Source of the DNA: Acidithiobacillus sp.
GTDB lineage: Bacteria; Pseudomonadota; Gammaproteobacteria; Acidithiobacillales; Acidithiobacillaceae
Length of the DNA stretch: 51,280 nt
Reading direction: 5' to 3'
NCBI RefSeq assembly: GCF_027322205.1
Contig: NZ_DAHVHY010000008.1
Coordinates: 1-51,280, forward strand
The notes under the pieces were generated by a model. The model saw only the letters and a list, made by a program, of their open reading frames with translations, did not search any database and was not told where the DNA came from. The translations under genes were made by a program, and so were the position numbers. The first letter of the stretch is position 1, and every line of letters starts with the position of its first letter. Below, piece by piece: positions 1 through 51,280 of this stretch.

Positions 1-668
1 GTTTGCCAGGAACCATGGTTGCGCAGTCCGCGCAGTTTACGTTCCAGCTCCGCATCCGCGGTCACCACCATTCCACCATCCCCGGCACCACCGAGATTTT
101 TGCTGGGGAAGAAAGAAAAACAGCCGAGGTCGCCAAAGCTGCCTACCCGTTGTCCGTTAATGTCGGCACCAATGGCTTGGGCACAATCCTCAACGACCCG
201 TAAACCATGCTTTTGAGCGAGCGCCATGATGGCGGGCATATCCGCAGGTAAGCCGTAAAGATGTACAGGGATGATCGCTTTGGTTTGTGGCGTAATAGCT
301 GACTCAATGCCGGCAACGGTCATGGCATAAAAACGCTCATCCACATCGACAAAAACCGGCGTGGCGCCCACATAAAGCACGGCTTCTGCCGTCGCGATGA
401 AAGTAAAGGTGGGGACGATCACCTCATCACCGGGACCGATCTCCAAAGCGCGCAAGGCCAGCATCAGGGCATCCGTCCCGGAAGCGCAGCCCACACCGTG
501 CGCAACACCGGCGAGGCCTGCCACCTCCGCCTCCAGCGCACGCCCCTGATTTCCCAGGATAAAGCTGGCATCGTCCAGAATTTTCCCCATCCCCGTCAGA
601 ATCTCTTCGCGCAGCGGCGCAAAGTGCGCGCGCAAATCAACCATGGGAATTGCTGTATTTTGAGTCAT
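1..668 (-). CDS. gnnB: UDP-GlcNAc 3-ketosugar aminotransferase GnnB (partial, C-terminus off window)
   Basis: The first 222 codons or so of a DegT/DnrJ/EryC1-family PLP aminotransferase are present; the 3' part lies beyond the left edge. Visible marks are the N-terminal MVDLRAHFAPLREEI type start, the GCASGTDALMLAL cofactor loop, the EDCAQAIGA strand and the PSKNLGG motif carrying the PLP lysine near residue 187. It starts 44 bases after gnnA. Family knowledge: in A. ferrooxidans GnnB transfers an amine from glutamate to the 3-keto sugar made by GnnA, giving UDP-GlcNAc3N for lipid A with four amide-linked acyl chains. The specific name is inferred from position behind lpxA and gnnA; on sequence alone it could be any sugar aminotransferase of this family. 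Confidence 0.8.
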   Translation of the reverse strand, partial: MTQNTAIPMVDLRAHFAPLREEILTGMGKILDDASFILGNQGRALEAEVAGLAGVAHGVGCASGTDALMLALRALEIGPGDEVIVPTFTFIATAEAVLYVGATPVFVDVDERFYAMTVAGIESAITPQTKAIIPVHLYGLPADMPAIMALAQKHGLRVVEDCAQAIGADINGQRVGSFGDLGCFSFFPSKNLGGAGDGGMVVTADAELERKLRGLRNHGSWQ

Positions 669-712
669 GTATCACCGTCCAAAAAACGTCAAGACCAACA
701 CGAACACATGGC

Positions 713-1654
713 TCAGTGCTGTAAAAAAGCCTCCACGGCCACCCGCACCTGCAGCGCCGCTGCCAGCACTCGCCGACCCGCGATGCCATCGCAAAACACC
801 GGCTGGTGCATTACGATGGCATTCAGGAAATCCTCAATCTCCGCCGCCAGGGCATCCCTTTTAGGTAACTCCACGGCCTCATCACGCACACCGGGAATGC
901 CTGGCACCGCTCCCGCGCCGCGATGGTAGATATGCAGGGTATTGTTGAGAAAATCCACGGAGGCATAACGATCCTGCCAAAAGATACGCATGCGCCGCGC
1001 AGGCTCCCGCACTACCCGGGAGGCCGCCAGATTGGCTACCGTCCCATTGTTCAGCGTCATCCAGGCATTGGCCATGTCGGCCTTGTCCGTCACTGCCGCG
1101 ACCCCTACGGCGCGCACGTCTACCGGCTCAGCACCGGTCAGCAGCAAAGTCAGATCCAGATCGTGAATCATCAGATCCATGATCACATCGATATCCAGCG
1201 AGCGCGGCTTGAAAGGCGCCAGACGTTCCGCTTCGAGATAACGGGGCGCTCCGTAGCCAGCCTGCCGCAAGTGCTGAATCGCCGGATGCACCCGTTTGAT
1301 ATGGCCGACTGCCAGCGTCAGGTGACGTTCCTGCGCCATGCCGATCAGTGCATCCGCTTCTTCGGTATCCAGGGTAAAGGGCTTTTCGACCAGACAGTGC
1401 ACACCGACCTGCATGGCCGCTTCTGCCACCGCGAAGTGGGTGGAGGTGGGGGTGGCAATGGACACCGCGTCCACTTCAGCCAGCAACGCACCAACACTGG
1501 AAAAAGCCCTGCAGCCCAACTCTGCCGCCACCACCGTTGCGCGCTCGGCATGTTGATCGAAAATACCCACGAGCTGCGAAAGTGCTGCATATTTCTGAGC
1601 ATGGAAACGCCCCAGATGACCCACCCCTATGACGCCAGTTCTCATGTTTTTCAT
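713..1654 (-). CDS. gnnA: UDP-GlcNAc 3-dehydrogenase GnnA (Gfo/Idh/MocA oxidoreductase)
   Basis: 313 residues with an N-terminal Rossmann fold (GVIGVGHLGRFHAQKY, GxGxxG type), the VEKPFTLD segment of Gfo/Idh/MocA enzymes (catalytic Lys in EKP), and the C-terminal sheet domain with MDLMIHDLDL. The family oxidises a sugar hydroxyl with NAD. In A. ferrooxidans GnnA oxidises the 3-OH of UDP-GlcNAc before GnnB aminates it. The ATG overlaps the lpxA stop as ATGA, which favours this start over an internal ATG three codons later. Position between lpxA and the aminotransferase supports the role in lipid A precursor synthesis; biochemical specificity is inferred from that context. Confidence 0.82.
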   Translation of the reverse strand: MKNMRTGVIGVGHLGRFHAQKYAALSQLVGIFDQHAERATVVAAELGCRAFSSVGALLAEVDAVSIATPTSTHFAVAEAAMQVGVHCLVEKPFTLDTEEADALIGMAQERHLTLAVGHIKRVHPAIQHLRQAGYGAPRYLEAERLAPFKPRSLDIDVIMDLMIHDLDLTLLLTGAEPVDVRAVGVAAVTDKADMANAWMTLNNGTVANLAASRVVREPARRMRIFWQDRYASVDFLNNTLHIYHRGAGAVPGIPGVRDEAVELPKRDALAAEIEDFLNAIVMHQPVFCDGIAGRRVLAAALQVRVAVEAFLQH

Positions 1655-2433
1655 GGCCGGGTAATCCCTCGCTTGCTGCTGCGAATAAAGTCCAAGAGAT
1701 AGGCCACTTCAGGCGCATTCAAACCATGTTCCAAAACTTCGTCCATGGCACCATCCAAACGTTGCCCCGAACGGAAGAGCAGGCGATAAGCCCGCTTAAT
1801 CTGTAAGATAGTCTCCCGGGAAATACCGCGCCGCGCCAGGCCGCGAACGTTAATCCCGTGTAGCCTGGCATGGTTACCCGCCGCCATCATAAAAGGCGGA
1901 ATATCCAGTGGAGCCATGGTACCGCCGCCGAGAATCGCATGTGCCCCTACCCGCGCATACTGATGTACTGCCGACAATCCGCCGAGGATGGCGTGATCTT
2001 CGACACTGACATGACCGGCAAGTGTGGCCGCATTGGCCATCACCACCTGATCGCCGATACAACAGTCATGGGCCACATGACAGTAGGCCATGAGAAGGTT
2101 GTGATTACCGATTCGCGTGATCCCACCACCTTTCACGGTGCCACGATTGATGGTCACAAACTCGCGTATCGTATTGTGTGAGCCGACTTCGAGTGCAGTA
2201 GGTTCGCCGGTGTAGCCAAGATCCTGCGGAGCAGTACCAACAGACGCAAACTGAAAGATATGGTTATGGGTCCCCAAGCGGCTAGGGCCTTCAATCACCG
2301 TATGCGCACCGATCTGGCAGTGGTCGCCGATTTCCACTCCTGCGCCGATAACCGCGAAAGGCCCGATTACGCAACCCTCGCCGATCCGTGCCAAGGGATC
2401 GACGATAGCCTGCGGATGAATTTGCGCGGTCAT
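1651..2433 (-). CDS. lpxA: acyl-ACP--UDP-sugar O/N-acyltransferase LpxA
   Basis: 260 residues, close to the 262 of E. coli LpxA. Left-handed beta-helix hexapeptide repeats fill residues 1-185 (IGEGCVIGPFAVIG and similar), followed by a C-terminal helical domain with RRGISRETILQIKRAYRLLF. The catalytic histidine lies in the CHVAHDC segment. The enzyme adds the first 3-acyl chain in lipid A synthesis in the cytoplasm; beside gnnA/gnnB it probably prefers the 3-amino substrate and makes an amide. The start MTAQIHP was chosen because it gives family length and overlaps the fabZ stop as ATGA; a longer frame upstream reads through fabZ. Confidence 0.95.
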   Translation of the reverse strand: MTAQIHPQAIVDPLARIGEGCVIGPFAVIGAGVEIGDHCQIGAHTVIEGPSRLGTHNHIFQFASVGTAPQDLGYTGEPTALEVGSHNTIREFVTINRGTVKGGGITRIGNHNLLMAYCHVAHDCCIGDQVVMANAATLAGHVSVEDHAILGGLSAVHQYARVGAHAILGGGTMAPLDIPPFMMAAGNHARLHGINVRGLARRGISRETILQIKRAYRLLFRSGQRLDGAMDEVLEHGLNAPEVAYLLDFIRSSKRGITRP

Positions 2434-2876
2434 TGGACATGCTCGCGCAATGTGGCCAATAACAGCGCCGAAGCGACTTCCGCACCATTGACCAGCGCCA
2501 CCGTTTCCATCTGCCACATACCGGAACGCCGGCGGCTTACATTGGCGATGAGTTCCAACTGATCACCGGGCGTCACCGGCTTGCGGAAACGTGCCTTATC
2601 GATCCCGGCAAAATAAACCGCTGCATTATCGCCATACTTGTCTTCGGAAACAAAGGCGAGGAGGGCCGCCGCCTGGGCGAGCGCTTCAATGATGAGCACC
2701 CCCGGCATAACCGGAAATCCCGGGAAATGCCCCTGAAAATATGGCTCGTTCATGGTGACATTTTTCAAAGCACGTAAACGCTTCCCTATCTCTATTTCAA
2801 TCACCCGATCCACCAGCAAAAATGGATAGCGGTGTGGCAAGCGTTTAAGAATATCCTGAATATTCAGCTCATTCAC
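2430..2876 (-). CDS. fabZ: 3-hydroxyacyl-ACP dehydratase FabZ
   Basis: 148 residues from a GTG start ([10 protein letters not shown]). The hot-dog fold is complete: [13 protein letters not shown], then [14 protein letters not shown] with the catalytic His, then LIIEALAQ with the catalytic Glu, and [14 protein letters not shown]. It dehydrates 3-hydroxyacyl-ACP in fatty acid elongation and competes with LpxA and LpxD for hydroxyacyl-ACP. The GTG has a GGAGAG Shine-Dalgarno about 10 bases upstream and gives normal family length; an ATG at 2921 would add 15 unlikely residues and overlap lpxD by 53 bases. The gene overlaps lpxD by 8 bases and lpxA by 4. Confidence 0.95.
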
Positions 2877-3930
2877 GATCAGACGACTCTCCGTTTGTAG
2901 ATAAATCCTGCCCGACTTCACGTTCGATTCGCTTCATCCGGCGGAACAGTGCGTCCAGCCCGTTAAGACGCGCTACGATGCGTCGCCAACGGTTCACTTC
3001 CTGTGCAGGGATCACCCCTGAATAAATACCGGGACGATGCAAAGAATGCGTCACCGCGCTCTGTCCGGCGATCACACAGCCATCGGCAATTTCTATGTGG
3101 CCGGTAATTCCCACCTGACCACCGATATGGCAATGACGACCAACCCGCGTACTTCCTGCAATACCTGTCTGTCCGGCGACAACCGTATGCGCGCCGATCT
3201 GGACGTTGTGCCCGATCTGCACCAGATTGTCTATCTTTACCCCATCTTCAATCACCGTGTCGGCCAGCGCACCTCGGTCAATGCAGGAGTTGGCACCAAT
3301 CTCCACGCCATTTCCAATGAGCACACGACCCACCTGCGGTATCTTCAGAAACCGGCCATCGGCCTCGGCAAAACCAAAACCATCGGCACCGATCACCGCG
3401 CCCGCGTGGAGGATGCAATCGGCACCCAGTTTGCAGCCCGCATAAATTTTAACGCCGGGATAAAGATGTGACCCGCGCCCCACCGTCACGCCCGCACCAA
3501 TAAAGGTACCGGCCTCCAGCCAAACATCTGCCGCGATCACCGCTCCGGCCGCTATCTGCACATAGGCATCAATGCGGGCACCGGGATCCACCTGCGCGTC
3601 TCGCGCCAGTTGTGCCGTATGATGCAGTCCAGGCTGAAGGGTGCCCTGCGGATAGAGGTACTGCATAATCCGCGCAAACGCCGCGTAGGGATCGTCCGTC
3701 AACAGGCAGTTGCCGGCAAACTTCTCCGCATCCTGCGGAGTAATAACCACAGCTCCGGCCTTGCTCGCTTTTAGCAGATTTCGCAAACGCGGGTCCCGAT
3801 AAAAAGCGAGGTCCGCACTGCCGGCCATATTGAGAGGCGCCACGCCACTGATCTGATACCCAGCATCGCCACGCACTTGAGCGCCAGCCACTTGCGCAAG
3901 ATCACCGAGGAGATACAGGCCATGCGCCAC
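2869..3930 (-). CDS. lpxD: UDP-3-O-(3-hydroxyacyl)glucosamine N-acyltransferase LpxD
   Basis: 353 residues. An N-terminal uridine-binding domain ([17 protein letters not shown] and [13 protein letters not shown]) precedes a long hexapeptide-repeat beta-helix (about residues 105-290) and a C-terminal helix. The catalytic His is in [11 protein letters not shown]. LpxD adds the second acyl chain, on the 2-amine, in lipid A synthesis. The start is a GTG one base after the skp stop, with no strong Shine-Dalgarno, so translation probably depends on coupling to skp. The N-terminus is only slightly different in length from E. coli LpxD. Confidence 0.95.
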
Positions 3931-3931
3931 C

Positions 3932-4480
3932 CTATTTACTACCGTTCACTTTGGAAGCAGGTTTGGCCGCCATCGCTGCCACCACCTGCGAGGTAATATC
4001 AATGGCGCCATTGACATAAAGCACAGACTTATCATTGAGGATAACCGTATAATGCCCGGCGCGCCCAATTCTGCTCACCACTTTGACCAATTGATCCTGT
4101 ATGTTTTTCAGAATCTGATTACGTTGATAGTTCAAACCATCCTGGGCCTGCCGCTGGAACTGCTGCAAATTGAGAATCATACTCTGCAGTTGCGCCTCTC
4201 GTTCCTGCCTTTGCGCATTGGTCAGATGCGGAAAATCTTTTTCCAGGGTCTTTTGAAAGGCGTCGACCTGTTGGCGCTTGGCCTCGATTTCCTTCTGCTT
4301 CGCCGCTATCTGTTTGTTGAGGCTGGTCGCGCCAGCCTGCGCCTCAGGCAATTCGCGCAATGCACGGTCGAGATCCACAAAGCCGATCTTCAGCGGGTCT
4401 GCCCACGCCACCGCCGAAGCCAACATCAACAGGAGAACGACCCCAATGAGAACGACCCCAATGCGCAACTGTCGGTTCAT
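3932..4480 (-). CDS. skp: periplasmic chaperone Skp/OmpH family
   Basis: 182 residues. A signal peptide at 1-27 (hydrophobic [21 protein letters not shown], cleavage after AWA) is followed by [20 protein letters not shown], the usual Skp beta strand, and a long Gln/Lys/Glu-rich coiled coil (about 50-125) forming the tentacles. Skp trimers escort unfolded outer-membrane proteins to BamA, encoded 17 bases upstream. The signal peptide contains an exact in-frame 15-base tandem duplication (4433-4462) that duplicates the IGVVL block. Confidence 0.9.
4433..4462. repeat. 15-base tandem duplication inside the skp signal peptide
   Basis: Two head-to-tail copies of GAGAACGACCCCAAT (plus-strand reading), at 4433-4447 and 4448-4462. 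They are in frame and lengthen the hydrophobic core of the Skp signal peptide by five residues (IGVVL twice). This looks like a replication-slippage event that was tolerated. Confidence 0.85.
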
Positions 4481-4497
4481 ATCCTAACACCGCACCA

Positions 4498-6843
4498 TCA
4501 AAAGTTATTACCCACAGTGAACTGCAAGGGCTGGGTCAAATCGCCCGGCTGCTTGTTGAGCGGTACAGCGAGAGACAGGCGCAAGGGTCCCATCGGGCTG
4601 ATCCACAGGAAGCCGACACCCGCCGTCGTCCGCATTTGACCCAGACTCGGGAAGTAACTGTTGTTGTAAGTGTACTGATTGCCGCTAGGGTCCGCGTTGA
4701 CACCATAAACCCACCCACTGGCCAAAAACAGTGACATTCGGAAATTGTTATTGTTTGCGAGGCCCGGTAGCGGGAAATACAGGCTGGCATTAAACAATAA
4801 CTCGCGGGTACCACCTACGGGATAGCCACCCACCAGTGGTCCTAATGAGTAGGTCTGATAACCCGGCAGGGTAGTCGGGCCACCCATATAGTAGTTATTA
4901 AAGAACGGGACCTGCTTGCCCCCATAGCCGTTAATAACCCCGTAACGGCCACTTAACCCAGCCGTCAACCAGGAATTAATGGGATGGTAGTAGTCCGCTT
5001 TAATCTCCGCCTTGTACCAACGCAATGTTGCAGGGGGCACCGCCGCCTTCAGCGACAGACTTCCATAAAACCCTTTGGTGGGGAAAATGGGTGAATTCCG
5101 GCTGTCATAGATCAGGTCATTACCCACGGTCAATGCCGTGGCGGTATTACCAAAGGTACTGACATAATTCTGGTAAATTAGCGGCGGATTAGCAAACAGG
5201 TTAATCGTCGTATTACTGAACCCCAGTGACATATAATCATAGACATACTGCATCACCGGAATACCCAGCGTGGTAGTTCCGCCGTAATCAATTTCCTGAT
5301 AAGGGGCTACAGATAGAATGGAAAGATTGGTGTTGTTCCGATACAGACTAAAGCCGAGACTGATACCGTCCGGCGTAAAATACGGGTCTGTAAAGGAAAG
5401 GTTATACGCCGTCCCCAGACCACTCACATTCGCCGAGAACGCTAAGGCATTACCGGTCCCCATGAAGTTGTTCTGGCTGATAGAGCCGTTGAACATGATA
5501 CCGTAGGCATTGGAATAACCAACACCGATACTGAAACTGCCGGTCGGTCTTTCGCTCACATGGACGTCCAGATCCAGTTGATCAGGATGCCCGGGAACCG
5601 GTATGGTTTTGGTATCAATCTTGTCGTAAAAACCCGTCTGCTGCAGACGCATCTTGGAACGTCGGATCAGCGCACCATCATAAAGGGCGCCTTCCATCTG
5701 CCGGAATTGACGCCGTACCACATAGTCCCGGCTTTTGTCATTACCGGTGATCTCGATACGGCGAATATAGACCTTACGACCCGGGTCCACCTCAAAGTTC
5801 AGAGCCACTTCGTGGGTTTTCGCATTCACTTTGGGCACCGGCGTGGTATTGGCAAAAGCATAGCCCAAATTTCCCAGCTTATTCGCAATGGCACTATTGG
5901 TGTCGTTGATCTTGGCTCGGGAAAATACTTCGCCCGGTTTGATCTCCACCAGCTTTTCCAGTTCCGGCTTCGGCACGACTAAATTACCACTCAGACCCAC
6001 TGATTGGATATGATAGAGACTCCCTTCGTGCACATTGACGGTGATATATACAAAGCGTCGATCCGGCGTTACCTGCACCTGACTCGATTCGACATCAAAA
6101 TTCAGATAACCCCGGTCCAGATAATAATTATGGAGTTTCTCCAGGCCTTTCATAAGCTTTGCACGGGAATAACGATCATTTTTAGTGAAGAAGGAAAATG
6201 CATCCGGTGTGCCGATACTGAAAAGGCCGCGCAGACGGCTTTCACTGAAGGCATGATTACCCACAATGGTCACCTGCTTGATGGTCGCCTGTTCGCCTTC
6301 CTTCGCGTCAATATGGATGGCCACCCGGTTACGTGGCAACTTTTCCACTCGCGCATGAATCTTGGCATTGTAATAGCCCATGCCTTCGTACTGCTCCTGC
6401 AGACCATGCACCACCTGATCCAGGATCGAACGATTAAAGATGTGCCTGTCCACCAGGCCGACACCCTTGAGCGTGCCATTCACCTCGCTTTTGGAAAAAG
6501 CCTTGACGCCCGTCATCTTGATACTGGAGATGATGGGCCGCTCCTGCACGATGACCAGCAGATTGCCGTCAGAGCGGGCGATGGTCACATCCTTGAAGAA
6601 TCCCGTGGAATAGAGATCCTTGATGGCCTGCTGCGCCTTCTGGTCATCCACCTGCTCGCCAATATGGATGGGCAGGTAGTTGTAGACTGTGCCGGGCGCG
6701 ATGTGCTCCAGGCCACGAATTTCTATATTCTTGACGGTAAAGGGCGTAAATGCCCAGGCTGGCGCCGCCCAAGCGGCGGCAACACAAGCCACACCGGCAG
6801 CGAAAAGGATGGGAGAGGCCGAACTGAGGCTGAATTTTTTCAC
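4498..6843 (-). CDS. bamA: outer membrane protein assembly factor BamA
   Basis: 781 residues. Signal peptide about 1-31 (ending in AWAAPAWA), then FTPFTVKNIEIRGLEHIAPGTV beginning POTRA1. Five POTRA domains run to about residue 430, followed by a 16-strand Omp85 barrel. The barrel contains a GVGFLWISPMGPLRLSLAVP segment and ends FTVGNNF, with the C-terminal aromatic that marks BAM substrates. BamA inserts beta-barrel proteins in the outer membrane. The start is GTG overlapping the rseP stop (GTGA). The order rseP-bamA-skp-lpxD-fabZ-lpxA is the classical envelope cluster. Confidence 0.96.
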   Translation of the reverse strand: MKKFSLSSASPILFAAGVACVAAAWAAPAWAFTPFTVKNIEIRGLEHIAPGTVYNYLPIHIGEQVDDQKAQQAIKDLYSTGFFKDVTIARSDGNLLVIVQERPIISSIKMTGVKAFSKSEVNGTLKGVGLVDRHIFNRSILDQVVHGLQEQYEGMGYYNAKIHARVEKLPRNRVAIHIDAKEGEQATIKQVTIVGNHAFSESRLRGLFSIGTPDAFSFFTKNDRYSRAKLMKGLEKLHNYYLDRGYLNFDVESSQVQVTPDRRFVYITVNVHEGSLYHIQSVGLSGNLVVPKPELEKLVEIKPGEVFSRAKINDTNSAIANKLGNLGYAFANTTPVPKVNAKTHEVALNFEVDPGRKVYIRRIEITGNDKSRDYVVRRQFRQMEGALYDGALIRRSKMRLQQTGFYDKIDTKTIPVPGHPDQLDLDVHVSERPTGSFSIGVGYSNAYGIMFNGSISQNNFMGTGNALAFSANVSGLGTAYNLSFTDPYFTPDGISLGFSLYRNNTNLSILSVAPYQEIDYGGTTTLGIPVMQYVYDYMSLGFSNTTINLFANPPLIYQNYVSTFGNTATALTVGNDLIYDSRNSPIFPTKGFYGSLSLKAAVPPATLRWYKAEIKADYYHPINSWLTAGLSGRYGVINGYGGKQVPFFNNYYMGGPTTLPGYQTYSLGPLVGGYPVGGTRELLFNASLYFPLPGLANNNNFRMSLFLASGWVYGVNADPSGNQYTYNNSYFPSLGQMRTTAGVGFLWISPMGPLRLSLAVPLNKQPGDLTQPLQFTVGNNF

Positions 6844-8198
6844 GGTGTCAGCAATCTCATAATATCATTGTAGAAGGCGAAGGACATGAGCATCAGAAGC
6901 AGCACTATACCGATCTGCTGCGCTTTTTGCACCACCACCGCAGGGAGTGCTTTACCACGCACCATCTCCACGGCGTAAAACACCAGATGCCCCCCATCCA
7001 GAATCGGAATGGGCAGAAGATTAAGCACCCCCAGACTGATACTGATCAGCCCGAGAAAAGACAAAAATGGCGCCAGACCGGCTTGTGCCGATTGCCCGGC
7101 AAATTCCGCGATGGCAATCGGACCACTGATATTGTCCGGAGATACAAAACCCTGCACCATCCGTACGATCATCTCGACGGTCATGAGCGACATCCGCCAA
7201 GTCGTTCGTGCCCCATAGACCAGGCCCTCCAGAGGCCCTCGCTCGCGCAGGACAATCAGATTTTGGGGGAGAGGTGCCATGATGATGCCGATACGGCCTA
7301 CCGGCTTTCCGGCCTTGTCGAGAAACATCTGCGGAGTGAGACTTACGGCTTTTGCAAGGCCTTGCGCCGTCACATAACGCAGCCGGATCACTTTGTCGGG
7401 GTGCGACTCGACATGCCGGGCCAGGCTCTCCCAACTGGAAATCCTATGCCCATCGATGGCGTCCACGCGGTCTCCTGCTCGCAACCCGGCCAGTTGTGCC
7501 GGGCTATGCGGCTCTACGGTACCGATGACGGCGGGCAGGTAGGGCTCCATCCCGATGACTTTACTGATAAGGTCCGGCCCCACAGCATCGGCGGTAAGCG
7601 TCTGCAGAGGCAGCACATGGGTCACCTGGGCGCCATCACGGCGCGTCGTCTGCAGGGTCACCGGAGTGCGTGCAATGGCCGCTGAGAGGAGCCCCATACG
7701 CAGATCCTCCCAAGTATAGACAGGCTGCCCGTCGAGCCTCGTGATACGTTCCCCCGGCTGCAATTGCGCCTGAGCTGCAAGGGAATGATCCTGTACCAGA
7801 CCGACGATGGGTGCCAATCCCGGAATGCCGAGCCATGCCACCCCAGCATAGGCCACGATGGCAAACAGAAGGTTAGCCATCGGTCCCGCCAAGGCAATCA
7901 AAAAGCGTTTGCCGGGCACGAGATTATCAAAGGCCCGTTTACGGTCTTCGGCCGAGACTGGCTCACTGCCCTGTTCGCCGAGCATTTTGACATAGCCGCC
8001 CAAGGGTAGCGCGGCAAGCACATACTCCGTCTGATCCCGCCCCCAACGGCGGCTGATCAGGGCTGGCCCAAAGCCTACACTAAACCTGAGCACCTTGACG
8101 CCCATCAATTTGGCGACCGCGAAATGACCAGATTCGTGGATCAGCACGAGGATGCCGATAGCCAGAATAAAGGCTCCTATGGTCTCAAGAATCTGCAT
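6840..8198 (-). CDS. rseP: site-2 intramembrane zinc metalloprotease RseP
   Basis: 452 residues. The first membrane segment contains the zinc motif LIHESGHFAVAKL (HExxH). Two PDZ domains occupy about 115-290 (for example VEPHSPAQLAGLRAGDRV), followed by SLGVLNLLPIPILDGGHLVFY with the LDG third zinc ligand and a final membrane helix. RseP cleaves the anti-sigma factor after its site-1 cut in the envelope stress response. Length equals E. coli RseP. It starts with ATG 15 bases after the dxr stop. Confidence 0.95.
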   Translation of the reverse strand: MQILETIGAFILAIGILVLIHESGHFAVAKLMGVKVLRFSVGFGPALISRRWGRDQTEYVLAALPLGGYVKMLGEQGSEPVSAEDRKRAFDNLVPGKRFLIALAGPMANLLFAIVAYAGVAWLGIPGLAPIVGLVQDHSLAAQAQLQPGERITRLDGQPVYTWEDLRMGLLSAAIARTPVTLQTTRRDGAQVTHVLPLQTLTADAVGPDLISKVIGMEPYLPAVIGTVEPHSPAQLAGLRAGDRVDAIDGHRISSWESLARHVESHPDKVIRLRYVTAQGLAKAVSLTPQMFLDKAGKPVGRIGIIMAPLPQNLIVLRERGPLEGLVYGARTTWRMSLMTVEMIVRMVQGFVSPDNISGPIAIAEFAGQSAQAGLAPFLSFLGLISISLGVLNLLPIPILDGGHLVFYAVEMVRGKALPAVVVQKAQQIGIVLLLMLMSFAFYNDIMRLLTP

Positions 8199-8213
8199 TT
8201 GCTCTCGGGAAGG

Positions 8214-9389
8214 TCACTGCATACCCGATCTGTACCGACAAAGATGGCGGACTGCAGTTTCCCGTGCGAGCTGATCGACGGCCAGCACAGCATCCAGATG
8301 ATCCGGAGCGGCAGGCTGTAATTCGGTAAGCGTGTCTTCAACGACGGCCGCGATACGGGAGAATGGCAGGGCACCATCCAGGAAGGCCTGCACCGCCATC
8401 TCATTAGCCGCATTGAGCACGGTCGCGGCGGCACCTCCAGCCCTCAGCGCGCTGAAGGCCAAGGCCAAACAAGGAAAACGCTGTAGGTCCGGCGCTTCGA
8501 ACTGCAGATCCGGCCCACGCGCCAGATCCAGCGATGAAACCCCGCTTTCCATGCGCTCCGGGTAGGCCAGGGCATGGGCAATAGGAGTGCGCATATCGGG
8601 GTTACCCAGTTGCGCCAGCACGGAGCCATCCACGTACTCCACCATGGAATGGATGATGCTCTGCGGGTGGATCAGCACATCAATCCGGGATGCGGGGAGA
8701 TTAAAGAGCCAATGCGCTTCGATGACCTCCAGACCCTTGTTCATCATGGTCGCGGAGTCTACGGAGATTTTCCGGCCCATGACCCAGTTGGGATGGGCAC
8801 AGGCCTGATCCGGCGTTACGGCCGCCAGGCGCTCCATGGGCCAGGTCCGGAAAGGCCCCCCGGAAGCGGTCAGCAGAACACGGCGCACGCCCTTGCCTTC
8901 AGCAAAGCACTGGAATACGGCATTGTGCTCACTGTCGATGGGGAGCAGTATCACCTGATGATGCCGCACCCGCTCCATGAACAGGCTACCCGCCATCACC
9001 AGACATTCTTTGTTGGCGAGATAAACCTTTTTCCCTGATTCTACGGCAGCCAGGGTCGGTAACAGTCCCGCAGCACCAACGATAGCGGCCATCACTTCGT
9101 CCACGCCATCCATACGTGCCGCTTCTGCCAGCGCCCCCGGGCCACTTTCCACACGGATATGCTTCAGACCCATATCACGCAGGATAACGCGCAACTGCTG
9201 CGCGGCCTCTGGAGCGGCCATCACCACCAATTCAGGGTGATGTTGCTCACACAATGCCTGCATCTCTGCGACGCGGTGATTGCCGGTGAGCGCAACGATC
9301 CGGAATTGATCGGGGTGACGCGACACCACATCCAGGGTGCTCTTGCCGATGGAGCCTGTAGCCCCGAGTATGCAGATGCCTCGTGTCAT
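8214..9389 (-). CDS. dxr: 1-deoxy-D-xylulose-5-phosphate reductoisomerase
   Basis: 391 residues. The NADPH-binding start is [17 protein letters not shown], the catalytic region includes [19 protein letters not shown] and [13 protein letters not shown], and the C-terminal helical domain is complete. It converts DXP to MEP in isoprenoid synthesis, supplying precursors for undecaprenyl phosphate made by the neighbouring uppS. The start was set at the ATG at 9389 because it overlaps the cdsA stop as ATGA; an in-frame TTG three codons upstream is possible but less likely. Confidence 0.96.
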
Positions 9390-10198
9390 TTCCACCAACC
9401 CAGATAATAAAGCCCGGCTACAAACGCCGGAATGCCCGCACTCATGCTATCCAAGCGATCCAGCAGGCCACCATGCCCTGGCAACAACTGGCCACTATCC
9501 TTGCAATCGGCGCGGCGTTTTAGAAAGCTCTCGGAAAGATCGCCCAAGACCGCGAAGGCGCCCGTAATCAACCCCAACACGGCTCCGCAAAAGAGGGTCG
9601 GGGCTGCCGCACCTATCCACATCCAAGCCCCCAGTGTGCCCATAATAGCGCTGGCAAGCAAGCCACCCAGCAAGCCCTCCCAAGTCTTGCCAGGGCTGAG
9701 GCGGGGCACCAATCGATGACGCCCCCAGATCTTACCAAAAGTCATCGCACCCACATCATCCGCACTGATGACCAAAATCACCCATAACAAAAACTGTGGG
9801 GCACGCTGCTGCAAAGACAGACTGAACAGCAAAGCAGGTAAAAGCACAGGAAAAACCGCCATGGCGCTCACCGGGCGCTGCCAGGCCGCTGCTTCGCGTA
9901 ATAAAGAGGGCGGTATCCATATCAGCAATGCCGCGAACAGCGCCCACCAGATCACGCTGCCCTGTGCCAGCGCGGACCAGGGCAGATGCTGCGCGAGAAT
10001 GGACACCGGAAGCAGCGCTGCCAATACCAGGGCCAACCCGTTTGGGCAGGCTAGCAGACTGAGGTGAGCCCACTCCTGTCCCGCCAGGAACGCCAGCAGC
10101 ATGAGGAAAAGGAGAAAAACCCAGAAAGGTGCCAAAAAAATCAGCACAAGAACCAGCAAAAACAACAAAGCGGCGGTGATCAGTCGCTGACGGAGCAA
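9386..10198 (-). CDS. cdsA: phosphatidate cytidylyltransferase CdsA
   Basis: 270 residues with about eight membrane helices. The family signature is present: [31 protein letters not shown], then [21 protein letters not shown] with LLDRLDS. The enzyme makes CDP-diacylglycerol, the branch point to phosphatidylethanolamine and phosphatidylglycerol, at the inner membrane. The start appears to be TTG at 10198, giving an N-terminus LRQRLI like that of E. coli CdsA. It overlaps the uppS end by 19 bases. Confidence 0.94.
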
Positions 10199-10941
10199 TC
10201 GTCCTCCAGCACCTGATCACCCGTCCGTCCAAAACGTCGTTGCCGATGTGCGAAAGAATGCAGGGCATGCTCCAAAGCCGTACGGTCAAAATCCGGCCAA
10301 AGCGCATCACTGAAATAAAACTCGGTGTAAGCCAACTGCCAAACCAGGAAATTACTGATGCGCTCCTCGCCACCAGTACGAATCAGCAGGTCGGGCTCAG
10401 GGATGTCTGCCAGGCAGAGATACCGGGCAATGTGTGCCTCAGAAAAGTCCTCAAGGGCGAACTCTCCCGCCTGCGCTGCCGCTATGGCTGCACATGCTGC
10501 CTGCGCAATATCCCAACGTCCGCCATAATTCACCGCAAGATTGAGCTGGAGTCGCTTATTGTTACGAGTGAGTGCCTCAGCCTCTTCGACGAGTTGCCTT
10601 ATATCGCAATCCAATGCGCTGCGATCGCCGATGACGCACAGGCGAACGCCATTCTCATGGAGTTTACGAACTTCCCGTCGTAACAAAAGGCGGAAGAGAT
10701 TCATCAACAAACGCACTTCGAGGGCCGGACGCCGCCAATTTTCGGTACTGAAGGCAAAAAGCGTCAGGTAGGGAATGCCGAGATCCACGCAGGACTGCAC
10801 CATTTCGCGCACCACTTCCGCACCACGCCGATGGCCAGCCACCCGCGGCAAGCGCTGGCGGTACGCCCAACGGCCATTGCCATCCATAATGACGGCAATG
10901 TGACGTGGCGTAGCAGGCAAGCCTTCGTCAGCAACAGACAT
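10180..10941 (-). CDS. uppS: undecaprenyl diphosphate synthase
   Basis: 253 residues of the cis-prenyltransferase family. Visible motifs are HIAVIMDGNGRWA with the catalytic Asp, GHRRGAEVVRE, LTLFAFSTENWRRP and the C-terminal RTGGEERISNFLVWQLAYTE. It condenses isopentenyl diphosphate onto farnesyl diphosphate to give the C55 carrier for peptidoglycan and LPS. It starts with ATG three bases after the frr stop region and is in the same run as dxr and cdsA. Confidence 0.96.
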   Translation of the reverse strand: MSVADEGLPATPRHIAVIMDGNGRWAYRQRLPRVAGHRRGAEVVREMVQSCVDLGIPYLTLFAFSTENWRRPALEVRLLMNLFRLLLRREVRKLHENGVRLCVIGDRSALDCDIRQLVEEAEALTRNNKRLQLNLAVNYGGRWDIAQAACAAIAAAQAGEFALEDFSEAHIARYLCLADIPEPDLLIRTGGEERISNFLVWQLAYTEFYFSDALWPDFDRTALEHALHSFAHRQRRFGRTGDQVLEDDCSVSD

Positions 10942-10944
10942 GAG

Positions 10945-12227
<1,283 letters not shown>

Positions 12228-13106
12228 TCAGGACCCCCGGACTTGCGCCATGACCTCGGTGGCAAAATCCGCGGCGGGAGCCTTCTCAATCCCTTCACCC
12301 ACCTCGAAACGCACAAACTCCAGCACTTCGACACCAGGAAAGCCCTGCACCAGTTGACCGACACTGCGGTCGGGGTCTTTGACGAAAGGCTGCCCGGTGA
12401 GAGCGATTTCATTGAGCAGCTTGTTCAGACGTCCGGAAATCATCTTCTCAATGATGTCGGCGGCCTTACCACTGTCTGCCGCCTGAGCAATGAGGATGTC
12501 CTTCTCACGGGCCAGACGCTCAGGAGAAACCTGACCGGGATGGATCACCTCGGGACGCGCCGCCGCCACATGCATGGCCACATCACGACCGAGTTCGCCA
12601 GTAGCTGCCTGACCTTCCAAGGCCACGAGCACACCGATGCGGCCACCATGAATATAGGCACCGATCACACCTTCCTTGACCTGCAGATGCTGCAGACGGC
12701 GCAAACTGATGTTCTCGCCAAGCTTGCTGACCAATCCCTTGCGGCGTTCTTCCACACCCGCATCGGCCAGTAAAGCGCCCGCTTCTTTGAAACCCTGCGT
12801 CAGAGCCTGCTCAACACAGTCCTTCGCCAAGGCCAGAAAATCTTCATTTTTGGCCACAAAATCGGTTTCGCAGTTCACCTCAAGCACGACGCCCCGCTTC
12901 TGGTCACCACTGAGTGCCGTAACAATGACCCCCTCCGCAGCGACCCGACTCGCCTTTTTGTCGGCCTTGGCCAGACCGCGCGCGCGCAGGAGGTCGATAG
13001 CGGCCTCCAAATCACCATCGGCTTCGGTCAGTACCGTTTTACATTCCATCATGCCGGCGCCGGTGCGCTCGCGCAGTTCTTTGACCTGTTGTGCACTGAT
13101 AGCCAT
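12228..13106 (-). CDS. tsf: translation elongation factor Ts
   Basis: 292 residues. The UBA-like N-terminus is ISAQQVKELRERTGAGMMEC, then NCETDFVAKNEDF (the TDFV motif that contacts EF-Tu) and KLGENISLRR. It is the nucleotide-exchange factor for EF-Tu. The start at 13106 has an AAGGAGC Shine-Dalgarno seven bases upstream; an in-frame ATG 14 codons earlier lacks family similarity. Confidence 0.96.
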   Translation of the reverse strand: MAISAQQVKELRERTGAGMMECKTVLTEADGDLEAAIDLLRARGLAKADKKASRVAAEGVIVTALSGDQKRGVVLEVNCETDFVAKNEDFLALAKDCVEQALTQGFKEAGALLADAGVEERRKGLVSKLGENISLRRLQHLQVKEGVIGAYIHGGRIGVLVALEGQAATGELGRDVAMHVAAARPEVIHPGQVSPERLAREKDILIAQAADSGKAADIIEKMISGRLNKLLNEIALTGQPFVKDPDRSVGQLVQGFPGVEVLEFVRFEVGEGIEKAPAADFATEVMAQVRGS

Positions 13107-13134
13107 GAATGCTCCTTGGTTCTGGTGAATGCTT

Positions 13135-13887
13135 TTAGTCGGCATCAATTTCTATCGTTTCTTCATCCACCTCGACGAATTCGTCGAGCAGCGCAGACTC
13201 CCCACCCTGACGGCCATCGAGAATGGCATCGGCCACCAGCGAGGCGTACAGACGAATGGCGCGGGTGGCGTCATCATTACCGGGGATGGGATAGTCGATG
13301 AGCAACGGATCACAGTTGCTGTCCACCACGCCGATCACCGGGATACCCAACTTGCGAGCTTCCATCACGGCAATATTTTCATGGCCGACGTCAATCACGA
13401 AGATGGCGTCCGGCAGACCGTTCATGTCTTTGATACCGCCGAGGCTGCGCTCCAGCTTGTCGCGCTCGCGGGTCAGGGTGAGCACTTCTTTCTTCGTCAG
13501 CTTTTCCATGGTGCCGTCGGCTGTCATCTGATCCAGCTCGTCAAGACGGCGAATGGATTGACGGATAGTCTTAAAGTTCGTCAGCGTACCGCCCAACCAG
13601 CGCTGATTGACGAAGAAGGCGCTGCTGCGACGGGCTTCCTGCTCGACCGCCTCGCGTGCCTGGCGTTTGGTACCGACAAAAAGGATACGGCCATGCTTGC
13701 GGGAAATCTGCTCGATAAAGCTCAGCGCGGTGCGCAGCATCGGCAGGGTGTGCTCAAGGTTGATGATATGAATACGATTACGCTCACCAAAGAGATATGG
13801 CGCCATCTTCGGATGCCAGTAACGGGATTGATGACCAAAGTGGACGCCAGCTTCCAGCAGGGCGCGCATGGTTACATTGCTGCTCAT
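13135..13887 (-). CDS. rpsB: 30S ribosomal protein S2
   Basis: 250 residues. Family blocks are [49 protein letters not shown] and [13 protein letters not shown], with [15 protein letters not shown] and an acidic C-terminal tail. The start at 13887 has a GGAG Shine-Dalgarno nine bases upstream; an ATG seven codons earlier is less consistent with the family N-terminus. It is the first gene of the long run that goes on to gnnB. Confidence 0.96.
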
Positions 13888-13986
13888 AAGGGTTTCTCCA
13901 GTTTTCAAGGGTTATGATCCGCCACGCACCCCAGGCAGCCATCCTCGCGGACACCCGGCTGACCTGTATCGGTGCGTGTGAGTATT

Positions 13987-14000
13987 TGGGCCGAAGCCCA
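13987..14000 (-). promoter_or_regulatory. UUCG-capped hairpin at the expected 5' end of the rpsB mRNA
   Basis: On the minus strand TGGGC-TTCG-GCCCA forms a five-pair stem closed by a stable cUUCGg tetraloop. It falls almost exactly at the transcription start predicted from the adjacent promoter. It could protect the 5' end or be part of an S2 autoregulatory leader; the function is inferred. Confidence 0.4.
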
Positions 14001-14005
14001 GCGCG

Positions 14006-14034
14006 TTTTAGCATAAAATCGGGCTCTCTGGCAA
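14006..14034 (-). promoter_or_regulatory. candidate sigma-70 promoter for the rpsB-tsf run
   Basis: Minus strand TTGCCA (14034-14029), 17 bases, then CTAAAA (14011-14006); a TATGC just upstream resembles an extended -10. It lies in the 211-base gap between the DedA gene and rpsB, about 120 bases before the rpsB start. No other promoter-like sequence in the gap looked better. Confidence 0.45.
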
Positions 14035-14098
14035 ATCACCGTGAGGTTCAGATGGTCTCGAGGTGCTGGTCTGCCCTCCATGAGGCGGCCACAGCGCA

Positions 14099-14698
14099 TT
14101 ATTCACCATGCCGATGCCACCACCAGTACGCCCCCGCCCCCACAATCAGCAGCAGCAGAAGCGCGATCTGCACATGCTGAACGCTTTGCAACAGGCTCTG
14201 TAGCGAGGCACCCAGGACATAACCGATCCCGGCAATGGCGGCAGCCCACACCGCGGCCGCCATCGGATTCATCCACAAATAGCGGCGTGCCGGGTAGCGG
14301 TGCACTCCCAGGAGGATGGGAGTGATGGTACGCGTGCCATAAATGAACCGGAACAGCAATGTCACCCAGTCACCAAAGCGGCGGATCAAGCCCTCGGCCT
14401 GATTCACATGGCGGCGCAGAAAGCGCGGCAGAATATTCAGTAGGCGTTCACCATAACGATGACCGAGTTGGTACAGCACCTGATCGTTGAGGGTGCTGCC
14501 CAGCCAGGAGACGAATATCACCATGGGAAGATCCAGGACGCCGGCATGCGCCAAGGCACCGGCAACAATTACCACCGCTTCCCCTTCCAACAGGGTGCCA
14601 ATAAAGAGGATCCAGTAACCATACTGGCGTAGGAAAGCGATAATCACCGCCAACGTGATGGGTTGAAGATGCAACCAGCTCAGCACCTCGTTGATCAC
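14099..14698 (-). CDS. DedA/SNARE-associated family membrane protein
   Basis: 199 residues with about five hydrophobic segments. DedA family marks are the GYWILFIGTLLEGEAVVIVAGALAH block with the conserved acidic residue, DQVLYQLGHRYGERLL, and FRFIYGTRTITPILLGV with conserved arginines. Some DedA proteins recycle undecaprenyl phosphate or phosphatidylethanolamine across the inner membrane; others affect membrane potential and drug tolerance. The start is GTG, with GAGGG 12 bases upstream. It stands between ppx and rpsB on the same strand, 230 bases after ppx, and its substrate cannot be told from sequence. Confidence 0.85.
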   Translation of the reverse strand: MINEVLSWLHLQPITLAVIIAFLRQYGYWILFIGTLLEGEAVVIVAGALAHAGVLDLPMVIFVSWLGSTLNDQVLYQLGHRYGERLLNILPRFLRRHVNQAEGLIRRFGDWVTLLFRFIYGTRTITPILLGVHRYPARRYLWMNPMAAAVWAAAIAGIGYVLGASLQSLLQSVQHVQIALLLLLIVGAGAYWWWHRHGE

Positions 14699-14928
14699 AT
14701 CAATGATTGCACCCTCTTTCTGCCAGGAGCGTCTCCGGCATGCGCAACAATAGCAAAGGTGTCGGCAGACGCAAATTGGTTTTTAAGGTAAAGACGGCGG
14801 GCATAACACGGTGGGTGACCCGATAACCGCCGCTGGCGGATAGGTTTCCGTGATAAGGGCCAAGTGGGCAAACCCCTCTGACCCGCGTGACCCGCGCCTC
14901 GCGTCGGTAAAACAAAGGGTCTAGGGGA

Positions 14929-16440
14929 TTACCATTGCAGGCAAAAATCTGGCGTGATCCACTCCTGCTCCTGCTCCAGATCGGCAGCCATCAGCGGCAT
15001 TGCTGTCAGCCATTTCGGCGGTAATGTCAGCACCAGCTTTTTACCAGACACGGTCAAACCCGGAGGTGCCGTCAACGGCGCCGCGCCGCGATGAAAAAGG
15101 ATAGCCAGGCGTAGCAGGATCGCCAACTGCTGCAACACCACTACGTCTTCAGCCGCGATACCCAGAGCACGTAACTGAGCAAGGCCCGGCAGGCGCTTAC
15201 GCTGAGTGCGCACGAGCGCGGCAACGACGCCCTGCTCACGACGGGAGAATCCCGCAATATCGGCATTCCGCCAGACATATTCACCATGTTTGTGAAATCC
15301 CGAATGGGCGATATCGAGGCCGATATCATGGGTCAGGGCTGCCCAACGCAACCATTGCTGATGACCGCCGTGGAGCGGCCATGACGCGGCTGCCATCATG
15401 AAAAAGTGTTCTGCCCACTCTGCTATGCCCTGATTACGCTGTACCTGGCTATGAAAGCGTTCCTGCAGGCCACGGATACTCATCTCCCGGGTGTCTTCCT
15501 GGTGGATACGCCCAAGCAGGTCATAAATGGCCCCCTCGCGCAAAGCGCCCTCAGAAAAACGCATTTCCTGCAGACGCAAGGACTCGAAGAGCGCGAAAAG
15601 AATGATGAATCCGCCCGGAAAAACGGCGGCACGATCCGCCTTCAGACCCTTAAGTTGGGTCAGCGCACGCACTGAACCTAAACGTATCATTTGCTCACGC
15701 AGCCAGTGCATACCGGCATGGGTAATGCGCGAACCCTGACCGTTTTCTGCGAGGACGCGGGCTATCGCCTTGATGGTACCCGAAGATCCCACCGCCTGAT
15801 CCCAGCCGTGGTGGAAAAAATCATCGAGCATGGATTCCAGCGCCACACGCACTCGCTTTTCGAGCCGCTCACAGGCAGCCACCGTAATCAGTTCATCGGG
15901 GAAATACGCACGGGTAGACGCTACACAGCCAAAATGCAGGCTCTCCCGCAGATTGGGGGTGAAACCCTGGCCTGTAATCAACTCGGTACTGCCCCCTCCG
16001 ATATCCGCAACCAGACGTCGTTCACGCGCGTCTACCGCCAGGCTGTGCGCCACGCCAAGGTAAACCAAACGCGCTTCTTCACGACCGGCCACGATTTCCA
16101 CCGGGTAACCGAGTGTTTCTTCAATGGCGCGCACAAAGCCTTCTGCAGCACTCGCATGGCGCAAGGTATTCGTGCCGATCACCCGCACCCGCTCCGGGCG
16201 AATACCGCGCAGGCGCTGCCCGAAGCGCGCCAGACAGTCCAGTGCGCGCTGCTCTATCGCAGGATCGAGGCTACCGTCGTCGCGCAACCCTTCCGCCAAA
16301 CGAACGCCTTCACGCAAACGATCATGCAAACGGATATTAGAGCCAATTTCCTCTGCAACCACCATATGAAAGGAGTTGGAACCCAGGTCCACTGCCGCCA
16401 GAAAGTTTTTGAGTTCTGCTGTGGCTGTGGATTCCGCCAT
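14929..16440 (-). CDS. ppx: exopolyphosphatase (Ppx/GppA family)
   Basis: 503 residues. The ASKHA ATPase fold begins AAVDLGSNSFHMVVAEE, with VADIGGGSTELITG as the phosphate-binding loop and GSSGTIKAIARVL later; an HD-like C-terminal domain contains ALTHDIGLDIAHSG. It degrades inorganic polyphosphate to phosphate; a guanosine pentaphosphatase role is possible in this family. The gene begins two bases after phoU with GAGGAAATAGCC before the ATG, so pstB-phoU-ppx look like one transcript. Confidence 0.93.
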   Translation of the reverse strand: MAESTATAELKNFLAAVDLGSNSFHMVVAEEIGSNIRLHDRLREGVRLAEGLRDDGSLDPAIEQRALDCLARFGQRLRGIRPERVRVIGTNTLRHASAAEGFVRAIEETLGYPVEIVAGREEARLVYLGVAHSLAVDARERRLVADIGGGSTELITGQGFTPNLRESLHFGCVASTRAYFPDELITVAACERLEKRVRVALESMLDDFFHHGWDQAVGSSGTIKAIARVLAENGQGSRITHAGMHWLREQMIRLGSVRALTQLKGLKADRAAVFPGGFIILFALFESLRLQEMRFSEGALREGAIYDLLGRIHQEDTREMSIRGLQERFHSQVQRNQGIAEWAEHFFMMAAASWPLHGGHQQWLRWAALTHDIGLDIAHSGFHKHGEYVWRNADIAGFSRREQGVVAALVRTQRKRLPGLAQLRALGIAAEDVVVLQQLAILLRLAILFHRGAAPLTAPPGLTVSGKKLVLTLPPKWLTAMPLMAADLEQEQEWITPDFCLQW

Positions 16441-16442
16441 GG

Positions 16443-17156
16443 CTATTTCCTCTGGATGCTTTGTTCTACCTCGTCTAGCGGAAGATGCCGGACATTTTTT
16501 CCTTTAGCAAGATAAATAACATATTCGCAGATGTTCCGGGCATGATCACCAATACGCTCAATCGCCTTGGCGATAAAAAGAGCATCAATGGCCGGGGTGA
16601 TGGTGCGCGGATCTTCCATCATGTAAGTAATCAGACGGCGCAGGGCAGAGCGGTATTCCTGATTGAGCACTTCATCGCCTTTGGCAACGGCAATGGCTTC
16701 CTCCGCATCCGCACGGGCCAGAGCATCCATGGCGCGGCGCAACATATTCAAGGCATAGTCGGCCATGACACTCACGTCCCTGAGAAAAGCCGGATTGGCG
16801 TTACGCGCGCCATGCCCCATGGCCAGGGCCATGTCGGCAATTTTGCTGGCCTTGTCGCCCATACGCTCCAGATCCGCGATAGTTTTGATCAGGGTCATCA
16901 CCAAACGCAGATCACTGGCGGCAGGCTGACGCATAGCCAGAATATTGATGCATTCCTCTTCAATACGCACCTCATAACCATTCACCTCATGATCACGACC
17001 AATCACCTCACGGGCCAATTCGGCATCTGACTCCTGCAGTGCCCTGACGGCATTCGTGACCTGCTCCTCCACCACACCGCCCATGGCGAGCACTAAGGCG
17101 TGGACCTCATGGAGTTCATCCTCAAAACGCCGGGAAATATGTGGTTCTTTGTCCAT
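16443..17156 (-). CDS. phoU: phosphate signalling complex protein PhoU
   Basis: 237 residues with two PhoU three-helix repeats; each carries the metal-binding DxxxED type pattern (for example IADLERMGDKASKIAD and KAIERIGDHARNICEYV). PhoU links the Pst transporter to PhoR and keeps the Pho regulon off when phosphate is plentiful. The ATG has AAGGAG seven bases upstream. With pstS/pstC/pstA missing here, its partner at this locus is only PstB, so it presumably works with a transporter encoded elsewhere. Confidence 0.95.
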   Translation of the reverse strand: MDKEPHISRRFEDELHEVHALVLAMGGVVEEQVTNAVRALQESDAELAREVIGRDHEVNGYEVRIEEECINILAMRQPAASDLRLVMTLIKTIADLERMGDKASKIADMALAMGHGARNANPAFLRDVSVMADYALNMLRRAMDALARADAEEAIAVAKGDEVLNQEYRSALRRLITYMMEDPRTITPAIDALFIAKAIERIGDHARNICEYVIYLAKGKNVRHLPLDEVEQSIQRK

Positions 17157-17167
17157 AGCTGCGCTCC

Positions 17168-17935
17168 TTAACCGTAACGACCCGTGATGTAATCTTCTGT
17201 CTGTTTTTTACCGGGATTGGTGAACAACTGATTGGTAGGCCCAAATTCCACCATCTCGCCGATATACATAAATGCCGTGTAATCAGAGACGCGCGCCGCC
17301 TGCTGCATATTGTGGGTGACGATCAGAATCGTAAACTGATTCCGCAGTTCACTCACCAACTCTTCAATCTTGAGAGTAGCAATGGGATCCAGTGCCGAAG
17401 TCGGTTCATCCAGCAAGATCACCTCTGGCTGCACTGCTACTGCGCGCGCGATACACAGGCGTTGTTGCTGGCCACCGGACAATCCCAGCCCACTCGTCTT
17501 GAGCTTATCCTTGACCTCTTCCCAGAGAGCCGCCTGGCGCAACGCCTGCTCTACCCGCTCATCCATCTCCACCTTGCGTAATTTTCCATAGAGCTTGATA
17601 CCAAAGGCAATATTGTCATAGATGGACATGGGGAAAGGCGTTGGCTTCTGAAATACCATACCGATTTTAGCGCGCAGCATATTCACATCCATGCCGGGGG
17701 CCAGCACATTTTCTCCATCCAGCAGCACCTCGCCGGTCGCCCGCTGCCCAGGGTACAGAGAATACATGCGATTAAACACCCGCAGAAGTGTCGACTTGCC
17801 GCAACCCGACGGTCCGATGAACGCGGTCACCTGATTCTCGGGCATTTCCAGGTTGATATCTATGAGGGCCTTGTTGCTCCCGTAAAAAAAATCCAGGTGG
17901 CGGACGGATATTTTGGTTTTCTGGGGTTCCGACAT
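17168..17935 (-). CDS. pstB: phosphate ABC transporter ATPase PstB
   Basis: 255 residues, complete. Walker A is GPSGCGKST, the signature is LSGGQQQRL and Walker B is [13 protein letters not shown], with [14 protein letters not shown] as the H loop; the substrate-specific [14 protein letters not shown] segment is typical of PstB. It powers high-affinity phosphate uptake through PstC/PstA. The start MSEPQKTK overlaps the stop of a residual pstA fragment as TAATG. The coding frame is intact although its membrane partners are absent from this locus. Confidence 0.95.
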
Positions 17936-18112
17936 TAACGCGGGCTCCTGTCTTTGATAAGGAAGTGGGAAACAAGGCTCAAGACTAGCACAGCCATGGC
18001 AGCTATCAACGCGCCCGCCCAGGCCAGATACTGCCATTCCGAATAATCAAGGACTCATGGCACATTGAAAAATGACGACGGCGACATTGGCGGTAGGCTG
18101 GTTCATCATCTT
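17935..18112 (-). pseudogene. pstA: 3' remnant of pstA (phosphate permease), frameshifted
   Basis: Immediately upstream of pstB the minus strand encodes the last 55 or so residues of a PstA permease in two frames. The first frame gives NQPTANVAVVIFQCAMSP and the second gives [17 protein letters not shown], ending LIKDRSPR and a stop that overlaps the pstB ATG (TAATG), as expected of a real pstA-pstB junction. One extra T at about 18049 splits the frames; removing it yields one continuous C-terminus with the last membrane helix. Nothing recognisable as the first 230 or so residues of PstA, or PstS or PstC, lies between here and phoR. This is a deletion scar, not a gene. Confidence 0.78.
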
Positions 18113-18203
18113 TCAGCGAGGCGCCCTTAAAGTCAGGGCTGCCTCACGCATAGTGTTGGAGACCACGCACGCCCAACAGCTTTAGCTCAAGTCTGCACCA
18201 GAG

Positions 18204-18237
18204 ACTATAGCAGGATTCTATTACCGTTTTATGACAC
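18204..18237 (-). promoter_or_regulatory. Pho box and -10 element (PhoB-activated promoter)
   Basis: Minus strand 18237-18220 reads GTGTCAT-AAAA-CGGTAAT. This is two seven-base direct repeats of the CTGTCAT type separated by four A, the classical Pho box that replaces the -35 element. Ten bases later comes TATAGT (18209-18204), the expected spacing. The box overlaps the last codons and TAA of phoR. It would ancestrally have served pstS; now the first intact gene downstream is pstB. Confidence 0.72.
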
Positions 18238-19590
18238 TGCGGAATCAGTCACAACACTACGGGCGAGGTGGAGGGGAAAATGTGCAGTAAAAGTGGTCCC
18301 TCTACCCACTTCACTGGCTACTTCCAGATGCCCCTGATAACGCTCGACGGCGTGACGGACAATGGCCAGTCCCAACCCTGTACCACCCATACGCCGGGAG
18401 CGACCTTTATCCACCCGGTAAAAACGCTCGGTGATACGCTGCAAATGCTCGGTAGCGATACCCTCGCCGGTATCCTGCACCACAAAAAGCAGTTCACCGA
18501 GGCGGCGCTCCCAGCGTACGCTGACAGTGCGGTCTGCCGGGGTATATTTGATGGCGTTTTCTAACAAATTTCGAATGATACTGGTCAGATCTATGGTTTC
18601 TGCGAAAAAGCCCAGGTCGCTATCCAGCGCCGTGTCGATCTGCAAACGTTTTTGCGCTATCGTCGGCGCCAGAGTATCCAGCGTGCTGTGTATCATATCC
18701 GCGAGCATCAGGGTTTCACAGTGTTCCGGGTTCGCTTCGGCGGCTTCCATGCGCGCCAGAGACAGCAGGTCTTCGACCAAAGACTGCATGCGCAGCGTCT
18801 GCTGTTCCATGAGACGGAGTTGACTGCCCACCTCATCGTCGGCGGCGATGGGACTGTCCAGCATATTTTCCAAGAAACCGCGCACCACCGTCAGCGGGCT
18901 GCGCAACTCGTGGGAGACATTAGCCACGAAGTCCTGACGGACCTGTTCGAGTTGGCGGATACGGGTCACGTCCCGGAAGATAACCAAAGCACCTGCATCG
19001 GCAAGGGGATAGCGCATACCTTCCAGTATCTGCTGGGCATCCGCCGGGGCGGGGAGTTGCAGACTGGGCGGTCCTTCACCGGCCAAAAAGGCGCGCAAAT
19101 TAGGGGTTCTCAGCCAGAACGCCAACGGCTTGCCAGCGTCCTCCGGCCATTGCAACTGCAGCAAGCGAATACCGGAAGGATTCACCCAAAGTAGCTGGCC
19201 GCGCTCATCCATGAGCACCACGACATCAGGCATGGCCTGCAAGGCGTCGCGCAATTGGACAATCTGGGCACTCAACAGGCGGTGCTGTGCCTCCTGATCA
19301 CGCCGCCAGTGGTAACCCTCGGCAAAAGTCTCCTCCCACATCCCCCCCGCCAGCGGTGGCAGCGAGGTGTCCGGGTTGCGGAACCAAGCGCTGAAACTCT
19401 GGGATTGCTGACGATGCCAGCCAACCCAAAGCGCCAGTAAGAGCGCGATGACCACCGACGGGAGGTAGGACCAGGCACGCAGATCATCGGCGGCCAGAAA
19501 AATCGGAACCAACGCCCAGAGTGCTATGGGGTAAAACCAGGCACGGAAGTATTTCACGCCGGAAAAGGACAGCGACGTGCGCGACCGCAT
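18229..19590 (-). CDS. phoR: phosphate regulon sensor histidine kinase PhoR
   Basis: About 453 residues. Two N-terminal membrane helices (about 15-60) are followed by a PAS domain (DALQAMPDVVVLMDERGQLLWVN begins it), a HisKA box VSHELRSPLTVVRGF with the phosphorylated His, and the ATPase motifs NLLENAIKYTP, DTGEGI and GGTGLGLAIVRH. PhoR phosphorylates PhoB when phosphate is scarce. The start is set at ATG 19590, 28 bases after phoB; an in-frame GTG at 19659 would overlap phoB by 41 bases. Neither has a strong Shine-Dalgarno. Confidence 0.93.
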   Translation of the reverse strand: MRSRTSLSFSGVKYFRAWFYPIALWALVPIFLAADDLRAWSYLPSVVIALLLALWVGWHRQQSQSFSAWFRNPDTSLPPLAGGMWEETFAEGYHWRRDQEAQHRLLSAQIVQLRDALQAMPDVVVLMDERGQLLWVNPSGIRLLQLQWPEDAGKPLAFWLRTPNLRAFLAGEGPPSLQLPAPADAQQILEGMRYPLADAGALVIFRDVTRIRQLEQVRQDFVANVSHELRSPLTVVRGFLENMLDSPIAADDEVGSQLRLMEQQTLRMQSLVEDLLSLARMEAAEANPEHCETLMLADMIHSTLDTLAPTIAQKRLQIDTALDSDLGFFAETIDLTSIIRNLLENAIKYTPADRTVSVRWERRLGELLFVVQDTGEGIATEHLQRITERFYRVDKGRSRRMGGTGLGLAIVRHAVERYQGHLEVASEVGRGTTFTAHFPLHLARSVVTDSAVS

Positions 19591-19618
19591 GCTGAATGCC
19601 CAAAAGCCGCCGTGCCAG

Positions 19619-20350
19619 TCATCGCCCGTCCATCGCTTCTCGCTGGGAACCCAAGGCACTACAGCGATAGCCTTCGCCCCTTACTGTTTCGATGATATGA
19701 GCGTAACCATGGTGGTCCAACTCCCGCCGTAAGCGGCGAATGTGAACATCGACCGTCCGCTCTTCGATAAAGCTCTGCCGCCCCCAGATCTGATCGAGTA
19801 GCGTATCCCGCGAAAAGACCCGTTCTGGATTGGTCACAAAGAGACGCAAAAGACGAAACTCGGTAGGGCCGAGATGGATTTGTACCTCACCGGCGTACAC
19901 CCGATGCGCGCGCAGGTCCACCTGCAGCGCACCGAGCCGTACCCGACTGGCCGTCGTACCGCCATAACTGCGCCGCAGCAGGGCATTGACCCGTGCCACC
20001 AACTCCCGCGGAGAAAAAGGTTTGGCCAGATAATCGTCCGCACCCGATTCAAGACCATGCACCCGGTCGCCCTCGTCACCGCGCGCGGTAAGCAAAATGA
20101 TGGGCAGCTTCCGGGTCTCTTCACGGCGGCGCAGGGTACGGCACCATGCCAGCCCATTCTCGCCAGGAAGCATCCAGTCAAGCACGAGCAACTGCGGCCC
20201 CCAGGTCAAGAGTACCGCTTCTGCAGATTCGACGCTCCCCTCACAATGCACCTCAAAGCCTTGACGCTGCAGGGTGACGCGCAGGAGTTCCTGAATACCT
20301 TCCTCATCCTCCACCACCAGGACGCGGGAGGATGTCTTGTCTTCGTCCAT
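19619..20350 (-). CDS. phoB: phosphate regulon response regulator PhoB
   Basis: 243 residues. The receiver domain carries VLVVEDEEGIQEL and the phospho-acceptor Asp in LLVLDWMLPGENGL, with LTARGDEGDRVHGLESGADDY and the KPFS lysine. The OmpR-type winged helix follows with RTVDVHIRRLRREL and VRGEGYR. It binds Pho boxes such as the one at 18220-18237. The start MDEDKTSS has an AAGGGCAGG stretch upstream; in-frame starts up to 22 codons earlier exist but fit the receiver fold less well. Confidence 0.94.
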   Translation of the reverse strand: MDEDKTSSRVLVVEDEEGIQELLRVTLQRQGFEVHCEGSVESAEAVLLTWGPQLLVLDWMLPGENGLAWCRTLRRREETRKLPIILLTARGDEGDRVHGLESGADDYLAKPFSPRELVARVNALLRRSYGGTTASRVRLGALQVDLRAHRVYAGEVQIHLGPTEFRLLRLFVTNPERVFSRDTLLDQIWGRQSFIEERTVDVHIRRLRRELDHHGYAHIIETVRGEGYRCSALGSQREAMDGR

Positions 20351-20469
20351 ACCTGCCCTTCGCTCGGACACGCTCATCATCCGCTTATTGTGGCGCAAGC
20401 CCTGGCGGGATGCCAAGACATTGCGAACAAAGATAACCCGGTCAGTGCAGGATGGGAAGGATCAACCCC

Positions 20470-21723
<1,254 letters not shown>

Positions 21724-21924
21724 ATTTTTTACTCCGAAAACACCGGCCTCGCCACAGGGGCGCCAGTCTATGGCAGACGCTTCATCAAGGTGGGGACCAG
21801 TGCGACGCGCATCATGCAGACTGAGGCATGACGGCGAGTGCACCTTAACAGAACATACTAATTATTGCGAGTAATAAATGATGACAGGAATAGCTGCGGC
21901 GCTCAGTCTGCACACTCTGGTCTT

Positions 21925-22031
21925 ATACCGATGAAAAAGATGATATTGTGGCTGCTCCACAACCGGTTTGTGCAGGCGAAGGAGGTTACTGCATAGTTCC
22001 AGAGCTTCTGGACGATGGTGGCGGTGTTCAT
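21925..22031 (-). pseudogene. hsdM: N-terminal remnant of type I restriction methyltransferase HsdM
   Basis: Minus strand ATG at 22031 opens MNTATIVQKLWNY, which matches the well-known HsdM N-terminus of that family (followed there by CNVLRDDG and YVEQ-type residues). After WNY the frame changes: the next frame reads CSNLLRL and then VVEQPQYHLF, keeping the Cys, the LR pair, VEQ and the Y-x-LF pattern of HsdM with a short internal loss. Beyond about 21925 similarity stops and the rhlE leader begins. No hsdS or hsdR is present. Confidence 0.55.
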
Positions 22032-22098
22032 TTGGTCGTCCATCCCCACAAAAGCGGCTGATCCGTGCTCGGATACCTCGAGTGTTCACAGGTTCGAG

Positions 22099-22290
22099 TT
22101 ATAGCAACTGGTCATTGGGCTTTGATAGTACCCACTTAGGCCACCGCCTGCTGCCGGCATTGACGATGGCTTTGGCTTCCGCAAGCTGCCGCAGCAGATT
22201 GTGGATGCGGTTGAGCTTCTGTTCCCACGTCAGCACCTCGGGCTGCTTGTCGACCAGCAGCCGGTCTATGTCCACTATTGTCAGGCTACC
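22099..22290 (-). pseudogene. C-terminal fragment of an unidentified protein
   Basis: A minus-strand frame open from 22290 to a TAA at 22099 gives about 63 codons, possibly from a GTG at 22275. It reads with normal protein composition: an acidic start (DIDRLLVDKQPEVLTW), a helix rich in Leu, Gln and Lys, then a basic tail (AGSRRWPKWVLSKPNDQLL). I do not recognise the family. It ends 67 bases before the hsdM remnant on the same strand, so it may be the tail of a gene that once preceded hsdM. Confidence 0.4.
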
Positions 22291-22570
22291 TCATGTTTCG
22301 TTATAAAGTGGGTCGTCATGCTTTTCGGTCGATCGAAACTCCGATGAATATCTCCATCCAGATCCGGATGAGGCTGTCTGACGGGCGAGAAGTTCAGATG
22401 GCCATGCAGGGGTAACGCGCCCTTGCGTCCTGCCTTTCCGTTCAAATATTCGATGAATGCAATCGGCTGAACGAGATGGATCTGCAGCCAAGGATGGAGT
22501 AGGAGTAAATTTTCGCGAGACGGAGGTGCGGACTCTGTGCTCAACAACGGACATCCAGAAGGGGTGAGGC

Positions 22571-22843
22571 ATGCCAGTTCCCATAATCGATCTCTTTGCC
22601 GGTCCTGGAGGGCTCGGGGAGGGATTTGCCTCTCTGAAGGATCACAAGCTGCAACCATTCTTCGAGATCGGGCTTTCCATTGAGAAGGATGCTGTTGCAC
22701 ATCGAACGTTGACGCTCAGGGCAGTGTTCAGGCGCCTTCGCGGCACCAATGACGTCAAACACTACTACAGGTACATACGGGGCGAAATCGACGAGGCCAG
22801 TTTCCGCGGAGTCCCTGCAGTAGCCAGCGCCTTGAAGCAGTAA
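22571..22843 (+). pseudogene. truncated DNA cytosine-5 methyltransferase (N-terminal 90 residues)
   Basis: The frame begins MPVPIIDLFAGPGGLGEGF, the S-adenosylmethionine motif I of C5-cytosine methyltransferases (DLFAGxGG), and continues FEIGLSIEKDAVAHRTLTLR, where the acidic pair would bind the cofactor. It stops after 90 residues (SALKQ); whole enzymes have 350 or more. The Pro-Cys catalytic motif IV, the target-recognition domain and motifs VIII-X are absent, and nothing downstream continues it. The start has a good Shine-Dalgarno. It may still be translated but cannot methylate DNA. Confidence 0.75.
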
Positions 22844-22971
22844 AGACCCCCACCCGGCAGCTGCGAAAGAGCCGACATCGCCCGCTCCTGCCCTATCGCG
22901 AACTTCGCGGGCGCGCTACAGTGCAGTCTGGGTCTTGTGACATCAAAAACGCATGGAGGGTGAGGATCACC

Positions 22972-23871
22972 ATGACTATTGGCCTGGCTCTTGGCAGTGG
23001 CGCCGCTCGCGGGTGGGCACATATAGGAGTGATAAGCGCGCTGAATGATCATGGAGTCGTACCGGATATCGTTTGTGGCACATCCATAGGCGCCCTGGTC
23101 GGCGCTTCCTATGTTTCCAATAATCTTGAGAAACTGGAAGAATGGGTGCGCGCACTGACAAAGTTTGAAACCGCCAAATTTTTTGCCATCAACATGTCAC
23201 TGAACGGTTTTGTCAACAAAGAACGGCTGCATTATTTTCTCAAAAAGTATGTGGCTGATGATGCCTCGGCCATAGAAGATATCGTTGCGAAAAAATATGC
23301 CTCGGTCGCAACCGACTTGCAAACCGGCAGCGAGATCTGGCTGATGACGGGTTCAATCCTGGAGGCCGTATTTGCGTCCATTTCCCTGCCCGGCCTTTTT
23401 CCGGCGGTCAAAAACGATGGCAAATGGCTTATAGATGGCGGATTGGTGAACCCCGTTCCGGTGTCTGTCTGCCGCGCGCTTGGCGCCGATGTTGTTATCG
23501 CAGTAACATTGAACGATGATATCGTTGGCAAACGCCTTCAAAATAACCTGGCCACAGAAACACCGGATGCCGACGTTACCGGAAAAATATCAGGCCTGGT
23601 CTCGGCGTATACCGCCTCGGTATTTCCGGCGACAGGCGATAAAGAGCAAGCACCCAGCCTGTTTGATGCCATCGCCGGCTCGGTCAATATTATGCAGGAC
23701 AGGATCACCCGGAGTCGCATGGCCGGAGATCCTCCGGATATCCTGCTTTCTCCAAAGCTGTCCCATATTGGCTTACTGGAGTTTTATCGTGCCGGTGAAG
23801 CCATAACGGAGGGGGAAAAATGCGTGCAGAGAATGTTGCCGGAAATACAGCATATATTGGGGATGCCTTAA
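22972..23871 (+). CDS. patatin-like phospholipase, RssA/NTE family
   Basis: 299 residues. The oxyanion loop GLALGSGAARGWAHIGV, the nucleophile elbow CGTSIGALVGAS (GxSxG) and the DGG box LIDGGLVNPVPV form a complete Ser-Asp dyad. No membrane segment is evident, so it is probably cytoplasmic or peripheral. The family hydrolyses acyl groups of phospholipids or lysophospholipids; substrate is unknown. ATG at 22972 has GAGGATCACC before it; a GTG 17 codons upstream reads into non-homologous sequence. It stands alone between restriction debris and mnmA, which is convergent with it. Confidence 0.85.
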   Translation: MTIGLALGSGAARGWAHIGVISALNDHGVVPDIVCGTSIGALVGASYVSNNLEKLEEWVRALTKFETAKFFAINMSLNGFVNKERLHYFLKKYVADDASAIEDIVAKKYASVATDLQTGSEIWLMTGSILEAVFASISLPGLFPAVKNDGKWLIDGGLVNPVPVSVCRALGADVVIAVTLNDDIVGKRLQNNLATETPDADVTGKISGLVSAYTASVFPATGDKEQAPSLFDAIAGSVNIMQDRITRSRMAGDPPDILLSPKLSHIGLLEFYRAGEAITEGEKCVQRMLPEIQHILGMP

Positions 23872-23889
23872 CGAACGCGCGCACGCAGA

Positions 23890-24948
23890 CTATTCCGTGT
23901 TACGAATCCAGCCCCCACCCAGCAGGCGCTCACCTTGGTAACAGACGGCGGCCTGACCGGGGGTGACGGCGCGTTGCGGCTCGGAAAAGCGGAGTTCGGC
24001 CCGGGCATCGGGGAGCAGGTGCAGTATGGCCGGCTCGGCGCGGGAGCGGTAACGCAATTTTACGGTCACGGCATGGCTTTCGCCGGGCGACAAATCCGCC
24101 AGCCAGTTGCACGCATCCAGGCTGGCCGCACGGCGGTAGAGTTCATCCTCAGCGCCGACAATCACCCGGTTCTGCGCCGGGTCCAGCGCGAGGACATAGC
24201 GCGGCTGACCACTGCCACCGCCCAGACCGCGCCGCTGGCCGACGGTAAAGTGCAAGGTACCCGGATGATGGCCGATAAGCTGCCCGCTGCTGTCGACCAT
24301 CTCTCCTTCCTGCGCCATGTCCAATCCGGCGTAATCCTCCAGAAAGCGGCGGTAGTCACCGTCCGGTACAAAGCAGATGTCCTGAGAATCCTGCTTGGCG
24401 GCCACGGGCAGGCCGTGCTTGCGGGCCATGGCGCGCACCTCGTCCTTATTCATGCCACCCACGGGAAAGCGCAGGCGGGGCAAAAGCGTCGCGCCGATGG
24501 CGAAAAGAAAATAGGATTGATCTTTGGCATCGTCACGGCCACGCAGCAGGGCGGCACCCGAGGGGGTTTCCACCAGACGCGCATAATGGCCTGTCGCTAG
24601 CAGCGAGGCGCCCAGCTTCTCACCTTCCGTCAGCAGGGCATCAAATTTGAGAAATTGGTTACAGCGTGCACAGGGGTTGGGGGTACGCCCGGCCTGATAT
24701 TCGGCGACGAACACATCGACCACCTGACGCCGGAAGGCTTCACGATAATCCAGCACCGTGTAGGGAATATCCAGACGGGCACAGACATCGGCGGCGTCTT
24801 CGATATCTTTTTCATCGCAGCAGCGGCTTTTCGGCCACAGGCGCAGAGTCACGCCGGTGAGTTCGTAGCCCTGCTCCTGCATGAGAATGGCCGCAACGGC
24901 AGAGTCGACGCCGCCGGAGAGCGCAATAAGGGCTTTTGGATCCGCCAT
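23890..24948 (-). CDS. mnmA: tRNA-specific 2-thiouridylase MnmA
   Basis: 352 residues. The PP-loop is ALSGGVDSAVAA, the catalytic cysteines lie in TPNPCARCNQFLKF and DSQDICFVPDGDY, and KDQSYFLF and TVGQRRGLGGG are diagnostic. It thiolates U34 of tRNA for Lys, Glu and Gln, taking sulfur that originates from IscS in the same cluster. The start MADPKAL was chosen because upstream residues are not homologous. It follows iscX by 13 bases, so it is probably cotranscribed with the isc genes. Confidence 0.94.
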   Translation of the reverse strand: MADPKALIALSGGVDSAVAAILMQEQGYELTGVTLRLWPKSRCCDEKDIEDAADVCARLDIPYTVLDYREAFRRQVVDVFVAEYQAGRTPNPCARCNQFLKFDALLTEGEKLGASLLATGHYARLVETPSGAALLRGRDDAKDQSYFLFAIGATLLPRLRFPVGGMNKDEVRAMARKHGLPVAAKQDSQDICFVPDGDYRRFLEDYAGLDMAQEGEMVDSSGQLIGHHPGTLHFTVGQRRGLGGGSGQPRYVLALDPAQNRVIVGAEDELYRRAASLDACNWLADLSPGESHAVTVKLRYRSRAEPAILHLLPDARAELRFSEPQRAVTPGQAAVCYQGERLLGGGWIRNTE

Positions 24949-24961
24949 GGCGCCGCCTGAC

Positions 24962-25156
24962 TCAGTCCTTCTCCGCCAGCCAGGCCATCTGGATGGCTTC
25001 GAGGATACCTTCGCTGGACTTTTGCGGATCATCGGCAAAATCCGGCAGGTCGGTAATCCAGCGATGCAGATCGGTGAAACGCAGATGGGTCACATCAACG
25101 TCCGGGTGGGCTTCATCCAGAGCAATAGCCAGTTCCATGGTGTCGGTCCAGCGCAT
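24962..25156 (-). CDS. iscX: Fe-S cluster assembly protein IscX
   Basis: 64 residues, the usual size. It begins MRWTDTMELAIALDEAHPD, has the acidic LRFTDLHRWITDLPDF core and ends EAIQMAWLAEKD. IscX binds IscS and iron and modulates sulfur transfer to IscU. Its ATG overlaps the fdx stop (ATGA). An in-frame extension of 37 codons is just fdx read in another frame. Confidence 0.93.
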   Translation of the reverse strand: MRWTDTMELAIALDEAHPDVDVTHLRFTDLHRWITDLPDFADDPQKSSEGILEAIQMAWLAEKD

Positions 25157-25494
25157 CAGTGCCGCTCCTTTTCCAGATTGATGGTGTATTTGGGGATTTC
25201 GATGACCAGTTCGGTATCGGTCACCTTCGCCTGACAACTGAGGCGGGAGGTAGGCTCCAGACCCCAAGCCTTATCGAGGAGATCTTCTTCCTTCTCTTCC
25301 GCCGCTTCCAGGCTATCAAAGCCCTCGCGCAAAATCACATGGCAGGTCGTGCAGGCGCAGGACATCTCGCAGGCGTGTTCAATGTGAATATCATTGCGCA
25401 TCGCCGCAGCGATGATAGTCTCCCCCGGCTCGGCCTCGAACTCCGCTCCCTCGGGGCAGGTTTCCGGGTTGGGCAGGACGCGTATTTTGGTCAT
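25156..25494 (-). CDS. fdx: [2Fe-2S] ferredoxin of the ISC system
   Basis: 112 residues. Cluster ligands are in HACEMSCACTTCHV and the fourth Cys in SRLSCQA, the adrenodoxin-type C-x5-C-x2-C...C spacing. It donates electrons during Fe-S cluster formation on IscU. The start MTKIRVLPNPETCPEG immediately follows the hscA stop. Confidence 0.95.
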   Translation of the reverse strand: MTKIRVLPNPETCPEGAEFEAEPGETIIAAAMRNDIHIEHACEMSCACTTCHVILREGFDSLEAAEEKEEDLLDKAWGLEPTSRLSCQAKVTDTELVIEIPKYTINLEKERH

Positions 25495-27357
25495 TCAGTC
25501 TCCCAGATCATCAATGGAACGGCCAGCGATAGCACGGCGCAAAGCACTATCCATGCGCCGCTGCACCAGAGGTCCGGCGGCCGCTTCCACCGCTTCGGCG
25601 GCGTGCGTGATGGCGTCTGCATCCGTGCCGGATAAGGCCTGGATCAGTGCCGCGTTGGTCTTATCCAGGGCAGCTCGCTCCGCAGGCTCGAGCAGGTCTG
25701 CATCCGCGGCCAGTGCCGTGATCAACGCTTCACGCACGCGCTCGCCTTCCACTTTGGCCTCGGACAGGCGGCGCTTGACGACATCTTCCGCACCATGCGT
25801 AAAAGAGTCCTGCAACATATTGGCAATTTCTTCATCATTCAGTCCGAAAGACGGCTTGACGACGACTTCCGAACGCCCCCCTGTGCTCATTTCTTCAGCA
25901 CGCACGGCCAGCAGACCGTCGGCATCCACCTGAAAAGTTACAAGAATCCGCGCCGCGCCGGCCACCATGGGGGGAATGCCGCGCAGACTGAAGCGCGCCA
26001 GCGAACGACAGTCCTGCACCAGATCGCGCTCGCCCTGCAAGACATGGATGCTCATGGCCGTCTGACCGTCCTTGAAGGTGGTGAATTCCTGCGCCCGCGC
26101 CACTGGAATGGGGGTGTTGCGAGGAATAATTGTCTCCACCAGTCCGCCCATGGTCTCCAGACCCAGGGACAGGGGTAACACGTCCATCAACAGCAAGTCT
26201 TCGCGCTGATTGCCCACCAGGGCATCCGCCTGAATGGCGGCACCCATGGCCACCACTTGGTCGGGGTCAATATCCGTCAGCGGCGCCTGTTGAAAGGATG
26301 CCTCCACCAGCGCGCGCACGGCGGGGACACGGGTGGCACCGCCCACCAGCACCACGCCGTCAATTTCATCCAGCTTTAAACCGGCATCCCGCAGCGCCCG
26401 CCGGCAGGCCGGGAGGGTCCGCTGAATAACCGGCTGAATCAGTGACTCCAACTGACTACGGGACAGTTTTATCTCGTGCGCCGCGCGGCCGGACGGCGCC
26501 AGCACTATAAGCGTTTCGTCGACAGCACTGAGCGCCTCTTTGGCGGTGCGCGCCTGCTGGAGCACCTGCCGCCGCCAGAGGGGATCGGACGCATCCCCAC
26601 CCTCCCGCATCAGCCATTCGGCCAGCGCATGATCCATGTCGTCGCCGCCCAGGGCAGAGTCGCCGGCGGTGGCCAGCACCTCAAAAACCCCCGCCTGCAG
26701 GCGCAATATGGAGATGTCGAAGGTTCCGCCGCCCAGATCGTAGATGGCGAAAATGCCTTCACTACCCTTGTCCAGACCATAGGCCACCGCCGCAGCGGTC
26801 GGCTCGGCCAGCAGGCGCAATACATTCAGCCCCGCCAGGCGGGCCGCATCTTTGGTGGCCTGACGCTGGGCCTCATCGAAATAAGCGGGCACCGTGATCA
26901 CCACACCCTCCGGTTCGCCACCCAGGGTTTCCACTGCCCGCTCTTTGAGCACCCGCAATATTTCGGCAGACACCTCTACGGGGGATTTTTCACCGGCCAC
27001 CGTGCGCAGGCGCACCATACCTTCTCCAGGAACAAGGTCGTAAGGCAGGTGTCCGGCGAGGGTCTGCACATCGCCATGGCCTCGCCCCATCAGGCGTTTC
27101 ACTGAGGCAATGGTATTGTGCGGGTCCTGTCCGGCGGCGGCGACCGCGGGATAGCCGACATGAATATCACCGTCACAGAGGTAGCGCACCACCGAAGGCA
27201 GCAGATGCTTACCTTCATGATCGCGCATGACGGTGGGCACCGCTGACAATACGGACGCCACCAACGAATGGGTGGTTCCCAGGTCGATGCCGATAGCCAG
27301 CCGCCGCTGATGAGGATCAGCGGCCATGCCCGGTTCTGCAATTTGCATTAACGCCAT
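25495..27357 (-). CDS. hscA: Fe-S cluster chaperone HscA (Hsp70 class)
   Basis: 620 residues. Hsp70 ATPase motifs are [44 protein letters not shown] and [13 protein letters not shown]; the substrate domain begins near residue 390 ([15 protein letters not shown]). HscA with HscB releases clusters from IscU by recognising its LPPVK motif, and IscU at 28341 has exactly that (ELPPVKIH). The gene lies between hscB and fdx, as in E. coli. Confidence 0.95.
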
Positions 27358-27390
27358 GATATATCGCCCTGATTGTAGAGGTTCCGCCGC

Positions 27391-28008
27391 TCAGGCATTC
27401 TGCAAAGACTCCGCGCTGCGGCCTATCTCGCCGAGGAGTTTATCGAGAAACTGCAGTTCGCGCACCGCCGATCCGGCAGCTTCCGGCTCGGCACAGGGTA
27501 AGGTCGCGAGCAATCTGTGGAGACGCTGCACCACGTGTACTCCTGCCGTATCCACTTCCTGACGCAAAGCCTCCATGCCCGTCACATCGCGCGCCGCCAC
27601 GAGCTCTTCCAGACGTTCGCGATAGATCATCTGCGTCATCAGCAGCGTGGGATCGGCCACCTTCACCTGCTCACCCAGCGCGTCCACGCCCTGCCGCCGC
27701 AAGAGATAATCAGCACGCCGCAGGGGGTCCCGCAATATGGCCAAGGCCTCGTTGAGGCGGGTGCTCCATTCCAGGGAATGGCGTCTTGCCGTCGGCTCCG
27801 CATGGGCGAAGCGATCGGGATGCAGGCCTTTTTGCAACGCAAACACCTGCGTACGCAACGCTTGCACGTCCAGATCATAGGTTTCTGGCAGGTCTGCCAC
27901 CGCGAAGAGCGACAGGTCCGCACGAAAAGGCTGCACCGCCCCGCAAGCAGCACAAAGTGCGGGGGGAGCGCCGAGCACCGCCCCGCACTGGAAGCAGGAA
28001 TCAGTCAT
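27391..28008 (-). CDS. hscB: Fe-S co-chaperone HscB with N-terminal CxxC zinc-ribbon-like extension
   Basis: 205 residues, longer than the 171 of E. coli HscB. Residues 5-22 carry two CxxC pairs (C5, C8, C19, C22: CFQCGAV and CAACGA), an extension known from eukaryotic HSCB and some bacteria but absent from E. coli. The J domain follows with HPD at 63-65 (GLHPDRFAH), then the C-terminal three-helix IscU-binding domain. It stimulates HscA and delivers IscU. The ATG overlaps the iscA stop as ATGA. The cysteines probably bind zinc or a cluster; that is inference. Confidence 0.92.
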   Translation of the reverse strand: MTDSCFQCGAVLGAPPALCAACGAVQPFRADLSLFAVADLPETYDLDVQALRTQVFALQKGLHPDRFAHAEPTARRHSLEWSTRLNEALAILRDPLRRADYLLRRQGVDALGEQVKVADPTLLMTQMIYRERLEELVAARDVTGMEALRQEVDTAGVHVVQRLHRLLATLPCAEPEAAGSAVRELQFLDKLLGEIGRSAESLQNA

Positions 28009-28331
28009 CAGGTCGTAAAGCTCTCGCCGCAACCGCAGGCATCCTTGACGTTGGGATTGTTAAAACGAAACCCTTCGTTCAAGCCCTCGCGGGTGAAATC
28101 CAGCTCAGTGCCATCCAGATAAATGAGACTTTTGGGGTCCACGAAAAGACTCACGTCATCATGGGGAAACACCATATCTTCCGGATTGGGGGCATCCACA
28201 AACTCCATGACGTAAGACAACCCGGAGCAACCGCTGGTTTTTACACCAATGCGGATGCCCAGTCCCTTGCCCCGTTTGGCGATACTTTTGCGTACCTGCT
28301 GCGCCGCACTTTCCGATAAAGTCAAAGCCAT
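28008..28331 (-). CDS. iscA: Fe-S assembly A-type carrier IscA
   Basis: 107 residues. The three conserved cysteines lie in [15 protein letters not shown] and DACGCGESF. It carries iron or a cluster to target apoproteins. It follows iscU by nine bases and its TGA overlaps hscB. Confidence 0.95.
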
Positions 28332-28340
28332 GACGGTATC

Positions 28341-28772
28341 CTAGTGTGCCGTCTGGGCACTGGCCATTACCGGCTGCACCACCACCTGCGCGCCACCTTG
28401 CTTTTGGCGGTAATCCTCCACCGCGGCCTTGATGGCGTCTTCCGCCAGCACGGAGCAATGGATCTTGACCGGAGGCAACTCCAGCTCTTCGGCGATATGG
28501 CTGTTCTTGATGGTCATCGCCTCGTCGAGGGTTTTGCCCTTGACCCACTCCGTCACCAGCGAACTGGAAGCAATAGCCGAACCACAGCCATAGGTTTTGA
28601 ATTTGGCATCTTCGATAATGCCCTGCTCATTGACCTTGATCTGCAGACGCATCACATCGCCGCAAGCTGGTGCGCCGACCATACCGGTACCGACACCACG
28701 GTCATCCTTGTCCATCGCCCCCACGTTGCGGGGATTTTCATAATGATCAATTACTTTTTCGCTGTATGCCAT
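28341..28772 (-). CDS. iscU: Fe-S cluster scaffold IscU
   Basis: 143 residues. Cluster ligands are in GAPACGDVM, YGCGSAIASSS and HCSVLAEDA, and the HscA-recognition motif is ELPPVKIH. Clusters are assembled on this scaffold from IscS sulfur. AAGGAGCATAGTC precedes the ATG. The C-terminus is about 15 residues longer than E. coli IscU (ending VVVQPVMASAQTAH). Confidence 0.96.
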   Translation of the reverse strand: MAYSEKVIDHYENPRNVGAMDKDDRGVGTGMVGAPACGDVMRLQIKVNEQGIIEDAKFKTYGCGSAIASSSLVTEWVKGKTLDEAMTIKNSHIAEELELPPVKIHCSVLAEDAIKAAVEDYRQKQGGAQVVVQPVMASAQTAH

Positions 28773-28796
28773 GACTATGCTCCTTTTGTAAGGGCC

Positions 28797-30062
28797 TTAA
28801 TGCGCAGCCCACTGAATACTATTGAGATCAATACCTTCCTGATGCATCTCCCAGAGGGGAGACAACTCCCGTAACTTATCCACCTTGCCGGCGATCAGTT
28901 CGATGGTGGCATCGATTTCCTCTTCCGTCGTGTAACGACCAATACCAAAGCGGATGGAACTGTGGGCCAACTCATCCGATTTCCCCAAAGCGCGGAGCAC
29001 ATAAGAAGGCTCCAGGCTGGCCGAAGTACAGGCCGACCCGCTGGATACAGCAATTTCCTTCAGCGCCATAATCAGCGACTCGCCTTCCACAAAGGCAAAA
29101 CTGATATTGAGGTTGTGCGGCACCCGGTGTTCCATATTGCCATTAATATAAGTTTCTTCCACCCGTTCCTGAATACCTTGGAGCAAACGGTCGCGCAACT
29201 GGCGGATACGCTTGGCATCGCTCTCCATCGACTGTACGGCCAGTTCGGCTGCCGCACCCATGCCGACAATCTGGTGGGTAGGCAAAGTCCCGGAACGCAT
29301 GCCGCGCTCGTGGCCGCCACCATGCACCTGGGCCTCGACCCGCACCCGGGGCTTACGCCGCACATAGAGGGCACCGATACCCTTGGGACCATAAATCTTA
29401 TGCCCAGACAGGCTCATCATGTCTGCCTGGATGGCTTCCACATCGACCGGAATCTTGCCCAGGGCCTGCACGGCGTCCACATGGAACAAGACCTTGTGCG
29501 CGCGCAGCATCTTGCCGATGGCTTCCATGGGCTGGATGACGCCGATTTCGTTGTTCACATACAGCACGGAAGCAATGATGGTATCCGGACGAATCGCCGC
29601 CGCAAAAGCCTGCAGATCGACCAGACCGTCTTCCTGCACTTCCAGATAAGTGATTTCAAAGCCTTCACGCTCCAACTGGCGGCAGGTATCCAGAGTCGCC
29701 TTGTGCTCCGTGCGCAAGGTGATGAGATGCTTGCCTTTGCCGGAATAGAAATGCGCCGCACCCTTGAGGGCCAGATTGGTTGCCTCCGTCGCGCCTGAAG
29801 TCCAAACAATCTCACGGGGATCGGCATGAATAGCATCGGCCACCTGCTGGCGCGCCTTTTCCACCGCTTTTTCCGCCGTCCAGCCGTAGGGATGGGAACG
29901 GCTGGCCGCATTACCGAAATCATGGGTCAGAAAAGGCAGCATCTGTTCCAGAACCAGCGGATCCACCGGCGTCGTCGCCTGATAATCCAGATAAATGGGA
30001 CGATCCGGATTGATCAGCAACGGCTGCTTGCTGTTCAGTTCAATGATCTTGGATTGATTCAT
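28797..30062 (-). CDS. iscS: cysteine desulfurase IscS
   Basis: 421 residues. PLP fold with [26 protein letters not shown], the [14 protein letters not shown] segment containing the PLP lysine, and the mobile-loop catalytic Cys in [20 protein letters not shown]. It takes sulfur from cysteine for Fe-S clusters and for MnmA. The ATG at 30062 (MNQSKII) has GAGG eight bases upstream; an in-frame GTG three codons earlier is less likely. The N-terminus is about 15 residues longer than E. coli IscS. Confidence 0.96.
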
Positions 30063-30080
30063 TTCCTGCACCTCACGGTC

Positions 30081-30569
30081 TTAAGCGGTTTTATGCGTTG
30101 TACGCATAGATGTTCGGTCGGTCATTCGGATCGGTGCGTTTAGCATCGACTCCTTGTGCAACTGCTTCGCCACCAGTTCCCCGAGGGTTATTCCTCCGAG
30201 AAACTCAACGATACGATCTCCTAACTCTTCCCACAGGTCATGAGTCAGACACTGCTGCCCGTCGCCCTTACAACACTGCTGCGGATCACCACCACAGTGG
30301 GTCGTGGTGATGGACTCATTGACGGCCTGAACGATCTGCGTCAAAGGAATTTCTGAGTCCGGCATGGCCAGCCGGTAACCGCCGCCCGGTCCGCGTACGC
30401 TTTCCACCAGTCCATAACGCCGCAATCGTCCAAAGAGCTGCTCTAAATAAGCTACAGAAATCTGCTGACGCTGCGAAATGTCGGCTACCGTTACCACGCC
30501 ACCGCGCTGATTGAGCGCCAGATCCAGCATGGCGGTCACCGCGTAGCGTCCTTTCGTCGTCAGTTTCAT
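30081..30569 (-). CDS. iscR: Rrf2-family Fe-S regulator IscR
   Basis: 162 residues. The winged helix starts [19 protein letters not shown] and includes [17 protein letters not shown] and [11 protein letters not shown]. The [2Fe-2S] ligands are in [24 protein letters not shown], matching the three-Cys plus His set of IscR. With cluster bound it represses the isc promoter. It is the first gene of isc, 46 bases after cysE, with a candidate binding site just upstream. Confidence 0.95.
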
Positions 30570-30599
30570 GTCCGGTGCTCCTCTGTGCCACATCCTACT

Positions 30600-30623
30600 A
30601 TCTATACTAAATTAGTCAAGTAT
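30600..30623 (-). promoter_or_regulatory. type-1 IscR-like operator and -35 region upstream of iscR
   Basis: Minus strand ATACTTGACTAATTTAGTAT (from 30623) matches the left half and centre of the type-1 IscR consensus ATASYYGACTRWWWYAGTCRRSTAT; the right half diverges slightly. The same bases contain TTGACT as a -35 with a TAGGAT-like -10 16 bases on. The TGA inside TTGACT is also the stop codon of cysE. It predicts IscR autorepression. Confidence 0.6.
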
Positions 30624-31365
30624 TACCCGGACGAGTTCCATCGCTTTCTGGTGCATCATCATCCAGCACACAGACGATCTCCTCCACGGGCATCATGGTC
30701 TCTAGCGGCTGCAGGCGCTGCAAACCATCCCGCAGTTGTGCGATCTCCGCATCCTGGCGATGCATGTGTTCCAGCATGCACTCCACCGCGCGCGCCACGG
30801 GATCCGGCATCTGCCCGGTCAAGCCATAGGCCTCGAAGTTGTCCGTATGCTCACCCTTATTGACGACCCGCCCAGGGATACCCACCACTGTGGCCCCCTC
30901 CGGCACCGATTTGACCACCACGGCGTTGGAGCCAATCCGTGCATTATTGCCGATGGTGATGGGTCCCAGCACCTTGGCACCAGCGCCGACAATGACGCCA
31001 TGACCCAAAGTCGGATGGCGCTTGCCCGGTTGCCAGGAGGTGCCACCCAAAGTGACACCATGATAGAGCGTACAATTGTCACCAATCTCCGCCGTCTCGC
31101 CAATCACTACGCCCATACCATGATCAATGAAGAAGCGTTCGCCGATCTGCGCGCCTGGGTGGATCTCGATGCCCGTCCAGAAACGGGAAAGGGCCGCCAG
31201 ACTGCGCGCCGACAACCGCCAGTGGTGACGCCAGAGGGCATGGGCAATCCGATGCAGGAACAGGGCGTGAACACCGGGATAGGTGAGCAGAACCTCCAGG
31301 CGGGTACGCGCCGCAGGATCGCGCGCAAAGACCGCGTCGAGGTCACTCCGCCAGCGTCCGCCCAT
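30616..31365 (-). CDS. cysE: serine O-acetyltransferase CysE
   Basis: 249 residues. An N-terminal helical region ([17 protein letters not shown]) precedes the hexapeptide beta-helix with [32 protein letters not shown] and GKRHPTLG; the catalytic Asp-His pair is in FIDHG. It makes O-acetylserine for cysteine, the sulfur donor used by IscS next door. GGGAGGGAGACT precedes the ATG. cysE upstream of iscR is a recurrent arrangement. Confidence 0.93.
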
Positions 31366-31415
31366 AGTCTCCCTCCCTTATTGCTGCCTTGACCACTGCC
31401 CCGCCCCGCCCCGCA

Positions 31416-32180
31416 TTAAAGACTATCCTGATCCTTTTTGTCCACTTTAGTAGCCCAGCGTGTCATTTCCGTGAGCATGCCACGCAGAATGTTCACTTCA
31501 TTCTGACTGGGCGCGGCGCGATCAAAAAGGCGGCGCAGGCGGCGCATCAGGCGAGTTTCGCGCACGGGTTGGAAAAAACCCGTACAGCGCAGCACCTGCT
31601 GCAAGTGGCCGTAAAATCCCTCCATCTCCTCTGCGGGGGCGGGCTTTTCACGCACCACCGGGGCGGTCTGCGGGGGGCGCAAGACCAGCGCCGCCAGATG
31701 GAGCTCATAAGCCAGGACCTGCACCGCCTGCCCCAGATTCAGGGAGTGATATTCTTCCGCCGTCGGGATATGCACCAGCACTTGACAACGATCCAGCTCG
31801 GCATTAGTCAGACCCGTCCGCTCCCGACCGAAGAGCAAGGCACAGTCCCCGTTGCCCAGATCAGCCAAAATTTCCCCCGCCGCCTCCCGCGCGGTGCTGA
31901 CTGGCCAATGGATACGGCGATCGCGGGCGCTGGTGCCATAAACCTTGTGGCAACCCTGCAAAGCCGTATCCAGATCAGCGCAGACTTGCGCAGACGCCAG
32001 AATATCTTCCGCTCCGGAAGCGAGGGCCGTAGCCTCCGGGTCGGGGAAAAAGCGCGGTTTGACGAGCACCAGTTGACGTAGCCCCATCACTTTCATGGCC
32101 CGCGCCGCCGCACCGATATTGCCGGGATGACTGGGTTCGACGAGAACAACACGTAAACCCTGCAAAGACCTCCTGATCAT
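31416..32180 (-). CDS. trmJ: tRNA (cytidine/uridine-2'-O-)-methyltransferase TrmJ
   Basis: 254 residues of the SPOUT family. It begins LRVVLVEPSHPGNIGAAARAMKVMGL, with ALLFGRERTGLTNAEL and IPTAEEYHSLNLGQAVQVLAYE forming the trefoil-knot cofactor site. It methylates position 32 of tRNA. The start at 32180 has GAGGG eight bases upstream and gives family length; an ATG at 32213 lies too close to its only Shine-Dalgarno. It precedes cysE and iscR on the same strand, as in other gammaproteobacteria. Confidence 0.92.
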   Translation of the reverse strand: MIRRSLQGLRVVLVEPSHPGNIGAAARAMKVMGLRQLVLVKPRFFPDPEATALASGAEDILASAQVCADLDTALQGCHKVYGTSARDRRIHWPVSTAREAAGEILADLGNGDCALLFGRERTGLTNAELDRCQVLVHIPTAEEYHSLNLGQAVQVLAYELHLAALVLRPPQTAPVVREKPAPAEEMEGFYGHLQQVLRCTGFFQPVRETRLMRRLRRLFDRAAPSQNEVNILRGMLTEMTRWATKVDKKDQDSL

Positions 32181-32261
32181 GTCCGTAGCCCTCGTCCGTG
32201 CGGCCACGGCCATTCTCCTTTATACTGGTCCAATTCCGACTCATCCTCGCACAAGGTTCCC

Positions 32262-33059
32262 ATGCAGCATCCTATTCTCGTTACCGCCATTCGTGCGGCC
32301 CGCAAAGCTGGCGATATCATCAACCGCAGCTTCGACCGGGTCAATGAAATCAGCGTCACCGCCAAGGCGCACAATGACTTTGTCACGGATGTCGATCAGC
32401 GCGCCGAGGCCGCCATCGTCGAAATCGTGCGCCGCGCCTATCCCGATCATGGAATTCTCGCCGAAGAAGGCAGCCGCATCTCCGATAAAGACTTCGAGTG
32501 GATCATCGATCCCCTGGACGGCACCACCAACTTCATCCACGGCATGCCGCAGCTCTGCGTCTCCATTGGCGTCCGTCATTTCGATCGCCTGGAGCACGCC
32601 GTCGTTTATAACCCGGTGCATGACGAACTCTTTACCGCCAGCCGCGGCGGCGGCGCCCACCTCAACGACCGCCGCCTGCGCGTTGCCCAGCGTAAAGATT
32701 TGGACGGGACCCTGCTCGGCACCGGTTTCCCCTTCCGCGACTTTTCCTACCTGGACACCTATCTCGCCACTTTCAGGGCCTTCATGCTGAAGACAGCGGG
32801 CATTCGCCGACCCGGCTCGGCGGCGCTGGACCTCGCCTATGTTGCGGCCGGACGTTATGACGGCTTCTGGGAATTCAACCTCAAGCCCTGGGACATCGCG
32901 GCCGGTGCCCTGTTAGTGCAGGAGGCGGGCGGCGTCGCCACCGACTTCAAGGGCGATCAGGGTTATCTCCAGAATGGCAATATCGTCGCCGGTAATTTAC
33001 GGATTCACGCCCAGATGCTGCATATCATCAGTCAGGAGATTAACCAGCCGGCTTCTTGA
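32262..33059 (+). CDS. suhB: inositol-1-monophosphatase family protein SuhB
   Basis: 265 residues. Metal-binding motifs are ILAEEGS, WIIDPLDGTTNFIHGMP (the DPxDGTxN box) and the C-terminal LKPWDIAAGALLVQEAGG. It hydrolyses inositol monophosphate; in E. coli SuhB also joins the rRNA antitermination complex. It is divergent from trmJ, again a conserved arrangement. The ATG follows an AAGG stretch. Confidence 0.94.
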   Translation: MQHPILVTAIRAARKAGDIINRSFDRVNEISVTAKAHNDFVTDVDQRAEAAIVEIVRRAYPDHGILAEEGSRISDKDFEWIIDPLDGTTNFIHGMPQLCVSIGVRHFDRLEHAVVYNPVHDELFTASRGGGAHLNDRRLRVAQRKDLDGTLLGTGFPFRDFSYLDTYLATFRAFMLKTAGIRRPGSAALDLAYVAAGRYDGFWEFNLKPWDIAAGALLVQEAGGVATDFKGDQGYLQNGNIVAGNLRIHAQMLHIISQEINQPAS

Positions 33060-33068
33060 TCCTAGATC

Positions 33069-33086
33069 ACTCGTCATCAGACGAGT
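33069..33086. terminator. hairpin between convergent suhB and the GGDEF/EAL gene
   Basis: ACTCGTC-ATCA-GACGAGT is a perfect seven-pair stem with a four-base loop, ten bases after the suhB stop and 26 before the converging stop. There is no clear T tract on either side, so it is at best a weak or Rho-assisted terminator. Confidence 0.4.
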
Positions 33087-33111
33087 AAGGTCCTGCTCGT
33101 ACAGATCAGTA

Positions 33112-36100
33112 TCAGGGTGTTCGTGCTGTCTTGCCATAGCCCTGGTCATGCCCAAGGGACCCCCGGATGCACTCCAGAAACAACGCCGAGGCCCTATTGA
33201 TCATAGTCAGGTTGGGTTTTTTCGAGACCCCATCGATAGGAATGGCAGCCATCGCCTCCTGGTAGCGAAGATAGGCTTGGGCTATGGGGGTCGTGCCCAA
33301 ACCCAGGCGGGAGACATGGCTGGTTACCGGGCTGATGGCGGCAATCTCTGAAAGTATGGATTCGGAAACTCCGGGGACCTGCATCAGAAGCAGATTCACG
33401 GTATCGCTGAAACGCAAATGACAGGCGTAGAGTCCGAGCGGCGATTGCGGTCCATGATAGGGCGTCGGGGTGTACGCCTGGAGCCAGGACAGCATTTCCG
33501 TAGCGGGCATGGGCCGCGCGATGGCGTATCCCTGCGCCTGTGGTACGCCGAGGGCACTCAGGGCATCCAGAATTTCCGGCGTCTCCGCGCCCTCCGCCAC
33601 GAAATCCACTCCCAAGCCCTGAGCGAGACCCAAGACGCTATGCACGAAATGCAGATTGTCCGGCCGTTGCGCCAATTCCCGCACGAAGCTCTGGTCGAGC
33701 TTGACCATGTCGATCGGTAGTTCCTTGAGCCGCAGCAAAGAGGAGTAAGCACTGCCAACGTCGTCAAGGGCGAGACGCACGCCGGTAGCCTTGATTTCCA
33801 ATAGCTTTTGCCGGGCACCGGTGATAGATAAAAAGTCCCCGTATTCCAGTATCTCCAGCGTGATACGGGCAGGATCGATCCCGCTCGGCCCGACGGTTTC
33901 CGCCAGACAATGCAAACAGGCGTCATGGGTGAGGAGTTCCGGTTCCGCATTGACGGACACCGCGAGAGGAAACCCCTCTTTTTCCCAGGCGGCCACATCC
34001 TGCAGCGCTTGGGCGAGAACAGCCTGGGTAAGTGCGCGACGCTCGTCTATAGAAAGGAAAGTCAGGAAATGGGCGGGGGCAAGGATTTCACCAACGCCGT
34101 CCATCAGGCGCGCCAACGCCTCCACGCCCACTACTTGGCCACTTTCGAGATCAATGATGGGTTGGTAATGAACGCGCAAGCCTCCCGCGGCAAACAGGGT
34201 GCTCATACTTTGCCGAAGGACAGTCACGTCCACGTCCGTATCGGCGTGATAATACGCCCAGAATCGCTGCCGATGCCTCTTCGCTTCCTTGATGGTGTAG
34301 AGGGCATGGTCCGCATGGCGCAGCAGCAAGTCGGGATCGCAGTCGTCGAAGGGATAGAAGGTCAGCCCCAGGCTGCCGCGCACGGTCACGCTATCCCCGC
34401 CAGGAAGAACAAAAGGCGTCTCGATGGCCCATTGGACCCGGGCGAGGACCAGCTCCAGGTCGTCCACGCTTCTCAGGTCTTCAAAAACGAGGACGAACTC
34501 GTCACCGCCGAGGCGTACCGCGAAATCGGTCTGCCGCAGGGCCTTCTGGAGACGGTCGGCGAGCGTGGTCAGCAGAATGTCGCCGGCGGCATGGCCGTAT
34601 TGGTCATTGATGGGTTTGAAGTCATCGAGATCCAGCATGCCGACGGCCAGTATTCGCTCATGGCGGAGCGTACGGGCCATGGCATCCGCCATGCGCGGGG
34701 ACAGGGCGGCACGGTTGGGCAATCCGGTCAGGAGATCATGGTAGGCGAGCCAAGCCTGTCGGCTATGCTCGGCATCGAGGTGCGCCCGGAGATCGAGTTC
34801 GTCGAGGCCATGGCTGAGGAGCCGGGCAATTCGCGCCAGTAGCGCCAGAATTGCTTCATCGAAAACCCCGGGGCGATCGGCAATGATCACGAGGACACCC
34901 CAGATCACCCCCTGGCGATAGATCGGAATGGCAGCGGAAGCCCGCCAGTGGTGCCGTAAAAACTGATCGTGCAACAATGCCAGAGAGGGATCCGCCAGAT
35001 AATCGTTGCTATAGTGCAGACGCCCGCTACGCCAGGCACGGGCGGCAAGGCTCTGACCCTCCGGTGTATCCGCCACGGTCAGATGGATGGAGTCGATAGT
35101 CTGGGCACCGCGTCCTGCCGTAACGAGATACTTCATGACCCCTTCTTCGTTGGGATGGCCAACCCAGGCAGCGGTGAAGAGATGGCTGATGGCAAGACGT
35201 CGGCAGGTTTCCCTGAGAAGGTCCCGCTGGTTATGCGCGCGCAGCAGGATATCCCCCTCCGCCATGAGGGCGTGATACAGAGCGTTGAGCCGTTCGAGGG
35301 CTTCCCGATGGCCAATTTCTTCCGCGATAAGATGCAGCCGCTCCATCGCGAGCCCCAAGACCGCAGCGAGATGCGCAAGAATCATCTGCTGATCGGGGTG
35401 CCCAAAAAAGCCCCGCTCCCGGCTCAACAGCGCGAGAACGCTCCGACTCCGTCCGCCGGAGTCAACCAGGGGGATGGCGGCATTGGAATTCCAGCCAAAG
35501 GGCCGGGCCGGTTCCCGCCAGGGCCGCATGGAAGCGTCGTCGACCCAGTCCGGAGTGACCTGCACCTTCTCTGTTCGCCATGCGCGCCCGGCAGGACCCT
35601 GGCCTTGGGGCGTGTCATCGACGGTGATCGTAACGGTCGCGACATACTCGGCCATACCTGCTCCGGCAGTCGCCGTAATGACCATCTTGCCAGTGCTGTC
35701 CGGACACCCGAACCAAGCGCCGTCTACACCACCTTCCCGAATGAGGAAGTCCATGATCTGCGGGATCATCGTTGCTTCGGAGTCCGCGCCGACCATCAGA
35801 TAATCCAGGTGCAGGAGTAGATTCCGGACACTACTGGAGCCCTCGGCATAGCCCTCAAGCTGCCAGGCCAGATCCTGCAGCAGGCGTCCCACCAACAAAG
35901 CGCGCAGGGGATGGCGATCCCTTGCGGCAATTTCGGGCCGATCTACCTGCTCCAGAAGATGGCGCCAATACAAGGTGTAGCTGTCAGCCACCCAGGATGG
36001 CAACACACCGTGACGATAATGGGTCCGGCCTGCCAGATGGGCGTTCTCGCGCCAGGATGTCTCCATCTCCGGATCCAGAAGCAGACGCAGATGGCGCGCT

Positions 36101-36273
36101 TGCGCCGCGCGCAAGTGTTGATAACGTTCCGGGGAAAGCCGGTTCAACACCTGCGCACGCTCGGGAATAGCCTCCAGCGTCCTATAAAAGGCCACAATGA
36201 AGGCTTCGACACCTGTCGCCAGGAACTGGTAATAACTGGCAAGAGGGTCGGTGGAAAGGGCTTGTTGATTCAT
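33112..36273 (-). CDS. globin-coupled sensor with two GAF domains, GGDEF and EAL
   Basis: 1053 residues, no membrane segment. Residues 1-145 look like a sensor globin (FYRTLEAIPERAQVLNRLSP, then AGRTHYRHGVLPSW with a probable proximal haem His near 85). Two GAF domains occupy about 160-310 and 330-490. The GGDEF domain (about 500-680) keeps RLGGDEFVL and an RxxD inhibitory site five residues before it. The EAL domain (about 695-940) keeps VEALAR, VSVNAEPE, ALDDVGSAYSSL, VKLDQSF and AEGAE, so both cyclic-di-GMP synthesis and breakdown are possible. A 110-residue C-terminal tail is unassigned. ATG at 36273 with GGGGGAC upstream is preferred to a TTG at 36285. Gas or redox sensing is inferred. 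Confidence 0.85.
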   Translation of the reverse strand: MNQQALSTDPLASYYQFLATGVEAFIVAFYRTLEAIPERAQVLNRLSPERYQHLRAAQARHLRLLLDPEMETSWRENAHLAGRTHYRHGVLPSWVADSYTLYWRHLLEQVDRPEIAARDRHPLRALLVGRLLQDLAWQLEGYAEGSSSVRNLLLHLDYLMVGADSEATMIPQIMDFLIREGGVDGAWFGCPDSTGKMVITATAGAGMAEYVATVTITVDDTPQGQGPAGRAWRTEKVQVTPDWVDDASMRPWREPARPFGWNSNAAIPLVDSGGRSRSVLALLSRERGFFGHPDQQMILAHLAAVLGLAMERLHLIAEEIGHREALERLNALYHALMAEGDILLRAHNQRDLLRETCRRLAISHLFTAAWVGHPNEEGVMKYLVTAGRGAQTIDSIHLTVADTPEGQSLAARAWRSGRLHYSNDYLADPSLALLHDQFLRHHWRASAAIPIYRQGVIWGVLVIIADRPGVFDEAILALLARIARLLSHGLDELDLRAHLDAEHSRQAWLAYHDLLTGLPNRAALSPRMADAMARTLRHERILAVGMLDLDDFKPINDQYGHAAGDILLTTLADRLQKALRQTDFAVRLGGDEFVLVFEDLRSVDDLELVLARVQWAIETPFVLPGGDSVTVRGSLGLTFYPFDDCDPDLLLRHADHALYTIKEAKRHRQRFWAYYHADTDVDVTVLRQSMSTLFAAGGLRVHYQPIIDLESGQVVGVEALARLMDGVGEILAPAHFLTFLSIDERRALTQAVLAQALQDVAAWEKEGFPLAVSVNAEPELLTHDACLHCLAETVGPSGIDPARITLEILEYGDFLSITGARQKLLEIKATGVRLALDDVGSAYSSLLRLKELPIDMVKLDQSFVRELAQRPDNLHFVHSVLGLAQGLGVDFVAEGAETPEILDALSALGVPQAQGYAIARPMPATEMLSWLQAYTPTPYHGPQSPLGLYACHLRFSDTVNLLLMQVPGVSESILSEIAAISPVTSHVSRLGLGTTPIAQAYLRYQEAMAAIPIDGVSKKPNLTMINRASALFLECIRGSLGHDQGYGKTARTP

Positions 36274-36307
36274 GAAGTCCCCCAATGAGGCGAAGTCCTA
36301 CAATAAT

Positions 36308-36991
36308 TTAGAGCGCGGCGGCGCGCGCGGGGATGAGCCACCCTGCCAGCGCGGTGGGGTCTGCAAAACAAGCCGCAGCACCGCTGGCACCCAGGCGTTC
36401 CGCGCTGTGTACGCCGCAAAGCACACCCACCGGCAAGACCCCGGCGGCCACGGCCATTTCCATGTCATGCACGGTGTCGCCCACCATGATGGCGGCGGCG
36501 GATGGCAAGTTGTAGTGCTGCAGCAGTTCGCGGAGCATCAGGGGATCGGGTTTGGAGCGGCTTTCATCGGCACAACGACTGGCGCTGATGCAGGCGGCGA
36601 GACGGGGGTGCTCGTCCAGCACCCGATCCAGGCCGCGGCGGGCCTTGCCGGTGGCCACGGCGATTTCATAGCCGACATCGGCAAGTTGCACCAGCGTGTC
36701 TTCCACCCCCGGAAAGAGGGGCATTTCGCGGACCGGCGTGCCGAAAAAGCACTCCCGGTAACCCCTCAGAATCCGTTCCCGGGTAGGCTTATCGGCATCG
36801 GGGGCGAGGGCCGCCAGGGCGTCTTCCAGCCCCAATCCGATGATTTCCTGGTACTGCAGTTCACCACGATCCGCCAGTCCTGCATAGGCAAAAGCATGGG
36901 CCAGACAACCGCAGATGGTAGAGATGCTATCCATGAGGGTGCCGTCCCAATCGAAAATGATCAGTCGGCAATCATCAGGGGGCAGAATCAT
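36308..36991 (-). CDS. gph: HAD-family phosphatase, phosphoglycolate phosphatase-like
   Basis: 227 residues. HAD motifs are IIFDWDGTLMDS (motif I nucleophile Asp), VATGKAR (motif II), KPDP (motif III) and MVGDTVHDMEMAVAAG (motif IV). The helical cap has the IGLGLEDAL segment of Gph-like enzymes. It may remove 2-phosphoglycolate, relevant to a CO2-fixing organism, though the family acts on many small phosphates. It overlaps rluC by four bases, and this rluC-gph pair is common. Confidence 0.85.
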   Translation of the reverse strand: MILPPDDCRLIIFDWDGTLMDSISTICGCLAHAFAYAGLADRGELQYQEIIGLGLEDALAALAPDADKPTRERILRGYRECFFGTPVREMPLFPGVEDTLVQLADVGYEIAVATGKARRGLDRVLDEHPRLAACISASRCADESRSKPDPLMLRELLQHYNLPSAAAIMVGDTVHDMEMAVAAGVLPVGVLCGVHSAERLGASGAAACFADPTALAGWLIPARAAAL

Positions 36992-37941
36992 CTGGCAGAT
37001 TCCTTACGCAATTGGCTCAGAATGGCTTGCAGATCAGCCGGCAGCGGGGCCTCGATGTGCATGGGCCGACCGTCCTGCGGGTGGCTGAAAGCGATCAGTG
37101 CGGCGTGCAGAAAAAGTCGCCGCAGGCCCAGGGACCGCAGACGCTGGTTGAAGGCCGCATCGCCGTATTTCTCGTCGCCCGCCACTGAATGCCCGACGGC
37201 TTGCAGGTGGACGCGAATCTGGTGCGTGCGCCCGGTATCCAGATCCGCCTGCAGCAACACCGCACCCGGGAAATGCTCCAGTGGCAGAAAACGCGTATGT
37301 GCGGCCTTACCCCCCACAGGGTCTATCCGCACCATGCGCTCGCCGGACTGTAGGGTGTTCTTGCGCAGGGCCAGCCGCACGGAACGCGCCTTCCCCTGCC
37401 AGTCACCGGCCGCCAGCGTCAGGTAACGCTTCTCCATGAGGCCTTCCCGCAAGGCTTCGTGGAGGGCGCGCAGCGCCGAACGTTTTTTACTCAGTATCAG
37501 ACAACCGGAGGTGTCGCGGTCCAGGCGATGCACCAGTTCCAGTTCACGGGCATCGGGCCGCAACTGGCGCAACGCCTCGATGACGCCCCAACTCAGGCCC
37601 GATCCCCCGTGCACGGCCAGCCCGCTGGGCTTGTCCAGCACCAGCAGATGGGCATCTTCGTACCGGACAGCGGCTTCCAACTGACCCTGCAGGTAGGTGG
37701 GCAGTACGGCAGGATCGCTGGGCTCCGCCATCCGCACCGGCGGCAAACGCAGTACGTCGCCCTCAGCCAGATGGTAGTGCGGTCGCACCCGTCCCTTATT
37801 CACCCGCACTTCACCACTGCGCAGGATTTTGTAGATGTGGGAGCGCGGCACGCCTTTCATCACCCGCAGGAGGAAGTTATCCAGCCTTTGCCCCGCTTCC
37901 GCATCGCTTACCAGCCATTGCCGCACCCCGTTTTCTGCCAT
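36988..37941 (-). CDS. rluC: 23S rRNA pseudouridine synthase RluC
   Basis: 317 residues. An N-terminal S4 domain (RLDNFLLRVMKGVPRSHIYKIL) precedes the catalytic domain with VLDKPSGLAVHGGSG and HRLDRDTSGCLILSK, which holds the catalytic Asp, and RTHQIRVHLQAVGH. RluC makes pseudouridines in 23S rRNA domain V. It is divergent from rne, as in E. coli, which supports RluC over other RluA-family members. Confidence 0.92.
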   Translation of the reverse strand: MAENGVRQWLVSDAEAGQRLDNFLLRVMKGVPRSHIYKILRSGEVRVNKGRVRPHYHLAEGDVLRLPPVRMAEPSDPAVLPTYLQGQLEAAVRYEDAHLLVLDKPSGLAVHGGSGLSWGVIEALRQLRPDARELELVHRLDRDTSGCLILSKKRSALRALHEALREGLMEKRYLTLAAGDWQGKARSVRLALRKNTLQSGERMVRIDPVGGKAAHTRFLPLEHFPGAVLLQADLDTGRTHQIRVHLQAVGHSVAGDEKYGDAAFNQRLRSLGLRRLFLHAALIAFSHPQDGRPMHIEAPLPADLQAILSQLRKESAR

Positions 37942-37967
37942 GTTTACCCTGCCGCTGCGCTTTTCAT

Positions 37968-37996
37968 TTGCGATTCTATTCTTTTATGGCTTATAT
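37968..37996 (+). promoter_or_regulatory. candidate sigma-70 promoter for rne
   Basis: TTGCGA (37968-37973), exactly 17 bases, then TTATAT (37991-37996). It lies in the rluC/rne divergent region and would give an rne leader of about 135 bases. RNase E genes usually have long leaders through which the enzyme controls its own mRNA; whether this leader does so is inferred. Confidence 0.5.
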
Positions 37997-38140
37997 TTCG
38001 ACTTGGGATGCTGCGCTTCTCGGAGCGCGACCCCAATTTTAGCACCGCCGGGCAACCCCCGCCGGTCCCAATTACAAACGCTGCGCTCCCTGACGGACCC
38101 TTCCGGGCTTGCGGGTTGAGCGCCGGAGAAAGAAGAACTT

Positions 38141-40507
38141 ATGAAACGGATGTTGATTAATGCTACCCACGCAGAGGAGTTGCGGGTGGCTTTGGTAGAT
38201 GGTCAAAAACTCCTCGATCTGGACATTGAACGCGCCTACCGGGAACAGAAAAAAAGCAATATTTACAAGGGCCGCATCACCCGCGTCGAACCTAGTCTCG
38301 AAGCCGCCTTTGTGGACTACGGCGCCGAACGGCACGGTTTTCTGCCCCTGAAAGAAATCGCCCGGGAATATTTCCTGCAGCAGGAACCAGGTCGCAAACG
38401 CATTCAGGATCTGGTGCGGGAAGGCCAGGAAGTCATTGTTCAGGTAGACAAGGAAGAACGCTCCAGCAAAGGCGCGGCACTCACCACCTTCGTCAGCCTG
38501 GCCGGACGTTACCTGGTGCTCATGCCCAATAACCCGCGTGCCGGCGGCGTCTCCCGGCGCATCGAGGGCGACGACCGCACCCAGATCCGCCAGCACCTGC
38601 AACTCCTGAACATCCCCGAAAACATGGGGGTCATCGCCCGCACGGCGGGGATTGGTCAGGAACTGGAGGCCTTGCAGCGCGATCTCGAATATCTCAAACA
38701 AATCTGGCAGGCCATCGTCGATACAGCGGCACCGCGTACCGCCCCCTTCCTGATCTATCAGGAGGGTAACGTCGTGGTCCGCGCCCTGCGCGATCATTTC
38801 TCCGAAGATTTCGGGGAGGTGTTGATCGACGAGGAAGGGGCCTACAACGCTGCGGTGCAATTCATGGGCTCCATGATGCCGAAGATGGTGCATCGCCTGA
38901 AGCATTACGACAACGACGTGCCCCTCTTCTCCCGCTATCAGATTGAACAGCAAATTGAATCGGCCTTCAGTCGCGAAGTGCGTCTGGAGTCGGGGGGCGC
39001 CATCGTCATCGACCATACCGAAGCGCTGGTGGCCGTCGATGTGAACTCGGGCCGCGCCACCAAGGGTCAGGATATTGCGGAGACCGCTTTCCAGACCAAT
39101 CTGGAAGCCGCTGAGGAGATCGCCCGGCAGATTCGCCTGCGTGATCTGGGCGGGCTCATCGTGGTCGACTTCATCGATATGGAATCCCCCAAGCACCAGC
39201 GCGAAGTGGAAAACAATCTCAAGGAAGCCCTCAAGCTGGATCGGGCCAGGGTGCAGTTGGGGCGCATCTCCCGCTTTGGTCTCATGGAAATGTCCCGGCA
39301 GCGTCTCGGCGCGAGTCTCGAAGAAGCTTCCTCTGAGCCCTGCCCGCGCTGTAACGGTACCGGTCAGATTCGCGGTTGTGAAGCCACCAGCATGCACGTT
39401 CTGCGCTTGCTGTATGAAGAATGCATGAAAGCCGGTGCCGCCGAGGTAGAGTGTCAGGTGCCGGTGGATGTGGCCGTGTATCTGCTCAACGAAAAACGCC
39501 GCCCGATTCTGGAACTGGAAGCCAAGACCGACACTCGCATCCTGATCATCCCCACGCCGGATATGGTCACGCCCCATTATCAGATCCAGCGGACCCGCGT
39601 GGAAGGGAGCAGCGCCCGGCCAGCACCAGTGGTCAGTAGTGACAACAACACCCTGCCCGCACGCCCCAGCCGCCCGACCAATGAATCAGCGGCGTTGAGC
39701 CCGTTGACCGCGCCACCGCCGCCGGACATATTACCCCCTTTGCGCACGCCACCAGCGCCCAGTAGCCCGAAGGCCAAAGCGACTGCTAAAGTCGTTCCGC
39801 CGGAAGAAGGTATTCTGGCCCGACTGGTGCGGGCGCTGGTATCCCGCTATGTACCGGTTGACGCGGCAACGTTCCTGGCAGAGACCAGCGGCGCTGAGCT
39901 GCCTGCGGGTATGGAGCAGGCCAGCGAGACGAGCGCCGATGCCCAAGAAACCGGCAGCGAAGACCGCAACAGTCGGCGCCGACGCCGTGGTGGACGCCGT
40001 GCGCGTGCCCGACGCTCCGCCCAGGGCGTAGAAAATGGCGCAGAGCCCTCCGCTCCGGGTCCCGGAGAGACCCATGAGGAAGCGCACGTTCCGGATCAGA
40101 ATAACACGCTGTCGCCGGATGCTGACGAAGATCCACACGTTCCGGAAGAACTGGTCTACCCCGGCACCGTACCCGCCGCCACCGACTGGCATCGGATGCT
40201 GGTCCCAGCGACGACACAGGCCCCAGTCACAGAACAGCTCAGCGACAGTGATCCGATACCGGAGCCCCCCACCCACGATACCGGACGGCGACTGGTGCAG
40301 AAGGCAAAAAATCAGCCCGCACCAGAACACGAGCACGTTCAGGAACCGGTCAACAAGGCAATGCAGGAATTCATACCGATTACAGCGCAACAAGAACCCG
40401 TGCAGGGCGACTTACTGGCTGTGGCGGCGACAGAACATCAGAAAGCCGTGCCAGTTGCCGTTCCCGATGAAGCCGAACAGCAGTCTTTCCCGCTGGACGA
40501 AGACTGA
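38141..40507 (+). CDS. rne: ribonuclease E (Rne/Rng family)
   Basis: 788 residues. An S1 RNA-binding domain begins near 38 ([21 protein letters not shown]). Catalytic aspartates sit in [15 protein letters not shown] and [11 protein letters not shown], and the zinc-link is PCPRCNGTG. Beyond about residue 490 the chain is Pro/Glu-rich with an Arg-rich patch ([14 protein letters not shown]), a degradosome-type RNA-binding scaffold shorter than the E. coli one. The long tail argues for RNase E rather than RNase G. It processes rRNA, tRNA and mRNA. Confidence 0.93.
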
Positions 40508-40548
40508 GAAACTAATCAGTGCCCGGATCGGGCGGGGTGGTAGTGCCC

Positions 40549-41937
40549 TCATTCCCGCCGCCATGTCGTGCCTCCGGGACCATCTTCGAGGATGACTCCG
40601 GCGGCTGCCAATTCCCGCCGGATCCCATCGGCACCGGCAAAATCGCGGGCCTGCCGCGCTGCGGCGCGCGCCGCGATACGCTCCTCAATCCAGTGGGTAT
40701 TCGTCTCATCGCCACGGAGAAAAACCTCTGCCTCTTGTTGCAGCAAACCCAGTACGCCCGCCAGCTCACGCAATAAAGCAGCCAGCGGTGCAGCAACTTC
40801 GCTGCCCTCATCCCGCAGGCGATTAATCTCGCGGGTCAGGTCAAAGAGCACGGCCAGAGCCGCTGGCGTATGGAAGTCATCACTCATGGCGCTATGAAAA
40901 CGCTCCCGCCACTCGGCACCCAACTCCGCCACGATCTTGCGCCCAGGCACCCCGCGCAGGGCGGTATAGAGCCGGGTGATACCCGCCCTGGCCTGCTCCA
41001 GCGCCTCTTCCCCATAGTTCAGCGGGCTGCGGTAATGGCTGGACAGGATGAAAAAGCGCAACACCTCGCCCGAATAGCGGGGCAAAAGTTCTCGTACCGT
41101 GAAGAAATTATTCAGCGACTTGGACATTTTCTCGTCGTTGATGCGGACAAAGCCGTTGTGCATCCAGTAATGGGCAAAAGCACAGCCCGCGCCCTGTGAC
41201 TGGGCAATCTCATTCTCGTGATGGGGGAACTGCAGGTCCGCACCGCCGCCATGGATATCAAAAACACAACCCAAGGCATCGGCGGACATCGCCGAACACT
41301 CGATATGCCAGCCCGGCCGCCCCTCACCCCAAGGAGAGGGCCAGGACGGCTCGCCGGGCTTAACCGCCTTCCACAGGACAAAGTCCAGAGGATCGCGTTT
41401 GTCCTCGCCAATATCCACCCGCGCGCCCGCCGTCAGTTCGTCAATGGATTTGCCAGACAGGCGCCCATACTCCGGGAAGCTACGCACCGCGTAGTACACA
41501 TCCCCGTTGGCTGCGGCGTAGGCGTGTCCTTTAGCAATCAGTGTGCTGATGAGGTGTTGCATGGCGCCCACATGCTCCGTCGCCCGCGGTTCCAGATCAG
41601 GGTGCTGGCAGAGCAACGCCGCCTCATCTTCGTGCATGGCGTCAATGAAACGCGCCGTGAGCGACTGGATCGACTCGCCACGCTCCCAGGCCCGGCGAAT
41701 GATTTTGTCGTCGATATCGGTGATATTGCGGACGTAAGTCACCTCGTAACCGCGCTCGCGCAGATAGCGCACCACCGTGTCAAAGGTGACCATGACCCGG
41801 GCGTGGCCAAGATGACAGAAGTCGTACACCGTCATCCCGCAGACATACAGTCCCACATGATTAGGGCGCAGCACCTCCAGCGGAGTTTTACCGCGGCGCA
41901 GGGTATCATAGAGGGTCAATACCGGCAGGGTGGTCAT
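40549..41937 (-). CDS. cysS: cysteinyl-tRNA synthetase
   Basis: 462 residues, typical length. Class I motifs are [17 protein letters not shown] (zinc Cys and HIGH-like HLGH) and [12 protein letters not shown] (KMSKS); [10 protein letters not shown] gives another zinc ligand. It charges tRNA-Cys. The start [12 protein letters not shown] fits the family; an in-frame extension of ten codons is unlikely. The gene converges with rne and lies 20 bases after gltX on the same strand. Confidence 0.95.
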
Positions 41938-41957
41938 CTTTTTTTCAGCCTCGAGGT

Positions 41958-43361
41958 TCAGGAGCATTGGGCAGCGGCGCGCAGGCGATCCAGCGCACGC
42001 GCTGCGCCGATGAGGGGGAGGAGCGCCGCCAATTCCGGTCCGTGGGTGCGTCCGGTTAGCGCGGCACGCAGGGGCATGAACAGCGACTTACCGCGCTGCC
42101 CGCTTGCTTGCTGCAGGGCCTTGGTCCAGAGCCGGTAGTCGCCACCTGCGACCTGCAGCGTCGTCTGGGCGACGGACCAGAATTCAGGACCAACATCGGT
42201 GATAGCCTCAGCGGCTTCTACGTCCATTGTGGGGGTGGCAAAACAGCGCTCGGCCCAATCCAGGGCATCGGCGGGCAGCACGATATTGGCGCGCACCGCG
42301 GCGACAAAAGGCATTTCCCGCCCCGTCGGCACTTTGTCCTGCAGATGGGGTGCCAACCAGTTCCAGACGGCGGCATCGTCCAGCGACTGTACCGCTTCGT
42401 GCTGCCAATGCTGCAACTGCACCGCATCAAAATGGCCGGGTGCCTTGCTGATCTGGGTCAGCGCAAAACCCTGGGCCAACGCCGTATTGTCCAGAAAATC
42501 CGTCGCGGTGTAGTGGTGACCAAGGCGCGCCAAGTAGTTGCGTACCGCCGCTGGCAAATAGCCGTGATGCTGCAGATCGCGCAGGCTGGTGGCCCCGTGG
42601 CGCTTGGACAGGGGCTGGCCGTCGGCACCCAGCAATAAGGGCAGGTGGCCGTAGTCCGGCACCGGCAAACCCAGCGCCCGCATGATCAGGATTTGCCGAG
42701 GGGTATTGGTGAGATGGTCCTCACCGCGCAGGACCAGAGTCACCCCCATCAGAGCATCGTCGACGGCATTGGCAAAGAAAAATGCCGGACTGCCATCACT
42801 GCGGCGGATGACAAAGTCCCCCAGATCAGCCAACGCATACTGACGCTCGCCCCAAACCAGATCGGGCACGCTGAGGATGCCTTGGTCGGGAATATGGAAG
42901 CGCAGCGTGGGTCGCATGCCCGCCGCCTCCCGCTCGGCCCGCGCCTCGGCGCTGAGATGCCGACAGCGTCCTCCATAACGTGGTGCTTTCCCCGCCGAGC
43001 GCTGCACGGCGCGCTCGGCGGCCAGCTCATCGGCGCTGCAATAGCAGGGGTAAGCCTGTCCGGTCGCCTGTAAGCGGGCATAGTACGTATCATAGAGGGC
43101 CAGACGTTCCATCTGCCGGTAAGGGCCGTGATCGCCGCCCCGGTCCGGGCCTTCGTCCCAGTCAAGGCCAAACCATTGCAGGTCTTCCAGCAAGGCCTGC
43201 TCGTAGATCTCGGGGGAGCGATCCTGATCGGTATCTTCCAGACGTAAAATGAATGTACCACCCACGCTACGCGCCGCCAGCCAGGCAAAAAGGGCGGTGC
43301 GGGCGTTGCCAAGGTGCAGGTAACCGGTGGGGCTGGGCGCGAAGCGACTCTTGAGATTCAT
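41958..43361 (-). CDS. gltX: glutamyl-tRNA synthetase
   Basis: 467 residues. It has [17 protein letters not shown] (HIGH-type HLGN), LEDTDQDRS, and [10 protein letters not shown] (KMSKS-type). A CYC...CRH set near residues 98-127 matches the zinc site of E. coli GluRS. A. ferrooxidans is known to have two GluRS enzymes of different tRNA specificity; this sequence alone does not say which this is. The start MNLKSRF is preferred; an ATG seven codons upstream is possible. Confidence 0.94.
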
Positions 43362-43367
43362 GGTGGT

Positions 43368-43396
43368 ATAGTATTGCGCCATCGGCTGCGTCGCAA
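43368..43396 (-). promoter_or_regulatory. candidate promoter placed almost on the gltX start
   Basis: Minus strand TTGCGA (43396-43391), 17 bases, TACTAT (43373-43368), then six bases to the preferred ATG. Transcription from here would begin at or next to the start codon, giving a leaderless gltX mRNA. No Shine-Dalgarno precedes either candidate ATG. Confidence 0.4.
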
Positions 43397-43415
43397 TGCA
43401 AAAGCCGGAACAGAC

Positions 43416-43457
43416 GTATTTCGCAAGGTGCATGTCAGCCTGCATTTTGCGAAATAC
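43416..43457. repeat. long inverted repeat between gltX and the PBP1A gene
   Basis: GTATTTCGCAA at 43416-43426 is exactly mirrored by TTGCGAAATAC at 43447-43457. After two mismatched bases a further TGCA/TGCA pairing continues inward, leaving an eight-base centre. The element is in the divergent region, about 25 bases before the PBP1A start, and could be an operator or a hairpin in the PBP1A leader. Confidence 0.8.
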
Positions 43458-43481
43458 TCTTAAAATACGGAAAGAAACGGC

Positions 43482-45971
43482 ATGGCTCAAGCTAAGACCC
43501 CCGGTGTGCGCGCCAAGCAGCCCAAGCGCCACCACTATGGCCGCTGGATTGTACTGATCATCCTGTTGATCCTGATTAATATCGGGATCGGCATCAGCAT
43601 TTACGTCTATCGCATCTGGCAGACCCTGCCCCCCGTTCATGAACTCAGTGAATGGCATCCTGACGAGCCTCTGCGGATTTACGCCGCCAATGGCACACTG
43701 CTGCAGGAAGTGGGTCCACAGATGCGCTATGCCCTGCCCCTGGATCAGATTCCGGTCAAGTTGCAGGAGGCTTTCATCTCCGCAGAAAATGCACGCTTCT
43801 TCAGCGACAACCCGCTGTATTATCCGGTCAGCTATCCGGGGATCCTCCGTGCCGCGCTCGTTGATTTAATTCACATGGCACCGGTGCAGGGTGCCAGCAC
43901 CATCCCCGAGCAGGTGGCCCGCAACTTTTACCTGACCCCGCAAAAAACCATCTCCCGTAAGATCGCGGAAATCCTGCTGGCCTACAAGCTCGCCGACCAC
44001 TTTACCCATCGACAGATTCTTGAGCTTTATCTGAACAAGATTTATCTCGGGCAAGGTGCCTACGGCGTGCAGGCAGCAGCCCGGACCTACTTCGGAAAAG
44101 GCGTCAGCCATCTTACCCTGGGAGAGATGGCCACTATTGCGGGGCTTCCCCCGGCACCGTCCGTGTTGAACCCCGTGGTCAATCCTGATCTCGCCAAAAG
44201 GCGCCGGGCTTATGTGCTCAAGCGTCTGGAAAATCGTGGGTATATTTCTAAAAACGAAGAGGCAAAGGCCAACGCCGAACCTATTCGGTCGCGCTATCAT
44301 GCGGCGGCCAGCCATGGCGCCCCCTATGTCACCGACTGGATCGCCAACTGGCTCACCCAGCAATTTGGTAGCGATTTCACCTACCGTTCCGGGCTCAAGG
44401 TATACACCACCATCCTCCCACGGGATCAGGAGGCAGCCAATCAGGCGGTGGCCGTGGGCCTGGAAAATTACGCCATGGGGCTCTCCAGTATGGACCCCAA
44501 AAGCTACCGCGGCCCCATCGCGCGCCTCAGCGGGAGGGCGCTGGAGACGGCCCTTGCGGGCAAGCGGCCTGATGCGTTGCCGCCCCATGACCCGGCCAAC
44601 CTCAAATGGGGCGTCGTGGTCAGTGCCGACGCCAAAAGCGCCACAGTGGCTCTGGAAGGCAGGAAGAATGTCACCCTGACCCTGCGCGACGTCAGTTGGG
44701 CACGCCCCCGCTATGGCGCTCCCAGGCCGCGTTTGGTGAATGCGGTTCTGCACAGCGGTGACTTGGTCTGGCTGCGCCCTTATGTACATTCGGTTACGGC
44801 GGGGGCAGGTCAGGAATGGGGTGCCAATGTCTGGTCCTCCGCGGGCAAAAATGGCGGCTGGCAGCTCTCACAGATCCCCCACGTACAAGGTGCTCTGGTA
44901 AGTTTGGACAGCCGCACCGGGGCTATCCACGCCCTGGTGGGTGGCTTCAGCTATGAACTCAGCCATTTTGATCGCGCCGTTTTTGCCTACCGGCAACCGG
45001 GCTCCGGCTTCAAGCCCTTTGTCTACGCCGCCGCCATGGATGCGCCAGCGCTGCTGGCATCAGGCAGGAACAGTTATATGACGCCACAAACGCCGATTCC
45101 GGATACCCCCCTGTCCATCACCCTGCCGACAGGACAGGTCTATGCGCCGACCAACTACAGCAACCAGTTCTCCAATACCCCGATCCCGGTGTGGTCGAAC
45201 CTGGCTTACTCTCATAACGTACCCAGTGTTCGCATTCTCATGGACATCGGCATCCCTTATGCAGCGCAGTATGTGCAACGCTTTGGTTTTCCGGCCAGTC
45301 AGGTACCGCAAGTCCCTTCCATGGTGCTCGGCGCGGGAGATTACAGCCCCTTACAGTTGGCCCGCGCCTATGCGGTCTTCTCTAGCGGCGGCTTTCTGCC
45401 CAATCCCTATCTCATCACCAAAATCGTGAATAGTCGCGGCACGCAAATCTCCCTGCTCAACTGTCCCATGGGTTATGTACCACCCGCGCAACAAACCGCC
45501 ATTCCGCCGGGTGTTGCCTATTTGCTGACCGAGATGATGCAGCAGGTGATCAAGATCGGGACCGGCGTCGCGGCCCAGAGCCTGGGGCGCAATGACATTG
45601 CGGGCAAAACCGGCACGACCAATCACGAAAATAATGCCTGGTTTAACGGGTTTAGCCCGCATATCACCACCAGTGTCTGGGTGGGTTACGATGACAACCG
45701 CACCATGGGTCGCTGGGCTGCGGGGGCACGTGAGGCACTGCCCATCTGGATTCACTTCATGCGGACCGCCATGGCGGGCAGCCCTGCTACCGGCTTCTTC
45801 CGGCCACCCTCCGTGACCGGCCCCACCATCAGCGACGGGAGTGATGTCATTGGCGTCAGTGATTATCTGGCGGGCTACCCACCCATTGCTGCACCTACCG
45901 CTTCTGCAGAAAGTGGCGCAGGAATGGACCTTGGCGACAAACTCTTGAACACCATCAAGAACCTTTTTTGA
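43482..45971 (+). CDS. mrcA: class A penicillin-binding protein 1A
   Basis: 829 residues. One membrane anchor (about 23-48, WIVLIILLILINIGIGISIYV) is followed by a GT51 glycosyltransferase domain (about 80-250). There the usual EDxxFxxH appears as SAENARFFSDN, with QGASTIPEQVARNFYL after it. The transpeptidase has SGFK (SxxK), SHN (SxN) and AGKTGTTN (KTG). It polymerises and crosslinks peptidoglycan in the periplasm. The ED to EN change in the glycosyltransferase loop is unusual; the catalytic Glu is kept. GGAAAG precedes the ATG. Confidence 0.93.
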   Translation: MAQAKTPGVRAKQPKRHHYGRWIVLIILLILINIGIGISIYVYRIWQTLPPVHELSEWHPDEPLRIYAANGTLLQEVGPQMRYALPLDQIPVKLQEAFISAENARFFSDNPLYYPVSYPGILRAALVDLIHMAPVQGASTIPEQVARNFYLTPQKTISRKIAEILLAYKLADHFTHRQILELYLNKIYLGQGAYGVQAAARTYFGKGVSHLTLGEMATIAGLPPAPSVLNPVVNPDLAKRRRAYVLKRLENRGYISKNEEAKANAEPIRSRYHAAASHGAPYVTDWIANWLTQQFGSDFTYRSGLKVYTTILPRDQEAANQAVAVGLENYAMGLSSMDPKSYRGPIARLSGRALETALAGKRPDALPPHDPANLKWGVVVSADAKSATVALEGRKNVTLTLRDVSWARPRYGAPRPRLVNAVLHSGDLVWLRPYVHSVTAGAGQEWGANVWSSAGKNGGWQLSQIPHVQGALVSLDSRTGAIHALVGGFSYELSHFDRAVFAYRQPGSGFKPFVYAAAMDAPALLASGRNSYMTPQTPIPDTPLSITLPTGQVYAPTNYSNQFSNTPIPVWSNLAYSHNVPSVRILMDIGIPYAAQYVQRFGFPASQVPQVPSMVLGAGDYSPLQLARAYAVFSSGGFLPNPYLITKIVNSRGTQISLLNCPMGYVPPAQQTAIPPGVAYLLTEMMQQVIKIGTGVAAQSLGRNDIAGKTGTTNHENNAWFNGFSPHITTSVWVGYDDNRTMGRWAAGAREALPIWIHFMRTAMAGSPATGFFRPPSVTGPTISDGSDVIGVSDYLAGYPPIAAPTASAESGAGMDLGDKLLNTIKNLF

Positions 45972-45995
45972 TACCGTCGAAATCGGAAGGTGGTG

Positions 45996-46808
45996 TTATT
46001 TCGCGTACTGGAACCCCGCCATTTCGAGTTCCGGCAACGTACCGACAATGCCGGGCGTGAGGATGACGCCGGGAATAAGGTGGTTGGTGAACTCAGCCGC
46101 CATCTGCGAATGCGTGAGATGGTCGGGATTATCGCCTTTGGCGTGGAGACCCATGGTCAACTCCCAAACCTCATTGTGACAGGCCAGAAAGACGGCACCA
46201 CGTTTCTGCAGGACAACGATACTGTTGTCATGGGGAGAAAAAACGCCATCGGGATCATTGAAGTCCATGGGATTTGCCTGGGCGTCTGCAGTCTCCAGGA
46301 TGAAGGCATTGGTCTTCTGTTTGCCCTTGGTCAGTTTAGCAAAGCGGTACTTCTCCCAGATATAGTCGTCGTACAGTGCGAGATGCGCGCTGCCATGGGT
46401 CGCGGACACCGCCAGGAAATTGGGATGCCGGAATGACCAGATCTGGGTGTTCATGGCATTGCGCATGAGATTCAGCCAGGGGCTCTCCAAGGCCGTATTG
46501 TCCCACACCTGTTTCGGTGCACCGGAATAGCGCAACACCTCATCGAGGGCCTCGCTATCCCATTGGTCAGGGCTGGTCAGGATCATCGGCACCGTCTTGA
46601 AGTCACGTCGCCGGGGGGCTGCGGCCAAACGATCGCTGAGATCCTGGAGGGTGGTCGCGCCGCCGACCAAAAGTGGAGCAGCCGCGCCACGCATCGTGGC
46701 GGCCAATCCGGTAGAACTGGCCCCCATGGCCACCGCGCCGATACCAACCCCCAGTAGCGTACGTTTCATCGCATCTCTACGCCCTATATATACATTTTCA
46801 GGTTTCAC
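45996..46808 (-). CDS. Tat-exported DsrE-like protein of the MNIO operon
   Basis: 270 residues. A twin-arginine signal (GRRDAMKRTLLGVGIGAVAMG) ends near residue 37, so the folded protein goes to the periplasm. The C-terminal half resembles DsrE/DsrF-like domains: a strand with one Cys (AVFLACHNEVWEL, Cys near 208) and the ending HLIPGVILTPGIVGTLPELEMAGF, like the PGV...G...I..L...GY pattern of the family. The start is GTG with GGGAGAAAGCAA upstream and is needed for the Tat motif. It is the last gene after bufC, 82 bases on. Sulfur relay or cofactor handling is possible; function is unknown. Confidence 0.6.
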   Translation of the reverse strand: MKPENVYIGRRDAMKRTLLGVGIGAVAMGASSTGLAATMRGAAAPLLVGGATTLQDLSDRLAAAPRRRDFKTVPMILTSPDQWDSEALDEVLRYSGAPKQVWDNTALESPWLNLMRNAMNTQIWSFRHPNFLAVSATHGSAHLALYDDYIWEKYRFAKLTKGKQKTNAFILETADAQANPMDFNDPDGVFSPHDNSIVVLQKRGAVFLACHNEVWELTMGLHAKGDNPDHLTHSQMAAEFTNHLIPGVILTPGIVGTLPELEMAGFQYAK

Positions 46809-46890
46809 TTGCTTTCTCCCCTTAATATCAGACGGAACTGCACATAAAATGGCGCGGGCGCCAAAGGATAAAATGACAAAGGGTACCCCA

Positions 46891-47685
46891 TCAGGCCGCG
46901 GCTTGAATCCCTGTAATCAGACCTCGAGTAAACGCCCAATCCATCGCGCTTTGCAAATCGAATGATTCGTTGACGAGCGATCCGACTTGCACAGCAACAT
47001 CCACCGCCTCGGAAAGCACCGCCTTTTCCCGCAAGGCAAAAAGCCAGCGCCACAGAACGGGCGATATGGTTTCAACAGTTACCTGGTGCTGATCCCGATA
47101 AATGGCCACTGCCGCGGCCTCACCATGCGTCAAGGCCGATTTGGCATTCAGTTTTTCCTCGGGAGTCCCCTGAGCGGCGACCCAGAGCTTTGCGACGGGA
47201 TAGGCGGAAATCAGCAGTTGCAGCGACGGTGCGAACCGGATCCGCAAATTCGGCCACTGTTCCAAACCGATCTCGCCCAGAGCGGCTGGCAACGCCGTGT
47301 CTTCCTTAGCGCTCGACAGGGCAACACCCCGTGCCCACTCCAATCGCGCGACATCTGCCAGATAAGGATATTGACCGATCTCCGGACGGCTTTCCAAAAA
47401 GTGTGGAAGCTCTTCGCCATACTCTTGCAGATTACCACTGGATGATGGATGACATCGGCCATAACGCAAGGCCAGGTTCCGAAAATAGCGAATGCCCACC
47501 AGTGCGCCCACCGCAGGATAGGTTGTCTCGAGTGCATCGCGCCACGCGAGATGGACCTGATTGTGGTAAATCCACAGATGACGCTCGGCGGCCAGAGCGT
47601 CATCGCGAACCCAGGACGATGCCCCTGAAAAATCAGACTGTGTCAGGGCACGCGCAAACTGTTCCTGCGATAGCTTTAGCGACAC
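46891..47685 (-). CDS. bufC: DUF2063 (BufC/HvfC-type) partner of the MNIO enzyme
   Basis: 264 residues. The N-terminal DUF2063 domain shows QEQFARALTQ, ALAAERHLWIYHNQVHLAWRD and TYPAVGALVGIRYFRNLA, then HPSSSGNLQEYGEELPHFLE. The C-terminal half is a degenerate helical and beta domain. In RiPP systems such as methanobactin and bufferin this partner helps the MNIO enzyme bind its precursor. The GTG start has GGAAGG upstream and overlaps the bufB end by 10 bases, implying coupled translation and a stoichiometric complex. Confidence 0.85.
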   Translation of the reverse strand: MSLKLSQEQFARALTQSDFSGASSWVRDDALAAERHLWIYHNQVHLAWRDALETTYPAVGALVGIRYFRNLALRYGRCHPSSSGNLQEYGEELPHFLESRPEIGQYPYLADVARLEWARGVALSSAKEDTALPAALGEIGLEQWPNLRIRFAPSLQLLISAYPVAKLWVAAQGTPEEKLNAKSALTHGEAAAVAIYRDQHQVTVETISPVLWRWLFALREKAVLSEAVDVAVQVGSLVNESFDLQSAMDWAFTRGLITGIQAAA

Positions 47686-48545
47686 GAGGGGCCTTCCTGC
47701 ATGAATAACCGGGCACGTTGCGCCTCATCGACCAACTGCTGGAGCGCCGGGAGATTGGCATCCCGCTCGATGAGGGTGGGACGGGGTCCCGCGCGGTCCA
47801 GAATGCGACGATACAGCGCCCAGACATCGTCTGAGACGGAGCGGTCATGGCTGTCAATCCAGACACTACCGTCCCGGAATTGGTTGAGGTGGCATCCGGC
47901 CAGATGGATTTCCTCCACCGCCGAGAAACGGATTGTATCCAGGAAAATTTGCGGATCCTCGCCATGATTTCTGCTGTTGACATAGAGATTGGTGACATCC
48001 AGGAGTATCCCGCAACCGGTGCGATCCACCAAGGCATTCAGCAGGTCGGCCTCGTTGATCTGGTCCTCTTTATAGCGCAGATAAGCGGCAATGGGCTCGA
48101 TGAGTATCGTGCGACCGAGGACGCTTTGCACTTGTTCTATGTGATCAGACACCCGTATCAGCGTTTCCCAAGTGAAGGGCATGGGGAGCAAGTGGTTAAA
48201 ATGCGCCCCCTGAAGCCCCGTCCAACAGACATGTTCAGAAACCACGAAAGGTTCTGAATGCACGACAAGCTCCTGCAGGGAACGGACATGCCGGTCGTCC
48301 AACGTGTCATTACCAAGGCCAAGCCCTACTCCATGAATACTTACCGCATAGTCCTGACGCAGGAGATCCAGATCTGCACGGGCAGGACTCCCCGCGTTAA
48401 AGTAATTTTCGGCATGTATTTCAATAAAATCCACAGACGGCCGGAGTAACCTCCACACCTCATGCTGGGCTACCCGCAGCCCAATGCCAATACGCGTTCG
48501 ATCAGGAGCATTGGCATCGTTTACTGCGCACGTTCTTTGATCCAC
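47676..48545 (-). CDS. bufB: DUF692 multinuclear non-haem iron oxidative enzyme (MNIO, BufB type)
   Basis: 289 residues, TIM-barrel DUF692. Conserved blocks carry likely iron ligands: GIGLRVAQHEVW, FIEIHAENYF, SIHGVGLGLG, VVSEHVCWTG, LLDVTNLYVNSRNHG, EIHLAGCH and WIDSHDR. MNIO enzymes use two or three irons and O2 to rearrange Cys residues of small peptides, for example to thiooxazoles in bufferins. The GTG start has GGAG seven bases upstream and lies inside the end of the second precursor gene. Adjacency to two DUF2282-like precursors makes them its probable substrates. Confidence 0.9.
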   Translation of the reverse strand: MDQRTCAVNDANAPDRTRIGIGLRVAQHEVWRLLRPSVDFIEIHAENYFNAGSPARADLDLLRQDYAVSIHGVGLGLGNDTLDDRHVRSLQELVVHSEPFVVSEHVCWTGLQGAHFNHLLPMPFTWETLIRVSDHIEQVQSVLGRTILIEPIAAYLRYKEDQINEADLLNALVDRTGCGILLDVTNLYVNSRNHGEDPQIFLDTIRFSAVEEIHLAGCHLNQFRDGSVWIDSHDRSVSDDVWALYRRILDRAGPRPTLIERDANLPALQQLVDEAQRARLFMQEGPSCR

Positions 48546-48970
48546 TTGGCTGCTCCGGCAAAATATTCAGCGGCGGACCGGTTATAGATCTCCGCTTCCC
48601 GCAGCATAGGCACGGCTTTGATGGCGGCCCGCCTGGCGGCCGGAAGCGCCATGATCTTTTTGATGTGCGCCGCCGCCGCGGCCCCAGGTATAGCCGTCCC
48701 TCCGACTTCCGTACAGACCCCCGCCGGCATCCAGACATAAGCGTCGGGATCGTGCGCCTGCGGTGCCGTTCCAGCGCAAGAGCCCGTCGCGGTCAGGCAG
48801 TCGTTCTTATGTACCGCATTGACGCCCCAACAACGCACCCAGCCCTGATGCCAGGCCTGAGTCGCCGTGGCGGCCTGCGCCGCATTGCCAATTACCAGGC
48901 CGGCACCGCCGGTGAGTGCAAACACCGCTGCCCGTTTTACCCAACTGAGAGAGAGTGGTTGTTCCATCAT
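48521..48970 (-). CDS. bufA: DUF2282/BufA-like precursor peptide, second paralogue
   Basis: 149 residues. A signal peptide ends near AQA at 33, followed by a core with four cysteines at 47, 58, 65 and 86 (VRCWGVNAVHKNDCLT, GSCAG, GVCTEVGG). This matches the C-[WY]-G-x6-NDC...SCAG...P.G.C..[IV]GG pattern of bufferin precursors. Unlike typical DUF2282 proteins of about 90-110 residues it has a 55-residue helical C-terminal extension ending YNRSAAEYFAGAAKWIKE. The start at 48970 has GGAG eight bases before it. Probably exported, modified by BufB, and metal-binding; inferred. Confidence 0.85.
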   Translation of the reverse strand: MMEQPLSLSWVKRAAVFALTGGAGLVIGNAAQAATATQAWHQGWVRCWGVNAVHKNDCLTATGSCAGTAPQAHDPDAYVWMPAGVCTEVGGTAIPGAAAAAHIKKIMALPAARRAAIKAVPMLREAEIYNRSAAEYFAGAAKWIKERAQ

Positions 48971-49040
48971 GATCGTTACTCCTTCTATTTCCGGTGAATC
49001 CGCGCCCAAACCACGACGCTGCATCCATGAACAACAGCGG

Positions 49041-49493
49041 CTAATGGTGGCTTTGTTTTGCCCCTTTTACCGCCTCTGAAAAATACTCCGCCGTGGATTG
49101 GTAATAGAGCCGGGCATTGTGTATGGATATGTCGGCCAGCGTTTTATGCCGTTTTTCCGGAGTCATTTGCATCACCGTTTGCAGCGCCGAGTCAGCACTC
49201 AAACCAGGGATGGCACTGCCGCCTATCTCCTTGCACACACCCACAGGCATCAGCACGTAGGCATCAGGATCATGCGCCTTGGGATCGTGGCCAATGCACG
49301 ATGTCGTACCGGTCAGGCAATCATTCTTGTACGCGGCATTGACACCCCAGCAGCGCACCCAACCCTGGTGCCATGCCTGCGCTGCGGTGGCGGCCTGCGC
49401 TGTACGCTCTGCCGTGGAGTGGGCCAATACCCCGGCCAGGGCCAATCCGCCGGCCATCCGGAACCAGTTTCTTGGCTGCTGTATATTGCTCAT
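49041..49493 (-). CDS. bufA: DUF2282/BufA-like precursor peptide, first paralogue
   Basis: 150 residues and clearly paralogous to the gene at 48521. The mature start AWHQGWVRCWGVNA is shared, cysteines are at 48, 59, 66 and 87, and the DPDAYV and GGSAIPG segments are common. A signal peptide ends near AQA at 34. The C-terminal extension is also kept (YYQSTAEYFSEAVKG). GGAG lies seven bases before the ATG. It is the first gene of the five-gene operon and so probably the most abundant product. Confidence 0.85.
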   Translation of the reverse strand: MSNIQQPRNWFRMAGGLALAGVLAHSTAERTAQAATAAQAWHQGWVRCWGVNAAYKNDCLTGTTSCIGHDPKAHDPDAYVLMPVGVCKEIGGSAIPGLSADSALQTVMQMTPEKRHKTLADISIHNARLYYQSTAEYFSEAVKGAKQSHH

Positions 49494-49526
49494 TTATGTT
49501 CTCCGCCCTCATGTCAAGCATCAACC

Positions 49527-49543
49527 AACCACCCAGGATGGTT
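49527..49543. repeat. short inverted repeat in the bufferin operon leader
   Basis: AACCA at 49527-49531 pairs with TGGTT at 49539-49543 around a seven-base loop, 34 bases before the first precursor ATG. It may be an operator or an mRNA hairpin; the stem is short, so chance is possible. Confidence 0.3.
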
Positions 49544-49694
49544 TCATAAATACCACAGCACTGCAATATTCTTCAACAATTGTTTCCAACAAGATGAATA
49601 CATCAGTTATGTGAGAAAATTATATAAAAGTAATATATTGTAGGTCCTAAAATTTAAGATCGCTGACTAATGTCACCGCTTTTAATCAATCCAG

Positions 49695-49723
49695 TTGTCT
49701 CCCCAAGCCGGTACCGGTAGTAT
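49695..49723 (+). promoter_or_regulatory. candidate sigma-70 promoter for the PAS sensor gene
   Basis: TTGTCT (49695-49700), exactly 17 bases, TAGTAT (49718-49723) followed by an AT-rich step. It points to the sensor gene about 120-170 bases downstream. Confidence 0.5.
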
Positions 49724-49899
49724 ATTGAGCATCCGCGTGAGGCGATCATGGTTAGCGACGTGCCTGACTGAAGCGATGCGCGGTTTCCACGTTCGTTACC
49801 GGAGTTCCAACGCATGTTTCCCAACAAAGCGGCTTGCGGGGACGATTGAATTTGAAAACCACCCTGAAAATTCCTGCATCTCTCACCCGTCCCATCACT

Positions 49900-51280
49900 A
49901 TGCCGCCCTACCGGTGGACCATGTTTCTGGTCTTTTGGGGGACGTTAGTAGGGGTGTTGGCTTTTTCCGGGGGGTATGCCTGGCTTTCCTGGCATCGTTA
50001 TGAACAAAACAGCCAGTATCGTCTGACGCTGGAATCCGACATGGTCGCGACCATCGCGCAGAAACTGCTGGACGGCCACGCCTCCGGGCTCCAGTTTTTG
50101 GGGGTGCAATTACAGCGGGCAGACGCACTGCATCATCCCCGCCGCGCCCGGACGCTCCTGCTGGACTATCAGAAGGCCACTTCGGAGATCGCCAGCGCGA
50201 ATCTTATCGCCCCGAGTGGGCAGGTCATCGCCTCCACGGCGGTACCGGCGGGGCAGCCGCTGCCGGATTTTCGTAATGATCCGGCCATCTGGCCCGGTTT
50301 TCAGAAAGTCTTACAGACCCCAGGCATGCGGGTCTACCACCCGCTCCAAGGGCCATTGGTGGGTCATTGGGTCATCCGCCTGAGTCATACGGTGTTTTCC
50401 TCGACGGGGAAACCCTTGTTTGTTATAGCCACACCGCTGCGCTTTCGTGGTATTGAAGACTTCCTGAGCCACCTGCCCTTGCGCCCGGAAACAGCTGTCG
50501 GTCTGATCCGGAGTGACCTTTACATTGAGGGACGCTGGCCCATACCCCAGGGTAATCTCTCCGGGATACTTTCCCATCCCCCACGCGCGGGCGCCTTGCT
50601 GCATGCCCTGCAGAAGAACCCCCATGCACGTCAAGGATATTATGCGGGCTTCGTCACGGTGGGACAGACCTATCGCTTTGGGGCCTTTACGCGTCTGAAC
50701 CATTACCCATTAGCCGCCTTCGTTTCCATCCCCAGGAATCAATGGCTGGCCGCCTGGTGGCGACGGCATATCCAATACCCTCTGGTCTTTCTGATCATCG
50801 CTTTGGGGTTCAGCCTAGCGGCTTATCGACGCATCCTCGGTGATGACTTGGCTCGCCAGGAAAGTCTGCAAAGGGAGCGGGAAGGCAACGCCTTCAACGA
50901 GGCGTTGCTGAACACGCAGTCGTCCGGCATCACCGTTACACGCTTTCCAGAAATGATTGTCGAGCGGGTGAACGGGCGGATGCTGGAAATGTTAGGGGCC
51001 TCTTCCCAGGAGGAGATTCTCGGGCACCCGGTACGGGAGTTCTACCTCAATGAAGAAACCTACGATCAGGTCACCATGGCGAAGCAGAAGAGCCTCAGCG
51101 AAGGCCACGCGGCACTCAAAGATGTGCCTTATCGCCGTCTGGATGGAGAGATCATATACATGGATCTTTCCGTTCAACGGATGGACGGCACGGATGGCGT
51201 GCAGCGCATACTTGGCACCCTTGTGGACGTGACGGAGCGGCATCGATTGATGTGCGAGCTTGCGCGGCAATCGCTCTCCG
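49900..51280 (+). CDS. membrane-anchored sensor with PAS domain (partial, 3' end off window)
   Basis: About 460 codons are visible and the frame is open to the window edge. A membrane helix near residues 8-30 (FLVFWGTLVGVLAFSGGYAW) and another near 292-308 (YPLVFLIIALGFSLAAY) enclose a periplasmic double-Cache-like sensor region. A cytoplasmic PAS domain follows (ITVTRFPEMIVERVNGRMLEM, then a PAC segment ending LGTLVDVTERHRL). Such proteins usually end in GGDEF, EAL or histidine kinase domains; the output lies outside. The start is uncertain: ATG at 49900 is used here, but TTG at 49852 or 49846 in the same frame has a GGGGA Shine-Dalgarno. It is divergent from the bufferin operon. Confidence 0.75.
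   Translation, partial: MPPYRWTMFLVFWGTLVGVLAFSGGYAWLSWHRYEQNSQYRLTLESDMVATIAQKLLDGHASGLQFLGVQLQRADALHHPRRARTLLLDYQKATSEIASANLIAPSGQVIASTAVPAGQPLPDFRNDPAIWPGFQKVLQTPGMRVYHPLQGPLVGHWVIRLSHTVFSSTGKPLFVIATPLRFRGIEDFLSHLPLRPETAVGLIRSDLYIEGRWPIPQGNLSGILSHPPRAGALLHALQKNPHARQGYYAGFVTVGQTYRFGAFTRLNHYPLAAFVSIPRNQWLAAWWRRHIQYPLVFLIIALGFSLAAYRRILGDDLARQESLQREREGNAFNEALLNTQSSGITVTRFPEMIVERVNGRMLEMLGASSQEEILGHPVREFYLNEETYDQVTMAKQKSLSEGHAALKDVPYRRLDGEIIYMDLSVQRMDGTDGVQRILGTLVDVTERHRLMCELARQSLS

Follow-up and report, generated by a model that had tools for sequence, protein, structure and literature searches.

The minus strand of the Acidithiobacillus sp. window (the whole stretch of DNA analysed, 51,280 nt) carries five open reading frames, head to tail from 49493 to 45996, in which two long-tailed bufferin precursor genes, a maturase gene and a partner gene are followed by a gene of the thiosulfate dehydrogenase (Tsd) family. 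This five-gene arrangement is confirmed, and the partnership of bufferin genes with a thiosulfate dehydrogenase has so far been seen in one small lineage. The region contains the following features:

49041..49493, minus strand: bufA1, precursor of 150 amino acids with four cysteines and a Sec-like signal read by eye (PF10048, E = 1.1e-11)
48521..48970, minus strand: bufA2, precursor of 149 amino acids with four cysteines and a Sec-like signal read by eye (PF10048, E = 6.2e-13)
47676..48545, minus strand: bufB, MNIO (DUF692) maturase with a GTG start (NF050167 match)
46891..47685, minus strand: bufC, DUF2063 partner protein with a GTG start (PF09836, E = 1.2e-19)
46850..46863, minus strand: GC-rich hairpin, then TTTTAT, in the bufC-tsd gap, from a hairpin search; possible terminator or attenuator
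45996..46808, minus strand: tsd, tetrathionate-forming thiosulfate dehydrogenase family, DsrE fold; 270 amino acids, GTG start, Tat motif (NF052225)
49834..51279, plus strand: divergent neighbour, a membrane sensor with a PAS domain, truncated by the contig end (open reading frame and homology)

The coordinates leave 70 nt between bufA1 and bufA2 and 82 nt between bufC and tsd; bufA2 and bufB overlap by 25 nt, and bufB and bufC by 10 nt. The order is A-B-C, with the DUF2063 partner downstream of the MNIO. The initial annotation had described five head-to-tail genes on the minus strand with overlaps at these two junctions, and had read them as a bufferin-type MNIO operon; the open reading frame list, the coordinates, and the DUF2282, BufB and DUF2063 family matches bear this out. 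None of the genes identified between 43482 and 51279 codes for DoxX, a sigma factor or an anti-sigma factor. Repeats were looked for in the intergenic regions of the operon and none were found, terminator-like hairpins in the region show no excess (5, against a mean of 4.0 in shuffles), and sigma-70-like promoters are no more numerous than in shuffles.

Both precursors belong to DUF2282 (PF10048; 44.9 bits for bufA1 and 49 for bufA2, cut-off 22.4), share about 51% identity and have four conserved cysteines each. They score below the cut-off of 60 for the BufA2 metallophore family NF050166 (22.1 and 22.9 bits). Their N-termini, read by eye, have a basic start, a hydrophobic stretch and an AQA-A site; of the two secreted four-cysteine precursors annotated initially, the cysteines and the family stand, and secretion is suggested by these Sec-like signals. 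Both end in an unusually long tail of 63 residues past the last cysteine. In a non-random sample of 54 distinct open reading frames (best-match loci and some picked by hand, with identical sequences merged and rows lacking cysteines in the aligned part removed), 10 have at least 50 residues after the last cysteine, all from just four genomes, and long tails were rejected as the DUF2282 norm in this sample. An eleventh candidate, L141, was excluded for a mis-set cysteine in an apparent tandem domain. A structure model built from 4 sequences (pLDDT 41.6) only hints at helices in the tail. A plasmid search matched bufA2 to 60 records, all of DUF2282 type, with 80% coverage of bufA2 reached in none.

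The maturase is a DUF692 MNIO enzyme, as first annotated (PF05114, E = 9.8e-90), and exceeds the cut-off of the BufB equivalog NF050167 (MNIO_BufB) by a narrow margin, with 315.8 bits against 310. Its closest solved chain is 3bww, and the iron-site motifs are present. The assignment of bufC as a DUF2063 partner likewise stands on its PF09836 match; the match to the HvfC family is weak, at 38.6 bits, under the cut-off of 142. In an MNIO tree of 50 rows, BufB of the window and of genome G007 form an isolated long branch (1.44). That the window BufB was recently copied from the other bufferin cluster of the genome was rejected, as in this tree the C130 copy sits among other Acidithiobacillaceae. 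The source genome contains two further MNIO clusters and, standing alone, a third long-tail precursor; the 14.4 kb examined around it contain no MNIO.

The fifth protein scores 405.5 bits with the thiosulfate dehydrogenase equivalog NF052225 (cut-off 300). Its predicted model has the DsrE/DsrF/YchN fold and matches solved members structurally; Cys210-His211 is invariant, and an RRDAMK Tat motif was recognised by eye at the N-terminus. Pfam, searched up to an E-value of 1, gave no DsrE match, only a sub-threshold one to DPPIV_N, and the Tsd profile, run against PDB sequences, gave two weak matches to a single TALE-like repeat protein and no relative. Of the earlier label, a Tat-exported DsrE-like protein, the Tat motif and the modelled fold are thus retained, and a Pfam DsrE match is not; we claim no priority for the DsrE fold of Tsd. 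The protein is probably a periplasmic thiosulfate-oxidising enzyme. The plasmid search gave 24 records with Tsd homologues. The initial annotation missed the thiosulfate dehydrogenase family, the long tails, the third precursor and the two further MNIO clusters, and its interpretation as a whole is partly supported.

We see about an even chance that the genes form a lineage-specific version of a Buf1-type bufferin (captophorin) operon, with Tsd coupled to it. The explanation draws on gene families, gene order, conserved residues, the predicted fold and phylogenetic spread. In each precursor, BufB with BufC would recognise the Sec signal peptide and oxidise the two central cysteines to 5-thiooxazoles. 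After export, the matured peptides, their outer cysteines paired as a disulfide, would bind periplasmic copper, a role suggested by analogy within the family; the helical tail may be an added module for docking or oligomerisation. Tsd, Tat-exported in its folded state, would turn thiosulfate into tetrathionate, probably via a Cys210 thiosulfonate. Cu(II) is reduced by thiosulfate, which also holds Cu(I) in solution, so thiosulfate removal and copper capture, encoded in one operon, would guard one compartment of an acidophile living on sulfide ores. Tsd is the redox gene of the cluster, in which the DoxX usual in the ordinary bufferin clusters of the family is missing. That comparison covers 9 loci in 7 genomes, G003 alone giving three, and it is a point against the explanation that DoxX, in all seven loci with it, sits between the two precursor genes and never after bufC.

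The full gene set recurs in a second genome at 97% DNA identity, which argues against an assembly accident. Tsd is present in 13 of the 57 relatives searched; around these, the full set was found only in the source genome and G007, with stubs in G005 (100% complete) and G020 (71% complete), both of which retain tsd and have no DUF2282 match. The contigs of relatives, with the best 80 of 220 kept, yielded 79 tsd loci: one with the full set, two with BufC stubs and 76 whose examined flank is free of both bufferin genes and stubs. A general bufferin-tsd linkage was rejected on this count. These 76 loci, the two relatives in which tsd outlasts the bufferin part, the hairpin in the 82-nt gap, and the long-tail precursors that have no Tsd nearby (clusters G291 and G385 of another family, and the lone third precursor) all speak against coupling. 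They fit a reading in which bufA1A2BC is an ordinary copper buffer and tsd an independent sulfur gene, moved downstream by rearrangement and expressed separately. The varied surroundings of tsd in the same best-80 sample, where a solute-binding protein (SBP) gene lies directly 3' in 55 of the 79 loci and doxDA in 17, point the same way, and we rate this reading a strong contender, if short of an even chance. It accounts less well for genes on the same strand separated by 82 nt, and for a bufC-tsd junction that recurs, at a spacing of roughly 82-88 nt, across three lineages belonging to two genera.

The coupled operon that we prefer could take a more specific form, in which Cu(II)-loaded long-tail bufferins dock on Tsd as its periplasmic electron acceptor, linking thiosulfate oxidation with the capture of the resulting Cu(I); we hold this to be very improbable. 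Much the same doubt attaches to a broader proposal, that the matured peptide serves Tsd either as electron acceptor, through Cu(II)-thiooxazole becoming Cu(I), or as metal donor, replacing the SBP. The SBP gene is missing beside tsd in all three loci of the window lineage and had no match in a 90%-complete genome. This absence is not special, because 24 of the 79 tsd loci (best 80 of 220) also lack the neighbour, partly through short flanks, and it was dropped as a lineage mark. Against the proposal, too, Tsd is widespread without bufferins, and A. ferrianus carries tsd but yielded no match to DUF2282. Kikumoto in 2013 reportedly found recombinant Tsd produced in E. coli to be active, which also counts against a serving peptide.

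The divergent neighbour raises the alternative that long-tail bufferins are signals, the copper-loaded peptide being read by an adjoining family of membrane sensors that would connect metal stress with c-di-GMP or another output. The window sensor is 63% identical to the GGDEF-EAL sensor adjoining the third long-tail precursor, the two being paralogues; of the two near-full-length copies in the genome, one stands beside bufA1 and one beside the lone precursor; the third precursor of G007 likewise adjoins a sensor of this family. However, the relative orientation of precursor and sensor varies among these three cases, and the sensor family is common in genomes lacking such precursors, some match occurring in 24 of the 29 family genomes. 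Contig C23, where no precursor matched, has a further match of 30 residues at 79% that may be another copy. We consider signalling unlikely.

Bufferins are a recent class with DoxX as a frequent neighbour; a cluster without doxX and with a thiosulfate-oxidising enzyme is a testable hint that copper capture is linked to thiosulfate chemistry. If the electron-acceptor reading were true, one lineage at least would reveal the physiological electron acceptor of the Tsd family, and the DoxX of ordinary bufferin clusters could, by analogy, be suspected of handling sulfur-linked electrons too. Should coupling fail, the long-tail bufferin would still be a rare variant, and the fold assignment useful. 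A 2019 review considered the structure and catalytic mechanism of thiosulfate dehydrogenase still to be clarified (PMC6335251); from its DsrE fold and invariant Cys-His, a concrete mechanism based on cysteine can be proposed for the Tsd family.

The Buf1 (DUF2282) clusters surveyed by Antoine et al. 2025 (PMC12452194) share with the window the four-cysteine precursor, the MNIO, the DUF2063 partner and the A-B-C order. They are described as bufABC with or without doxX, with precursors that measure 30 to 835 residues and may occur in tandem; the window differs in its two precursors with 63-residue tails, the thiosulfate dehydrogenase downstream, and the lack of doxX, sigma and anti-sigma genes. 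Thiosulfate and Acidithiobacillus are both absent from the main text of that survey, and the open-licence literature searched gave no paper joining DUF692 with thiosulfate dehydrogenase or DUF2282 with thiosulfate; within these sources, the initial remark that the gene set was unfamiliar was fair. Among captophorins (5-thiooxazole copper peptides, PMC13097082), an MNIO with a DUF2063/PME1 protein and a DUF2282 precursor is one of three categories described; captophorins are modified and bind copper, and for the window operon both properties are predicted. Like Tsd, DsrE3A of Metallosphaera cuprina belongs to the DsrE family, and its cysteines carry thiosulfate as S-thiosulfonate (PMC4175335). 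Unlike Tsd, it is described as a thiosulfate-transfer protein working with TusA beside an Hdr-like complex; tetrathionate loaded it and thiosulfate did not, which counts against our explanation, and the account of it reports no dehydrogenase activity. The Tsd of A. ferrooxidans (AFE_0042/AFE_0050) is reviewed as a tetrathionate-forming thiosulfate dehydrogenase (PMC6335251). The window protein belongs to the same NCBIfam equivalog and is 74% identical to the copy in G014, a genome whose tsd-sbp-doxDA-rhd layout, with Tsd1 and Tsd2 75.7% identical, fits the A. ferrooxidans cluster of the review. Neither sbp nor doxDA had a match near tsd in the window lineage: in A. ferrooxidans tsd precedes sbp-doxDA, whereas in the window it follows bufABC.

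Open reading frame calls bore out the five genes proposed in the initial annotation for an MNIO/bufferin-type operon (two precursors, an MNIO, a DUF2063 protein and a DsrE-like protein) at 49493-45996, all on the minus strand. They are spaced by +70 nt (bufA1/bufA2), −25 nt (bufA2/bufB), −10 nt (bufB/bufC) and +82 nt (bufC/tsd, the last encoding a thiosulfate dehydrogenase-family protein, Tsd). Read by eye, bufA2 most likely starts at the ATG at 48970, with AAGGAG ahead of it, and GTG starts are likely for bufB (48545), bufC (47685) and tsd (46808). Pfam and NCBIfam profiles assign both precursors to DUF2282 and BufC to DUF2063, and BufB scores 315.8 bits with MNIO_BufB, against a cut-off of 310. 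The BufA2 equivalog model matches the precursors weakly (22-23 bits against a cut-off of 60); therefore, we regard them as Buf1/DUF2282-type. This is a true Buf1 bufferin cluster, of a variant form that has two long-tail precursors and a thiosulfate dehydrogenase-family protein with the DsrE fold. We hold the bufferin assignment itself with high confidence; that Tsd functionally belongs to the cluster is a tentative proposal, with chances a little short of even.

The tails, i.e., the residues past the last cysteine, measure 63-66 residues in BufA1, BufA2, a third precursor on contig C79 of the same genome and the copies in the sister genome G007, and 52-56 residues in G291 and G385, from another family of the class. 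Alignment of BufA1 and BufA2 gives the common tail pattern A-x-x-Y-x-x-S-x-A-E-Y-F; a predicted model shows the tails as helical, but its quality is too low for it to be relied on. No MNIO is present in the 14.4 kb around the third precursor, and no Tsd near the long-tail loci of C79, G291 and G385. Both other-family long-tail clusters are followed by a gene for a thioredoxin-like/NHL-repeat protein (L150:9201-10886 and L151:3806-5413).

A membrane sensor is present twice in the window's genome, as near-full-length, closely related copies with 63% identity (window 49834-51279 and, on C79, L149:9784-12465). Each has a long-tail precursor no more than about 340-410 bp away, in differing orientations. 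They differ downstream, with PAS in the window and GGDEF-EAL on C79; a third copy may exist on contig C23, where 30 residues match at 79%. On contig C206 of G007 (L241:932-1962), a sensor with 82% DNA identity to the C79 GGDEF-EAL gene precedes the third precursor, which is followed by a rhodanese gene on the same strand and, past it, an Rrf2 regulator on the opposite strand.

The association with tsd was surveyed with one genome per species; the best 80 of 220 relatives yielded 79 tsd loci, which were compared by tblastn with the proteins of the operon and of the genome's two other MNIO clusters, over flanks of up to 10 kb, often less. Among these best 80 of 220, the whole set was found at one of the 79 loci (L040, from G007, a metagenome-assembled genome), and the BufC end alone precedes tsd at two (L041, from G020, and L042, from A. 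ferrianus, G005); the other 76 gave no bufferin-gene match within those flanks. The two BufC stubs (54 amino acids at 52% and 29 at 59% identity) are positioned relative to tsd as in the window, at a similar distance of roughly 82-88 nt, with different breakpoints. DUF2282 gave no match in G005 or in G020, the latter only 71% complete. The Tsds of the window, G007, G005 and G020 cluster in the tree with moderate support (89/77), the bootstrap being not fully settled. In the simplest history, bufABC joined tsd once before the lineages split, and the bufferin part was then lost twice with tsd kept. In A. ferrianus (L035:7225-10506), tsd is flanked by the BufC stub on one side and a TatA-like gene on the other; farther upstream, on the opposite strand, lies an integrase-like gene (names by eye).

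Across the same loci (L040-L118; best 80 of 220 relatives), a solute-binding protein gene accompanies tsd on the same strand in 55 of 79, its match beginning from 19 nt before to 166 nt after the tsd end, and doxDA occurs in 17 of 79. This conserved tsd pair extends over Pseudomonadota and some other phyla; the binding protein, assigned to SBP_bac_11 from the G014 member, weakly resembles molybdate/sulfate binders. Neither gene is present at the three loci of the window's lineage, and the binding protein has no match in the window's genome (90% complete). Its absence was dropped as a lineage mark, because 24 of the 79 tsd loci are without it.

The window spans one complete contig of a 2.28 Mb genome (150 contigs, 90% complete) that contains three MNIO genes, including bufB. 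The C130 gene belongs to an ordinary Buf1 cluster with a precursor in which only three cysteines are seen, and that on C122 is accompanied by a repeat-cysteine, oxazolin-like precursor (by eye). In the MNIO tree, the window's BufB occupies its own long branch, ruling out recent copying from the C130 cluster. By eye, an integrase-like gene adjoins the C130 cluster. The operon's contig also encodes a large protoglobin-GAF-GGDEF-EAL protein (33112-36285, minus strand).

PMC12452194 places DoxX in the core of bufferin clusters and gives extremely low proportions for additional conserved genes. Eleven MNIOs in the family lie above the BufB cut-off: two window-type and nine ordinary, the latter from seven genomes (three in G003). 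DoxX lies within about 1.5 kb in seven of the nine ordinary loci, the exceptions being C130 and one of the three G003 loci, and by coordinates between two precursor genes in all seven; in G291, which also has a long-tail precursor, it directly follows BufC. Neither window-type locus (window, G007) has DoxX within about 1.5 kb, nor does it occur on the 8.4 kb C130 contig or in the 14.3 kb of L040. The presence of tsd and absence of doxX in the window's cluster is an argument from gene content, not proof of a common function.

PMC12452194 describes, for Buf1, modification of the two central cysteines and a disulfide between the outer pair; PMC13097082 attributes 5-thiooxazole formation to MNIO-PME1 systems and copper binding to products of this type. 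The Sec signal is described as acting like a leader peptide, and Asn175, Asp242 and His244 as all essential in HvfB. Via 3bww, Asn186, Asp231 and His233 of the window's BufB would be their counterparts. By analogy with the family, cysteine modification, 5-thiooxazoles, copper binding and a leader role of the Sec signal are expected of the window's cluster.
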